DNA of 49,137 nt from a virus. The stretch is from positions 1-49,137 of IMG/VR virus record IMGVR_UViG_3300037628_001000; one strand, given 5' to 3'. Made by a program: the position numbers and the translations under genes. Under the pieces are notes generated by a model. That model worked only from the letters and a program-made list of their open reading frames with translations, was not told the origin of the DNA and did not search any database. Below, piece by piece: positions 1-49,137 of this stretch (positions are counted from its first letter, which is position 1; each line of letters opens with the position of its first letter).

Positions 1-1161
1 TTATAAGGGTTTTTTGGCCCTAAATGTCCCACCTTCTTGCATATTGTCTGAAAGTGGGACACTTTTGTTCTTATTAGGTTCCGGTCCCAGCAGGTGCATG
101 GCCTCCGCCACCAGCTTTTTTCGATTGGCTTTGCGGGTGTAGACGCCGGCCTGTTTGGTTGATTCCCAGCCATAGATTGCCATGAGTTGATGTTCTGTGC
201 CGCCGCGCTCCACAATAATTGTGGCGCCGGCTTTGCGCAGGCCGTGGGCGGAACAGTGTTTCAGTCCCGCCTTATTGCAGCATTCGCGAAACCAGTTCCC
301 GAAATACGCATGGGTGTAGGGATTCCCGCGGCTGGTCACCAGATATGACAGGTGGCCTGATGGGGTCGCGTCGATGATCCGCCGCAGTTCCGGCAGGATC
401 GGTATTTCACGTTCCTTGCGCAGCCGTTCCCGGCCCTTGGTTTCGGTAAATTTCAACCAGCCATCTTTTTCCATTTGCGGCCCCAGCCTGACGACATCCG
501 ACCGCCTGACACCGGTGTACAACAGCAGAGCTAACGCCAGCCTGGCCATCGTGCCCACTGGGTGGCGGTCCTCAAAGGCCGATACCTCGTCCTCCGTCCA
601 GGTGTGAAATCCGCCGGGCTTTCCCTTCAGATATTTTATATCCCGCGCCGGATTGTTTTTTGCCAGATCAACCTCGATCGCCCAAGCGAACAATTGGCGC
701 AGCGCCTTTATGCGGTTATTCGCGGCTTCCGGCAGGTCTGCCCCCTTTACATCGCGGATCTTGCGGACATGGCGGGTTTCCATCATCTGGTATGGTTTTC
801 GACCGTGCGGCGTCTTTTGTGCGCCAAAACTTTCCTCGCTGATAGCATCCAGTAGGCCGCGCCTGACATAGCGGGTTCGGCGTGACAGAGTCTTGAATTC
901 CGGCGACGCCATGTATTGTTCCATTAGCCATCGCAACGATTCTGGTGCGGCAACGCCCTTTCCGGGATCTTTTTCAGGGTGTCCGTTGGCTACCAGGCGA
1001 CGGTAGACCCGCATGAATTCATCGGTCCCCGGCTTTTCCCTGATCCTGGTCTTGCGCCCGCCACGACGGAAATAGACCCGCACGTTTCCATGCCGGTCAA
1101 CATCTTCCTCGATAAATTTAAGATCAGCCTGGCCCGATCCGTCGCGCATTCGGATTTTCAT
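1..1161 (-). CDS. int: Tyrosine recombinase (phage integrase)
   Basis: Site-specific recombinase that would integrate and excise this prophage. The 386-residue protein has an N-terminal arm-binding/SAM-like region (about 70-165) and a C-terminal catalytic domain. Visible catalytic residues are R219 (in TGVRRSD), K242, the H306-x-x-R309 box, W332 and the nucleophile Y341 (GVYTRK). It is the last gene of the leftward operon and overlaps the excisionase-like gene by 4 nt (ATGA). The final ~16 residues after SVPL lie beyond a 13-bp sequence repeated at the other end of the prophage, so the C-terminus may be encoded by host DNA after integration. The family assignment is secure; the target site is not known. 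Confidence 0.95.
   Translation of the reverse strand: MKIRMRDGSGQADLKFIEEDVDRHGNVRVYFRRGGRKTRIREKPGTDEFMRVYRRLVANGHPEKDPGKGVAAPESLRWLMEQYMASPEFKTLSRRTRYVRRGLLDAISEESFGAQKTPHGRKPYQMMETRHVRKIRDVKGADLPEAANNRIKALRQLFAWAIEVDLAKNNPARDIKYLKGKPGGFHTWTEDEVSAFEDRHPVGTMARLALALLLYTGVRRSDVVRLGPQMEKDGWLKFTETKGRERLRKEREIPILPELRRIIDATPSGHLSYLVTSRGNPYTHAYFGNWFRECCNKAGLKHCSAHGLRKAGATIIVERGGTEHQLMAIYGWESTKQAGVYTRKANRKKLVAEAMHLLGPEPNKNKSVPLSDNMQEGGTFRAKKPL
51..63. repeat. Candidate attachment-site core, left end (attL)
   Basis: AAAGTGGGACACT here is identical to 47930-47942 at the right end, in the same orientation. It overlaps codons 367-371 of int. An inverted octamer pair (TGTCCCAC at 25-32, GTGGGACA at 54-61) surrounds it; a similar pair occurs at the right end (47933-47940, 47980-47987). 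The distance between the two copies gives a phage genome of 47,879 bp. That this is the crossover core is inference from position and identity. Confidence 0.6.
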
Positions 1162-1406
1162 GCCGCATCTTCATCCTCGTCCCACGGATTTTTATCGGCA
1201 TCATCAGGCAACATTTCAAAATATGCGTCAAGCGATTGCCGATCCCAGATAACCCGGCTGTTGACGCGGATTGGTTTTGGCATGCGGCCGTCGGCGACCA
1301 TCTGGTCAAACAGGCTGGCGGACACGCCGATATAGGCAGCCGATTGCACGCGCGACAGTCCGCGCGGCGGGCAGGGGTAGAGGGTCTTTTTTTCAGTCGC
1401 CTGCAT
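1158..1406 (-). CDS. AlpA-like excisionase / helix-turn-helix DNA-binding protein
   Basis: Small (82 aa) MerR/AlpA-type winged-helix protein. The core reads RVQSAAYIGVSASLFDQMV followed by a wing around RMPKPIRVNSRVIWDRQSLDAYF, the usual layout of proteins that select an excisionase-like DNA site or activate int. Its stop overlaps the integrase start by 4 nt (ATGA), and the pairing with int argues for a recombination directionality factor. The acidic tail (DEDEDAA) is not part of the core domain. Excisionase versus transcriptional regulator cannot be separated from sequence alone. Confidence 0.75.
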   Translation of the reverse strand: MQATEKKTLYPCPPRGLSRVQSAAYIGVSASLFDQMVADGRMPKPIRVNSRVIWDRQSLDAYFEMLPDDADKNPWDEDEDAA

Positions 1407-1977
1407 CGGCCAGCGCCATGGCGGCGTCGGGGTTTAGACACCTCGCGGCTTCGATCGCATCCCATTCCGCTTCCTGTCTGATTTCCGCCAGAAACAGTGG
1501 CCAGATATTTTCCCAAAAACCGATACAATCGGCGGTAGGCGATGTCAGAAATATCCCGCCTGACAAGTCGTTGTCGAGCACCGACATAAGGAAGTGACTG
1601 TCTACTATGCGGTTTCCCAATACGTCCTCTCCGGAAAGATCGAATTCAGACAGTTCATCCCATGCGTTTCTGGCGACGGTTTTGGTGATGCTTTCGTGCC
1701 GGCGCCGATCACAAATTAACAGCCTCAGATTATGGATGGTCTTGCCGAAATCAAACTGCCGCCATTCATGGCCGCGAGTTTTTTCCATAAAATACTGAAA
1801 ATCCATATCCGCCAGAAATTCTTTCAGCGTGCAAGGGCCGATGTTGATCCAATAATTGGCAAAGGTGCCAAACGATCCGGTTGCCATGAAGGTTTTGCTT
1901 ATTTCGTCTACAACAATTGTGCTGCCATCAATGCGGTTGGCGGCGTGAATATAGTAGATTTCACAGGTGCTTTTCAT
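1393..1977 (-). CDS. Hypothetical early phage protein (194 aa)
   Basis: Not recognised. The 194-aa product looks like a soluble globular protein, with no signal peptide, membrane segment or obvious catalytic motif. Its C-terminus is alanine-rich (AARCLNPDAAMALADAGD). It overlaps the next gene downstream by 14 nt and the one upstream by 17 nt, and lies in the leftward coupled operon directly upstream of the excisionase and integrase, so it should be expressed with them. The start is supported by AAGGAGGTT, a strong Shine-Dalgarno sequence just upstream of the ATG. Confidence 0.7.
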   Translation of the reverse strand: MKSTCEIYYIHAANRIDGSTIVVDEISKTFMATGSFGTFANYWINIGPCTLKEFLADMDFQYFMEKTRGHEWRQFDFGKTIHNLRLLICDRRRHESITKTVARNAWDELSEFDLSGEDVLGNRIVDSHFLMSVLDNDLSGGIFLTSPTADCIGFWENIWPLFLAEIRQEAEWDAIEAARCLNPDAAMALADAGD

Positions 1978-2353
1978 TTGAACCTCCTTCCCTGGCAGAT
2001 TCGACCAGTTCCCAAATCTCTGGCCGGAAATCCCAGACGGGTTCCCCTAATTCGATCCCGACTTCCCTGCCCCATTCAGACCAGCAATCCTTGACCGTGG
2101 CCGGGTGGGGTGACCTCATGCCGTGCTTTTCAAGAAGGTCGCTGAAATCACCACCATACAGGTCGCCGAAGTCCAGATCGATCCAATCCGCCAGCAGGGC
2201 GCCGATGAAGGCTTCCAGTATTCCTTGTCGCGCTTCCGCCCGCGTCATGCGCTTTTCGCACCTTGCGCAAAATCTGCGTTGTGTAACGCTGAGTTTGGCT
2301 GGACAGAGCATGCACTCTCTCATAAATAATTTTTTGCAATCAAGGTCATTCAT
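1961..2353 (-). CDS. Hypothetical zinc-motif protein (130 aa)
   Basis: The N-terminus carries two cysteine pairs, CMLC at residues 15-18 and CARC at about 30-33, separated by 11 residues. This is typical of a small structural zinc ribbon. The rest is acidic and tryptophan-rich, with no recognised family. It is coupled upstream to the DUF1643 gene by a 4-nt ATGA overlap. It may be a nucleic-acid or protein-binding accessory factor; this is inferred only from the zinc motif. Operon position places it under the leftward promoter. Confidence 0.65.
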   Translation of the reverse strand: MNDLDCKKLFMRECMLCPAKLSVTQRRFCARCEKRMTRAEARQGILEAFIGALLADWIDLDFGDLYGGDFSDLLEKHGMRSPHPATVKDCWSEWGREVGIELGEPVWDFRPEIWELVESAREGGSNEKHL

Positions 2354-2898
2354 CGAACCGGTCCCATCGGTATCGGGTCCAGGCTTTTTGGGAGATATAG
2401 CGGGTGTGCCGGGTGACCGGCTTTAGTCTGCCGCAGGCACATTGGCACAACTCTTTCTTTCCTGATCCAGCCTAAAACCGTTTGGTCCTGCTCCATGAAC
2501 CCGCCTTTTGTTCCCCAGGCGCACACCACCGGCCCAGCGATCGGCATGTATGCCCGGTCACCTTCGCCCGCGACTTCCTGGATAGCTTCCACCACAAACC
2601 GGTGGTTTTCGGGACCAACCGGATCGACGGCGTCCAGCATTTCTTTCGGTGAGGTTGCCCGAAAACCGAACAGATTAACGACGACCAGTACACCGCATCC
2701 CCACTTTTGGGCGAATGTGATGCACCGGCAAATTGTTGGATCGTTTCTGAAAGCATCCGCTGTCGATGGGTTGAGCATGATAAAAAGACATTTACGCGAA
2801 GACCTTCCGACACGGCGGTAAAGGCGATAGCGGTATTTCCCACAATCGGAAAAAACCGCACTGTTCAGGGTGCCCGATATCAGATCGGGGCGGGTCAT
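2350..2898 (-). CDS. DUF1643 family protein
   Basis: A 182-aa protein matching the DUF1643 pattern: the conserved core IMLNPSTADAFRNDPTICRC near residues 40-59, then a VVVNLFGFRAT strand and a PVVCAWG segment. The family occurs in bacteria and phages, is about this length, and has no established biochemical activity that I can cite. Both ends are coupled to neighbours by 4-nt overlaps, showing it belongs to the leftward accessory operon. The family call rests on motif recognition and is fairly firm; its role in this phage is unknown. Confidence 0.8.
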   Translation of the reverse strand: MTRPDLISGTLNSAVFSDCGKYRYRLYRRVGRSSRKCLFIMLNPSTADAFRNDPTICRCITFAQKWGCGVLVVVNLFGFRATSPKEMLDAVDPVGPENHRFVVEAIQEVAGEGDRAYMPIAGPVVCAWGTKGGFMEQDQTVLGWIRKERVVPMCLRQTKAGHPAHPLYLPKSLDPIPMGPVR

Positions 2899-3020
2899 TG
2901 GAACACCGCCCTTGCAAGCGCAAGCCCCGCCATTCCGCCGAAAACACAGCCGAAACCAAAAATGAGGGCATCGGATAGCTTGTTAAGGAAGTCGTTCATG
3001 TCGCGAAAAAAAGACCTCAT
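2895..3020 (-). CDS. 41-aa single-span membrane protein
   Basis: A short gene fitting exactly between two coupled genes. Its ATG at 3020 overlaps the upstream stop by 4 nt (ATGA), and its stop overlaps the DUF1643 start by 4 nt. The peptide begins MRSFFRDMNDFLNKLSD and continues with one hydrophobic, glycine-rich stretch (about residues 17-39: LIFGFGCVFGGMAGLALARAVF) predicted to cross the membrane. A second ATG at 2999 is possible, but the overlap at both ends favours 3020. Function unknown; tiny membrane proteins in early operons are often exclusion or host-takeover factors. Confidence 0.6.
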   Translation of the reverse strand: MRSFFRDMNDFLNKLSDALIFGFGCVFGGMAGLALARAVFQ

Positions 3021-3361
3021 TGTCCGCCCTCTTTATCGGCGAACATAAAATGGCCGTCGAGCGCGCTGGTCGGCACGAACTCTGGTTTGAATTCTTCCTT
3101 CTCAATCCTTCGGAACATCGCGCGGGCCTCTTGCAGCGCCAGCGCCATTCTCAGGTGATAAATTATTTTGTCGTTTCCATCCCACGGTATCTCGTTATTC
3201 AAAAACTTCACCCGGTCGATCAGGACCCGCAGAACATCCTGATTGATGGTTCCGGGATGGTTATGGACGCCGCGGCCCCTTTTTACGAATTTGATCGTTT
3301 GGTTGAGGTTGCCATCCAGAACATCAAGTTCGTAGCTGTGGCCCGCATCGAGTATTTTCAT
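3017..3361 (-). CDS. Hypothetical early phage protein (114 aa)
   Basis: The start at 3361 (MKILDAGHSYELDVLDG) is chosen because it overlaps the upstream stop by 4 nt. An in-frame extension to 3439 exists but would run back through the upstream gene. The product has an N-terminal beta-rich segment and a central PGTINQDVLRVLIDRVKFLN helix, with a DNKIIYHLRMALALQEARAM-like helical part after it. That arrangement resembles unnamed phage proteins annotated only as hypothetical. No catalytic motif is seen. It belongs to the coupled leftward operon. Confidence 0.65.
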   Translation of the reverse strand: MKILDAGHSYELDVLDGNLNQTIKFVKRGRGVHNHPGTINQDVLRVLIDRVKFLNNEIPWDGNDKIIYHLRMALALQEARAMFRRIEKEEFKPEFVPTSALDGHFMFADKEGGQ

Positions 3362-3621
3362 GGTTTGTCCTCTGAATTCTCGATGCTCACGCCCAGCGAT
3401 TTGAGACGCTGTTCCTTTACGGCGATATAGGATTCGCATTGATGGTGAATAAAGGACCGAATGCTATCCTCGCTGACGACATCGAAAATTTCCCGCAACT
3501 GTTCTCCGCGGAGGAATTTGATATCCAAGGGGGTGTCCTTGTAGGCAACATCTCTAAGTTCGATTGCGCCCTCTCGAAGCGACCGAAGAACCACATCTTC
3601 GCTCAGATCATCCAGTTTCAT
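3358..3621 (-). CDS. Hypothetical acidic protein (87 aa)
   Basis: A small, mainly helical, charged protein (MKLDDLSEDVVLRSLREGAI start) without membrane segments or recognisable motifs. It is coupled on both sides by 4-nt ATGA overlaps. The acidic character and size would suit a protein-mimic or inhibitor of a host factor, but nothing in the sequence proves this. Confidence 0.6.
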   Translation of the reverse strand: MKLDDLSEDVVLRSLREGAIELRDVAYKDTPLDIKFLRGEQLREIFDVVSEDSIRSFIHHQCESYIAVKEQRLKSLGVSIENSEDKP

Positions 3622-3797
3622 TGTCCGTCCCTTCCATATCGTTCCGCCAGATAGACGGCGGAGGCGTGCGCTTCGGCCGCATCCATTTCCCTGAAAATTT
3701 TGTTCAGGATCAGCAGGCGGTTGTCTTCGGCGGAGGCCAGTGGATTCGCGTGGTAGCTGATTATCAGCGGGTCCGGGTGGTGGGGTTTGGTGGCCAT
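3618..3797 (-). CDS. Hypothetical small protein (59 aa)
   Basis: The ATG at 3797 shares one base with the preceding stop (TGATG), so it is preferred to a GTG one codon upstream. The peptide contains an NKIFREMDAAEAHASAVYLAERYG helical segment. No family recognised. Coupling on both sides makes it likely to be a translated gene rather than a chance frame. Confidence 0.55.
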   Translation of the reverse strand: MATKPHHPDPLIISYHANPLASAEDNRLLILNKIFREMDAAEAHASAVYLAERYGRDGQ

Positions 3798-4168
3798 CAC
3801 TCTGCTCTCGCTTTCAGTGCGGCAAGGCAGATGGCGAGGGCAGGGGTTGCTGCGTTATAATCATCCTCAAACCCCGCGCTCGTACTTTCAACTATCGCGC
3901 ATGCGGTTTCTGCTACTGGATCACCAGAAACAGACCATCGCCTACCCTCCGGCAGCAACGTCAACGCATCATCAATGCTTCCGGTGTAATCTAGCGCCAG
4001 CAGACGATGATCCCCGTCAGTGGTTCTTATCCAGTAAGTACCGGGAATTTCGCGATCTTCCGGCAAATAGTGACGACGGGGGTCAAGAAAAACCGCAATC
4101 TCTGCATTCAGGCGACGATCCCGACTCTTTGCCAGCGCCAGATAGGCCATCAGTTCAGCGGGGGTCAT
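3797..4168 (-). CDS. Phage ABA-sandwich domain protein
   Basis: A 123-aa protein with the features of the small phage alpha/beta 'ABA sandwich' family (DUF2591-like). The N-terminal helix LMAYLALAKSRDRRLNAEIA is followed by a central SIDDALTLLPEGRRWSV strand-turn segment, and a C-terminal ATPALAICLAALKAR helix ends the protein. These proteins are common among early genes of proteobacterial prophages, and their function is unknown. The start is set at the ATG overlapping the nuclease stop (TGATG); GTG codons further upstream are possible but less likely. Confidence 0.7.
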   Translation of the reverse strand: MTPAELMAYLALAKSRDRRLNAEIAVFLDPRRHYLPEDREIPGTYWIRTTDGDHRLLALDYTGSIDDALTLLPEGRRWSVSGDPVAETACAIVESTSAGFEDDYNAATPALAICLAALKARAE

Positions 4169-4623
4169 CAGCACCACCCCTGACGCCAGCCGCCGTGGTA
4201 TTCACGGCCCAGCCCGGCTTTGATCAGCAGGGTGGCCAGATTGTGGTCGTTGATCATTACGCGTGCCACCATGCGGCTGGCGTACTTGCCGGGTCGGATG
4301 TCGTGAAGGGTTACGGCGCCGCCTGTGGCGTCCAGTCTGGCGATGACGAAATCCCTGGCCTGTTTGGCGCCGGTGGCTTCCTTGGCGCAGCGCGACCGCA
4401 ATTCCGGGGTATCGACGCCATCGACCCGGATCGTTACCGATGTCCGCAGGCTGGGCCAGGGCGCGGCGGTGACCTTGATCGTGTCGCCATCAACCACCCG
4501 TTTGACGGTGGCGGCCACCGGCCCCCTGATCCGCTCTGCGCCCAGCGCCTCACCGCTGACCACCCCGGCGGCCAGCACAATGGCAATTATGACGGCGCCC
4601 AGTGCGACCGCGCGGACCATCAT
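4168..4623 (-). CDS. Exported thermonuclease-like (SNase) protein
   Basis: A 151-aa staphylococcal-nuclease-fold protein. An N-terminal hydrophobic segment (about residues 5-28, signal peptide or anchor) precedes the OB-fold nuclease domain, with VKRVVDGDTIKV at 40-51, TIRVDGVDTPEL at 64-75, the KEATGAKQARDF helix at 81-92 and YASRMVARVMI later. These correspond to the Ca-binding aspartates and the Arg/Glu/Arg active site of SNase (R66, E82 and an Arg in SRMVAR are the likely equivalents). Known family members cut DNA or RNA. An exported nuclease in an early phage operon is unusual. Coupled at both ends. Confidence 0.8.
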   Translation of the reverse strand: MMVRAVALGAVIIAIVLAAGVVSGEALGAERIRGPVAATVKRVVDGDTIKVTAAPWPSLRTSVTIRVDGVDTPELRSRCAKEATGAKQARDFVIARLDATGGAVTLHDIRPGKYASRMVARVMINDHNLATLLIKAGLGREYHGGWRQGWC

Positions 4624-4856
4624 GCGGATTGCCTTTCCGCAAAGTCGCGCAGGAATTCCGGCATGACGCGCTTGTCCCGGTTGGCGCGCGCCGTGCCTTC
4701 TTTCATCGCCGCACCGCCGAATATCGCGATGTCGTCGCTGTCATATCCCATGTCAAACAAATCCGCTTCCGTCGCCGGTGTGCCGGAACAGGCCATCAGC
4801 CAGGCGCTTATGGTCATCCGTTCAAAGACCGGAACCAGGTGGTTTTCAGGTATCAT
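4620..4856 (-). CDS. Hypothetical protein (78 aa)
   Basis: Unrecognised small soluble protein. It has an acidic central part (EADLFDMGYDSDD) and a basic C-terminal part. It ends in a 4-nt overlap with the SNase gene and is separated from the upstream gene by only 2 nt, so it is in the same transcript. No motif suggests a function. Confidence 0.6.
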   Translation of the reverse strand: MIPENHLVPVFERMTISAWLMACSGTPATEADLFDMGYDSDDIAIFGGAAMKEGTARANRDKRVMPEFLRDFAERQSA

Positions 4857-4858
4857 TT

Positions 4859-5221
4859 TCAGACTCCTTCGGTGATGCGCATTAATTTCCGTTGGTATTT
4901 TTTGCCGTGACGATTGGTAAGCAAGGGCGGGTTCTGCGTCCGGACCCCGGTGCGCGGGCCTTTGCGGATTTCAATCACCCGCCAGTTGAGCGACCAAATT
5001 TCCACCCGGATATGTCCAAGCCGCGCCGCCGCGCTTATGTCCCGGGATTTGAACGGCATCAGGTCCGCGTCCGGGCATCGATCGCCCGCCACGGCGGTGG
5101 CAAAGATGAAGTCGAGCAGGTCTTTCAGGACGCCGTCAGCGATTTTGGCGTCATCGGTTGGCCGTGGCCCGACGGGTTTGCCCTGCGCGATGTCCCGCAG
5201 ACGGTCGGCGGCGGCGCTCAT
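4859..5221 (-). CDS. Hypothetical protein (120 aa)
   Basis: The ATG at 5221 (MSAAADRLRDIAQG) is chosen because it overlaps the stop of the 59-aa gene by 4 nt; an upstream in-frame ATG at 5230 would add three residues. The protein has a helical N-terminal half and a very basic C-terminus (RHGKKYQRKLMR) that might bind nucleic acid. No family is recognised. It precedes the 78-aa gene by 2 nt. Confidence 0.6.
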   Translation of the reverse strand: MSAAADRLRDIAQGKPVGPRPTDDAKIADGVLKDLLDFIFATAVAGDRCPDADLMPFKSRDISAAARLGHIRVEIWSLNWRVIEIRKGPRTGVRTQNPPLLTNRHGKKYQRKLMRITEGV

Positions 5222-5397
5222 GGTTTGCACCTTTGGATCGTTTTAAGGTGTTTATCCATGGCGCGTGACAGGCCGCATTTCGAACAGGCGGATTGCTCTA
5301 TGAGTTGAGCGAATGAGCACTGTAATTCGCGGTAACGAGACGTGACCGTGGCATCAAACCGGTGCTTGCAATCGACGCTTGGTACATGGCGGGTCAT
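5218..5397 (-). CDS. Cysteine-rich 59-aa protein
   Basis: A compact gene flanked by ATGA overlaps on both sides (start 5397 over the upstream stop, stop over the ATG at 5221). The peptide starts MTRHVPSVDCKHRF and has five cysteines, including ACSKCGLSRAMDKHL. Spacing of C10, C27, C38, C41 and C57 suggests a small metal-binding or zinc-ribbon fold. It recalls the many tiny zinc proteins of phage early operons. Function unknown. Confidence 0.55.
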   Translation of the reverse strand: MTRHVPSVDCKHRFDATVTSRYRELQCSFAQLIEQSACSKCGLSRAMDKHLKTIQRCKP

Positions 5398-5687
5398 TGG
5401 CCAGGCTCCGTCCGATCAATGGCAGCCAGAACATCAAGCCCAATACGGCTGGTTCGGGCGTACCATCTGCGTCGCCGCCGCCTAAACTGGCCTTCGTGCC
5501 AATAATGAGATTCCCGTTTTTCGACGACCAACAATGCGCGAGAGATCAAGGTTTTCATTTCCGTCCACGGTTCGCCGCGATGGCCCGGCCGAAATTCTTG
5601 TTCTTCTTTGAAAATCCGAAGACAGTCGATTTGCCGACATCCAATCTGACGCGCTTGGGCGGCAATATCTGTCACATTATCCGTCAT
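5394..5687 (-). CDS. Hypothetical protein with basic C-terminus (97 aa)
   Basis: Unrecognised. The N-terminal part is hydrophilic. The middle has an ISRALLVVEKRESHYWHEGQ segment, followed by a run of six arginines (FRRRRRRWYAR) that could contact nucleic acid. Both ends overlap neighbours by 4 nt in the leftward operon. Confidence 0.55.
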   Translation of the reverse strand: MTDNVTDIAAQARQIGCRQIDCLRIFKEEQEFRPGHRGEPWTEMKTLISRALLVVEKRESHYWHEGQFRRRRRRWYARTSRIGLDVLAAIDRTEPGQ

Positions 5688-6037
5688 ATCGCCCGCCCTG
5701 TTCCGGTGCGCCCTGCGCTAATCATGCGCACGATGCGTGCGCTATCGCTGCCGCGCGCCTTCACCCGCACCATGCCGGCCGCCGGGCTGATGGCGATCAG
5801 GATTTGTGCGACGACCAGGGTTGCGATGATCATGCGCCAGCCGGGCCAGCCGGGCTGGCCGAAATCGGCGATGCAGATTGCGGCGTTTTCGCGGGCCGCC
5901 ATCCAGCCGAAAAGATCGGTGCGGATCTGGCGGCGTTCTTCTGTTGCGGGGAAGCGGTTAAAAATCACCCGGTCGCCGGACACCGGGACGGGGATCACCG
6001 GGCGCAGGGTGGCGGGCCATGTCCGATGGATAATCAT
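5684..6037 (-). CDS. Predicted membrane protein (117 aa)
   Basis: The ATG at 6037 (MIIHRTWPATLRPV) is taken because it overlaps the stop of the first operon gene by 4 nt; an open frame extends further upstream but would overlap that gene heavily. One hydrophobic segment (about residues 75-95, MIIATLVVAQILIAISPAAG) could span the membrane, and the C-terminus is basic. No family recognised. Confidence 0.55.
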   Translation of the reverse strand: MIIHRTWPATLRPVIPVPVSGDRVIFNRFPATEERRQIRTDLFGWMAARENAAICIADFGQPGWPGWRMIIATLVVAQILIAISPAAGMVRVKARGSDSARIVRMISAGRTGTGRAI

Positions 6038-6243
6038 CGTCCCGCCCTCAACTGGCGGCGTGATCGCCATGTCTGCGACGGACCACCCCGCGCCCCGGCA
6101 CACAGCGCGCCGCACTGGTCGATATCGTCAATATCGGAGGGGCGCAGGCGGTCGGTTAGTCTTCGCGCCAGGCGGTGAAACCGAGCGCGCCGGTCGTCTT
6201 TGATCTGGTCGGGTGCGTTTTCGAGTGTAGCGGTGATGGTCAT
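6034..6243 (-). CDS. First gene of leftward operon, hypothetical (69 aa)
   Basis: A short, arginine-rich soluble protein (RARFHRLARRLTDRLRPSD). It is the promoter-proximal gene of the leftward operon: its ATG lies about 24 nt downstream of the expected start of transcription, with a GGGAAGGG Shine-Dalgarno sequence on the minus strand 7-8 nt before the ATG. It should be the first leftward early product, the position of lambda N, but no arginine-rich antitermination motif can be assigned with confidence. Confidence 0.6.
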   Translation of the reverse strand: MTITATLENAPDQIKDDRRARFHRLARRLTDRLRPSDIDDIDQCGALCAGARGGPSQTWRSRRQLRAGR

Positions 6244-6273
6244 TGATCAGCCCTTCCCTGTTGGGTAGGACTG

Positions 6274-6303
6274 AAAGTAAGGGCAGCTTACGTTTGTTGT
6301 CAA
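6274..6303 (-). promoter_or_regulatory. Leftward early promoter (PL-like)
   Basis: On the minus strand TTGACA (6303-6298), an 18-nt spacer and TACTTT (6279-6274) form a promoter aimed at the leftward operon. The interrupted palindrome GTAAG-N5-CTTAC (6277-6291) overlaps the -10. The rightward promoter at 7905-7934 has the same -35, spacing and -10, which strengthens both calls. Confidence 0.7.
6277..6291. promoter_or_regulatory. Candidate repressor operator at PL
   Basis: The inverted repeat GTAAG-GGCAG-CTTAC overlaps the leftward -10. The same half-sites, without the 5-nt spacer, occur at 7922-7931 over the rightward -10. An AATTTACTAAAA dodecamer upstream of each -35 (6308-6319 and 7881-7892) may be a second site. 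Confidence 0.55.
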
Positions 6304-6368
6304 TAATAATTTACTAAAATGTCAATTATTGGTTCGCACCTCACGAAAAAAGAGAGAATCAACCGCCT

Positions 6369-6974
6369 TTATAGGGATTCCGACCAATACGCCTCGCCAA
6401 GAATTGCGATTGCCGATCCCGCGTTCTTCATTTCCAACGCTTTTTCAATTTTTCTGCCGTATGACGAGTGAACCCAGCTGTCAGTGGCATATATGCCGAT
6501 CACCAGAAAATCCGTATCTTTCGTTAATGATCCACCGGAACCGCCGCGGGTCGTAACGGCGGCGGTGCATTCCTTTCGGGTGCCATACAAAAACGTTCCG
6601 GTAAAACAAAACCGCCGGTCTTTAAAATCCAATTTTGGCGGTGGCGCGTCGATTGGGAGCGATGTGGATTTTTGCAGCTCGCCAAGTCCAAAGTTGCCGC
6701 CGGAAAACTGTTCCAATGTCTCAAACAGATCCCGGCTTTCATCCTTCGACAAAACACCATCCATCAGCATTTCGGTGACCTGATCAAACAGATTTCCAAT
6801 GATGGGGTTGGCGCTTACCGCCTTGTTTTTTGCCAGCCATTTGTAAAGGAATTCTGCCTCGATCTGGTCAAGGACGCCATCTGCCAGCAGCCCTTGTGAC
6901 AGGCCAATCAATTCGTCAATTTGACGCTGATCTATCTTGCTGCGATTCACTCTGCCGATAACGGGATTTGACAT
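6369..6974 (-). CDS. BRCT-domain protein in lambda rex position
   Basis: A 201-aa protein with two parts. Residues 1-100 form two similar helical repeats (IDELIGLSQGLLADGVLDQ and FDQVTEMLMDGVLSKDE). Residues about 118-190 form a BRCT domain of the NAD-dependent DNA ligase type (KDRRFCFTGTFLYGTRKEC, then LTKDTDFLVIG). BRCT domains bind DNA ends, nicks or phosphoproteins. It lies 37 nt downstream of the repressor on the same strand, between the two operator regions, so it should be made in the lysogen. Possible roles are exclusion of other phages or repair-linked sensing; both are inference. Confidence 0.8.
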   Translation of the reverse strand: MSNPVIGRVNRSKIDQRQIDELIGLSQGLLADGVLDQIEAEFLYKWLAKNKAVSANPIIGNLFDQVTEMLMDGVLSKDESRDLFETLEQFSGGNFGLGELQKSTSLPIDAPPPKLDFKDRRFCFTGTFLYGTRKECTAAVTTRGGSGGSLTKDTDFLVIGIYATDSWVHSSYGRKIEKALEMKNAGSAIAILGEAYWSESL

Positions 6975-7011
6975 GGCTATCCCTATTCTTTGTTAAAAGA
7001 ACTGCTGGCTT

Positions 7012-7836
7012 CTAATCTTCCGCCACACGATCACCGCTGAAGCGGTCCGGGTCGATCAGCGATTCCTGCACACCCACCACCCCGGCGATAATTTTCAACC
7101 CATTGGGTTGGCTGGTTTCTCCAGGACTATCAAATTCCACCGCCGCTTCTTCGGCGCCGGGTGTGATCGGCGGCGCGCAGGGCAGCGGGGCCTGGAAGTC
7201 AAGGTGATCGCTAAGGGGCCATAAATAAGACTGACCATCCCGCGTCTTATATTGCCGCGCAATCAATTCAGCGTAGCCGTTCCGCCAGTTTTCGGCGATA
7301 ACGAAGTCGTTTTCCTGCAATCCCTTGGGGATGTCCTTTATGGCGGTACATATCAGAATAGTGCCCGGACGCCACCGCTGGTTTAGCGACGTATCCGCCA
7401 GGACAAAACCAAACAAATCACCTTCACTAAGCAAATTATCCCTGGAAACCATTAAACTGAATTCCTTCCAACCATCGGGTGAAACGGGGTTCCGTTGAAA
7501 CCGGAACGCGCAAATCTCTCCGATTATAGAAACACGGACGAGATTTAAATCAAGGTCGTTACCCGATAGAAGATGAGGATTGTGGGGATTACCGGCAGCA
7601 ATATCATCTGGTTGTGCATAACTGGTATTTTCATCGCCAATCATAAGCCATGCAATATTGACATTTAAAAGGCGCGCAAGCTCGATCAGCCGTTCTTTGC
7701 GGGGGATGGTCGAATTCTTGGGTGATTCCCATTGCGAGACTGCTTCGCGCGAGACGCCGAAATGCTTGGAGACGGCGGTTTGCGTGAGCCCTGCTTTTTT
7801 TCGAGCCTGTTTAATTCTGTCGGAAATAGTTGTCAT
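7012..7836 (-). CDS. CI/LexA-type phage repressor
   Basis: A 274-aa repressor. Residues 5-60 form a Cro/CI helix-turn-helix (LTQTAVSKHFGVSREAVSQW). Residues about 100-215 resemble the S24 peptidase/dimerisation fold, with ADTSLNQRWRPGTILI standing where LexA and CI carry the catalytic serine region (S150 is the likely equivalent). The lysine expected later in that fold is not obvious in AELIARQYK, so RecA-stimulated self-cleavage is uncertain. The divergent Cro-like gene and the operators on both sides identify it as the lysogeny repressor. There is no Shine-Dalgarno sequence before its ATG, as for lambda cI made from PRM. Confidence 0.88.
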   Translation of the reverse strand: MTTISDRIKQARKKAGLTQTAVSKHFGVSREAVSQWESPKNSTIPRKERLIELARLLNVNIAWLMIGDENTSYAQPDDIAAGNPHNPHLLSGNDLDLNLVRVSIIGEICAFRFQRNPVSPDGWKEFSLMVSRDNLLSEGDLFGFVLADTSLNQRWRPGTILICTAIKDIPKGLQENDFVIAENWRNGYAELIARQYKTRDGQSYLWPLSDHLDFQAPLPCAPPITPGAEEAAVEFDSPGETSQPNGLKIIAGVVGVQESLIDPDRFSGDRVAED

Positions 7837-7904
7837 AAAACAGTTGTGCCAAGAAGTGGTTGACGGCGAAACAGAAGAAAAATTTACTAAAAATCAATAT
7901 AAAA

Positions 7905-7934
7905 TTGACAAATCAGCAAAGGTAAGCTTACTTT
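7905..7934 (+). promoter_or_regulatory. Rightward early promoter (PR-like)
   Basis: TTGACA (7905-7910), an 18-nt spacer and TACTTT (7929-7934). The perfect 10-bp palindrome GTAAGCTTAC (7922-7931) covers the end of the spacer and the -10. The Cro-like ATG follows the -10 after only 6 nt with no Shine-Dalgarno sequence, so the transcript probably starts at the ATG itself. Confidence 0.7.
7922..7931. promoter_or_regulatory. Candidate repressor operator at PR
   Basis: Perfect palindrome GTAAGCTTAC overlapping the -10 of the rightward promoter. It shares GTAAG/CTTAC half-sites with the interrupted palindrome at 6277-6291. The different half-site spacing (0 versus 5 nt) is odd for a single dimeric repressor. 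Confidence 0.55.
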
Positions 7935-7940
7935 TGCAGC

Positions 7941-8135
7941 ATGTCAGAAACCATTCTTGCAAAAATCAGCGCGATATTGCCGCTTCCAAAGCTGGCTGAC
8001 GAACTGGGTATCCGCCCGCAAGCCATCTATCAATGGAAGCGCATTCCGGTTGGCCGCGTTCTTCAAATTGAACGGCTGACCGGCATTTCCCGCCACGAAC
8101 AACGCCCGGATATCTACCCGAAGGAGGCCGCTTGA
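7941..8135 (+). CDS. Cro/YdaS-like regulator
   Basis: A 64-aa DNA-binding protein with a Cro-like helix-turn-helix: LPKLADELGIRPQAIYQWKR is followed by IPVGRVLQIERLTGISRHE, the hallmark of the YdaS/Cro group in which the recognition helix precedes an IP-x-x-R-x-x-x-IE segment. It is the first rightward gene, divergent from the repressor, and would switch the phage to lytic growth. Its start codon sits 6 nt after the promoter -10, so its mRNA is probably leaderless. The last residues overlap the next ATG by one base. Confidence 0.88.
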   Translation: MSETILAKISAILPLPKLADELGIRPQAIYQWKRIPVGRVLQIERLTGISRHEQRPDIYPKEAA

Positions 8136-8404
8136 TGCGTTCATTCCTGACCGGTCCCACCATGCCCGCCGCGTTGATCGCGGAGAATCGCGAACGCTGT
8201 CATGCGCGTGTGTTTGGGGACGTCGCCCCGGATCGCATGGGTGGCGCAGACCATGCCCGCCGACCGGGTGGCGTTGTCGATCAGGCGCGCCGTCTCTGCC
8301 GTCTCCGCAAATTTCCTGTTCCCAGGTTCGTCACACGTTGTTTTGAAGTCTTTGTTTCCCATGACGGTGACGATAGCCGCCGCCGGCGGTCAATCAAACG
8401 CTAA
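8135..8404 (+). CDS. Hypothetical early protein (89 aa)
   Basis: The ATG shares one base with the Cro-like stop and is preceded by AAGGAGG seven nt upstream, one of the strongest ribosome binding sites in the window. That supports this frame over overlapping frames on either strand. The product is basic and arginine-rich, particularly at its C-terminus (DDSRRRRSIKR), and has no recognised domain. Coupling to cro suggests an early regulatory or DNA-binding role, which is inference. Confidence 0.5.
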   Translation: MRSFLTGPTMPAALIAENRERCHARVFGDVAPDRMGGADHARRPGGVVDQARRLCRLRKFPVPRFVTRCFEVFVSHDGDDSRRRRSIKR

Positions 8405-8424
8405 TCGGCAAAGGATTTACGACC

Positions 8425-8805
8425 ATGACACACAGGCATGATCAAGGATTTTCCGCCGCCACCTGGCAAGTGGCGAAATCAATCGGCTTTGAAGTTCTTG
8501 CTGCCGCCATCGGCACCACGCCGGGCTGGCTGCGCAAGTTCACCAATCCGGAAACACTGCACCGTATCAGCGTCGATCGCGCATTGCTGGCCGATGTCGC
8601 GGCCGCGCGGGCCGGGCAGGGCACGCCGCATTTTGACGAATTCCACCGCCAGCTAATTGCCGCCGGTGCACTGGATTGCACCGGGTCGGCGTCGTTTGCG
8701 TTGTTTGCCCGTGCGGCGCGCCCGGCGCTGGCGGAAATCCGCGCGGCGATCGATCGAATTTTGCGCTGGCTTGACGACCGGCCAGGCACCGCACTGGCGG
8801 CATAA
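8425..8805 (+). CDS. Possible CII-like regulatory protein (126 aa)
   Basis: The N-terminal half (QVAKSIGFEVLAAAIGTTPGWLRKFTNPE, then HRISVDRALLADVA) has the layout of phage CII/regulatory proteins that recognise DNA with an N-terminal helix-turn-helix and carry a short 'stage-specific' helical tail. The C-terminal half is alanine-rich and helical (ALAEIRAAIDRILRWLDD) and might oligomerise. Position just after cro matches lambda cII. The resemblance is weak and a simple early unknown remains possible. Confidence 0.5.
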   Translation: MTHRHDQGFSAATWQVAKSIGFEVLAAAIGTTPGWLRKFTNPETLHRISVDRALLADVAAARAGQGTPHFDEFHRQLIAAGALDCTGSASFALFARAARPALAEIRAAIDRILRWLDDRPGTALAA

Positions 8806-8840
8806 CACCGCCGCAACGTAGCAGACAGGGGGAAGACGGG

Positions 8841-9395
8841 ATGATGAAACGGGTTTTGATGGCGCTGACCGCGCGCCTGCCGGCACGAGAGATTAAAGGC
8901 GATGACGGGGATGCGTATCTTGAACGCTACTGGCTGGGCCGGGCGTTCGGATGGACGTTCTATATTCACCGGTTCGTGGCGAGCGATCCCGACAGGGGCC
9001 TGCACGATCATCCCTGGTCGCTGGCGGTCAGTTTCGTTCTGCTGGGTGGTTATCTGGAAGAACGTCTGGTTTCAGTCGGGGCAGGGGGGCTGGTAACACG
9101 GACCCGCCCCGTCCGACCGTTCGCCTTCAATGTAATCAAGGGCGCCGATTATCACCGGGTCATTATCCCGATGGATCGGTCCGAAGCCTGGTCAATTTTT
9201 GCGCACCGGGCGAATTCCAAGGGGTGGGGGTTTTTGCGCCACGTTGACGCGGAACACGTGGACGGGTTCAGGGTCTTCACCTTCCGGTCATATCCATCCA
9301 GTGGCGGTGACTGGCACCAAAACGCCCCCACCGGCCGCCAGCTGCGCGGCAAGCAGGAATTTTCCAGGGAATTGGCGCGGGAGCGGGCGGCATGA
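8841..9395 (+). CDS. Cupin-like hypothetical protein (184 aa)
   Basis: A protein seen in many alphaproteobacterial prophages, usually annotated as hypothetical. The centre has FYIHRFVASDPDRGLHDHPW followed by LLGGYLEE and FAFNVIKGADYHRVII. These are beta strands with histidines placed as in the metal-binding motifs of cupin barrels (HDHP and a later H). No enzyme activity can be assigned. A GGGGGAAG Shine-Dalgarno sequence precedes two adjacent ATGs, and either could be used. The stop overlaps the next ATG by 4 nt. Confidence 0.65.
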   Translation: MMKRVLMALTARLPAREIKGDDGDAYLERYWLGRAFGWTFYIHRFVASDPDRGLHDHPWSLAVSFVLLGGYLEERLVSVGAGGLVTRTRPVRPFAFNVIKGADYHRVIIPMDRSEAWSIFAHRANSKGWGFLRHVDAEHVDGFRVFTFRSYPSSGGDWHQNAPTGRQLRGKQEFSRELARERAA

Positions 9396-9712
9396 GTGGT
9401 TCTTCAAAATTGTTGGTCGACATAACCCAGTCCGTAATCGATCTGGTTTACGAAAAAGCCCAAGAACATAATTTGAAGACCGGCGATGTCGCCGTAATAC
9501 TGCTGCGCGCCACCTCCGCCTGGATGGCGCGGAACTCAACTCCGGTAGAGTGGGGCCATGCGCGCCATGCTGTCCCGCCCGCGATCCTGCGGATGATGGA
9601 TGAAGACAGGGCCGCTTTCACCGATTCCGGTGTTTTTGCATCCGACGCGGCCAACACTGCCGATCGTGCATTTCAAAAAATCGTTGAAAACCAGCGGGGG
9701 GATGCGGCATGA
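9392..9712 (+). CDS. Hypothetical protein (106 aa)
   Basis: Unrecognised small soluble protein, largely helical, with a DLVYEKAQEHNLKTGDVAVI segment at the N-terminal side. It overlaps both neighbours by 4 nt, so it is translated within the same early operon. No motif, signal or membrane segment is visible. Confidence 0.6.
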   Translation: MSGSSKLLVDITQSVIDLVYEKAQEHNLKTGDVAVILLRATSAWMARNSTPVEWGHARHAVPPAILRMMDEDRAAFTDSGVFASDAANTADRAFQKIVENQRGDAA

Positions 9713-10065
9713 AAAAATCGGTTTGTCTTTCCGCCGAGCAGGTCATTGACTGGTTCGACCGCGCGCCGAAGGGTGCTTCGATCGTTTATTACCGGGGGGT
9801 TCTCGCCAAGCCCGGCCGCACCCCTGCTATTCCATCCGGGGGGAATGTCGCGCTGGCGCTGGCCTGTATCGGTGAAGCCGATCTGACGCAAATCCGGCAC
9901 GATAAATTTCAGTACGATTATGTGATCCGGAAGCGGGTCAGGGTTGATCCGACACCACCGCGCTGGTTTTCGAACAATTCCAATGCAACGAAGGACCCGC
10001 ACGATGTCGTCCACGCGCGGCGCGTCTGCACCCGTGTCCGGGAGGCCATTGCCGATGCCGCGTGA
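9709..10065 (+). CDS. Hypothetical protein (118 aa)
   Basis: Resembles small phage proteins of the type ASIVYYRGVLAKPG followed by a helical, winged-helix-like segment (NVALALACIGEADLTQIRHD) and a basic tail with the RKRV patch. A DNA-binding role in early regulation is plausible but unproven. The ATG overlaps the upstream stop by 4 nt, and the C-terminus overlaps the start of the next gene by 11 nt. Confidence 0.55.
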   Translation: MKKSVCLSAEQVIDWFDRAPKGASIVYYRGVLAKPGRTPAIPSGGNVALALACIGEADLTQIRHDKFQYDYVIRKRVRVDPTPPRWFSNNSNATKDPHDVVHARRVCTRVREAIADAA

Positions 10066-10786
10066 TCCTGCCGCGCTGCTTACCGATGCCGAAACCGCGG
10101 CGGAGTTTTGCGCGTTGGGGGCGGATGGCTTCAAGGTCCGCAACCGGCGCAGGCGGGCGCAGGCGCGCCGCGCGTATCTGCAATGCGCCATGACGCGGCA
10201 GATGACCCGCATTTTCTACGTCCGTGAAAACGACCCGCTGTTTCAGATTTACGCCACCGCTCTGGAAGCCGCCACGCCCGCCGATGACCGGCACCTGTGG
10301 ATGCTGCGCCTGGCGGTGGATTTTCATTATGGCCGGACCCCGCCGCTGGGCCAGGCGCTTGTGGTGTTCGAAGATACCGGTTGGCGGGTCGATCCGAATG
10401 GCCAGCCGTGCTGGCTGGTTCCGGAACTGGTAACGGGTTCGGATTTCGGGCCGCGCCTGATTGAACTGGTGGCGGTGGATGCGGACGATCCCGGAATTTT
10501 TCACGTCGGGCGTAACCATTTCGATGTTCTGGGGGAAGGGCAGTTATGGTCGGCGGTGCAGAACAGGACGCCCTTGTTAATCCACGAAACACCGCTTGAC
10601 TGGTGGCGCGCCGGTGGCGCCGGGATTTGTGTTCTGGACTGGGACGGGTTCGCCGTTCGTGAAACCCTGCGGCGGCTGCGCAGCGTCCGGTGCGGCACTC
10701 GCGATTTTGCGAAGATCGTCCATGCCTGCGTGAAACGCGCGCCGGTCCGTTTGCCCGATATTCTGGCGCCGAAGGTGGCGGCCTGA
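10055..10786 (+). CDS. Hypothetical early protein (243 aa)
   Basis: The start at 10055 (MPRDPAALLTDAETAAEF) is preferred: GGGAGG lies about 10 nt upstream, while the longer frame runs through the previous gene. The C-terminal half contains a segment resembling toprim/primase-associated phage proteins (LLIHETPLDWWRAGGAGICVL, then DWDGFAVRETLRRL). I do not see complete toprim or zinc-binding motifs. It sits directly ahead of the cytosine methyltransferase with a 1-nt overlap. Function uncertain; a replication-linked role is an inference from the similarity and location. Confidence 0.6.
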   Translation: MPRDPAALLTDAETAAEFCALGADGFKVRNRRRRAQARRAYLQCAMTRQMTRIFYVRENDPLFQIYATALEAATPADDRHLWMLRLAVDFHYGRTPPLGQALVVFEDTGWRVDPNGQPCWLVPELVTGSDFGPRLIELVAVDADDPGIFHVGRNHFDVLGEGQLWSAVQNRTPLLIHETPLDWWRAGGAGICVLDWDGFAVRETLRRLRSVRCGTRDFAKIVHACVKRAPVRLPDILAPKVAA

Positions 10787-12279
10787 TGATCACATTCGGG
10801 TCCGTCTGTTCGGGGATTGGTGCGCCGGAAATGGCGTGGGGGTCGTTGGGCTGGCGCTGCGCCTTCGTTTCCGAGATTGAAAAATTCCCCCGCGCCGTCC
10901 TGCAACACCGGCTTGGCGCAGGCAGCGCCAATGGCCCGGCATTGCATGGCGATTTTACCACCATTGGATCTGATGAATATGGAACAATCGACCTTCTTGT
11001 CGGCGGAACCCCCTGCCAGTCGTTCAGCGTCGCCGGATTGCGAGGCGGACTTTCAGATGGCCGTGGCAACCTGGCCCTTGAGTTTTTACGCCTTGCTGAC
11101 CGAACACGGCCCCGCTGGCTGGTTTGGGAAAACGTCCCCGGCGTCCTGTCATCGGACGGTGGCCGGGATTTTGGTTCCATTGTCGGGGGCATGGTCGAAC
11201 TCGGGTATGGCATCTTCTGGCGAGTCCTTGACGCTCAGTACATCGGAGTACCCCAGCGGCGCCGTCGCGTGTTCGTTGTCGGATATCTTGGCGACTGGCG
11301 CCGTGCCGCCGCGGTACTTCTTGAGCGCCAAAGCCTGCGCCGGAATCCTCCGCCGCGCCGCAAAGCGGGGGAAGGAGCTTCCTGCACCGTTGCTCCAAGC
11401 CTTACAGGCAGTGGCAGAGGGGTTGAACGATGCGGAGAATCACGCGGACAGGACCCGGTAATCGCCTGCGCGGCGGTGGCATCCACCTTGGAAGAAGGTT
11501 ATGGCGACAAACTTGGGTTGGACAATCAGCATGTTGATCGAAACTGCCCATTATTTGTGACGCACAGCCTGCGGGGTGAGGGGTTCGACGCATCCGAGGA
11601 CGGTACCGGGCGCGGCACGCCGATTGTACCGGTGGCATTTTCATCGAAGGATTACGGCAATGACGTTGGGGAAATATCCCCGACATTGCGATCGATGAAC
11701 CATGACAAAAGTCATGCGAATGGCGGTGGCCAGATTGCCGTGGCCTATGCCATTCAGGAACGCGCCGGCGCGGAAAATCCGGATAACGGACCTGATGGCA
11801 AGGGTTGGAAGGACGACGGGACATCCTACACGCTGGAAGGTCGTCAGGTTCCCCAGTCCGTGGCCTATGCCATCGACAGCCAGTTTAACGGCCGCGAAGA
11901 ATTAGCCGGACCGCTGACAGCCCACGCCGGCACCAACAATCTGCGTAGTGTTGCGGCCTATGATCTTCGGGGCCGCGATGGCGGCGCGATGCTGGAAGGG
12001 CCGCATGATACGGCTAATATCCGCGCCGCCAGTGGCGGGGCCAGCCGGTCCTTCATCGCCGATAGCCTTGCTGTCCGCCGGTTGATGCCGATGGAAGCGG
12101 AGCGGCTTCAGGGTTTTCCGGATGATTACACCGCCATCCCGTGGCGGGGGAAGCCATCGGAAAAATGTCCCGACGGCCCCCGCTACAAGGCGCTTGGCAA
12201 TTCGATGGCGGTTCCGGTCATGCGCTGGATTGGCGAGCGTATCGCCGTGGTAGACGCTATCCCGGTGGGTGCGTCATGA
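10786..12279 (+). CDS. dcm: DNA (cytosine-5-)-methyltransferase
   Basis: A 497-aa C5-cytosine methyltransferase. Motif I is GSVCSGIGAPEMA at 5-17. Motif IV has the catalytic cysteine in GGTPCQSF (C77). Motif VI is WENV (E115), motif VIII is QRRRR near 157-161, and motifs IX-X (RLMPMEAERLQGFP and ALGNSMAVPVMRW) close the protein. Between VIII and IX lies a long, unusual target-recognition region (about residues 175-430) with repeated AYAI/AFSS and SPTLR-type elements, as seen in phage enzymes. It methylates cytosine in a specific sequence, probably protecting phage DNA from host restriction. The ATG shares one base with the upstream stop. Confidence 0.95.
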   Translation: MITFGSVCSGIGAPEMAWGSLGWRCAFVSEIEKFPRAVLQHRLGAGSANGPALHGDFTTIGSDEYGTIDLLVGGTPCQSFSVAGLRGGLSDGRGNLALEFLRLADRTRPRWLVWENVPGVLSSDGGRDFGSIVGGMVELGYGIFWRVLDAQYIGVPQRRRRVFVVGYLGDWRRAAAVLLERQSLRRNPPPRRKAGEGASCTVAPSLTGSGRGVERCGESRGQDPVIACAAVASTLEEGYGDKLGLDNQHVDRNCPLFVTHSLRGEGFDASEDGTGRGTPIVPVAFSSKDYGNDVGEISPTLRSMNHDKSHANGGGQIAVAYAIQERAGAENPDNGPDGKGWKDDGTSYTLEGRQVPQSVAYAIDSQFNGREELAGPLTAHAGTNNLRSVAAYDLRGRDGGAMLEGPHDTANIRAASGGASRSFIADSLAVRRLMPMEAERLQGFPDDYTAIPWRGKPSEKCPDGPRYKALGNSMAVPVMRWIGERIAVVDAIPVGAS

Positions 12280-12281
12280 TT

Positions 12282-12731
12282 TTATCCGGCCCGCTTCATC
12301 CCTACAGTCAAATAGTGACCAAGGGCCGCGAGCGCGGCGTTGATCCGTTCCACCTTGGACGGGTGGCGCGGGTCCAGCAGGCGGCGGACTTCCCGCTCGT
12401 CGCAATGAAGATCCTGCGCCAGCGCCCGCTGGCTGGTTCCGGCTTCTTTCATTGCCAGGTAAAGCGCGGCTTTGGCTGCCATCAGCGGTCCCAGAGGGAT
12501 CATAATTTCCCCACGCCGCTCGGCGGTTGGCGGCGGCAGGGGCTCCCCGCTTTCGATATACATCGATATTGCCACGCTCAGGCAGTCTTTTGCCTGGACT
12601 ATGGCATCCAGATGATCGTCGCCTTCGGTCAACGCTTCCGGCAGGTCGCGGAACGTCACCACTATGGATGTTCCGTCCGGGTCTTTTCGAAGCCGGGCGG
12701 GGTACTGAAATCCGATTTCCGTTTCGGTCAT
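12282..12731 (-). CDS. hicB: HicB antitoxin
   Basis: A 149-aa antitoxin. The N-terminal HicB fold (FQYPARLRKDPDGTSIVVTF, DLPEALTEGDD and DAIVQAKDCLSVAI) resembles a degenerate HicA/RNase H-like domain that covers the toxin. The C-terminal helix-turn-helix (TSQRALAQDLHCDEREVRRLLD) would bind DNA and autoregulate. It follows hicA after 42 nt and converges with the methyltransferase gene, leaving 2 nt between their stops. It is oriented against the surrounding phage genes, as is typical of a self-contained module. Confidence 0.92.
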   Translation of the reverse strand: MTETEIGFQYPARLRKDPDGTSIVVTFRDLPEALTEGDDHLDAIVQAKDCLSVAISMYIESGEPLPPPTAERRGEIMIPLGPLMAAKAALYLAMKEAGTSQRALAQDLHCDEREVRRLLDPRHPSKVERINAALAALGHYLTVGMKRAG

Positions 12732-12773
12732 GGCTTTGTCTCCTGTCTGGCGCGTCTGTTCGGTGTTCGGTTT

Positions 12774-12986
12774 TTACAGGTCACGCCGGTCTATCCCAAG
12801 TTGTTTGCACATTGCGCCCAGAAGGCCGGGGCCGATTTCCTTTTTCCGGTCCTTGAGCGTGGTGCGCTTGTCGCCAAGGTAAAGCGCGCCATGGCTGCCT
12901 TTGCCGTCCCCTTTAACAAAGGAGAAGGAAAGCCCCTGTTTGCGGGCGATGCGGCGGGTCTTCTTGATGAATTCGTTTCCGTTCAT
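12774..12986 (-). CDS. hicA: HicA toxin
   Basis: A 70-aa mRNA interferase of the dsRBD-like HicA family. The N-terminal helix (NGNEFIKKTRRIARKQGL) leads into the catalytic segment KGDGKGSHGALYLGD, which carries the conserved active-site histidine, and TLKDRKKEIGPGLLGAMCKQLG closes the domain. The start at 12986 (MNGNEF) is preferred to an extension to 13025, which would run through the operator and promoter. Its ATG lies 6 nt from the -10, so the mRNA is probably leaderless. HicA cleaves cellular mRNAs unless bound by HicB. Confidence 0.92.
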   Translation of the reverse strand: MNGNEFIKKTRRIARKQGLSFSFVKGDGKGSHGALYLGDKRTTLKDRKKEIGPGLLGAMCKQLGIDRRDL

Positions 12987-12992
12987 GAGTTG

Positions 12993-13021
12993 AAAGTAGG
13001 ACAAATTTGTCCTGTTGTCAA
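12993..13021 (-). promoter_or_regulatory. hicAB promoter with operator in the spacer
   Basis: On the minus strand TTGACA (13021-13016), a 17-nt spacer and TACTTT (12998-12993). The palindrome at 12999-13012 fills most of the spacer, so HicB binding there would block polymerase. The same -35 and -10 hexamers occur in the PL- and PR-like promoters. Confidence 0.75.
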
Positions 13022-13045
13022 TCATTTTCTAGGACAAATTTGTCC
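12997..13045. repeat. Paired palindromic operators of hicAB
   Basis: Two identical copies of TAGGACAAATTTGTCC (12997-13012 and 13030-13045), each containing the perfect 14-bp palindrome GGACAAATTTGTCC. The centres are 33 bp apart, about three helical turns, as expected for cooperative binding by a HicB tetramer or HicAB complex. The array occupies the whole gap between hicA and ssb. Confidence 0.8.
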
Positions 13046-13068
13046 GCATTCCGATAAAAGGAAGAATT

Positions 13069-13524
13069 ATGGCTGGATCGCTTAACCGCGCGATGCTGAT
13101 TGGCCATCTGGGCCGTGATCCGGAAACCCGGACCATGCCGGACGGTAACAAGGTGGTGAATTTGTCGATCGCCACGTCGGAAAGCTGGAAGGATCGCCAA
13201 TCCGGCGAGCGGCGGGAGAAGACCGAATGGCATCGGGTCGTGATCTTCAACCAGCATCTTGCCGGGATCGCCGAAACATGGCTGCGCAAGGGATCACAGG
13301 TCTTTATCGAAGGCAAGATACAGACCCGCAAATGGTCGGATCAGAGCGGCGTTGAACGATATTCCACCGAGATTGTCCTGACCAATTTCAACGGCACCAT
13401 CACCATGCTGTCAGGCCAAAACGACAACCAGCGCCCGGACACAGGCGGCAGTGGCCCCGGCGGGGATAGCGCGGCGAATAATGCGCAGGGCGCCGATGGT
13501 CTTGACGATGAAATTCCGTTTTAG
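13069..13524 (+). CDS. ssb: Single-stranded DNA-binding protein
   Basis: A 151-aa SSB. The OB-fold begins [18 protein letters not shown] and runs through [18 protein letters not shown] and [12 protein letters not shown] to about residue 112. A flexible glycine/asparagine-rich linker leads to the conserved acidic tip DDEIPF, which recruits replication partners. It coats single-stranded DNA during phage replication. A good Shine-Dalgarno sequence (AAAGGAAG) precedes the ATG. Its upstream region is shared with the divergent hicAB promoter, so it may be controlled by HicB. Confidence 0.95.
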
Positions 13525-13534
13525 GGGGTAGCAC

Positions 13535-13897
13535 ATGTTTTTAAATCCGAATAGCTGGGGGGCGCTGTCGCACCTTTCATCCAAAGATATGGCGGTGCTG
13601 GCGGCACAACCGGCCGGGGTGTTTGGCTCCTATGCACGGCGGTTCGATCCTGAATGGAATTTGGAAAAAGACCACCCGTATCTGTTTGACAAGATTCAGG
13701 CTGATCGACTGGACGCGACGGAAAACTTGGACTGGTTTTGGGATATGGGCTGCGACGCCGACAGACGCATCCTTAAATCTTTGCGCGAACGGTTAAGCGA
13801 GTTGGGGGAAGTCCGGAATACCCTTGAACGCACCGCCCGCGATCTTGCCGAACAATTCGGCGATTTCACCAGACCCTTTGGGAGCAATGCCGCATGA
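13535..13897 (+). CDS. Hypothetical protein (120 aa)
   Basis: Unrecognised soluble protein between ssb and the clamp gene, with a long C-terminal helix likely to be a coiled coil (RRILKSLRERLSELGEVRNT and onward). AGGGGGTAG precedes its ATG. Its stop overlaps the clamp start by 4 nt, so it is probably co-translated with the replication proteins and may be an accessory subunit; that is inference from position. Confidence 0.6.
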   Translation: MFLNPNSWGALSHLSSKDMAVLAAQPAGVFGSYARRFDPEWNLEKDHPYLFDKIQADRLDATENLDWFWDMGCDADRRILKSLRERLSELGEVRNTLERTARDLAEQFGDFTRPFGSNAA

Positions 13898-15057
13898 AAG
13901 TAACCTTGGAAGCATCGGCGCTGGCCGCCATCATGACCCGCGCCGCTGGCGTGGTTCCGACGCGGACGAATATCGATATATTGCGCCACGTCCGGCTGGA
14001 AGCCAGCGAGGGTGGCACGCTGACCATTACCGCCACCAATATGGACAGCATTCTTAACCACTCAATCGATGCCGTGGTCGATGATCCGGCCGATATCTGT
14101 CTGCCGGCGGTGCAGCTGCGCGACATCGCCGCCCATGCACCGGATGGTGCGCAGGTTGAAATTACCCTGGAAGACAGCGTCGCGCGCGTTCGTGTCGGGC
14201 GATCGCGTTTCAAATTGCCGACCCGATCCGCTGATGAATTCACCCTGTTCAAACCACCGGCATGGGACGCGCATTTCAGCATGCCCGCCGCTGAATTAAC
14301 CCGCATGTTCACCGTTGTCCGGCACGCCATGTCCGATCAGGAAACGCGATATTATTTGTGCGGGATCTATCTGGCGGTGAAAGACGGCGACATCCTGACT
14401 GCCGCGACCACCGGTCATGTTCTTTCCGAATGTTGCCGCACGGCGCCCGAGGGCTGCGAAGGCGATGTCATGGAAAAAGGGATTATCATCCCCCGCGCTG
14501 CCGTCGCCCACATTTTGTCACTGATCGATGAAACCGACCGGCCACTTGATTTTCATGTCAGTAGCGAAGTTCTGGCGGTTGATATCGGGCGCACTGGATA
14601 TATGACCCGCCTGATCGACGGTGAATTTCCGGATCATCGGCGAATTATTCCGGAATCATCAGACAAGATGATCACGGTCGGGCGCGCCGCGTTACGCGAC
14701 GCTATATCGCGGGCGTCGGTGGCATTTTTATCGATTGCAAAAACCGCACTTCGGGATGTCCTGCTGGAAGCCACCGAGGGTGGTTCGCTGACCGTCACGG
14801 CCGGGGTTGGCGATAATGAAGCGGTTGATGAAATCGACGCGGATATTTCCGACGATGCCAAAGACCTTCGCTTGGGGGCGCAGGCTCATTACCTTGACGC
14901 CGCGCTGGCCGCCATCGAATCCGACCGGGTCATGCTTAGTGTCCAGGATGCCGGCGCACCAATTTTGATTGAAGGCGATGCGGATGCCTGCCACGTGGTG
15001 ATGCCGATCAGGATTCCAGCCAAACAGTCCAAGCCTGTTGAAGAGGCGGCAGCGTGA
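13894..15057 (+). CDS. dnaN: DnaN-like sliding clamp (DNA polymerase III beta homologue)
   Basis: A 387-aa protein covering the full three-domain beta clamp. Recognisable elements include LRHVRLEASEGGTLTITATN in domain 1, DEFTLF ending that domain, ETRYYLCGIYLAVKDGDILT in domain 2, the GEFPDHRRIIP loop, and the C-terminal HVVMPIR segment that forms part of the peptide-binding cleft. It would encircle DNA and tether a polymerase. No polymerase gene is present in the window, so it presumably works with the host polymerase or methyltransferases/helicase. A clamp of bacterial type in a phage is uncommon. Coupled upstream by ATGA. Confidence 0.92.
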   Translation: MKVTLEASALAAIMTRAAGVVPTRTNIDILRHVRLEASEGGTLTITATNMDSILNHSIDAVVDDPADICLPAVQLRDIAAHAPDGAQVEITLEDSVARVRVGRSRFKLPTRSADEFTLFKPPAWDAHFSMPAAELTRMFTVVRHAMSDQETRYYLCGIYLAVKDGDILTAATTGHVLSECCRTAPEGCEGDVMEKGIIIPRAAVAHILSLIDETDRPLDFHVSSEVLAVDIGRTGYMTRLIDGEFPDHRRIIPESSDKMITVGRAALRDAISRASVAFLSIAKTALRDVLLEATEGGSLTVTAGVGDNEAVDEIDADISDDAKDLRLGAQAHYLDAALAAIESDRVMLSVQDAGAPILIEGDADACHVVMPIRIPAKQSKPVEEAAA

Positions 15058-15338
15058 TGAGGACAACGGAGCACACCGCGCGAAAAGAACATCATTGTTA
15101 TTACTGCGAACGGGCGATCCTGCCCGGCACCCGGTACAAATATAATTTTTCGGTGTTCGAGGGGGAAGCATGTGTCACCAAAGGGCACCTGGAATGCTGG
15201 GTTCTGGCGCTGACATTTAAAGATTGGTACGAAGGGATTCCGCATTTCCCTGCGTGGGACGAAGAGGACACCGACCCGGAAATCTGGGAAAAAATCCAGC
15301 AGATTTTAAAAGTCCCTGCGGCGGAAAGCGCGGCGTAA
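15057..15338 (+). CDS. Small zinc-binding protein (93 aa)
   Basis: The N-terminal EHHCYYCERAILPGTRYKY motif provides a Cys-x2-Cys pair, and GHLECWVLAL further on supplies His/Cys ligands, consistent with one treble-clef or similar zinc finger. Such proteins recur in alphaproteobacterial phages near replication genes. The ATG at 15057 shares one base with the clamp stop; a GTG one codon upstream is possible. Function unknown. Confidence 0.65.
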   Translation: MRTTEHTARKEHHCYYCERAILPGTRYKYNFSVFEGEACVTKGHLECWVLALTFKDWYEGIPHFPAWDEEDTDPEIWEKIQQILKVPAAESAA

Positions 15339-15342
15339 CGCC

Positions 15343-16128
15343 ATGCTCCCCCTCATTGAACAGATCGGCGACGCCACGCTGTACCTTGGCGATTGTCTTG
15401 AAATCCTGCCGACATTGGGGCCGGTGGACGCTGTTATCAGTGATCCGCCGTATGAGCGGCATATGCACGACGCCAAGGCCAAACGGCGCACCATTCGCAC
15501 CGACGGGCAGAAAGATCAGGACCCGATTGATTTTGCGTCGATCGAGGATATCCGCCAGCAATTCTGTCACCTGGCGAAAGATATTTGCGGTGGCTGGTTT
15601 CTGGCCTTCTGTACGCCGGAAGGGGTGGCACCTTGGCGTGACGCGATCGCGGCCGCTGGTATGCGCTACAAGCGCGCCTGTGTCTGGGTAAAGCCGGACA
15701 GTGCGCCCCAATTCAACGGGCAGGGACCGGCGATGGGCGCGGAAAACTTCGTCGCGGCCTGGGCCGGAAAAGGTCATTCGCGCTGGAACGGCGGCGGTCG
15801 TCGGGGCGTGTTCACCCATAATTCCAAACAGCCGACGCGCACCGGGCTGCACCCGACCGAAAAACCGGTGCCACTGATGTCTGAACTGGTCAGTCTGTTC
15901 ACCGACCCGCTTGATGTCGTGATTGATCCTTTTATGGGGGTCGGCACCACGGGCATTGCCTGCGCCCAAACGGTCCGGAAATTCATCGGCATCGAAATCA
16001 GTGAAAAATATTTCGATATCGCCTGCCGGCGTCTGGAACAGGAATACAGCCAGACGAAGATGGATCTGGCACCCGCCACCGAACAGGGAAAGCAAACCAC
16101 GATGGGGTTGGAAAATGCCACGAGTTGA
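15343..16128 (+). CDS. Site-specific DNA methyltransferase, beta class (1)
   Basis: A 261-aa amino-methyltransferase. The catalytic motif IV DPPY at residues 34-37 comes before the AdoMet-binding motif I (DPFMGVGTTG near 193-202), which is the beta-class order. Motif X is HPTEKPV. DPPY is typical of adenine-N6 enzymes, though cytosine-N4 cannot be excluded. The 3' 135 bp are 95 per cent identical to the end of the next methyltransferase gene. It would modify phage DNA against host restriction or for regulation. It overlaps the next gene by 14 nt. Confidence 0.92.
   Translation: MLPLIEQIGDATLYLGDCLEILPTLGPVDAVISDPPYERHMHDAKAKRRTIRTDGQKDQDPIDFASIEDIRQQFCHLAKDICGGWFLAFCTPEGVAPWRDAIAAAGMRYKRACVWVKPDSAPQFNGQGPAMGAENFVAAWAGKGHSRWNGGGRRGVFTHNSKQPTRTGLHPTEKPVPLMSELVSLFTDPLDVVIDPFMGVGTTGIACAQTVRKFIGIEISEKYFDIACRRLEQEYSQTKMDLAPATEQGKQTTMGLENATS
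15979..16113. repeat. Methyltransferase 3' repeat, copy A
   Basis: A 135-bp segment encoding the last ~45 residues of the first beta-class methyltransferase, from KFIGIEIS to TTMGLE. It differs from copy B (16670-16804) at about 7 positions. The rest of the two genes is far more diverged. Confidence 0.9.
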
Positions 16129-16807
16129 ACAGATAGGCGCCGCCACCCTGTATCTGGGCGATTGCCTGGAGATACTCCCGACGCTGGGTAGGGTCGATGC
16201 GGTGGTGACTGATCCTCCTTATGGGATTGGTGAAACAAATGCCCGTAATCTCTCGCGGGCGCGCGGCGCATACGCGAGAGATTACGGGCATTTCGACTGG
16301 GACCAAAGCCCCTGCAGTCAAGAACAAATAGCCTTGATGATAGCCGTTAGTGATTGGCAAATTATATTCGGCGGCAATTTCTTCGTACTCCCCCCCGCTA
16401 CATGTTGGCTGGTTTGGGACAAGATGAACTCCGGTGATTTCGCTGATTGCGAACTTGCGTGGACGAACTTGAAAAAGGCGATCCGCCGCATTCAATACCG
16501 GTGGAACGGAATGATTCGACAGAACAACGAGCCGCGCGGCGACCACCCAACGCAGAAACCTGTCGGTGTTATGGAGTGGTGTCTAACTCATATTCCAGAC
16601 GCCCAGACTATCCTAGATCCCTTCATGGGTAGCGGAACAACCGGCGTTGCCTGCGACAAGATGGACCGCAAATTCATCGGCATCGAAATCAACGAAAAAT
16701 ATTTCGATATCGCCTGTCGGCGTCTGGAACAGGAACATAGCCAGACAAAGATGGATCTGGCACCCGCCACCGAACAGGGAAAACAAACCACGATGGGGTT
16801 GGAATGA
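16115..16807 (+). CDS. Site-specific DNA methyltransferase, beta class (2)
   Basis: A 230-aa paralogue of the preceding gene. The start at 16115 (MPRVEQIGAATLYLGDC) matches the start of its neighbour. DPPY lies at 33-36, followed by IGETNARNLSRARGAY and DYGHFDWD; the AdoMet motif DPFMGSGTTG comes late in the protein, again the beta-class order. HPTQKPV is motif X. The middle differs strongly from the first paralogue, so its target sequence is probably different. The coding region contains a perfect 21-bp inverted repeat at 16237-16293. It overlaps the helicase gene by 4 nt (ATGA). Confidence 0.92.
   Translation: MPRVEQIGAATLYLGDCLEILPTLGRVDAVVTDPPYGIGETNARNLSRARGAYARDYGHFDWDQSPCSQEQIALMIAVSDWQIIFGGNFFVLPPATCWLVWDKMNSGDFADCELAWTNLKKAIRRIQYRWNGMIRQNNEPRGDHPTQKPVGVMEWCLTHIPDAQTILDPFMGSGTTGVACDKMDRKFIGIEINEKYFDIACRRLEQEHSQTKMDLAPATEQGKQTTMGLE
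16237..16293. repeat. Perfect 21-bp inverted repeat inside methyltransferase gene
   Basis: Left arm 16237-16257, 15-nt loop, right arm 16273-16293, no mismatch. Both arms contain GCCCGTAATCTCTCGCG or its complement. It encodes the ETNARNLSRARGAYARDYGHF stretch just after DPPYGIG. It is not followed by a T run, so it is not a normal terminator. Confidence 0.9.
16670..16804. repeat. Methyltransferase 3' repeat, copy B
   Basis: Second copy of the 135-bp segment, forming the end of the second methyltransferase gene. Same reading frame and orientation as copy A, about 690 bp downstream of it. Confidence 0.9.
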
Positions 16808-18579
16808 CCGACGGTGCCGACACGGACGGGTACGAGCCGATCAACCGCGCGCCCGCGCACAAGGTTCCGGCGGCGCCGCCTTCGGATTCCACGGTCGGAC
16901 CGCCACCGATTACGCCACTCGGGATGAAGGGCAACGTTTTTTTCTATCTGACACCGTCCGGCGGATTGCGCGAAATGCAGGACGCCCGCCACACCATCAA
17001 CGGGCTTGGCGGATTATTTGAGGGCGATACCCACTGGATGCAGACGCGCTTTCCGGCGGATAAATCGCCGTATTTTGATCAGCATTCGGTGGCGTTCGAT
17101 CTGATACGCCGCGCCGCCGCCTGCGGATATTTCGATGTCAGCAAGGTTCGGGCCGCTGGTGCGTGGCGTTTGGAAGATCGGCAGATGATCATCCATTCCG
17201 GCGACGAATTGCTGTTGCCGATCGATGCCGCGCCGGATGGGGTGGAAGTCCGCAATGCGGAAATCATGCCGGGATATGGCTGGATCGATGCCGGGGTGAC
17301 GGTCGAAAACAAGGTGTATCCGTCCAGCGCGGCCTTGCCTAAACCCAGCAAACCGGCATCGGCGGGGGATATGGCCGGGTTGATGGATTTTCTGAATAGC
17401 TGGAACTGGGAAGCACCAATCGAAGCCCCGCGCCTGTTGCTGGGCTGGCTGGGCTGCGCGCAAGTGGCCGGCGCGCTGCCTTGGCGCCCGCATGTCTGGA
17501 TTGTCGGGCAGGGTGGCGGCGGTAAATCATCACTGGAAGAGCTGGTCGGAAACCTGCTGGGCAGTCATGCCGTCAAGGCGTCTACACCTACCGAATTCGC
17601 AATCCGCGAAATGCTGTCGGGCGCCGCCGTGCCGGTGCTGCTGGATGAGGTCGAGGGTGAACCGGAAGACCGTCTCACAATGAGGAAACTGGTCGGGCTC
17701 GCCAAGGTCGCGTCGAGCGATTCACAATCGGCGATTGCCCGCGGCACACCCGGCGGCGGTGGCGTCAAGCAATGGCCTATTCGGTCGGCATTCTGGTTTT
17801 CATCCATTCTGCATGTTGATTTGCGGATAGAGGACCGCCAGCGCATCACGGTGCTGGAACTGGCGGGTACTCCCACAGGCGACAGCGCGTCGTTTGAAGC
17901 CAACATGAAGAAATTCAGCGATATGGGACCGGCGTTGCTGGGCCGCATTTTGCAAGGGTGGGGGCGGTTCGCCGCGACCTTTGATACCTATCGCCGGGCG
18001 TTGACCGCATCGGGCAACACCAAGCGTCAGGCGGATCAGCTGGGCGCGTTGCTGGCGATGGCGGATATCCTGATGACCGATGACGATCCGGACCCGGTAG
18101 GGGTCAGGGAATTGGTGGATACGTTCGATGTCGGGGAATTTACCGGCCACGACGAAGACCAGGATTGGCATGAATGCCTTATCCGCCTGTTGACATGGCC
18201 GGTCACGGTCAACCCCAGCGGTGAAGGGACGTACCGCGCGCCGCTGTGGGAAATACTGAACGCACTGAAGGAATTGCCGCAGCATTATTACATCCGCGCT
18301 ATCCGCCTGATCGGCGTCACGGTCAAGCAGATGCGCCCACCGTCCGGCGGTGAGGAATTATGCCTGTTTATTCCGAACAAACATGCCGGGCTGGAATCGG
18401 TCTATGAGGGCAAGCGCTGGTCGAACGGGGTCTGGGCGCAATCGTTGAAACGCTACCCAGGGTCGTTCGCTTCAGCCTCGCCTGTGACCGTGGGGGGAAG
18501 GGGGAATACATCGCGCGGGCGGTGGATACCCCTGTCGGTACTGCCGGATCTTGATCCCGGCGGCGATGATCCGGGCTAG
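16804..18579 (+). CDS. Phage replicative ATPase (primase/helicase type)
   Basis: A 591-aa protein combining an N-terminal domain of unknown fold (about 40-180) with a RecA/SF3-like ATPase. The Walker A motif is VGQGGGGKSS (K241) and Walker B is VLLDEVEGE (D281, E282), followed by an arginine-rich sensor-like segment (RIEDRQRITVLEL). Similar 'DNA primase/helicase' or VirE-type proteins open the replication fork of temperate phages. It closes the replication operon and is followed immediately by an AT-rich repeat array that could be its origin. No complete primase catalytic site is visible, so it may depend on host DnaG. Confidence 0.82.
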   Translation: MTDGADTDGYEPINRAPAHKVPAAPPSDSTVGPPPITPLGMKGNVFFYLTPSGGLREMQDARHTINGLGGLFEGDTHWMQTRFPADKSPYFDQHSVAFDLIRRAAACGYFDVSKVRAAGAWRLEDRQMIIHSGDELLLPIDAAPDGVEVRNAEIMPGYGWIDAGVTVENKVYPSSAALPKPSKPASAGDMAGLMDFLNSWNWEAPIEAPRLLLGWLGCAQVAGALPWRPHVWIVGQGGGGKSSLEELVGNLLGSHAVKASTPTEFAIREMLSGAAVPVLLDEVEGEPEDRLTMRKLVGLAKVASSDSQSAIARGTPGGGGVKQWPIRSAFWFSSILHVDLRIEDRQRITVLELAGTPTGDSASFEANMKKFSDMGPALLGRILQGWGRFAATFDTYRRALTASGNTKRQADQLGALLAMADILMTDDDPDPVGVRELVDTFDVGEFTGHDEDQDWHECLIRLLTWPVTVNPSGEGTYRAPLWEILNALKELPQHYYIRAIRLIGVTVKQMRPPSGGEELCLFIPNKHAGLESVYEGKRWSNGVWAQSLKRYPGSFASASPVTVGGRGNTSRGRWIPLSVLPDLDPGGDDPG

Positions 18580-18837
18580 GTCCAACAGGTATTACATAAT
18601 ATTTGATCAACCGTTATACCAAGAAGTTCAAGTAAATATCTGAAAACTAACAATAAACGAACAATGTCCAACATGTATTACATGTATAACGGGGTAAGTG
18701 TGGTCTATTACGCGCGCGCATATAGAACAATAAATAATATGTTATACTAGTTATACTTGTTTGACTTAGAGAAAACAGAAACGAATTCAAGGGATTAGCG
18801 GAAATTTATGTCAAACATTAGGTCCAACAGGTATAAC
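18580..18837. repeat. AT-rich repeat array (candidate origin or late-control site)
   Basis: Three copies of GTCCAACA(G/T)GTAT(T/A)AC lie at 18580-18595, 18666-18681 and 18822-18837. The heptamer GTATAAC or its complement GTTATAC occurs at 18613, 18684, 18741, 18750 and 18831. The 228-nt gap contains long A/T runs unlike its neighbours. The third long repeat is inside the start of the next gene. Iteron-like arrays bind replication initiators or activators; which applies here is unknown. Confidence 0.7.
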
Positions 18838-19464
18838 GCCCGCCGCAAAGTCCGCTCTGATCTGGTGGATATGGATATCGAGGAAGCGCTGGTCTGGGCT
18901 TACAACCGCCAGAAGGTTCTGGATGCCCGTGCGGTCAGTGAGGCGGAAATCCGTGCGACCGGCGGGGTAGATTCGATCGTCCGGGTGGGACAGTTGGCGG
19001 CGCTTGGGACCTCGATTGACCGGTCGCCTGGCGCGGGATTGTTCGAATGTCACCCTGACGCCGACGCGCTTCACCAGATGGTGCAGTTGTTGCCGCTGAT
19101 GACGGCGAACATTCTGATGGATCATGCCTTGCTGCGCTGCCGTCCGGACTGGAAGCCCCGCGGGGTGCGTATGAGGGCGGTGATGGAACAGTATGGCAGT
19201 GGCTGGCGTCCCCGGACGATCACTAAAAACAAGATGGTTGTCGGGCATGATGTTCGCCCTGACCCGCATCCGAATATCGTTCGGATGTACCGCGATATAT
19301 ATCGGCTGTGGTTTGACGGTCTTACTAACCTGGTCAGCCTGTTTGATGATTATCGCCGGGAGTTCACCAGCCTGACAGTTCAGGCGCCGGCGGCACATGC
19401 AGAGCCCTGGACTGATCCGTCGGAAGTGACAAAGGCTCTGTCTGGCCCACCGCAGGCGGTTTGA
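18808..19464 (+). CDS. Hypothetical protein in the lambda Q position (218 aa)
   Basis: Unnamed family seen in alphaproteobacterial prophages after the replicative helicase: the pattern is IEEALVWAYNRQKV near residues 24-37, GGVDSIVRVGQLAALGTSID, then HPDADALHQMVQLLP and a C-terminal helical region. It lies between the replication operon and the late operon, and a strong terminator follows. That is exactly where lambda carries the antiterminator Q. I cannot see a Q signature, so an antiterminator role rests on position only. Its 5' end overlaps one of the GTCCAACA repeats. Confidence 0.6.
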   Translation: MSNIRSNRYNARRKVRSDLVDMDIEEALVWAYNRQKVLDARAVSEAEIRATGGVDSIVRVGQLAALGTSIDRSPGAGLFECHPDADALHQMVQLLPLMTANILMDHALLRCRPDWKPRGVRMRAVMEQYGSGWRPRTITKNKMVVGHDVRPDPHPNIVRMYRDIYRLWFDGLTNLVSLFDDYRREFTSLTVQAPAAHAEPWTDPSEVTKALSGPPQAV

Positions 19465-19568
19465 CGGGGTGATAAATAGGCTCATTTCTTCCCGAATCGG
19501 CTAAGTGCATTAGGTAGTTGACTTTCCGCCAGGGTATTGACACCATGTCGCAAGTTAAGATTGATGAG

Positions 19569-19598
19569 CCCGGCGGAAACCCCGCCGGGTTTTCTTTT
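19569..19598 (+). terminator. Rho-independent terminator before the late operon
   Basis: Stem CCCGGCGG (19569-19576), loop AAACC, stem CCGCCGGG (19582-19589) followed by TTTTCTTTT. It sits about 100 nt after the 218-aa gene and 30 nt before the first late gene, so late transcription must pass it or start after it. Confidence 0.85.
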
Positions 19599-19624
19599 GG
19601 GTTCGTATCTGACGGGGTGTCGGC

Positions 19625-20218
19625 ATGGTTCTTATCGTGTCGGTGGACCTGAACACCCGCAAGTTTGATCGCTGGTTATCACAGGCCCCGCGCAAGCAGG
19701 TGCCCTTCGCCATCGCGAAGTCCCTGACCATGACGGCCCAGGACGCACAGAAGGAAATCAAGCGGGAGTTGTTGCTGCGGTTCACGATCAGAAACCGCCA
19801 CGTCCCACGCGGCATCAGGATCAAGGCCGCTACAAAGCGACGCCCAATCGCTGAAGTCGGGTCAATAGACGCCTTCATGAAGTTGCAGGAAACCGGCGGG
19901 GTGAAGAAACCTCGAAGGTCCCGGCGCCTGGCGATCCCGACCAGACAGGTGCGCCGCACCAAGACAGGGCGCGTAAGGAAGGCGCAGCGCCCGCGCCAAT
20001 TGCTGAACCGCAAGAATGTTTTTGAAGCCCGGTCCCGAAAGGGGGCGGTCATCTTCCAGCGCACACGCACCGGTCTGAAGGCGCTGTACATTCTCCGCCC
20101 GAGCGCCCAGATCAAACCGCGCTTCGGTCTTCGTTCCACCGCCACCAAGGTGGCCGAGCGCCGCGGCCAGCGGAACTTCGTCCGCGCCATGGCCGTGGCG
20201 ATGCGCACCGCTCGCTGA
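19625..20218 (+). CDS. Minor tail protein Z-like (GpZ family)
   Basis: A 197-aa, very basic protein with the pattern of prophage minor tail protein Z: KQVPFAIAKSLTMTAQDAQ near 24-42, RFTIRNRHVPRGIRIKAAT near 52-70, AEVGSIDAFMKLQETGG near 76-92 and a basic RLAIPTRQVRR segment. In lambda, Z acts at tail completion and lies among the tail genes after FII. Here the homologue is placed ahead of terminase, and the tail is Mu-like. It may instead serve as a head-completion or connector protein. No Shine-Dalgarno sequence is obvious. Confidence 0.75.
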   Translation: MVLIVSVDLNTRKFDRWLSQAPRKQVPFAIAKSLTMTAQDAQKEIKRELLLRFTIRNRHVPRGIRIKAATKRRPIAEVGSIDAFMKLQETGGVKKPRRSRRLAIPTRQVRRTKTGRVRKAQRPRQLLNRKNVFEARSRKGAVIFQRTRTGLKALYILRPSAQIKPRFGLRSTATKVAERRGQRNFVRAMAVAMRTAR

Positions 20219-20258
20219 CACCTGATAACAAAACGGGTCCTTCCTGACCCCATCAAGC

Positions 20259-20282
20259 CCCGCGGGTAACGCAGACCGCGGG
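20259..20282. other. Candidate cos-type packaging site
   Basis: The inverted repeat CCCGCGG-N10-CCGCGGG lies in the 129-nt gap just upstream of the terminase small subunit, the position of lambda cos. It is followed by GC-then-T-rich sequence. A lambda-type terminase acts on a cos site with partial twofold symmetry. A weak terminator is an alternative, though the T run is 33 nt away. Confidence 0.4.
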
Positions 20283-20347
20283 AAATGTGTGCTTTCGACC
20301 AGATTCAATCGTTCGGGTTTTTATTTATTTTTTCTTGGGGCCTCCCT

Positions 20348-20929
20348 GTGACCAATGACGGAAAAACATACCTGAACAAGCGGAAACTGTCGGGCTTCCT
20401 TGATAAGTCCGAACCGACCATCGACAAGATGATCCGCAACGGGATGCCATTGGTTCAAGGTGGTGAGAAGGGTGTCGCATACATTTTTTGTGTCGAGGAT
20501 GTTGTTGCCTGGATTACCGCCGTAGAGGAAGCCGCCGCGCGGGAGGCTGAAGAGCACGACGCCCGGGTCAATCAACAGCAGATGGAACTGACGGGTGGCA
20601 CGATCGCTCCGCCGGACATCCGCAAACTGCCCGCTGCCGAGCGCATCCGCGCCCTGGACGCCGAACGCAAGGCCATTCAGCTGGCGCTGGACAAAGGCGA
20701 GTTGTTGCGGCGTGACGCCGTCATGCGGGATTACGCCGCGATTTTTTCCTTGCTGCAACAGCGCCTTCTGGGCCTGCCAAACGCTCTGGCGCGTACCTTG
20801 TCGCTGGGCCAGTCCGACCAAAAGATTGTCGCCACCGAGTGCCGGAACCTGTTGACCGAACTATCGGCCCAGATTGCCGACCCTGATTTGCGACCGGCGG
20901 CGAATGTTGCTTTGACCCATGCTGCCTGA
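20348..20929 (+). CDS. Terminase small subunit (Nu1-like)
   Basis: DNA-recognition subunit of the packaging motor. The GTG at 20348 (VTNDGKTYLNKRKLSGFLDK) is preferred, since an earlier ATG would add a hydrophobic stretch not expected in this family. The N-terminal winged helix-turn-helix (LNKRKLSGFLDKSEPTIDKM, then GVAYIFCVEDVVAWI) resembles lambda gpNu1. A central coiled region and C-terminal helices (about 130-190) contact the large subunit. It overlaps the large subunit by 11 nt. Length about 193 aa, close to the family. Confidence 0.85.
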   Translation: MTNDGKTYLNKRKLSGFLDKSEPTIDKMIRNGMPLVQGGEKGVAYIFCVEDVVAWITAVEEAAAREAEEHDARVNQQQMELTGGTIAPPDIRKLPAAERIRALDAERKAIQLALDKGELLRRDAVMRDYAAIFSLLQQRLLGLPNALARTLSLGQSDQKIVATECRNLLTELSAQIADPDLRPAANVALTHAA

Positions 20930-23153
20930 CGCAGCGGTCGGCGTCCGGTTTGTAGACCCGGCCACGGTTCGTGCCAGTCTTGCAAACTTAGTCCAGCCGC
21001 CGCCCGACATCACGGTAACGGAGTCGGCGGAACTGTACCGCTTCATGTCCAATCCGGGCGGAGGGTATTCCGGCCCATACCGGCGCCAGATCGCGGGGTA
21101 CTGTGTCGAGGTCCAGGACGCGCTGACGAACCCGACCTATCCGGTGGTGGTGTTTGCGGCCCCGGCCCAGTCGGGAAAAACCGAGATCCCGCTTAACTGG
21201 ATGACGCATTCGGTTGTCACTGATCCGGCCGACATGTTGTTTGTTCTGGACGAGAAGGATCAGGCGGAAGATTTTATCGACCGCCGGATCAAGAAATGGC
21301 TGCGCCATTGCCCGGAAGTTACCGAACGGCTGATTGAAGAAAAACGCCATTTTCGCCAATTCCAGGGCATGTCTCTGGCGATTCTGTGGGCCACGGGCTC
21401 AAAGGCAGCGTCCAAGCCGGCCCCGCGCGTCGCGATCGATGAACGCGATTCCATGCCGGACGATCTGGACGGTGAAGGTGATCCGGTCGATCTGTTCCGA
21501 AAGCGGGTCCAAACTTTCGGTCCGTCCGGCAAGGTCTATGTCGCATCGTCGCCAAAGAAACCGCTGACCAAATCAAAGGGCCTGGCACTGGCGTTGAAGC
21601 CGCACGAGGCTCCGCCGACCACCGGTATTCTGGCCTTGTACAACCAGGGCACCCGCAAGCGCCTGTACTGGCGCTGCCCGCATTGCCGTGACTACCACAC
21701 CGCGGTGTTTGATAACCTGCGCTGGGATGAAGCCGCCAAGGCCACCGACCGGATCATCCCGGTCTGGCTGGAATGCCCGGTCAATGGCTGCATCATCGAG
21801 CCCGAACACAAATCCGCTATGCTGGAACTGGGCGCGTTCGAGTGGCTTGCCGAGGGCCAGACCATCGACGACGCCGGTCATATTCACGGCGCCGTGCCGC
21901 CGCGCGATATTGACAGCTACTGGCTGCGCGGCCCGCAAAGCTATTTTACCAGCTGGGAAGAACTGGTTCGCAAATACCTGACCGCCGTCGAGGAATTCGA
22001 CCTGAACGGTTCAGACGCCAGGCTAAAGGCGTTCTGGCAGATGGAAGACGCCACCCCTTACCGCCCACCGGAAGGGGAGGGCGACATTACCCTCGACGCC
22101 CAGGCGTTGATGAACCGCGCCGAACCATACCCGCTGGGTCAGGTTCCGGCCGCCGCGCGCTTTGTAACCTGCGCGGTTGATACCCAGAACAACCGCTGGG
22201 AAGTCGAAATCCGTGCCTGGGGTGAAGGTCTGGAAAACTGGATCGTCTCCCGCTTCGCCGTGTTCCGCACCGCCGACCCCGACGCCCCGGACGGTGAGCG
22301 GATGGTTGATCCCGGCGGGCGTGGCGAGGACTGGGATTTATTGTTTGAAGCGGTGCTGGAACGGACATGGCCGGTCGAGGGCAGCCCTGGCCTGTTCATT
22401 CAACCGGTCTGTACCGCGATCGATGCTTATGGCGCTCCTGGCGTCACCGCCAATGCTTATGACTTTCATCGCCGGGCGCGCATCCGGGGGTTTGGCCGCA
22501 AGCGCCTGATGCTGACGCGCGGCAGTAATTCTCTGAGCGTGCCGCTGATCACCTGGACACGTCCGGAAGTTTCGACGTCGCCGCAAAAGGCCCGAATTGC
22601 CGGTTATGCCCAGGTCGCGACCATCAATGTGTCGCAGCTAAAGGACATCGCTGCCCGCCGCCTTCAGGTCGAAGATCCTGGCCCGCACTGCGTTCATTTT
22701 TCGGATGCTCTGGACGATTCCTATTACCTGGAATTGTGTGCCGAAGCGCGGGTCGGCGAACGATGGGAAAAACAGCGCGCGCGGAATGAAGCGTGGGACC
22801 ATTTGGTCATGGGCTACGCGATCACGATGCATCTGCGCGCAAATCAAATTTGCGACTGGACCCGTGCGCCCGCCTGGGCTGCACCGATGTCGAAAAACAG
22901 CAACATAGTAACCGTGGCGGGTGATGCCCTTGATCAGCCTGGCCCGCCCGGTGCCGACGAAGCCACGCCAACGGCGACGGGTAACGCCATTCCCAGTCCC
23001 GCTGCTTCGTCCGGGGGTGGTGTCCGGTCTGCCGATCCGTCATCACCCCCCACCAGTTCAGCCCCGCAATTGCCGGTGGCGCCCCGTGTGAAACCGCGGG
23101 TGCAGCCGTTGGCGATGCCGGGGTCCAGCCGGATTTCCGGCATCGGGGAATAG
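20919..23153 (+). CDS. Terminase large subunit (lambda GpA family)
   Basis: A 744-aa packaging ATPase and nuclease. The motor ATPase has Walker A at APAQSGKTE (K87) and a Walker B region around RVAIDERDSM near residue 170-180. A cysteine pair (CPHC, near 252) and a second at CPVNGC suggest a zinc ribbon typical of GpA proteins. The nuclease half carries conserved acidics in TCAVDTQNN and the AIDAYG segment. The C-terminal 80 residues are Pro/Ser-rich and probably disordered. It cuts concatemers at cos and pumps DNA into the prohead. Start is ATG inside the small subunit. Confidence 0.95.
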   Translation: MLPDAAVGVRFVDPATVRASLANLVQPPPDITVTESAELYRFMSNPGGGYSGPYRRQIAGYCVEVQDALTNPTYPVVVFAAPAQSGKTEIPLNWMTHSVVTDPADMLFVLDEKDQAEDFIDRRIKKWLRHCPEVTERLIEEKRHFRQFQGMSLAILWATGSKAASKPAPRVAIDERDSMPDDLDGEGDPVDLFRKRVQTFGPSGKVYVASSPKKPLTKSKGLALALKPHEAPPTTGILALYNQGTRKRLYWRCPHCRDYHTAVFDNLRWDEAAKATDRIIPVWLECPVNGCIIEPEHKSAMLELGAFEWLAEGQTIDDAGHIHGAVPPRDIDSYWLRGPQSYFTSWEELVRKYLTAVEEFDLNGSDARLKAFWQMEDATPYRPPEGEGDITLDAQALMNRAEPYPLGQVPAAARFVTCAVDTQNNRWEVEIRAWGEGLENWIVSRFAVFRTADPDAPDGERMVDPGGRGEDWDLLFEAVLERTWPVEGSPGLFIQPVCTAIDAYGAPGVTANAYDFHRRARIRGFGRKRLMLTRGSNSLSVPLITWTRPEVSTSPQKARIAGYAQVATINVSQLKDIAARRLQVEDPGPHCVHFSDALDDSYYLELCAEARVGERWEKQRARNEAWDHLVMGYAITMHLRANQICDWTRAPAWAAPMSKNSNIVTVAGDALDQPGPPGADEATPTATGNAIPSPAASSGGGVRSADPSSPPTSSAPQLPVAPRVKPRVQPLAMPGSSRISGIGE

Positions 23154-23166
23154 GGATATTTGACGA

Positions 23167-23397
23167 ATGGATGACCTCGCTACCCTGAAAAAAAACCTGT
23201 CCGAAGCCCGCGCCGCTTTGCACGAGCTCCGCCTTGGCCGCCGCGCGGTGATGTTGTCGCATGAAGGAAAATCTGTGTCCTACGCAAAATCATCGATCCC
23301 GCAGCTTCAAACCTACGTGCGTGAATTGGAAGACAATGTATCGCGCCTTGAAGGCACCGGTCGCCAGCGTCGTTCCATCGGTCTGAAATTCGTATGA
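23167..23397 (+). CDS. Head-tail joining protein W (GpW family)
   Basis: A 76-aa GpW homologue with the usual fold order: an N-terminal helix (LATLKKNLSEARAALHELRLG), a hairpin (RRAVMLSHEGKSVSYAKSS) and a second helix (IPQLQTYVRELEDNVSRLEG). GpW fills the portal ring after packaging and creates the tail-binding site. It lies between terminase and portal, as in lambda, and overlaps the portal ATG by 4 nt. Confidence 0.92.
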   Translation: MDDLATLKKNLSEARAALHELRLGRRAVMLSHEGKSVSYAKSSIPQLQTYVRELEDNVSRLEGTGRQRRSIGLKFV

Positions 23398-25040
23398 GCC
23401 TGCCTGTCCCATACCGTGCCCCTCCGCCGCTGGTTGACGCGCAGAATCAACCGTTGCGGCAATCCGCTTCCGCACATTTTGCGGCCAGTGGCACAACGGT
23501 GGAAATGCGCGACTGGCACCCTTCCAGGGGGTCGGCCGATACCGATCTGTTGCCCGAGCTTGGCACCATCCGCGACCGGTCACGGGATCTGTCGCGCAAT
23601 TCCGGCATTGCCGCAGGCGCCGTGCGCACCGAAACCGACAATGTTATCGGTGCCGGGCTGCGGCTTCAGGTCACCCCGGAATTCCGCGCGCTTGGCCGGT
23701 CCCGCGCCTGGGCTGCTGAATTTTCTACCGCCATAGAAGCGGCGTGGCGTGGCTGGGCGGAAGGTCCGGATTTCGATTGCGACGCGCTGGGCGCCCGCTC
23801 GTTCCACGGTCTGACCCGTCTTGCCCAGATGTCGGAATATGAAAGCGGTGAAATCCTGGCCGTCCCGTTGTGGCTGAACGAACCGGGCCGTGCCGCGCGC
23901 ACCGCCATCCAGTTGATCGAGCCCGACCGCCTGTCGAACCCGACCGCAACGCCTGAAAGCACAAAATTCCGCGGCGGTATCGAGCGCAATCGTCTCGGGC
24001 GTCCGACCGCCTATCATATCCGCTCCGCCCATCCCGGCGACTCCCTGATGGCGGGTCTGTTACCGGCGACCGGCGCCGCGACCTGGACGCGGATTCCGGC
24101 CCGCTCACGCTGGGGCCGCCGCCGTATCATTCACGCCTTCCATCCGCAGCGCCCGGGCCAGTCCCGTGGTCGCCCGCGCCTGACGCCAATTGTCGAGCGG
24201 CTGAAGATGATGGACCGCTACGAAAAAATGGAAGTCCAGTCCGCCGTGGTGAACGCGATGTTCGCCGCGGCCATCACCACTCCGCTTGATCCAAACGCCA
24301 TTGCCGAAGCCATGGGCGCCGAAGGTCTTGCCGGTTATCAGGAGGCCCGCGCGCAGTATCACGACGAAACCCGATTCAAGATCGATCACGCCCGCCTGCT
24401 TCATCTGTATCCCGGTGAAGAATTGAAGACCATCGCGCCCGGCCACCCGCAACAGCAGTTCGGCGCTTTTATCGACACGGTAATGAACGAAATTGCCGCC
24501 GGGTTGAACCTGCCAAAAGAATTGTTGATGCGCGATTTTTCGCGGTCGAACTATTCATCGGCCCGCGCCGCCCTGCTGGAAGCCTGGCGTTATTTTATGG
24601 TTCAGCGCGCCTGGCTGGTCGAACAATGGGCAACGCCGGTCTTCACCTTGTGGCTGGAAGAAAAGATGAACGGCCCCCTTGGTCGCGAATTGGACGTACC
24701 TGATTTCTACCAGCACAAAACCGCGCTCACCCGCACCCGCTGGATTGGCCCGGCAAGGGGCTGGATCGACCCGGCGCGGGAAGCCAAGGCCGCCGAAATC
24801 CGTGTCAATAATGGCTTGAGCACATTGGAAGCGGAAGCCGCCGAACAGGGCCAAGATTTCCAGGAACTGATCGACCAGCAACAGCGCGAATCCGAACAAC
24901 TGGACGCTCGCGGCCTGCCCAACCCGTACCGCCTGCGCGGCGGCATCGCCACCGATGATCCCGACGCCGACCCGTTGACCCGGAACCTTGATGATGCGCC
25001 GGACCCGGACAGCACCAAAAAAGAAGGAAAACAATCATGA
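23394..25040 (+). CDS. Portal protein (lambda GpB family)
   Basis: A 548-aa portal. The N-terminal region carries the characteristic DLLPELGTIRDRSRDLSRNS and GAVRTETDNVIGAGLRLQ segments of lambda-type portals. The stem/crown follows with MEVQSAVVNAMFAAAI, then the GEELKTIAPGHPQQQFGAFI and LNLPKELLMRDFSRSNYSSAR segments. The C-terminus is acidic and probably disordered (ATDDPDADPLTRNLDDAP). Twelve copies would form the DNA channel at one vertex. It overlaps genes on both sides by 4 nt. Confidence 0.95.
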   Translation: MSLPVPYRAPPPLVDAQNQPLRQSASAHFAASGTTVEMRDWHPSRGSADTDLLPELGTIRDRSRDLSRNSGIAAGAVRTETDNVIGAGLRLQVTPEFRALGRSRAWAAEFSTAIEAAWRGWAEGPDFDCDALGARSFHGLTRLAQMSEYESGEILAVPLWLNEPGRAARTAIQLIEPDRLSNPTATPESTKFRGGIERNRLGRPTAYHIRSAHPGDSLMAGLLPATGAATWTRIPARSRWGRRRIIHAFHPQRPGQSRGRPRLTPIVERLKMMDRYEKMEVQSAVVNAMFAAAITTPLDPNAIAEAMGAEGLAGYQEARAQYHDETRFKIDHARLLHLYPGEELKTIAPGHPQQQFGAFIDTVMNEIAAGLNLPKELLMRDFSRSNYSSARAALLEAWRYFMVQRAWLVEQWATPVFTLWLEEKMNGPLGRELDVPDFYQHKTALTRTRWIGPARGWIDPAREAKAAEIRVNNGLSTLEAEAAEQGQDFQELIDQQQRESEQLDARGLPNPYRLRGGIATDDPDADPLTRNLDDAPDPDSTKKEGKQS

Positions 25041-25279
25041 ATGTCACAGCCCGTATGACGGTCAGTCGAATAACTATTCACTCAAAAATCTCCCGAACCG
25101 TGGAACTTGACCCTGTCTATTCGGACGATAAAAGCAGTCCGAATTACAGCTTCAGCAAATATACTCCATCCGGAAAGATCGAAATGCAGATCACCAATCC
25201 GAACGCGTGGCCGTTGTTTGAAATTGGCGCTTCGATCGATGTTCTATTCACGCCCACGCCTGTTGCTGACGCAGATTAA
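25037..25279 (+). CDS. Hypothetical head-module protein (80 aa)
   Basis: A small beta-rich protein (ARMTVSRITIHSKISRTVEL, KIEMQITNPNAWPLFEIG) lying between portal and protease. Its ATG overlaps the portal stop by 4 nt, and it ends 1 nt before the protease ATG. Similar short proteins are seen at this position in other phages. It is likely to be a structural or assembly factor, but has no recognised family. Confidence 0.6.
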   Translation: MNVTARMTVSRITIHSKISRTVELDPVYSDDKSSPNYSFSKYTPSGKIEMQITNPNAWPLFEIGASIDVLFTPTPVADAD

Positions 25280-25280
25280 A

Positions 25281-26678
25281 ATGCCGTCAACGCCCAACCT
25301 TGATGCCATCAATCCGCATATTGCGCAGCGCCTGTTCGCTACGCCTTTGCTGATTGAGCCGGGCAAGCTGCGCATCATCGTCGATGCACTGGCCCCACGC
25401 CTTGGTCTGAACCAGTCTGCCGCCGGGATTTCGATCAATATCCCCGCCGCGCCCGGTGACGATCCGGACGGCCCACCCGCCGATGCCGATCTGGCGTTGG
25501 CGATCGCCCGCCCAAAACCCAATCTTCGGGTTGAACGTGGCGTGGCGATCATCCCGGTACATGGAACATTGGTTCATCGCTTCGGTTTTCTGGATGCCGT
25601 TTCGGGAATTACATCTTATCAGCAGATAACCGCTTGGCTCGACACCGCGCTTGAACATGCTGATGTTAATTCCATCCTGTTGGATATCGACTCGCCCGGC
25701 GGGGAAGTGTCGGGGATTGCTGATCTGGCGGATGCTATTTTCGCCGCGGGGAAACATATGCCGGTGATCGCGGTCGCCAATGATCCGGCATTATCCGCCG
25801 CTTATTGGATCGCCTCTGCGGCCGACAAAATCGTTGTGTCGCAAACCGGTAACGTCGGCTCGATCGGGGTCTATATGGCGCTAGCGGATTATTCCGACGC
25901 GGAACATGCCGCCGGCATAATTGTCAACGAAATTACCGCAGGCGGGCTGAAGGGCGCGGGGTCACCGCACCACCGTATGTCCGCTTCGGAACGCGAATAC
26001 CTTCAAGGGCTGATCAACAATTCTTACGAACTTTTTACCGCCAAGGTCGCGGCCTATCGAGGCATCGACCAGGACGCGGTGAAGGCGACGGAGGCGGCGA
26101 TTTTCTCCGCCACCGACGCGATTGCACTGGGGCTCGCCGATCGTATCGGTAGCCTTGGCGCTGAACTGGATCGGCTGGCCCATGGGGCTGCTGATACGCC
26201 AATTGGCATGACTCAGGAGATTGAAATGCCCGACAAGAACCAGCCGACCCCCACCGCGCAGGCGGTAAACCCGACACCACCCGCCGAAACACCCACCGCG
26301 ACCACACCGGTCGTGGCGGCCCCGGCCCTGGAAGCCACAACCCCTGACCCCGTCGCCACCGCACAAAGCGAACGCGGTCGTATCAACGCGATCCTTACCG
26401 GCGAACATGCCAAAGGCCGCGATGAATTGGCGAAGCACCTGGCGTTTAATACGGACATGTCCGCAGAAGAGGCGGTCAAGGTCCTTCAGGCATCGCCTGC
26501 CGTGGAAGCGGAAGCCGCCGCCGGCACCGATTTCAACGCCGCGATGGAAAGCATGGGCAACCCGCCAATTGCCCCCGATACGGGCGATCCGTCCGACGAT
26601 CCGTTGACCGAGGCCCAACACCTTGCCAGCAGCATTATCGCCAATGGCGATCTTGTGACCGGCGTCACCAAGCATTGA
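25281..26678 (+). CDS. Capsid maturation protease, S49 family (lambda GpC-like)
   Basis: A 465-aa SppA-type serine protease. Domain residues about 85-305 include IPVHGTLVHRFG, ILLDIDSPGGEVSG near 132-145, the nucleophile region DPALSAAYWIASAAD (S172) and GNVGSIGVY. A lysine in GLKGAGSPHHRMS near 226 fits the general base of this family. The C-terminal ~150 residues are Pro/Thr/Ala-rich then helical, as in the scaffold portion of lambda C. It would cut scaffold and portal during prohead maturation. A nested internal start at 26226 may give a separate scaffold. Confidence 0.92.
   Translation: MPSTPNLDAINPHIAQRLFATPLLIEPGKLRIIVDALAPRLGLNQSAAGISINIPAAPGDDPDGPPADADLALAIARPKPNLRVERGVAIIPVHGTLVHRFGFLDAVSGITSYQQITAWLDTALEHADVNSILLDIDSPGGEVSGIADLADAIFAAGKHMPVIAVANDPALSAAYWIASAADKIVVSQTGNVGSIGVYMALADYSDAEHAAGIIVNEITAGGLKGAGSPHHRMSASEREYLQGLINNSYELFTAKVAAYRGIDQDAVKATEAAIFSATDAIALGLADRIGSLGAELDRLAHGAADTPIGMTQEIEMPDKNQPTPTAQAVNPTPPAETPTATTPVVAAPALEATTPDPVATAQSERGRINAILTGEHAKGRDELAKHLAFNTDMSAEEAVKVLQASPAVEAEAAAGTDFNAAMESMGNPPIAPDTGDPSDDPLTEAQHLASSIIANGDLVTGVTKH
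26226..26678 (+). CDS. Nested scaffold protein (lambda Nu3-like), in frame within protease
   Basis: An in-frame ATG at 26226 (MPDKNQPTPTAQAV) is preceded by AGGAG at 26215-26219, six nt upstream, inside the protease gene. Initiation there would produce a 150-aa protein consisting of the disordered and helical C-terminal portion. This repeats the lambda arrangement in which scaffold Nu3 is an internal product of gene C. It would guide capsid assembly and be removed by the protease. Supported by the ribosome binding site and position, not by direct evidence. Confidence 0.65.
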   Translation: MPDKNQPTPTAQAVNPTPPAETPTATTPVVAAPALEATTPDPVATAQSERGRINAILTGEHAKGRDELAKHLAFNTDMSAEEAVKVLQASPAVEAEAAAGTDFNAAMESMGNPPIAPDTGDPSDDPLTEAQHLASSIIANGDLVTGVTKH

Positions 26679-26693
26679 TAAGGGGTATTTGAT

Positions 26694-27065
26694 ATGAACA
26701 ACCCGGTAATGGTCCAATCGACCTACACTCCTGACCGGCTGATTGCCGGCCCCTCGCAAATTCTTTCCGAGGAAGTAACTATCTTCACCGGCGAAAACCT
26801 GGTCCGGGGTGCTTTGGTCGGAAAAATCACAGCCACCGGCAAATATATTCTGTCATTGTCCGCCGCCGCAGACGGGTCCCAGATCCCGGCCGGTGTCATT
26901 GCTGGCGATGTCGATGCGACTGCCGCCGATAAACCTGCCGTCATGTACACCGCCGGCGAATTCAACGAAGACGAGATGACCATTGGAACCGCGCACACCG
27001 CAGACACGGTGCGTGACGGTTTGCGCGATAAAGGCATCCATCTTCGCAAACCTGTAGGAGCCTGA
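26694..27065 (+). CDS. Head decoration protein (lambda GpD family)
   Basis: A 123-aa decoration protein. FTGENLVRGALVGKITATGKY and AAADGSQIPAGVIAGDVDAT match the beta-tulip core of lambda gpD, followed by AVMYTAGEFNEDEMTIGT. Trimers stabilise the expanded head at the threefold axes and let it hold a full-length genome. The gene is placed between scaffold and major capsid protein as in lambda. A GGGG Shine-Dalgarno sequence precedes the ATG. Confidence 0.92.
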   Translation: MNNPVMVQSTYTPDRLIAGPSQILSEEVTIFTGENLVRGALVGKITATGKYILSLSAAADGSQIPAGVIAGDVDATAADKPAVMYTAGEFNEDEMTIGTAHTADTVRDGLRDKGIHLRKPVGA

Positions 27066-27069
27066 TTCA

Positions 27070-28086
27070 ATGGAAATTTATGATACAAATGTGCTGATCC
27101 GGGTGGTGCCGGCGCTGATGACGCCCCCGACCTGGTTTCTGAACCGGTTTTTCCCCAGCCAGGTTGAGGAGGATTCCGAAGAAATCTCCATCGACGTGAT
27201 CAAGGGGGTTCGCCGGGTTGCTCCGTTCGTGTCGCCGTTGATGCCGGGGAAGATGGTCGAAGAACAGGGGTTTTTAACCAATTCCTTCAAGCCCGCGTAT
27301 GTCAAGGATCTGCGGCCGCTTGATGGAAAGCGCGCTTTAAAGCGTTCTGTCGGTGAACGTATTGGCGGCAATCTGTCGCCTCAACAGCGTATTGAGGCAA
27401 ATCTCAATCTTCAGCTTACCGATCAGTTGGATATGCTTCACCGGCGGCTTGAGTTGATGGCGGTCGATGCCTTGCTCGATGGTAAAACCACTGTGACCGG
27501 CGAGGGTTTTGATACTCAGATCGTCGATTTTTTGCGCGACGCTGCCCTGACCGTGACTCTTTCCGGCGCCACCCGATGGGGTGAGACGGGTGTTTCTCCA
27601 GCCGCTGATATCAAGTCATGGGCGAAAACAATGATTCAGAAATCCGGCGCGCATCCGGTTGATCTTGTATTCAGCGACGATGCGTTCGAGTATTTCATCA
27701 AGGACCCTGATGTCCTGGATTCGATTGAGACACGCCGTGGCGGGGAATCGAAAATCGAACTGGGTGCCGAAATTCGAACCGGCGCAGTCCATAAAGGAAC
27801 CTGGGGCCAGTTCAATCTGTGGACTTATAACGACTGGTATATTGACGATGCCGGTGTTGAACAGCCCATCCTGCCTGCCAGCACGGTGATTATGGGTTCC
27901 GGTGCGATCGAGGGTGTCCGGGCGTTCGGGTCGATCCAGGATGAACACTTTCTTTATGGTGCAATGGCATTCGCCCCCCGGGTCTTTATCGAAAACAACC
28001 CCGGAGTTCGCTACCTGTTGATGCAGTCCGCTCCGCTGCCAATTCCCAGCCGGGTGGACGCATCGTTCTGCGCCACCGTTCGCTAG
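27070..28086 (+). CDS. Major capsid protein (lambda GpE family)
   Basis: A 338-aa GpE-type coat protein of HK97 fold. The N-terminus (TNVLIRVVPALMTPPTWFLN) is followed by SIDVIKGVRRVAPFVSP, LRPLDGKRALKRSVGERIGG and the P-domain helix (LDMLHRRLELMAVDALLDGK). The end has FGSIQDEHFLYGAMAFAPRV. Length and order agree with lambda E (341 aa). It forms the icosahedral shell, stabilised by the decoration protein from the gene just upstream. Confidence 0.94.
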   Translation: MEIYDTNVLIRVVPALMTPPTWFLNRFFPSQVEEDSEEISIDVIKGVRRVAPFVSPLMPGKMVEEQGFLTNSFKPAYVKDLRPLDGKRALKRSVGERIGGNLSPQQRIEANLNLQLTDQLDMLHRRLELMAVDALLDGKTTVTGEGFDTQIVDFLRDAALTVTLSGATRWGETGVSPAADIKSWAKTMIQKSGAHPVDLVFSDDAFEYFIKDPDVLDSIETRRGGESKIELGAEIRTGAVHKGTWGQFNLWTYNDWYIDDAGVEQPILPASTVIMGSGAIEGVRAFGSIQDEHFLYGAMAFAPRVFIENNPGVRYLLMQSAPLPIPSRVDASFCATVR

Positions 28087-28097
28087 GGGGTAGGGAT

Positions 28098-28520
28098 ATG
28101 GCTAAATCAAAAACCACTGTCCTGGCTATCGCCACCCTGGTGACGGGCCGCCTTGAAGGCAAAAAAGTTGTGCGGGAAGAACACCCGCCCGGCTCGAAAG
28201 TGTCGCTCGATGCCAAAGAGGCCGCCAATCTGATCGCGCGCGGCCTCGCGGCATCAGCCGATGCTGCCCCGCCGCCGTCACCGCCCGAGCCGGATGGCCC
28301 GGTTAAACCCGTTGACGCGGACGAATTACAGGCCGCGATCATCGCTGCCATCGGTGAACTTGATCCTGAAAACGATGAGCACGCCACCGCCAGCGGCAAA
28401 CCCCATACCGCCGCCCTTGCCGAAATCCTTGGATACAAGGTAACGGCGGCGGAACGGGATTCCGCGCACGAGGCTGTCATGGCCGCTGCGCGGGGTAACG
28501 GGAACGCCTCATCCTCATAG
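28098..28520 (+). CDS. Hypothetical head/connector protein (140 aa)
   Basis: An alanine-rich protein with a short beta N-terminus (TVLAIATLVTGRLEGKKVVR), a proline-rich linker (AAPPPSPPEPDGPVKPV) and a helical C-terminal domain (ELQAAIIAAIGELDPENDEH, then PHTAALAEILGYKVTAAERD). The C-terminal domain resembles Mu-like FluMu-type small domains found in phage head modules. Position next to the major capsid gene matches lambda FI. Function unproven. It ends just before a strong terminator. Confidence 0.55.
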   Translation: MAKSKTTVLAIATLVTGRLEGKKVVREEHPPGSKVSLDAKEAANLIARGLAASADAAPPPSPPEPDGPVKPVDADELQAAIIAAIGELDPENDEHATASGKPHTAALAEILGYKVTAAERDSAHEAVMAAARGNGNASSS

Positions 28521-28542
28521 GCGTTGTCCCTCCCTGTTAAAC

Positions 28543-28586
28543 TGCCGGGACGGTGATGGCTTCCTCCGCCGTCCCGGCATTTTTTT
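28543..28586 (+). terminator. Rho-independent terminator after capsid genes
   Basis: Perfect 11-bp stem TGCCGGGACGG (28543-28553) and CCGTCCCGGCA (28569-28579), 15-nt loop, then a run of seven T. It probably sets high transcript levels for the capsid genes while allowing partial readthrough to tail genes. Confidence 0.9.
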
Positions 28587-28607
28587 ATCTGATTTCCGGT
28601 GAACGCG

Positions 28608-28955
28608 ATGGGTTGGGCTGCTGATATTTCGGAAGCCACGGGCAAAATCCTGTCGGCCTTCGCCCATACCACTCCGATCACCTATACCCAATCCGGTCAG
28701 ACACCGGTGGTATTCAATCCGGCAACGGGTGATCCGCCACACGCGATATTCGAAGCCGAATACCGACTGGTCAATCTGGGTGAAGGCGATGTTCCGCTCG
28801 ACAGCACCGAACCGGTTCTGTTCGTCCGCACGATCGATCTGCCGACCCCGCCCGCGCGCGATGACGGGGTTGTCATCGACGGCACAAATTACCGTGTTTC
28901 TTCCGTCCAGCCGGACGGGCAGGGGCATATCCCACTGATTTTACGGAAAGCCTGA
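28608..28955 (+). CDS. Head-tail joining protein (GpFII-like)
   Basis: A 115-aa beta-rich protein. The helix WAADISEATGKILSAFAHTT is followed by beta strands (PVVFNPATGDPPHAIFEAEY, GVVIDGTNYRVSSVQPDGQG, IPLILRK). This matches the small head-closure/FII-type connector that follows the capsid genes in lambda-like modules. A GTG three codons upstream (28599) could also be used. The stop overlaps the next ATG by one base. Confidence 0.7.
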   Translation: MGWAADISEATGKILSAFAHTTPITYTQSGQTPVVFNPATGDPPHAIFEAEYRLVNLGEGDVPLDSTEPVLFVRTIDLPTPPARDDGVVIDGTNYRVSSVQPDGQGHIPLILRKA

Positions 28956-29521
28956 TGGCGCTTGAACGCTCGATCATCCGCGAAGATTTGCGCGCCCTGC
29001 TCGATGGCGCGACCGATGCGGGTTCCAGTGTTTTCAAGTCCAGAAGCGAGCCCTTCGCCGAAGACGATCTTCCCGCCATCGCAATTGTCACGCCTAGCGA
29101 GGATGGCGACAATCTGGCCGCCGATGGCGGTCACCCGCAGTTGCGGAAAACCCTGACCGTGGTCATTCGTTGCATGGTGGCGGCGACCAGTGACGCGTCG
29201 ATGTCCATTGCCCTGGATACCCTGACCGAACAGGTAGAGCCGCTGATTCTGACCAATATCGATTTTATCAAGGCCCGCGAAAAACTGCTTGATTTCAACA
29301 CGGCCCTTGCCACCACCGAAGACGGCGCAGTGATTCCCGGCGTCGCCGATATCACCATGCGCCTGCAATACACCGAAGAATATCCGCCCGTCATCGGTGA
29401 TGATTTGAAGACCATCGCCGCCGACTGGGACATGGCGTCCCCGCGTAACGACCCGCAAACCCCGACCGGCCCGGACGGCCAGATCGACGCGCAGGACGAA
29501 CTGAAAAACCTGGAAACTTAG
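28955..29521 (+). CDS. Tail terminator / GpU-like protein (188 aa)
   Basis: The protein has a helix (RSIIREDLRALLDGATDA), an AIAIVTPSEDGD strand region and TLTVVIRCMVAATSDASMSIAL, followed by VEPLILTNIDFIKAREKL and a VADITMRLQYTEEY strand. This pattern fits the minor-tail U/tail-completion fold that caps the tail tube or joins it to the head. Its acidic C-terminal extension (about 35 residues) is not part of that core. It is the last protein before the Mu-like tail genes. Confidence 0.65.
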   Translation: MALERSIIREDLRALLDGATDAGSSVFKSRSEPFAEDDLPAIAIVTPSEDGDNLAADGGHPQLRKTLTVVIRCMVAATSDASMSIALDTLTEQVEPLILTNIDFIKAREKLLDFNTALATTEDGAVIPGVADITMRLQYTEEYPPVIGDDLKTIAADWDMASPRNDPQTPTGPDGQIDAQDELKNLET

Positions 29522-29532
29522 AGGCTCCCATA

Positions 29533-29709
29533 ATGGAAATTGTGAAAATGAAAGTGATCCCGGCCCCCGGCCTGATCGTCCGCGATCCTGTGACCCGGCT
29601 AGCCTTGCCGCCGGGTGTGTCGGAAGTTCCAAAAAACGCCTATTGGCTGCGCCGCATGGCCAAGGGCGATGTTACCGCGCCGGTTGTTTCCAAGAAAAAG
29701 GAGGGTTGA
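29533..29709 (+). CDS. DUF2635 protein (Mu gp38-like)
   Basis: A 58-aa protein fitting the DUF2635 family: KVIPAPGLIVRDPVTRLALP is followed by GVSEVPKNAYWLRRMAKGDV and a basic end (SKKKEG). In Mu this small protein is encoded immediately ahead of the sheath gene, which is precisely its position here. AAAGGAGGG in its last codons supplies the ribosome binding site of the sheath gene. Function unknown even in Mu. Confidence 0.85.
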   Translation: MEIVKMKVIPAPGLIVRDPVTRLALPPGVSEVPKNAYWLRRMAKGDVTAPVVSKKKEG

Positions 29710-29712
29710 TCC

Positions 29713-31191
29713 ATGACCAGTTTTAGTTTTATTCCCGAAACACTACGCGTACCGGGCGCTTACGCCGAAATTTCGAACGAACGCGCTCTTCGGGGGCTCC
29801 TTCCTGCTTTTAATCAACGCATCCTGGTGATGGGGCAACGCCTTGCGACCGGCACCGTGGCCGCGAATATCCCGACCACAACTTTGACCGATGAACAGGC
29901 GGCTGAATATTTTGGCCGCGGTTCCATGCTGCATCGTATGTTCCAGTCTATCGTAAAGAACAACGGGATCACCGAAACCATCGCCATCGCGCTGGATGAT
30001 AATGGCGCTGGCGCCGCTGCTGTTGGATCAATCGATTTCACCGGATCGGTTGCGACATCTGCCGGCACGCTCAATATCTATATTGGTGGCCGTCGCGCGC
30101 AGGTCGGGATCGCGGTTGGTGACGCTGCGACCGCAATTGTTCTCGCGGCGGTAGCGGCCATCAACGTTGTTATCGACATGCCGGTTACCGCTGCTGTCAA
30201 CGGCGTCGATGATAAAATTGTCGATCTGACTGCCGACCATAAGGGTGAAAACGGCAATGATATAGATGTCCGTATTAATTATTACACCGGAGAAATCACC
30301 CCGGCTGGTTTAACTGTGGCGTCGATCAACCCGGTGGGTGGTTCTGGTAATCCGGAAATTTCATCTATTATCGCCGCTGTTGGTGGTGAACATTATGATT
30401 ATTTCATCATGCCCTGGACAGATGGAGCCAATATCACGGCGCTTGAGGCGGAACTTGCCAGCCGCTTTCAGCCTTTGGTGGAAATGGAAGGCCATGCCTT
30501 TTTAGCCAAGGCCGGAACGCAGGCCGAACTGACCACCTGGGGTAATGCGCGGAATTCTCCTCATCTGTCGGTAATGGGAATGGATTCCTCCCCGACACCA
30601 CCCGAGGAAATTGCTGCCGCTTTTGGCGCGGTCTCTGCCTTTCATCTGAATATTGACCCGGCCCGCCCGTTGCAAACCCTGCCTTTGAACGGGGTGTTGG
30701 CTCCTGGTGTTTCCGACCGCTTCACCTTGCAGGAAAGCAATATCCTGCTGTTTGATGGTATCTCGGTATCAAAGACCGACTTCGGCGGGCTTGTCCGTAT
30801 CCAGCGGGCGATTACGACATATCAGAAAAACGCTCAAGGGGCCGATGATCCGTCCTATCTGGATGTCACAACTTTGGCGACGATGGCCTATCTGCGGCGG
30901 TCCTGGCGCGCGCGAATGCTTCAGGTCTTTCCGCGCCATAAATTAGCCGACGATGGCACCAGATTCGGCGCCGGGCAGGCAATTGTCACGCCGCGGATAG
31001 CCAAGGGTGAGACAATTGCCCTGGCGCGCCAGTGGGAAGAGGCGGGGCTTGTTGAGGGTATCGACCAGTTCAAAAACGATATTATCGTTGATCGGTCCTT
31101 GTCCGATGTCAGCCGCCTAAATTTTCTTATTCCACCCAACATTGTGAACGGTGCTTTGGTTTTCGCCGGTCGCTTCGAATATATTCTGTAG
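29713..31191 (+). CDS. Contractile tail sheath protein (Mu gpL-like)
   Basis: A 492-aa sheath subunit. The N-terminus (PETLRVPGAYAEISNERAL) contributes to the interlocking arms. A central GGEHYDYFIMPWTDG and SRFQPLVEMEGHAF mark the sheath core, and the C-terminal domain includes GLVRIQRAITTYQKNAQGAD, LATMAYLRRSWRARML and a final VFAGRFEYIL strand. Contraction of the sheath drives the tube into the host envelope. It defines this phage as a myovirus. Confidence 0.93.
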   Translation: MTSFSFIPETLRVPGAYAEISNERALRGLLPAFNQRILVMGQRLATGTVAANIPTTTLTDEQAAEYFGRGSMLHRMFQSIVKNNGITETIAIALDDNGAGAAAVGSIDFTGSVATSAGTLNIYIGGRRAQVGIAVGDAATAIVLAAVAAINVVIDMPVTAAVNGVDDKIVDLTADHKGENGNDIDVRINYYTGEITPAGLTVASINPVGGSGNPEISSIIAAVGGEHYDYFIMPWTDGANITALEAELASRFQPLVEMEGHAFLAKAGTQAELTTWGNARNSPHLSVMGMDSSPTPPEEIAAAFGAVSAFHLNIDPARPLQTLPLNGVLAPGVSDRFTLQESNILLFDGISVSKTDFGGLVRIQRAITTYQKNAQGADDPSYLDVTTLATMAYLRRSWRARMLQVFPRHKLADDGTRFGAGQAIVTPRIAKGETIALARQWEEAGLVEGIDQFKNDIIVDRSLSDVSRLNFLIPPNIVNGALVFAGRFEYIL

Positions 31192-31203
31192 GGAGAATTA
31201 GAC

Positions 31204-31578
31204 ATGGCTGCAAAAAGAATAGCGGGCGTCGCTCATATTGTCGTTGATGGCAATCCGCTGTCGCTGCGCGGTGACCTGAATCTTGATCCTGATAACATCG
31301 AGCGCGAAGGTATCGCCGGTCAGGATGGTGTTCATGGCTTCAAGGAGATCCCGAAAGTCCCATACATCGAAGGGAATTTTACCAAGGACCCCAACCTTTC
31401 GCTTGAGGTTATTCGTGCCATGGATGATGTCACGGTCCAGGCCGAATGCGCCGATGGCACGCAATATATTTTCCGTAACGCCTGGACCGCCGGCGCCCGC
31501 GAACTGGATACCGGCGAAGGCCAGGTCCAGATCCGGTGGGAAGCGACCGAAGCCGATGAAGTGATGCCGGGGGCCTGA
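31204..31578 (+). CDS. Tail tube protein (Mu gpM-like)
   Basis: A 124-aa tube protein immediately after the sheath, as in Mu. It contains the family pattern AHIVVDGNPLSLRGDLNLDP, REGIAGQDGVHGFKEIPKV and SLEVIRAMDDVTVQAECADG, ending in QIRWEATEADEVMPGA. Hexameric rings stack to form the inner tube through which DNA leaves. Assignment by motif and synteny is firm. Confidence 0.9.
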   Translation: MAAKRIAGVAHIVVDGNPLSLRGDLNLDPDNIEREGIAGQDGVHGFKEIPKVPYIEGNFTKDPNLSLEVIRAMDDVTVQAECADGTQYIFRNAWTAGARELDTGEGQVQIRWEATEADEVMPGA

Positions 31579-31580
31579 TC

Positions 31581-31961
31581 ATGGATGAATTTGACGAACA
31601 AAAGTCTTCCGCGGATCAACCCTCCGCCGATGATTTCGGCTGGGGTGAATATTTCACCGAACTCGCGGCGGACGAAGATCGCGTCACCCTTCGGGATGAT
31701 GGAATTGAGGTTGGTCTTTTGACGCCCATAGATTCGCGCGGCGAAGAAATATCGAAGATTCTTTTCAAGGAGCCTTCCATCAAGCAGATCAAACAGCTTG
31801 ACCGGACCAAGGGCGATATTTCCAAGTCGGTGCGGCTTGTGATGCTTTCTGCCGGCCTCAGCGAACTTGATGCCGACTCGATCAAATCGCGCGATTTTGC
31901 GCTGATCGGAAAGGTGATTACCTGCTTCATGGGGGAGTCCCCGAAGGCTGGGCGCGATTAG
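31581..31961 (+). CDS. Tail assembly chaperone (Mu gp41-like, E-type)
   Basis: A 126-aa chaperone with acidic N-terminus and a folded C-terminal half (IEVGLLTPIDSRGEEISKIL, EPSIKQIKQLDRTKGD, SADSIKSRDFALIGKVITCF-like region). It stands between the tube and the tape measure, where contractile and lambda-type tails encode a pair of chaperones made by ribosomal frameshifting. The zero-frame product stops at 31961, and the second product continues in the -1 frame. It would coat the tape measure until tube polymerisation. Confidence 0.82.
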   Translation: MDEFDEQKSSADQPSADDFGWGEYFTELAADEDRVTLRDDGIEVGLLTPIDSRGEEISKILFKEPSIKQIKQLDRTKGDISKSVRLVMLSAGLSELDADSIKSRDFALIGKVITCFMGESPKAGRD

Positions 31962-32092
31962 CGGGCGACCTGGCCTATATCTTTCATTTCCCACCCTCTG
32001 AAATCTGGAACATGACCGTCCGGGATCTGTTGTTCTGGGCGGAACAAGCCAGCCGCATCATGGATGAGGCGGCAAAGGAAAACGAGTTTTGA
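31581..32092 (+). CDS. Frameshifted tail assembly chaperone (E-E' type)
   Basis: After the zero-frame stop the -1 frame stays open to 32092 and encodes GVPEGWARLAGDLAYIFHFP, then SEIWNMTVRDLLFWAEQASR and IMDEAAKENEF. That is the characteristic GpE'/Mu-42 tail. A run of five G (31931-31935) lies where tRNA-Gly could slip back one base, joining CFMG to GVPEGW. No separate ribosome binding site was found for the second part. The frameshift is strongly expected from the family, but the exact slip site is inferred. Confidence 0.75.
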
Positions 32093-33774
32093 AAAAATTC
32101 AAAATCTCCGCCATTTTTCATGCGGTTGACGCCATGTCTCGGCCAATTCGTGCGATCAACCGGGTGATGGGGCGTTTTAATACCCGGATGCGTGGCGTTG
32201 CCGGCGGGATGAAGAGATTGAACGCCGCGGGAAAGCGCGCCGGTTCGGCATTTCGCGGCATGGGCGCCGGCATTGCGGCTGGAATGGCCAGTTTCGCTGC
32301 GGTGGATGTTGTAAAAAATGTAGCGGCCCTGGATCGAAGATTGGAACGCCTGGGGGTTCAGGCGGGGGTTTCCAGCGATGGCATGAAGGCGTTGCGCGAC
32401 GAAATTTTCAGTGTCGCCAACGCGCCCGACATTCGGATAGATCCCAGTGAACTTCTGGCGGCGATTGAAAGCGTGGTGACCAAAACCGGTGACCTGAAAT
32501 TTGCGCAGGATAATATCCGAAATCTTGGCCTCGCCATTCAGGCGTCCGGCTCCCAGGGCGCAGAAATGGGTAAGGTGGTTTCCGAGTTTCACAAATTCGG
32601 AATTGTTCTCAAAAAGGACGTGTTGTCGGCCCTCGACATTTTGATCAAGCAAGGCAAGTCCGGCGCGTTTGAGTTAAAGGATCTGGCGGATCAAAGCGAG
32701 CGCACGGTGTCCGCCATGGCGGCGATGGGCTTCAGGGGCATGGAAGCGGTTCGCGCCATGGGTTCCCTGTTGCAGTTGGCGCGTTCCGGCACCGGGTCAG
32801 CGGAAGAGGCCGCGACCGCTTTCGAAAACCTGATTAAAAACATTGTCACGAAGGCGGAAAAACTGCATTCGATCGAGGGTATTACCATCTTTGATCCTGA
32901 AAAACTGAAACAGGGTCTTGAGGTGTTTCGGCCCCTGAACGAAATTGTTACCGACATCATCCGGAAAACCCGTGGCCGGTCCACGGTTTTGACCAAGCTT
33001 TTCGATATCCGCGCCATGCGCGCCGTCAATGTTCTGGCTGCCGAATTCAAGGACACTGGTTTTCTGCCGTCGCTTGAAAAATATTACAAGATCAACGGTG
33101 ACGGTGCCGAATTAACGAAAGACAGCGCCCGTATTGCCGGGGATTTCACCGCGTCGCTACGGTCGCTGAAAACCGCGTTCGACGCCTTTGCGAGCAAAAA
33201 TCTGGCAGGTCCCTTGCAAGCAGTCGCCGATACATTGAATAATCTTTCGCCCTTGCAAGTCCAAACACTGACCGCCTCGGTGGGGCTATTGGCGGGGGTG
33301 ATTGGTAGTAAATTGGTCTGGGCTCTGGGAGTTGCCACCGCCGCTTTTGTCGCCACCCCGTTTGGTTTTATCGTGACCGGTATTTCGGCTGTGATTGCTG
33401 GCGGTTACCTTCTGGTAAAAAACTGGGACAAGATATCGGCGGCTTTTAAAAAAATATGGGCTGGCATCAAGGATTCGGTCACGGATGCGATCAATGCCGT
33501 CAAGTTCAAGATAAACAACTTCGTCAATCGCCTGCCGGGCGGGTTGCGCAGTCTGCTGGGCCTGTCCGGATTTTCAAGGTCGCTGGTCGTTGAACAGCGC
33601 GGCGGAGCGGCTTCCGCAACGTCGCCGATCGCCCTTGGTCCGCGCCAGGGCAAGGCCGATGTCACGGTTAAATTCGAGAACGCGCCACCCGGAATGCGGG
33701 TCGTGGATCAAACGGCGCAGGATGTCGATCTATCGGTGGATACCGGAATATCGTTTGCCGGCGCGGGGAGCTAG
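32089..33774 (+). CDS. Tail tape measure protein
   Basis: A 561-aa tape measure. The start is TTG at 32089, overlapping the chaperone stop. The N-terminus is basic and helical (AMSRPIRAINRVMGRFNTRM), followed by an alanine/glycine-rich segment and long amphipathic helices. Near 395-440 lies a hydrophobic stretch (TASVGLLAGVIGSKLVWALG, AAFVATPFGFIVTGISAVIA) that may insert in the host membrane. Its short length implies a tail of roughly 80-90 nm if about 0.15 nm is contributed per residue. It sets tail length and is ejected ahead of DNA. Confidence 0.92.
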   Translation: MKKFKISAIFHAVDAMSRPIRAINRVMGRFNTRMRGVAGGMKRLNAAGKRAGSAFRGMGAGIAAGMASFAAVDVVKNVAALDRRLERLGVQAGVSSDGMKALRDEIFSVANAPDIRIDPSELLAAIESVVTKTGDLKFAQDNIRNLGLAIQASGSQGAEMGKVVSEFHKFGIVLKKDVLSALDILIKQGKSGAFELKDLADQSERTVSAMAAMGFRGMEAVRAMGSLLQLARSGTGSAEEAATAFENLIKNIVTKAEKLHSIEGITIFDPEKLKQGLEVFRPLNEIVTDIIRKTRGRSTVLTKLFDIRAMRAVNVLAAEFKDTGFLPSLEKYYKINGDGAELTKDSARIAGDFTASLRSLKTAFDAFASKNLAGPLQAVADTLNNLSPLQVQTLTASVGLLAGVIGSKLVWALGVATAAFVATPFGFIVTGISAVIAGGYLLVKNWDKISAAFKKIWAGIKDSVTDAINAVKFKINNFVNRLPGGLRSLLGLSGFSRSLVVEQRGGAASATSPIALGPRQGKADVTVKFENAPPGMRVVDQTAQDVDLSVDTGISFAGAGS

Positions 33775-33962
33775 TCGCCGTCAACGATCTTCTTGTCGGC
33801 CTCGATTTTTAACAACGTGGTATTGCCGCCGACCGCTACCCCCGCGCCAATCGCTATGTGAACCCACCAATCGGCCCCTTCCAACAACCAGAAGGCGCTG
33901 GCAAGCCCGGCCGCCAGCCCAGATGCCATGGCGATGGTTGCTATCTTTTGACTTGGCTTCAT
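33771..33962 (-). CDS. Small two-span membrane protein on the opposite strand (63 aa)
   Basis: In the 220-nt gap between tape measure and circulation genes only the minus strand offers a convincing gene. AAGAGG lies 7 nt before the ATG, and the product has two hydrophobic segments (IATIAMASGLAAGLASAFWLL and VHIAIGAGVAVGG), a basic start and a charged tail. This resembles a holin-like or exclusion protein. It overlaps the tape measure stop by 4 nt, tail to tail. No clear promoter was seen. A structural role is unlikely in this orientation. Confidence 0.55.
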   Translation of the reverse strand: MKPSQKIATIAMASGLAAGLASAFWLLEGADWWVHIAIGAGVAVGGNTTLLKIEADKKIVDGD

Positions 33963-33993
33963 TTTTCAACCTCTTGGTGTGGATTAAAAAAAC

Positions 33994-35196
33994 ATGTCAT
34001 GGCGTGATAATTTGCGCAAGGCGAGCTTTCGCGGCGTTGAATTCCATTTCGAGGATTCATCGCTGGACGCCGGGCGCCGCCAGCAAATTCACGTGTACCC
34101 GGGCCGGGACATTCCTTATGCCGAAGATTTGGGCAGGAAGGCCCGTGAATTTGCGCTTACCGGATATGTAATCGGCGATGATTATATTGTTCGCCGCGAT
34201 GCAATATTGGCGGCGATAGAAAAGAAGGGGTCCGGCGCCCTGGTTCACCCTTACTGGGGCGAACGCAATGTCGTTGTTACCCAATGCAAAATCCTTGAGA
34301 CGCGCGCCGAAGGCCGCATGGCCCGGCTTGATTTCACGTTTATTGAAGCCGGTGAAAACCGTTTTCCGGATGCCTCTACCGCCACCGCCGCCCTGGCGGC
34401 ATCGGAAGCCGACAGCCTGTTATCCGGTATTGACGATTTCTTCGACACTTCTTTTGCCGTTTCCGGATTTCCGCAATTTGTCGAGGAAGCCGCCGTCGCC
34501 ACGTCGACCACCCTGGTGACCGGTCTTTTGAAAGAGGCCGAAAAATACGTCAAGGCCGCGACCGCCGCCGCTGATCTGATCCGTGGTGGCGATTCCATGT
34601 TGCTGGACCTGACGGGGTTGGTCAGAAATCCACCCGGCCTGGCCTCCGATCTGATCGCATTATTTGGCAACGTGACGTCGGCGGTTTCAAGCGCCACCGA
34701 CCGTTTCCATCTGTTCGGGGATATTGCGCGCCTGCCCGCCGCTATCCCGTTTGAACCACGTCTGACGCCTTCCGGTATCCGTCGTGATGATAATCGCAAC
34801 GCCCTTGGAAATTTCTTCCTTGATTCCTCATTGGCGGAAATGGTGCGCGCCACGTCGGAACGCCAGTTTGCCTCCTATGATGAGGCGGTCGCCGCGCGCG
34901 AAAGTCTGGACGCGCAATTATCGACCGCTATCCGCGACGCCGCCGATGCCGGTAATGACGACCGCTGGTTGGCTCTGCGCACCCTGCGCACAGCGGCGAT
35001 CGCAGATATCACCACACGCTCCGGCCAGCTCGCCCGGGTGGTGACGCGGATACTGCCCGCTACCCGCCCGGCGCTGGTCGAGGCATACGACCTTTACGAC
35101 GACGCCGCGCGCGATGCCGACATTGTCGCGCGGAATTCAATCCGCCACCCTGGGTTCCTGCCATCCGGTATCCCTCTGGAAGTTCTTGCCGCGTGA
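33994..35196 (+). CDS. DNA circulation protein / baseplate hub (Mu gpN-like)
   Basis: A 400-aa member of the 'DNA circularisation N-terminal' family. The hallmark N-terminal domain reads SWRDNLRKASFRGVEFHFED, RRQQIHVYPGRDIPYAEDLG and FALTGYVIGDDYIVRRDAIL, followed by a HPYWGERNVVV loop. The long C-terminal region is helical. In Mu the protein belongs to the baseplate hub next to the tape measure, and the historical name reflects work on phage Sf6/Mu relatives. Synteny is exact. Confidence 0.9.
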   Translation: MSWRDNLRKASFRGVEFHFEDSSLDAGRRQQIHVYPGRDIPYAEDLGRKAREFALTGYVIGDDYIVRRDAILAAIEKKGSGALVHPYWGERNVVVTQCKILETRAEGRMARLDFTFIEAGENRFPDASTATAALAASEADSLLSGIDDFFDTSFAVSGFPQFVEEAAVATSTTLVTGLLKEAEKYVKAATAAADLIRGGDSMLLDLTGLVRNPPGLASDLIALFGNVTSAVSSATDRFHLFGDIARLPAAIPFEPRLTPSGIRRDDNRNALGNFFLDSSLAEMVRATSERQFASYDEAVAARESLDAQLSTAIRDAADAGNDDRWLALRTLRTAAIADITTRSGQLARVVTRILPATRPALVEAYDLYDDAARDADIVARNSIRHPGFLPSGIPLEVLAA

Positions 35197-36269
35197 CCGT
35201 TCCTGTCCTGACGATCTCCAATCGCGATTATGGCGGGTGGACGCGGATTTCCGTCCGCCGCGGCATTGACCGGCTGGCGGGAGAATTTGAACTGGGATTA
35301 ACCGACCGCTGGTCGGGGCAGGAAACGCCGTCCCGCATTCGCCCTGGTGATCCCTGTTCGGTCGCACTCGATGGTGACCTTGTCATCACCGGCTATATCG
35401 ACAGCGTATTGCCCGAATATGACGCGGGCCAGCACACAATTCAGGTGCGCGGGCGGTCAAAGACGGCGGATCTGATTGATTGTTCGGTAATTCGTTTTCC
35501 CGCCGAATGGCGAAATCGGAAACTGGAACAGATCGCTGCGGATCTGGCAAAGCCTTTTGGCCTGAAGGTCGCCACCACCACCGATACTGGCGCGTCTTTC
35601 CGCCAGTTCAGTATAGACCAGGGTGAAAGCCCGTATGAGGCGATAGAAGAATTATGCCGGTTTCGGGGAATTTTGGCGACCGACACGGTCACCGGTGACC
35701 TTGTCTTTGCCCGGGGCGGTACCGCTCGCGCGAAGACATCCCTGATCCTGGGTCAAAATATTCTGCGCTGCCGCGCGACGATCACGGCAAACGAGCGATT
35801 TAGCGAGGTGCTGGTAAAAGGTCAGCAGCCCGGCGGCGATTTTATCGCGGCGCTTTCAGCCGCCCAGCCAATGGGCAAGGCGACCGATGACGGCATCGGC
35901 CGGTATCGTCCGCGCCTGATCGTGGAATCTGTATCGCTGGATGCCGCGGCGGCGACGGAGCGCGCCCGCCATGAGGCCGCAGTGCGGTTTGGCCGGTCGC
36001 TGGCAGCCACCTATACCGTCGCCGGTTGGCATGACATCCCCGGCAGTTTGTGGCGTGAAAACCACCTTGTCCGTGTGACTGATCCATATCTGGGCATCGA
36101 TCAGGACATGCTGATCGCAGGCGTGGTCTGGCGGATGGACGATACCGGCGCGGTCGCGGAATTGAACGTGATCCGGCCCGAGGCGTATCAGCTTTTGGCC
36201 GGGGTGGGGGTCAAGACCAGGAAGAGGGATTTCTGGGCCGATCTGGGCGAACAACCGGTGATCAAATGA
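35193..36269 (+). CDS. Baseplate hub protein (Mu gpP / gp44-like)
   Basis: A 358-aa hub protein related to T4 gp27 and Mu gp44. The start is GTG overlapping the previous stop by 4 nt. The N-terminal WTRISVRRGIDRLAGEFELG is followed by RPGDPCSVALDGDLVITGYI and GQHTIQVRGRSKTADLIDCS, which are typical for the family. The later segment includes PYEAIEELCRFRGILATDTV and WRENHLVRVTDPYLGIDQDM. It forms the trimeric platform that carries the membrane-puncturing spike. Confidence 0.9.
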   Translation: MTVPVLTISNRDYGGWTRISVRRGIDRLAGEFELGLTDRWSGQETPSRIRPGDPCSVALDGDLVITGYIDSVLPEYDAGQHTIQVRGRSKTADLIDCSVIRFPAEWRNRKLEQIAADLAKPFGLKVATTTDTGASFRQFSIDQGESPYEAIEELCRFRGILATDTVTGDLVFARGGTARAKTSLILGQNILRCRATITANERFSEVLVKGQQPGGDFIAALSAAQPMGKATDDGIGRYRPRLIVESVSLDAAAATERARHEAAVRFGRSLAATYTVAGWHDIPGSLWRENHLVRVTDPYLGIDQDMLIAGVVWRMDDTGAVAELNVIRPEAYQLLAGVGVKTRKRDFWADLGEQPVIK

Positions 36270-36811
36270 CCCCGAGCATTTTCGCACGTCTGACGGCGCC
36301 CCTGCGCCGGGCCATTACCATGATGGTCGCGCGCTGTGTAATTGAACTGGTGAAGGATGCGCCGAAGGTCCAGGAAGTTCAAATCGCACTTCTGGCCGAT
36401 GAAGTCAGAAGCGATGTCGAGAGATTTCAAAATTACGGTCTGACGTCAGTCCCTCTGCCTGGGATGGAAGCCGTGGCTTTGTCGGTTGGCGGCAACCGCG
36501 ATCATATGATCGTGGTGGCGATCGGTGACCGTCTTTATCGCCTGAAGGATTTGGCCGCGGGCGAGGTCGCGCTTTACGACCATCTTGGAAACTTCGTCCA
36601 CCTGAAGGCGAACGGAACAATTCATATCAAGGCGTCGCGTGTCGAGGTTGAGGCGACCACCGTTGTTCTGCTGTCGGGTGATGTAAATCTGGGCGCAGAA
36701 GGCGGTAAGGCGATCGCGCGTGTTGGCGACATGGTTGCGGTCGGGTCGGGATCGTCCGCCGGAAATTGGCCGATTATATCCGGCTCAAGCGTGGCAAAGG
36801 CGGCGGATTAA
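36266..36811 (+). CDS. Baseplate spike protein (Mu gp45 / GpV-like)
   Basis: A 181-aa baseplate assembly protein V. An N-terminal helix (LTAPLRRAITMMVARCVIEL) precedes the OB-fold region (EVQIALLADEVRSDVERFQN, YGLTSVPLPGMEAVALSVGG). A repetitive beta-helix spike follows (LYDHLGNFVHLKANGTIHIK, ASRVEVEATTVVLLSGDVNL). Trimers build the needle that pierces the outer membrane. The order P-45-46-47-48 is exactly that of Mu. Confidence 0.92.
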   Translation: MTPSIFARLTAPLRRAITMMVARCVIELVKDAPKVQEVQIALLADEVRSDVERFQNYGLTSVPLPGMEAVALSVGGNRDHMIVVAIGDRLYRLKDLAAGEVALYDHLGNFVHLKANGTIHIKASRVEVEATTVVLLSGDVNLGAEGGKAIARVGDMVAVGSGSSAGNWPIISGSSVAKAAD

Positions 36812-36816
36812 ATTTC

Positions 36817-37272
36817 ATGACTGATGTTCGCCTGACCTGGAACAGCGCCGAAGGGTTTTCCGATTTCACCCTTGCCGACGGCGACCTGGATTCCGACCGG
36901 GATCTTGATACCGCGCTGATTGTCTCACTGTTTTCCGATCGCCGCGCCGACCGGGATGATCGTCTGCCGGTTGATGGAGAAAGCCGCCGCGGTTGGTGGG
37001 GCGACACGCTTGAAGCCACTGCCGGCCGTGATGCGATCGGGTCACGCCTGTGGCTTCTATCCCGTGAAAAACAAACCACGGAGGTTCTGGCCCGCGCCCG
37101 TGAATATGCCCGCGAAGCCCTGCAATGGCTGATCGATGACGGTATTGCCGACAGCGTGTCTGTCGATGCCGAATGGATTTCCATGGGTGTTCTGGGGTTG
37201 CGCGTTCGCATCGCCCGCCCCGCAGGCGACGTTGTTGATCGTCGTTTTAATTATGTCTGGGAGCAGATTTGA
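36817..37272 (+). CDS. Baseplate protein (Mu gp46-like)
   Basis: A 151-aa GP46-family protein. The ATG at 36817 (MTDVRLTWNSAEGFSDFTL) is chosen since it follows the gp45 stop by 5 nt; an upstream frame opening runs into gp45. The core has DRDLDTALIVSLFSDRRADR, GWWGDTLEATAGRDAIGSRL and VLARAREYAREALQWLIDDG. This is a gp25/lysozyme-like fold that anchors sheath to baseplate in contractile systems. Confidence 0.9.
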   Translation: MTDVRLTWNSAEGFSDFTLADGDLDSDRDLDTALIVSLFSDRRADRDDRLPVDGESRRGWWGDTLEATAGRDAIGSRLWLLSREKQTTEVLARAREYAREALQWLIDDGIADSVSVDAEWISMGVLGLRVRIARPAGDVVDRRFNYVWEQI

Positions 37273-37273
37273 A

Positions 37274-38323
37274 ATGCCGTTTTCGCGCCCGACGCTGACG
37301 CAGATCGATGACCGGATAAAGGCGGATATTGTTGCGAACCTGCCGGGAGCCGACAGCCTGTTACGGCGGTCTATTCTTTGGGTTCTGGCGACCATGCACG
37401 CTGGCGCCTCTCACGGTCTTTATGGGTATTCTGACTGGATCGCCCGCCAGATTTTGCCTGACACCGCCGAAGCGGAAATTCTCGCGCGTCATGCGGCAAT
37501 TTGGGGTGTCGAACGCACTCCCGCGGAAATCGCGTCGGGCACTGCGACCGCGACCGGCAATGATGGCGCGTCGATCCCGTCTGGTACCGTGCTGTCCCGC
37601 CTCGACGGCGTTGAATATGTCACCACCGCCGCCGCGACCATCGCCGCTGGGACGGCCACCCTTGCGCTCGATGCCAGCGTCGCCGGACTGAATGGCGACA
37701 TGGCGTCCGGCACGGCGCTTGAATTTGTGTCCCCGTTATCCGGTGTGGATACCGCCGCCATTGCCGGCACGGTGACCGGTGGCGAGGATACCGAAGATGA
37801 TGACGCTTTGCGCGCCCGCCTGCTGGACCGGATACGCCAACCACCCCATGGCGGCGCCGATTTCGATTATGTGAAATGGGCAAAGGAAGTCGATGGCGTT
37901 ACCCGCGCCTGGGTATCTGCGCAGGAATTGGGCATTGGCACCGTCACAATCCGCTTTATGCGCGATGATGACGACACGACCGCCACCCCGGACAGTGCCG
38001 AGGTTCAGGCAGTTCAGGATTATATTGATGCCGCCCGCCCGGTGACCGCCGCCGTCACCGTGGTGGCGCCGGTTGCTGTCGCACTTGATATGACCATTCA
38101 ATTGACGCCGAATTCGGCGGCAGTCCAGGCGGCGGTGGAAGCGGAAATTACCGATCTGATCCGCCGTGAAGCAATTCCCGGCGGGACTATCCTGATCAGC
38201 CATTTGCGTGAAGCGGTGTCGATCGCGGCCGGTGAAACCGATCATGCGATCACGTCACCGGCCGCCGATGTTACCCACACGACCGGCCAGATCGCGATGC
38301 CGGGGACCATAACATGGGCGTAA
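37274..38323 (+). CDS. Baseplate wedge protein J (Mu gp47-like)
   Basis: A 349-aa wedge protein of the GpJ/gp47 family. The ATG at 37274 is one base after the gp46 stop. The N-terminal RPTLTQIDDRIKADIVANLP is followed by LLRRSILWVLATMHAGASHG and LYGYSDWIARQILPDTAEAE, the standard opening. A beta-sandwich middle includes SIPSGTVLSRLDGVEY. The later GGEDTEDDDALRARLLDRIR and EVDGVTRAWVSAQELGIGTV complete the family pattern. Six copies with gp46 and gp48 make the baseplate ring. Confidence 0.93.
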   Translation: MPFSRPTLTQIDDRIKADIVANLPGADSLLRRSILWVLATMHAGASHGLYGYSDWIARQILPDTAEAEILARHAAIWGVERTPAEIASGTATATGNDGASIPSGTVLSRLDGVEYVTTAAATIAAGTATLALDASVAGLNGDMASGTALEFVSPLSGVDTAAIAGTVTGGEDTEDDDALRARLLDRIRQPPHGGADFDYVKWAKEVDGVTRAWVSAQELGIGTVTIRFMRDDDDTTATPDSAEVQAVQDYIDAARPVTAAVTVVAPVAVALDMTIQLTPNSAAVQAAVEAEITDLIRREAIPGGTILISHLREAVSIAAGETDHAITSPAADVTHTTGQIAMPGTITWA

Positions 38324-38919
38324 TTCCAGCGACGCCCGCCGATTACCGGCGTCAGATTGATACTCTTTTGCCGGAAGGCGCGGCCTGGCGATCGTCGGGT
38401 GATGGCGCGGGTGTGCGTGATCACCTGCTGGATGCGGCGGCTGTGGAATATGCCCGCATCCATAATCGCCTGCTGGACCTGATCGAAGAATCCGACCCGC
38501 GCACGACCGGGGAAATGCTGACTGATTGGGAACAAGCGGCCGGGCTGCCGGATGATTGTACCGGCCTGGCGGATACGTTGCAGGAGCGCCGCAATCAGCT
38601 GGTTGCCAAGATCACCCAGCGCGGCGGGCAGTCGCGTCAGTTCTTTATCGATGTCGCCGCCGCCCTTGGTTTTACCGTTACCATTACCGAATTCAGCCCG
38701 TTCCAGGTTGGATCATCTTCGGTCGGCGATCCTCTGGCTGGTGAAGATTGGTGGTTCGCTTGGCAGATCAACGCGCCGGAAGAAACTGTGCGCGAATTCC
38801 GCACCGGCCAATCGACCGCCGGTGAGCCGCTGCGCGATTGGGGCAATGATCTTCTCGAATGCGTTATCTCGCGCCTGAAACCTGCGCACACAGACGTTAA
38901 ATACACTTACGGAGGCTGA
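38314..38919 (+). CDS. Baseplate/tail protein (Mu gp48, DUF2313-like)
   Basis: A 201-aa YmfQ/DUF2313-type protein. ADYRRQIDTLLPEGAAWRSS is followed by LLDAAAVEYARIHNRLLDLI, EMLTDWEQAAGLPDDCTGLA and the helix-rich TLQERRNQLVAKITQRGGQS. It links baseplate wedges to the tail fibres in Mu-like phages. It overlaps gp47 by 10 nt and precedes the first fibre gene by 3 nt. Confidence 0.9.
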   Translation: MGVIPATPADYRRQIDTLLPEGAAWRSSGDGAGVRDHLLDAAAVEYARIHNRLLDLIEESDPRTTGEMLTDWEQAAGLPDDCTGLADTLQERRNQLVAKITQRGGQSRQFFIDVAAALGFTVTITEFSPFQVGSSSVGDPLAGEDWWFAWQINAPEETVREFRTGQSTAGEPLRDWGNDLLECVISRLKPAHTDVKYTYGG

Positions 38920-38922
38920 TTT

Positions 38923-40296
38923 ATGTTTCGAATCGACAATGCTACCGCTGCGGCCCTGGCGGCGCCTACCGTTGCGGGACCGAACCCTGATAAATATTTT
39001 ACCGATGGTGATCCTGGCGGCGGCATCCCGGCCACCATCCTTCCGGCTGAATGGGCCAACATGGTTCAGGAAGAAATAGCGGGCTTGATCGAAGCGTCCG
39101 GTCTGACGCTGGATAAATCCGACCGCGCGCAGATGCAATCCGCCGTCCTGATGCGCCACCCGGCCTATAGCGCCGTCTCGGTCGCCGCTGACGGCGATGA
39201 ACTTCTGATCCGCCAGACATCGGGCGGCGCGGTGAAGCGCATCACCATGACGGATCTGTTTACCGACCGGCTGGGCAAGGATGATACCGCCCGCGACATG
39301 GCCGCTGCCGCCTTGGCGCAGGCCGATGCTGCTGGCACGGCCGGACCGAAAGGCCCGTTCGAGTTGGCCGATCCCTTCACCGCCGACAGCCTGGCGGTCA
39401 AGACCAATGCCACTTATGACGCGGCGAATGACTGGTATCACAACCCGTCTGTGTTGACGACATTGTCGGCGACGGCGAAATGGACCGGGGCAACCGGCTC
39501 TTTTACTTTTACCGGCGACGATGTGGATTCAAACGGGACCTCCGACAGCGCGATAAGAATCACAGACACCCTGACGGGTGACTTTGAATATCGCTTCACC
39601 TGGGATGCCTCGGAACATACCTGGTTCGGTATTTACCCAACATCCGAAGATGGCACCTTCAACGGCTTGCAAAGCAATGATGCGGGCAACGCGTCGGCGA
39701 TGACAAATTCGTTCTTCGCCAAAAACACCACCACCACCACCTTTGAAACAAAAGTTGGCGGATCGGTCGAAAATGCCAGCGCCTTCAGCGCCGCCGCTTC
39801 TGATGTGCTTGGAATCAAGCGCGTCGGATCGACCATCACAATCCACAAAAACGGATCAACAATTTATACCTTCACCGCCACATCTTCCGTCGATATGCGG
39901 ATTTTTGTCGGCACAATTTCCGTCGACTCGCCCGCCTGGGCCGATTTCAGCTGGGATCTGATCGTCACCCCCGACAACATGACCTTGCGCCCCTCCGCCG
40001 CCGCTATTCTGACCGCTGATCCGGCGGATACGCTGGCCTATTTCGGGGTTGATCCGGTGTCAGCACTGGCCATGGGAACCGATGTTATTGGCAAGGTATC
40101 GATCGATGGCGGCTCGACCTGGGCCACCGGCACCTGGACGCAGATCGGCGGCTTCGGCACCGCCGGTGAAGAGTTCTGGCGGCTCGACGCCGATGTGTCG
40201 GCCCAGTCCGGGTCCAGCCTGATTTACGAAATTACCACCCTAAACAACAAGGAAATCCGCCTCGGCCGCTGCGCCGGCGTGGTTCCGCTTTACTGA
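38923..40296 (+). CDS. Tail fibre protein (457 aa)
   Basis: The N-terminal ~120 residues look like the baseplate-attachment part of tail fibres (ATAAALAAPTVAGPNPDKYF, GGGIPATILPAEWANMVQEE, IAGLIEASGLTLDKSD). The middle is a beta-rich lectin-like or concanavalin-type domain (ATGSFTFTGDDVDSNGTSDS, YRFTWDASEHTWFGIYPTS-like segment). It is followed by a C-terminal domain (LRPSAAAILTADPADTLAYF, WRLDADVSAQSGSSLIYEIT). It should bind host surface sugars. Specific receptor unknown. Confidence 0.8.
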   Translation: MFRIDNATAAALAAPTVAGPNPDKYFTDGDPGGGIPATILPAEWANMVQEEIAGLIEASGLTLDKSDRAQMQSAVLMRHPAYSAVSVAADGDELLIRQTSGGAVKRITMTDLFTDRLGKDDTARDMAAAALAQADAAGTAGPKGPFELADPFTADSLAVKTNATYDAANDWYHNPSVLTTLSATAKWTGATGSFTFTGDDVDSNGTSDSAIRITDTLTGDFEYRFTWDASEHTWFGIYPTSEDGTFNGLQSNDAGNASAMTNSFFAKNTTTTTFETKVGGSVENASAFSAAASDVLGIKRVGSTITIHKNGSTIYTFTATSSVDMRIFVGTISVDSPAWADFSWDLIVTPDNMTLRPSAAAILTADPADTLAYFGVDPVSALAMGTDVIGKVSIDGGSTWATGTWTQIGGFGTAGEEFWRLDADVSAQSGSSLIYEITTLNNKEIRLGRCAGVVPLY

Positions 40297-40311
40297 TCGG
40301 AGAACAGGTAG

Positions 40312-40494
40312 ATGCCCAAATCATGGAAGCGCCGGCGGCGCGAAGAGTTCCTGGCCAAATGGCCACTGGAAGACCAGGTCGAAGCGCTGATTGAAAATGC
40401 AGATGGCCGACCGGCCAAGTTGAATAAAATTCTTACCGACAAAGCGGATATTGAAACCCGTATACCCGAAACCCCGCGCGGCCCCGTGGCATAA
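40312..40494 (+). CDS. Hypothetical fibre-module protein (60 aa)
   Basis: A small, highly charged protein (KSWKRRRREEFLAKWPLEDQ, then PAKLNKILTDKADIETRIPE), probably helical. GGAGAACAGGTAG precedes its ATG. It sits between two fibre genes, the location used by fibre assembly or accessory proteins. Not recognised. Confidence 0.6.
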   Translation: MPKSWKRRRREEFLAKWPLEDQVEALIENADGRPAKLNKILTDKADIETRIPETPRGPVA

Positions 40495-40497
40495 AAA

Positions 40498-40516
40498 GGC
40501 GTAATTCCGCCGTTTT
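40498..40516 (+). terminator. Weak terminator-like hairpin
   Basis: GGCG (40498-40501), loop TAATTC and CGCC (40508-40511), followed by GTTTT; an A run precedes the stem. Only four GC pairs, so termination would be partial at best. Confidence 0.3.
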
Positions 40517-40537
40517 AGAAATGGGCGCTACCGAAAA

Positions 40538-41011
40538 GTGGAGTGGAAATTGGCTGAATTTCTTGTCGCTGCCGCCCATCACAAAGGCTACGCCATCGGC
40601 GACGTGATCACGATCCATCCCGATGGCTGGGGCTGGACCCGCGCGGAGTTACCTTCGGTCGTAAAACTGCCTGCGATTGCGTACAGCAAGGCCCTGCACC
40701 GGCAGTGCAAGGAGCCTGATTTCGAGCGGTTCGTGTTTCTCGATAAGCCCAGATTGATCGAAGGCGCATCGCGGGTGCCGGTCTCTTTTCGGGACCGTGC
40801 CGGTGTCGAGTTTCGCAACACGAATGATGAGGACCTCAAGGTCAAGACGTTGGATCGGGCGACCTGGGCGATTGATGAGGATTTCTCCGAATTGCGCAAT
40901 GTGGCTGGTGAGGCGATGCCGCATGACGTGCTCGATGTTGATTACGCCAAGCGCCGGGTGAAACTGGTCGGCGCTGCCTTACGCGACAAGGTAATGGACG
41001 CGCCGCTGTGA
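40538..41011 (+). CDS. Hypothetical fibre-module protein (157 aa)
   Basis: Unrecognised protein starting at GTG 40538 or TTG 40550. The N-terminal part is a beta-rich segment (KGYAIGDVITIHPDGWGW), which resembles small domains found beside tail fibre genes. A later FRDRAGVEFRNTNDEDLKVK part follows. It overlaps the large fibre gene by 4 nt (GTGA), suggesting coupled synthesis, for example as a fibre chaperone or attachment factor; that is inference. Confidence 0.55.
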   Translation: MEWKLAEFLVAAAHHKGYAIGDVITIHPDGWGWTRAELPSVVKLPAIAYSKALHRQCKEPDFERFVFLDKPRLIEGASRVPVSFRDRAGVEFRNTNDEDLKVKTLDRATWAIDEDFSELRNVAGEAMPHDVLDVDYAKRRVKLVGAALRDKVMDAPL

Positions 41012-43188
41012 CCGATTTTATCTGCGATGTGGGGTCGGGCGCGGCGGATTATTCAAGCCATGCGTCGTGGGAAAGCGCGGTGGGCTCCGATCTGACCGCC
41101 GCCGCCAACAAGGTGTTTGGAATATCAGGCCACACGGGCAGCGTTGGCGATGGCGCGAGCGTCACCGGTGCAAGTTCAGGCGCAACCGGCGCCGTGTTTC
41201 ACGTCAAGGGAGATGATAGCCAAGTTTACATCGCGGTTCTGACCGGCACGTTTTCCAGTGGCGAGCAGATGGAGGTTGATGGCTCGAACTACGTCACTTT
41301 GTCGGATGCCGGGGCGCAGATCACCAATGCGATATGCAACAAGACCGATCTGGAAGATGTTGTTGCCGAAGATAATGTCACCAATTTCACGACGAGTTCC
41401 ACGCGCAAGCTGAAATATACCGCCAACACAAAGCATGACGGCACGCCGGGATCGGGCGATGGATTTTCCAATAATCAAGGATCAAGCTGGGGAATGATCC
41501 GGCTCTCGGCGGGTGCAGATTATACGACGTTTGATGGGATAACGCTTTCTGCCCTTGATGGCGGTGGTGCGCAGAGGGGGGTTCGTGTTGACACCCTGTC
41601 AACTACCGCAGCAGAGATCCTTTTGCTCAATCTCATGCTGGAAAGACAGATACAGATTGTAGTCACTCCCGTGTCCAACTGGCCGCAATCGGTGCTGTTG
41701 GCCAACTGTATCGGGCACGAGATGATGTACGGCGTGATTGGTAATTCAGGCAACGCGAATCTCGTGAAAGCCTTTAACTGCTCTTTTCAGGGGCAGGGCG
41801 GGACACTTCGGAACGGCTTTCGTTATGTCGATGTTCGGAATTGCTGGGCTGGCGGTTTTTCGGAAGGTGTTGGTAGTTATTGGAATATTTTTCAATCCGG
41901 TTCGAACAGTGTATTTGGCGGTTGTTATTCTACTGATGCTTCCCCTGATATTCCGTCAGGCAATCGCAGCAAGACGGCAACTGACCAGTTTGTTGGCGAT
42001 CCTGCCCCGGCCAGCACGACGGCGGATTTTCACGTCAAGAACACGTCCGCCGATATTTATCATGGCGGCGTAGCGATCGCCGGCATAACCAACGATGCCG
42101 ATGGTGTCAGCTATGACAGCCCGCCAAGTTCGGGGGCGTATGAGTTTGTTGCCAGTGGTTCACCGCTTTCCGCTGGCCTTGGCACCCCTGTTTCTTTCCG
42201 GGTGCTGATGGAAGGCAATACCAATTTTCCGCAGTCCTGGGCATCGCGCTTGGCTGTCAAATCCGGATCGCCGAGCGAGGCATTGGCCGCGATCACGCTG
42301 GGTGCGTCGGCACCCGCGGCGTTTATTCTTGGTCTGAGGGCCGGATATGTGCTTGATGTTGACAGTGTCACCCTTCTGGACGCGCCCGGATTTGTCCCTA
42401 CGTCCTGGTTATCTGAACAGTCGGTGGAAGTCAGGCTGGGCGCGGAAATTCTGGCGGACGTAATTGCCAAAAATCAATCTCCCGTGGCGTGGTCCGGTGG
42501 AATTGGCGTTTCCGCCGATCACCCGTCGCCGGTGGATTTCCTGGCGGATATCCGTACCGCTACCGGATTGCCGGTACCTTGGCTTCGCGCGATCATCGGC
42601 ACTACCGACCTGCCTTTGTCGGGATCGCTGCGCACCGATGCCGGTTATCCTGCACCTCTTTCTTGGTCAGGCGCGATCGGGATTAGTTCCGATCATCCCG
42701 CACCCGTCGATTTTTTGTCCGGCATTGCGGCAGGTGCACTACTGCAATCCGACTGGTTGAGAGACTTTGCCACCGCCGCTGGTGTCCCGGGCGAATTACT
42801 GGCGTCAGCGGTGACCGGTGCTGCGGCGTTGCTCGAATGGACAGGCCGCCTTGTTGCGGACACTGTCAGCCTGCCTGTCGATATCGCCGCGCTGTTGATG
42901 TTCGACACAGGCGCCGATGTCGAAGTCCTGGCAAGTCCGCGTCCGGTATTCAAGGTACCGGCGTCGTTCTTGGGCACTGTGCTTGACGCGCAGGAATTGC
43001 CGGTTTCCTGGGAAGGTGCGGCCACGCTCCGCGCCGGGTTCACCTTGCCGTTGGCGTGGGTTGATCCGGTGCCGCCCGGCACCCCCGAAACAGTGTTTCA
43101 AACCACAGCGCGAAGTGGTGTTTTTGTTACCACGGGTGACGGTCGCATCTTTGCGACGTCACCCCGCAAGAAATCGTTTGATGCCTGA
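41008..43188 (+). CDS. Large beta-helical tail fibre / receptor-binding protein (726 aa)
   Basis: Residues 1-380 are Gly/Ser/Thr-rich with repeated short strands and an ADYTTFDGITLSALDGGGAQ type beta-helix, like phage tailspikes. Residues about 385-720 hold several bacterial-Ig-like or linker modules, including two 58-residue repeats (PVAWSGGIGVSADHPSPVDF at ~491 and PLSWSGAIGISSDHPAPVDF at ~549). The C-terminus (VFVTTGDGRIFATSPRKKSF) may be an assembly tip. It starts with GTG overlapping the previous stop and is followed by a strong terminator. Likely the adhesin that determines host range. Confidence 0.7.
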   Translation: MTDFICDVGSGAADYSSHASWESAVGSDLTAAANKVFGISGHTGSVGDGASVTGASSGATGAVFHVKGDDSQVYIAVLTGTFSSGEQMEVDGSNYVTLSDAGAQITNAICNKTDLEDVVAEDNVTNFTTSSTRKLKYTANTKHDGTPGSGDGFSNNQGSSWGMIRLSAGADYTTFDGITLSALDGGGAQRGVRVDTLSTTAAEILLLNLMLERQIQIVVTPVSNWPQSVLLANCIGHEMMYGVIGNSGNANLVKAFNCSFQGQGGTLRNGFRYVDVRNCWAGGFSEGVGSYWNIFQSGSNSVFGGCYSTDASPDIPSGNRSKTATDQFVGDPAPASTTADFHVKNTSADIYHGGVAIAGITNDADGVSYDSPPSSGAYEFVASGSPLSAGLGTPVSFRVLMEGNTNFPQSWASRLAVKSGSPSEALAAITLGASAPAAFILGLRAGYVLDVDSVTLLDAPGFVPTSWLSEQSVEVRLGAEILADVIAKNQSPVAWSGGIGVSADHPSPVDFLADIRTATGLPVPWLRAIIGTTDLPLSGSLRTDAGYPAPLSWSGAIGISSDHPAPVDFLSGIAAGALLQSDWLRDFATAAGVPGELLASAVTGAAALLEWTGRLVADTVSLPVDIAALLMFDTGADVEVLASPRPVFKVPASFLGTVLDAQELPVSWEGAATLRAGFTLPLAWVDPVPPGTPETVFQTTARSGVFVTTGDGRIFATSPRKKSFDA

Positions 43189-43213
43189 ACCGGGATAATT
43201 TTTTGCAATCACC

Positions 43214-43236
43214 ACCGCCGCAAGGCGGTTTTTTTA
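43214..43236 (+). terminator. Rho-independent terminator after fibre genes
   Basis: Stem ACCGCC (43214-43219), tetraloop GCAA and GGCGGT (43224-43229), followed by an uninterrupted run of T to 43236. A GGAGG Shine-Dalgarno sequence for the next gene begins shortly after. Confidence 0.85.
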
Positions 43237-43258
43237 TGACCACTTCGGAGGATGAACA

Positions 43259-44242
43259 GTGTCGATTCTGAAAAGCGATATCAAAGTTTATGGCAGCGCC
43301 AACATGCAGGACGGTGATACCGGCACGCAGGGTGGCGCCATCGACAAGGCGAAGAAAATCAGCTTTGAAGACCTTTCTGCCAACGTCAATCTTCAGATTG
43401 TGTCATCGGCGGCCGGGGACACATCCCAAACCGTCACTGTCACCGGCCGTGACGCCGGCGGCGCGGTGATTTCAGAAGGCAAGACCCTTTCTGGCATCAC
43501 GCCGGTAGCAATGACGGTCAATACCGTCTGGGAACGTATTCTGAAGGCGATCAAATCCGCCACAACGACTGGCGATGTTGCGGTTGAAAGCGCCACTACC
43601 ACCCGTTCCAACACCGCCACCGGCGGCGGGGCTGCCACAGCCAGTGTCGATCCTTATATCGACCTGGATGCTGGAGCATCGGCCAGTGATGATTTTTATA
43701 ACGGTAAGGTGATCCGTTTGACCAGCGGTACCGGCGCTAATCAGATCGCCACGATCGTGGATTACGACGGCACCCTGAAACGGGCTTACGTGTCCGGTGA
43801 TTGGGGCACCGTCCCTGACGCAACGTCGGTGTTCCGCATCAGCGAAGGTGTGGTGTTTGATAAGGCCCCGAACGAGGTCACCGAGGTCCGCCGCGCCTTT
43901 TATGCCGCAGCGGCCGAAGCGCTGGGCGGTTCCGCGAAGGACTATTACGAAAAAATCTATTTCGCCAACACCCATGGCACCCTGACGCTGACATCGCCCC
44001 AGATCACCGAAGCGGCCGACCCGTCCGGCCTGATCGATTTCGGGCTTGAGAACAGCGCCGACGACACCGCCACCAACCGACTGACGGCGCCCGCCAGTGT
44101 GACGTTCAACAGTACCGCCAAGGCGATCAGCGACCTTGCCGCCGCTGCCGATCAGGGCGTCTGGCTGCATCTTGCCCTGGCGGCCGGTGAGGCGGCCCAG
44201 AAGACGACATACACGCCCCAGATCGACGGTACGACCACGTAA
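43259..44242 (+). CDS. Hypothetical structural protein (327 aa)
   Basis: The GTG start is preceded by CGGAGG. The protein is Thr/Ala/Gly-rich and beta-rich, with short segments such as NVNLQIVSSAAGDTSQTVTV and YIDLDAGASASDDFYNGKVI. This is the composition of virion surface or fibre proteins, and similar unnamed proteins occur next to fibre genes of alphaproteobacterial phages. No enzyme motif. It begins a new transcription unit after a terminator. Confidence 0.6.
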   Translation: MSILKSDIKVYGSANMQDGDTGTQGGAIDKAKKISFEDLSANVNLQIVSSAAGDTSQTVTVTGRDAGGAVISEGKTLSGITPVAMTVNTVWERILKAIKSATTTGDVAVESATTTRSNTATGGGAATASVDPYIDLDAGASASDDFYNGKVIRLTSGTGANQIATIVDYDGTLKRAYVSGDWGTVPDATSVFRISEGVVFDKAPNEVTEVRRAFYAAAAEALGGSAKDYYEKIYFANTHGTLTLTSPQITEAADPSGLIDFGLENSADDTATNRLTAPASVTFNSTAKAISDLAAAADQGVWLHLALAAGEAAQKTTYTPQIDGTTT

Positions 44243-44253
44243 GGGGTGGGCCT

Positions 44254-44577
44254 GTGATTTTTCTAGGCGAAGATAACAAACCCGCCGGTGCGCATGCGCC
44301 GTTCTCGATCGACTGGGCCGCGACATTGGCGGAAGGGGGCTTCGCCACCGCCAATATTCAGGCCGAACGATGGAAATTGCCGGATGATGTTGCTGCCGAC
44401 GACACCATTGCCATTACGCACAGCGATCGCCAGGGCAGCGTTCACACGGCCTGGGTGAAGGGTGGCACGGCCGGTGCGGTCTACGACCTGGTATCTGAAA
44501 TCGACTTGCCGGAACCGACGCCCGGCGCCGGCGTTCAGACCCGCCAACGCGCTTTTAAACTCATTGTGACCGGATAA
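44254..44577 (+). CDS. Hypothetical beta-rich protein (107 aa)
   Basis: Starts with GTG at 44254. The product contains FSIDWAATLAEGGFATANIQ and VKGGTAGAVYDLVSEIDLPE and ends in FKLIVTG, a pattern of beta strands seen in small phage structural domains (Ig-like or fibre-tip). It follows the 327-aa gene by 11 nt, so the two are probably co-expressed and may be partners. Confidence 0.55.
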   Translation: MIFLGEDNKPAGAHAPFSIDWAATLAEGGFATANIQAERWKLPDDVAADDTIAITHSDRQGSVHTAWVKGGTAGAVYDLVSEIDLPEPTPGAGVQTRQRAFKLIVTG

Positions 44578-44583
44578 AAGGGG

Positions 44584-44904
44584 ATGAAAATGAAGACATT
44601 ACGCGCCTGCTTTGTACTGTTTTTTTGTGTGTTTCTGATGGCGCTGGCGGGCGTATCCGCCCCCGCCTTGTCCCGCGTGACGGCGGACCGAATCCCCTGC
44701 ATGCCTTATGAGAAAATGAGGGCCTTTCTTTCCGTCAACCATGGCGAAAGCCGGTTCTGGATGGCCCGCGTTCCAAACGGTGTGGAAATCATCGCCTGGC
44801 GCAACGGTGCGCGCGGCTGGACGCTTGTTTCCAGACTTCCATCCGGATCGACCTGCATCCTGATGTCGGGTCTGCAAAACGCCCCGCCGCAGCCATCGCG
44901 ATAA
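44584..44904 (+). CDS. Secreted hypothetical protein (106 aa)
   Basis: An N-terminal signal peptide (MKMKTLRACFVLFFCVFLMA) with likely cleavage after the SAPALS region around residue 30. The mature part is small, with FLSVNHGESRFWMARVPNGV and IIAWRNGARGWTLVSRLPSG and two cysteines that could pair in the periplasm. Proteins of this kind occur near lysis genes in alphaproteobacterial prophages. A spanin-like or conversion role is possible, but no lipobox is visible. Confidence 0.6.
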   Translation: MKMKTLRACFVLFFCVFLMALAGVSAPALSRVTADRIPCMPYEKMRAFLSVNHGESRFWMARVPNGVEIIAWRNGARGWTLVSRLPSGSTCILMSGLQNAPPQPSR

Positions 44905-44948
44905 ACGCCTGATTGGTTCAATAGTTAAAATAAAAAAAGGGGCAGGCC

Positions 44949-45269
44949 ATGCCGCCGGATGACGATCGCGCCATCGGAATGATCATCGAGCACAAGGAAC
45001 AGTGCAATGAGCGGATGAATGAAATCCGCAAAATGTTGCGCACATTATCCAGTGACATCAAGGCGGTAGCGGATCGGTTTGAAGGTGATATTTCCGAACT
45101 GCACCGCCGCCTGGATTCCGTCATCGCCCAGCGGGAAAAGGACAAGGATCAGGCGCGCACGCGCGCCATAACTGTTGCGGTGTCAATAGGCCTGCCCGCA
45201 GCGGGCTTGCTGCTGGCGCTGACCGGCTGGGCTTTTCGCCAACTCTATCTTTTGCAGACAGGTGTCTGA
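44949..45269 (+). CDS. Holin-like membrane protein with coiled coil (106 aa)
   Basis: A cytoplasmic-type coiled coil (about 10-65, IIEHKEQCNERMNEIRKMLR onward) is followed by one transmembrane span near the C-terminus (AVSIGLPAAGLLLALTGWAF). The layout resembles haemolysin XhlA-type holin accessory proteins. It directly precedes the endolysin by 3 nt, which supports a lysis role. RBS AAAAAAGGGG. Holin function is inference from layout. Confidence 0.65.
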   Translation: MPPDDDRAIGMIIEHKEQCNERMNEIRKMLRTLSSDIKAVADRFEGDISELHRRLDSVIAQREKDKDQARTRAITVAVSIGLPAAGLLLALTGWAFRQLYLLQTGV

Positions 45270-45272
45270 CCG

Positions 45273-45734
45273 GTGCCACATTACGGATCTGTGTCGCGCC
45301 GCCGACTTGATACCTGCGCCCCACCGCTTCAGTTACTGTTCAACCGGGTAATTCTGACCGTTGACTGCACCATCCTTGAAGGCCACCGCCCGCACGCCAG
45401 GCAGGCGGAACTGTTCGCGAAGGGCCTCTCAGAAGTCCGGATTTCCAAACACAATAAACTGCCATCCGATGCTACCGATGCCGGACCATATCCAATTCCG
45501 GATAAGTGGGGTGCACTGCCCAACCCGGACGACTTTGAATCCACGGCCAAATTCATGACCGCTCAGCGCACCGCCGCCAAGGAGCTGACCCGGTTTTATT
45601 ATTTCGGCGGTTTTGTGCTGGCGACCGCACGCATGATGGGAATCGGTCTGCGCTGGGGTGGGGACTGGGACGGCGACCATCATTTCAACGATCAAAGTTT
45701 TGACGATCTGGTTCACTTCGAACTGAAGGACTAG
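45273..45734 (+). CDS. Endolysin, M15 peptidase family
   Basis: A 153-aa VanY/L-alanyl-D-glutamate-type peptidase that cleaves peptidoglycan cross-bridges. The zinc-binding pattern is SKHNKLPSDATDAGP (H60, D69) and the C-terminal DDLVHFEL (H148). RWGGDWDGDHHFNDQ is the conserved Asp/Trp-rich loop. It starts with GTG at 45273. No signal peptide, so export needs the neighbouring holin. Placement after the holin-like gene is normal for phage lysis cassettes. Confidence 0.92.
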   Translation: MPHYGSVSRRRLDTCAPPLQLLFNRVILTVDCTILEGHRPHARQAELFAKGLSEVRISKHNKLPSDATDAGPYPIPDKWGALPNPDDFESTAKFMTAQRTAAKELTRFYYFGGFVLATARMMGIGLRWGGDWDGDHHFNDQSFDDLVHFELKD

Positions 45735-45738
45735 CCCC

Positions 45739-45780
45739 ATGAAAACCGCCCTGGTCGGCAACGTGGCGTGCCGCCGGTGA
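45739..45780 (+). CDS. Possible 13-codon leader coupled to lipase
   Basis: An ATG at 45739, just after the endolysin stop, opens MKTALVGNVACRR and closes with TGA at 45778-45780. This stop overlaps GTG 45777, a possible lipase start, in the GTGA arrangement seen elsewhere in this phage. It may set translation of the lipase. A chance frame cannot be excluded. Confidence 0.35.
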   Translation: MKTALVGNVACRR

Positions 45781-46376
45781 CCCCGCTCGACCTGGCGCTG
45801 GCCTCGCAGACCGCATATCACGAGAGTGACATCAGCAGGAAAGGTGTCGAACTGACCATCCGCCGCCATGACAAAACGGTTGTCATCGCGTTTCGGGGAA
45901 CAGAGTTTGACGGCCGTGACATCCTGCGCGACATCAAACTCTGGCCGTGGCGGGATAGCCGCATTGGCTGGTGTCATTACGGTTTTTTGATGGGCGCGCG
46001 GGAAGTCTATCCCGAAATCCTGACCCGCCTGAACATCTGGGACCCGCGCGCAATATACCTTACCGGTCACAGCCTTGGCGCCGCCATGGCAACCATCACC
46101 GCTGCCTTGCTGACATGGGAATTTCCGGCCTCTGTCCTGCACCTGGTCACGTTCGGCAGCCCCCGGGCCGGCCGGTCACTTGAACAACACCTGGTGGGGG
46201 TGGATGAACGCCGCACCGTGTTTGGCCGCGACGCTGTAACAGCCGTGCCGTCCCCGATGTTTTACCGCCATGTCGGCGGCCCTGTCCGCCTTGGTGCCCC
46301 CACCGACGATATGTTGTTCGATCACCGCCTCGCCAATTATGTCGAGGCGGAGCGGACAAAACAGAAGGAATTTTGA
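45777..46376 (+). CDS. Class 3 lipase
   Basis: A 199-aa alpha/beta hydrolase of the lipase class 3 (fungal lipase-like) group. VVIAFRGTEFDGRDILRDIK gives the strand before the oxyanion hole. LTGHSLGAAMATITA contains the nucleophile serine (S99 from this start). VTFGSPRAG follows, and the catalytic His is expected in FDHRLANYV near the end. It would hydrolyse lipids or esters. The start may be GTG 45777 (coupled to a 13-codon frame) or GTG 45768. Next to the endolysin, it could attack the envelope at lysis or act as a lysogenic-conversion gene. Confidence 0.88.
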   Translation: MTPLDLALASQTAYHESDISRKGVELTIRRHDKTVVIAFRGTEFDGRDILRDIKLWPWRDSRIGWCHYGFLMGAREVYPEILTRLNIWDPRAIYLTGHSLGAAMATITAALLTWEFPASVLHLVTFGSPRAGRSLEQHLVGVDERRTVFGRDAVTAVPSPMFYRHVGGPVRLGAPTDDMLFDHRLANYVEAERTKQKEF

Positions 46377-46379
46377 CCG

Positions 46380-47903
46380 ATGCGTAAAATCACCGTATTC
46401 GCCGCATGGTGCCTCATTGCGCTGGCATCCCCCGCCTTGGCCACCACGCCCGGCGCCGGCCTCGATGCCGCGCTGGGCGCGCTGGAGAGCCGCATCGAGG
46501 CGCTGGAGCGTCACGCGGTACAACCTGAACCACCGGTACAGCCGGACCCGCCACCGGTTGTGGTCGATCCACCACCGCCGGTCGCGACGACCAGCCCGAC
46601 CAGTTGCGCTGAAGTCATCGGCTGGTGTGCGGAACTTTCCGACACCACCGACCCGATGGCCTGGCCGGACCTGCTGCAAAAATACTATCTGGAATCTCGG
46701 CGCGCGCCCGCCACCATCCTGGTGCATCCCGGCAAGTACTCCCCCGCCGCAGGTCCGTGGATGGGCAAACTCAACGGCCTGTCGATTATCGGTATCCTCG
46801 GCCCAAACGGCCAGCGGCCGCATATTTCCGGGCTGGCCGGCAAGCATTCAGCGTTTTTCTACGTGAAGCCGGAATCGACCGGCACCTATCGGCTGGAAAA
46901 TCTCGAAATCAGCCATTACGCGGGCAATTGTTTCAAGGCGGGTTCCTGGAAGATCGCCGACACCAAACAGCGCATTGAGATCCACAACGTCTGGATCCAC
47001 CATTGCGGTGGCAAGGCGGTGATGATCGGCTATGAACGCCCCGAAACCGGCATCGACGACGTCTTCATCGCCACCGACAGCGATTTCAGTCATTCCTCGC
47101 AAACCCATGTGCTCTATATAGATCGCGTCAAATACGCCGAATTCCGCCGCGTGCGGGCCTGGTCGCCGGGATCGCGCCATGTCCTGAAATGCGAGGCACA
47201 GACCTGCATCGTCACGGATGGCGAATTTTCCAACGCACGGCTCGATGGCGGGCTTGATCGCAAAACCGAATGGCCGTCAAAGGGCGGCGAGAATGGCGGC
47301 CGGTACCTGGGCAGCAACCCGGTCGATTTCGCGGCGTGCTCGAAAGTGATTTTCGCCCGCAACAAGGTGCTGAAAACCTATCTGCACGGGGGCAATTTCG
47401 GCGGCGCGTATGGCGCGGTGCGCAATATTCGGAAAGCCATTTCCGGCTGTGACATGCCGGTCGAATACGGCATCGATGCGCAATTTCCACCGAATTACTG
47501 GCAGGAAATCGCGGCGGGTGGCACCGGCGGTGAAAACGTGGCACTGCACCCGTTCAGCGGATTCTGGTCGCATAACCGGTTTGAATTCGTAGCCTTCGAC
47601 GGCATGCAGACCAGCGGCCTGCGGGCAATCCTGAACATGAGCACAATACCCAGCGAGGCGGAGCAGCCGGGATCATCCCGCGCCAAACCGGTCCCGGCGT
47701 GGCTGCCCGAAGGCTGGATCGAGCGCAGCCGCGAACACTCCGTCAATAACTGCCTGATCGGAATTCCGCGCAGCCAGGCGTTCAGCAACAATTTGAGCAA
47801 TGCCTACGACGGGTCGCCTGCGCCGCCACAGGACCAGTTCACCGATTACGGCGGAACATGCACCACGCCGATCACCTTGCCCGCCTGGTGGCCGTCAGAT
47901 TGA
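46380..47903 (+). CDS. Exported beta-helix protein (507 aa)
   Basis: An N-terminal signal peptide (residues 1-21, KITVFAAWCLIALASPALA) is followed by a helical segment (ALGALESRIEALERH) likely to trimerise. A proline-rich linker comes next (about 47-70). A right-handed beta-helix fills residues 75-480 (repeats such as GLSIIGILGPNGQRPHISG and RIEIHNVWIHHCGGKAVMIG). Several cysteines suggest disulphides. It resembles pectate-lyase-type beta-helices without identifiable catalytic residues. Three nt separate it from the lipase. Last gene before attR, so probably a moron that alters the lysogen surface. Confidence 0.75.
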   Translation: MRKITVFAAWCLIALASPALATTPGAGLDAALGALESRIEALERHAVQPEPPVQPDPPPVVVDPPPPVATTSPTSCAEVIGWCAELSDTTDPMAWPDLLQKYYLESRRAPATILVHPGKYSPAAGPWMGKLNGLSIIGILGPNGQRPHISGLAGKHSAFFYVKPESTGTYRLENLEISHYAGNCFKAGSWKIADTKQRIEIHNVWIHHCGGKAVMIGYERPETGIDDVFIATDSDFSHSSQTHVLYIDRVKYAEFRRVRAWSPGSRHVLKCEAQTCIVTDGEFSNARLDGGLDRKTEWPSKGGENGGRYLGSNPVDFAACSKVIFARNKVLKTYLHGGNFGGAYGAVRNIRKAISGCDMPVEYGIDAQFPPNYWQEIAAGGTGGENVALHPFSGFWSHNRFEFVAFDGMQTSGLRAILNMSTIPSEAEQPGSSRAKPVPAWLPEGWIERSREHSVNNCLIGIPRSQAFSNNLSNAYDGSPAPPQDQFTDYGGTCTTPITLPAWWPSD

Positions 47904-47929
47904 TCTTGTTGGCGCGGTCCCGGCCAAAA

Positions 47930-47942
47930 AAAGTGGGACACT
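47930..47942. repeat. Candidate attachment-site core, right end (attR)
   Basis: AAAGTGGGACACT, identical to 51-63 and in the same orientation. It lies 26 nt beyond the last prophage gene. The flanking sequences differ on both sides, as expected for attL and attR. Confidence 0.6.
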
Positions 47943-48076
47943 GATCCGGAAAAACCTAATAAAGTATGAGAGAAATAACTGTCCCACATTCCGATAAGTT
48001 GTTGATAATAAAGAAAAATTGCAGGCAGCCCCTGGGCACCATTCTTTTCAATGACTTAGCTGGTTGTTATGCAGTT

Positions 48077-48103
48077 CTCCCTGGTTCAATTGAACCAAGG
48101 GAG
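48077..48103. repeat. Near-perfect 27-bp palindrome in the flank
   Basis: A perfect 14-bp palindrome GGTTCAATTGAACC (48083-48096) is bracketed by CTCCCT and AGGGAG with one unpaired A. It lies 70 nt downstream of the vsr stop. It is not followed by a T run. Possible binding site or remnant of an integration hot spot. Confidence 0.65.
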
Positions 48104-48172
48104 TGACGTCAGATCATGCCGGGGCAATTGCATGTAAACGGGTACGGGTTTTGTGTTGGCTCATGTTTTTTC

Positions 48173-48571
48173 TCAGTCGAGAAATTTCCGCAATATATCT
48201 TCCAACAAACCCTGGTCTTTCAATTTGCACTCCCAAATGATCAGAACGTTCCATCCTTCTTTCATTAGAGTTTTTCCGGATTGCGCATCTCGTTCTCGAT
48301 TGCGGTTAATTTTGCCCTCCCAGTAATCCCGGTTTGTCTTTGGCGTCCGCGCGCCTCGCGGGCAGGCATGGCCATGCCAGAAGCAGCCATGCACGAAGAT
48401 AATTTTTTTGCGGGATGGAAAGACCAAATCGGGTTTCCCGGGAAGGTCTTTTCGATGCAGTCGGTAGCGATAGCCCATCGCGTAGACCATCCGGCGTACA
48501 GTCATTTCTGGTTTTGTGTCACGGCTCTTGACCGCGCGCATGATGTCGCTGCGCGTGGTCAAGGTCGTCAT
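48173..48571 (-). CDS. vsr: Very short patch repair endonuclease (Vsr)
   Basis: A 132-aa Vsr. The N-terminus RSDIMRAVKSRDTKPEMTVR leads to the catalytic core GYRYRLHRKDLPGKPDLVFP, in which the aspartate in KPDL coordinates Mg. IIFVHGCFWHGHACPRGA supplies the zinc-binding Cys/His set. Vsr nicks DNA next to T in T:G mismatches that arise by deamination of 5-methylcytosine, and is normally found with a cytosine-5 methyltransferase. It follows the GIY-YIG gene after 2 nt and lies outside the prophage. Confidence 0.95.
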   Translation of the reverse strand: MTTLTTRSDIMRAVKSRDTKPEMTVRRMVYAMGYRYRLHRKDLPGKPDLVFPSRKKIIFVHGCFWHGHACPRGARTPKTNRDYWEGKINRNRERDAQSGKTLMKEGWNVLIIWECKLKDQGLLEDILRKFLD

Positions 48572-48573
48572 AA

Positions 48574-49137
48574 CTAATCCTCGTCTGATTCCAGATCGAG
48601 CATCATTTCATGATAACGGGCTAACCGTTCAAAATGAGCATGCATGGCCCGCGCAATCTGAGGAGAATTTTTGACGGCCAAAAAGTGTCCTACGATCTGA
48701 GCATAATGGCTCGCTTGTCGAGGCAGTCGCTGCGCCGGATCCTTTCGATCCACTATATCTTCATCACTCATCACCTGCACGATCTGCGTCCTCGCGGGAA
48801 TGGCAATTTCAGGCGACGGTTCAGGAGGAATTGTTCCATTCATGAGCTTTGAATTCCCATTGAATTGATGGAAAAGAGTCGCCTCCAGCAACTCCATTTC
48901 AGATCGATTAGTGACCGGATAGGACCACACGTAGGCGATCTCCCATACGTCGATCTGGCGGTTTGCAATGATGTCTGAACGCGCCGAGGTCAGGTGGCGT
49001 TGAACCCGGACTCTAATGCCATTGGTCGATCTGCCGACATAGATTGGAATATTGTCGAGATCGGAAAGTATATAAACGCCAATCTGATTAGTGAGTGTGC
49101 TAACCGCTTTTTTCCGGAAATCGAAATCAGTAGCCAC
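48574..49137 (-). CDS. GIY-YIG nuclease family protein (reaches window end)
   Basis: The N-terminal domain (about 18-105) starts IGVYILSDLDNIPIYVGRST, the GIY...YVG motif pair, and continues NGIRVRVQRHL with the conserved Arg and later ELLEATLFHQFNGNSKLMN with the Glu ligand. The C-terminal half is helical, and its role is unclear. The GTG at the window edge may not be the true start. Pairing with vsr is typical of restriction-modification islands, where GIY-YIG proteins can be restriction enzymes; that is inference from context. Confidence 0.85.
   Translation of the reverse strand: MATDFDFRKKAVSTLTNQIGVYILSDLDNIPIYVGRSTNGIRVRVQRHLTSARSDIIANRQIDVWEIAYVWSYPVTNRSEMELLEATLFHQFNGNSKLMNGTIPPEPSPEIAIPARTQIVQVMSDEDIVDRKDPAQRLPRQASHYAQIVGHFLAVKNSPQIARAMHAHFERLARYHEMMLDLESDED

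Follow-up and report, generated by a model that had tools for sequence, protein, structure and literature searches.

The question raised by this locus is what a BRCT protein might do when its gene sits directly behind a prophage repressor, in the place that the rex genes occupy in phage lambda. In the window, by which we mean the whole 49,137-base IMG/VR virus record that was analyzed, such a gene runs on the minus strand from an ATG at 6974 to a stop at 6369 and encodes 201 amino acids. The first-pass annotation had suggested that the protein is a sensor of DNA ends or nicks, probably expressed with the repressor, and had proposed it as a good candidate for an exclusion or defense system not previously described in this form.

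The gene and its place in the immunity region

The open reading frame at 6369–6974 is a real gene, belonging to the phage family PHROG 3989 (E 7.9e-56, with residues 16–201 aligned to positions 105–292 of the 296 in the profile), which is uncharacterized. Relatives covering at least 80% of its length are found in 17 phage records, and the family is under purifying selection, with dN/dS ratios of 0.05–0.15 in seven pairs of related phage copies where these could be computed. In NCBIfam, the protein matches the BRCT end of PRK06195 (3e-7) and that of LigA (4.6e-4); Pfam gives no match, neither to BRCT nor to PF05099. We rejected an identity as NAD-dependent DNA ligase, because a protein of 201 residues lacks the adenylation and OB domains and its alignment covers the BRCT part only. 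Searches of Pfam, PHROG, NCBIfam, and PADLOC found no RexA sequence in the protein, with matches to BRCT and ligase families only; no effector domain was found in it, and its best match to a known defense family in PADLOC-DB was PDC-S48 at E 0.029.

Upstream on the same strand lies a prophage repressor with a helix–turn–helix of the P22 C2/434 type (7012–7836), assigned by domain and family profile matches. The 37-bp gap between the repressor stop and the BRCT start (6975–7011) contains an AGGGA stretch resembling a ribosome-binding site, and no terminator-like site was found on the minus strand between the two genes. A putative PL promoter (6275–6303, minus strand) consists of TTGACA (6303–6298), a 17-bp spacer, and TTACTT (6280–6275), and a putative PR promoter (7905–7933, plus strand) has the same arrangement, with TTGACA at 7905–7910, a 17-bp spacer, and TTACTT at 7928–7933. 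PL overlaps the palindrome GTAAGGGCAGCTTAC (6277–6291) and PR overlaps another at 7916–7937, each containing GTAAG/CTTAC; both are predicted to bind the repressor. The flank to the left of the BRCT gene and that to the right of the repressor align locally with a score of 43; scores of 500 dinucleotide shuffles, taken over both strands, averaged 20 and never exceeded 38. The promoter pattern occurs once more in the window, at 13021 on the minus strand, with a different −10 box. Since matched promoters point outward on both sides, the repressor and the BRCT gene are enclosed by two operator/promoter regions, with only 125 bp separating the BRCT gene from the first open reading frame of the PL operon. 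The first-pass annotation had described this topology as that of lambda cI-rexAB, and the plan is indeed the same, behind the repressor, between two operators, and on the same strand, with one gene instead of two.

In lambda, rexAB is read together with the repressor. For the window, cotranscription of the BRCT gene with the repressor is likely by analogy with a homologue in Vibrio phage K139/kappa, which supports the earlier suggestion that the two are probably expressed together. This homologue, orf2 (kp3), the best documented among the relatives behind a repressor, aligns over 89% of the query at 31% identity and is the next gene after cI in an operon that is annotated as lysogenic and whose transcription start has been mapped; the GenBank record describes PL as “transcription of lysogenic operon,” with the start site preceding cI, orf2, glo, and int. 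It differs in its length of 301 amino acids, carrying the whole N-terminal domain twice, and in being followed by glo and int. The annotated exclusion gene of K139 is the third gene, glo, and no function for orf2 is reported in the accessible literature text.

The first gene of the rightward operon encodes a Cro-like YdaS/P22_Cro helix–turn–helix protein (7941–8135, plus strand; Pfam YdaS_toxin 9.3e-12, P22_Cro 3.8e-9). The −10-like hexamer of PR stops only 7 nt before its ATG at 7941, so the transcript would be leaderless or nearly so. Further along, an open reading frame at 8841–9395 matches PHROG 4786, annotated as cysteine dioxygenase, which is unusual for a phage early region. The repressor itself has no close relatives in IMG/VR and no recognizable S24 protease dyad; its C-terminal half aligns with S24 repressors in register but very weakly (probability 3), and the position of the catalytic Lys is not conserved. 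Induction of this prophage by RecA-driven repressor cleavage may be absent.

A predicted 5′-phosphate site and duplicated TerB-like hairpins

On profile and model comparisons, the C-terminal domain (about residues 115–201; 6372–6632, minus strand) is a member of the BRCT superfamily, of the DNA-binding LigA/RFC1 class. A PDB search with a 68-sequence profile returned the BRCT domains of human RFC1 (6.5e-7) and LigA (1e-5), and an AlphaFold2 model built on the 68-sequence alignment (mean pLDDT 89) shows four N-terminal helices and a BRCT fold, joined by a linker that is poorly defined around residues 91–105; the pTM of 0.55 does not fix how these domains are placed relative to each other. The solved structures nearest to the model in Foldseek are again the LigA and RFC1 BRCT domains, including RFC with nicked DNA. 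NCBIfam, profile search, and model therefore agree with the first-pass annotation on the presence of a BRCT domain.

In yeast Rfc1, the 5′-phosphate site is formed by Thr166, Gly167, Arg174, and Lys209 (PMC9359705). The corresponding predicted contacts in the 201-residue protein are T125 (codon at 6600–6602) with G126, R133 (6576–6578), and K175 (6450–6452), all on the minus strand, where the spacing of eight residues from T to R equals that of T166–R174 and K175 is taken as Lys209. These residues are conserved in 67/68 (T125), 68/68 (G126), 68/68 (R133), and 67/67 (K175) of the aligned sequences. The protein differs from RFC1 and LigA in being a stand-alone protein with a helical domain, without clamp-loader or ligase parts, and in a 7-residue insertion ahead of K175, relative to Rfc1, that carries a near-invariant W167-x-H169 (W167 in 67/67 sequences and H169 in 66/67). 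In another RFC structure, the 5′ end occupies a different place in the complete clamp loader, and the same paper cites tight binding of recessed 5′-phosphate DNA by the isolated RFC1 BRCT domain (PMC9293004). Retention of the T/G/R/K site in nearly all 68 relatives supports a nick or end binder. Phosphate pockets of BRCT domains can also bind phosphoproteins. Among molecular functions, binding to 5′-phosphorylated nicks or ends has the best support and is likely, in keeping with the sensor of DNA ends or nicks that was first suggested.

The N-terminal helical domain (residues 6–94; 6693–6959, minus strand), delimited from models, an internal repeat, and a TerB-like motif, is composed of two helix–loop–helix units, each with an acidic DG-x5-E motif (D32/E39 and D72/E79). 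Within the 68-sequence alignment, E39 is invariant and D32, D72, and E79 are each found in 67. The two halves align with each other by profile (hhalign probability 80, E 1.3e-5), so the duplication that the first-pass annotation had noticed holds. The same DG-x5-E hairpin is shared with TerB (PF05099), at an hhalign probability of 84.7 versus at most 1.5 in 20 column-shuffled controls. We rejected a full TerB domain, given that Pfam shows no PF05099 match, and kept the motif resemblance alone; the middle helices of TerB are missing from the N-terminal domain. A Foldseek search of this domain against the PDB returned nothing below E 0.8, and TerB was absent from the matches. The domain is likely to serve in docking or oligomerization.

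Recurrence and mobility among relatives

Relatives were collected at 166 loci (80 from a genome scan, 80 from a viral scan, and six phage records), and repressors were located with an iterated profile seeded with four repressors. A repressor on the same strand, with its end no more than 500 bp upstream, accompanies 66 of the 86 phage copies and, once these are grouped at 70% identity, 10 of the 21 phage clusters; because Pseudomonas aeruginosa phages dominate the viral set, the count by clusters is the more reliable of the two. Control open reading frames of at least 150 amino acids from the same loci have a repressor in that position in 13/519 cases (2.5%). The rex-like placement thus recurs across unrelated phages, and many of the repressors in front carry an S24 domain. 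In species genomes, a repressor precedes the gene at 9 of the 80 loci and is missing at the other 71.

The Pseudomonas phages phi1, PG1, vB_PaeS-D14L, and Lodos encode homologues with 38–39% identity over 96%. In phi1 and PG1, the BRCT gene lies behind an S24-type repressor, with the difference that in PG1 and its relatives a partner gene of about 130 amino acids intervenes, whereas in Lodos no repressor adjoins it. Lodos-like P. aeruginosa phages (L006, L121, L127, and L145) carry the BRCT gene after an integrase and a BamE-like gene, with no neighboring repressor, and their BRCT protein is 98–99% identical to that of phi1. Relatives in Pseudomonas phages are annotated as “NAD-dependent DNA ligase” or as BRCT proteins; the former name is wrong, because only the BRCT domain is common to these proteins and ligase. 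The protein of about 130 amino acids is encoded directly before the BRCT gene at 49 loci and behind it at two more (for example, L027:4211–4600 and L001:3568–4017), both on Pseudomonas chromosomes and in PG1-type phages. It is likely a functional partner of the BRCT protein; it is absent from the window, and no known family was found for it at these 51 loci.

A hydropathy scan of the genes behind the BRCT gene found no recurrent membrane gene, on which ground a RexB-like partner was rejected, and no recurrent toxin gene was seen there. In SNW-1-like clusters, no repressor lies in front and the BRCT gene is divergent from a CII gene; in Sulfurimonas phage SNW-1 itself, a gene for a staphylococcal-nuclease-type (SNase) protein follows directly. 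The window also encodes a secreted-looking protein of this type at 4168–4623, in the leftward operon 1.7 kb downstream of the BRCT gene. Among the 166 loci, such genes occur only at L003 and, weakly, at L071, and the SNW-1 and window nucleases both start with a signal-like leader, which makes the nuclease an unlikely effector partner of the BRCT protein. In Iodidimonas muriae (L008:3807–4847), the gene in front of the closest BRCT relative, at a distance of 99 bp, is that for a phage major capsid protein E instead of a repressor.

Judged from a tree of 95 rows, the BRCT gene is exchanged between bacterial chromosomes and temperate phages: the label phage or chromosome changes 21 times, at least 14 of which are forced by well-supported branches, with labels that are approximate, as a locus scored chromosomal may sit in an unrecognized prophage. 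Its occurrence is patchy (21 of 119 Pseudomonas, 3 of 289 in the class of Jiella, and 3 of 246 in the phylum of the genome with locus L026), so that it does not count as a core repair gene. The BRCT proteins of phi1 and the PA7 prophage are 98% identical and the repressors ahead of them 36% identical, and BRCT genes that are 98–99% identical lie behind such dissimilar repressors or without any (L002, L063, and L006). The protein therefore does not depend on one particular repressor, and the gene is probably not tied to one.

The BRCT gene has ligA directly upstream at L026 (12 bp) and L064 (overlapping) and about 1 kb downstream at L057; by a rough estimate, chance would give well below one such locus for a single-copy gene, against the three seen. 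At L013, an AAA_27 ATPase gene overlaps the BRCT gene. However, ligA adjoins at these three loci only, and most chromosomal neighbors are unrelated genes; no defense genes were found among the neighbors in species genomes.

Possible roles in the lysogen

We propose that the gene product is a nonenzymatic adaptor binding DNA nicks or ends and coexpressed with the prophage repressor. Like that of RFC1, its BRCT domain would hold the 5′-phosphate at a nick, at a gap, or at a double-strand end, and the tandem helix–loop–helix domain with its TerB-type hairpins would dock or oligomerize. As a mobile accessory gene placed repeatedly behind phage repressors, it should be active in the lysogen, where its main job may be guarding or helping to repair host and prophage DNA, rather than attacking incoming phages. 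We rank this maintenance or repair role first and give it about an even chance of being correct; it is favored because the BRCT domain is of the LigA class, ligA lies near at three loci, and the AAA_27 ATPase gene overlaps at another. The rex-like position, typical of exclusion genes, counts against it, as do the patchy occurrence of the gene, the restriction of ligA neighbors to three loci, and the ability of BRCT phosphate pockets to bind phosphoproteins.

That position recurs, and together with the high mobility of the gene and a fold of the DNA-end-binding type it is what speaks for exclusion or defense, in which a protein made by the lysogen would recognize a superinfecting phage by its DNA ends, nicks, or replication intermediates and stop it from circularizing or replicating, alone or through a host effector, in the manner of RexA. 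The RexA of a Pseudomonas putida prophage is a DNA-binding protein (PMC12894663), as is predicted for the 201-residue protein. The TerB-type hairpin can be counted on the same side. Ter loci are known for phage inhibition. RexAB, however, acts through the membrane protein RexB, and unlike the lambda and P. putida systems the window has a single gene of unrelated fold and no RexB-like membrane effector. The protein has no effector domain, membrane or toxin genes do not recur behind its gene, PADLOC gives nothing below 0.029, defense genes are lacking beside the species-genome copies, and in K139 it is glo rather than orf2 that is annotated for exclusion. The defense system proposed in the first-pass annotation thus did not find support, and we consider exclusion possible but rather unlikely. 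Somewhat less probable still is its most specific form, a single-protein exclusion system, recruited repeatedly from chromosomes into the rex position of many unrelated temperate phages, in which the TerB-motif/BRCT protein detects 5′-phosphorylated ends or replication intermediates of the invader and stops infection.

The protein might instead regulate the choice between lysis and lysogeny, its binding to broken DNA altering the repressor or the decision and providing a damage input where RecA cannot cleave the repressor. Its position and the want of a clear S24 dyad in the window repressor would fit, as would the divergent CII gene of SNW-1 and a July 2026 preprint in which, for Roseobacter prophages, cI genes and BRCT genes are named as alternative regulatory modules (PMC13345283). 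Yet repressors have been swapped ahead of near-identical BRCT genes, many repressors in front carry S24, and most species-genome relatives have none in front, which makes control of induction improbable. Least probable is a helper of the phage cycle, which would act on the ends of the phage's own injected DNA to protect or join them, its adjacency to the repressor being incidental. A LigA-type BRCT domain would suit it, and the weaker Foldseek matches include a phage heterodimeric DNA ligase (PR1, 9hu3) and the BFVD matches phage “NAD-dependent DNA ligase subunit B” proteins; but the gene is grouped with the repressor, its transcription leads away from the replication genes, regular pairing with a catalytic ligase gene is not seen, and many relatives lie outside recognizable phages.

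As to novelty, the gene family and the K139 placement, with orf2 behind cI in GenBank, are already public, and BRCT genes have been noted before as part of phage control modules (PMC13345283), so the description “not described in this form” holds in part: no functional test was found in the accessible literature. What seems new is the recurrence of the rex-like placement in unrelated phages, the intactness of the phosphate site, the nature of the N-terminal domain as a duplicated TerB-like hairpin, and the movement of the gene between chromosomes and phages. The misleading database name of NAD-dependent DNA ligase could be corrected. Genes linked to the repressor are among the few kept on in a dormant phage, and hence usually serve the lysogen. 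A conserved, predicted DNA-end binder in the repressor slot of unrelated phages from several bacterial groups would point to an unstudied lysogen function, which may be DNA maintenance, control of induction, or exclusion.
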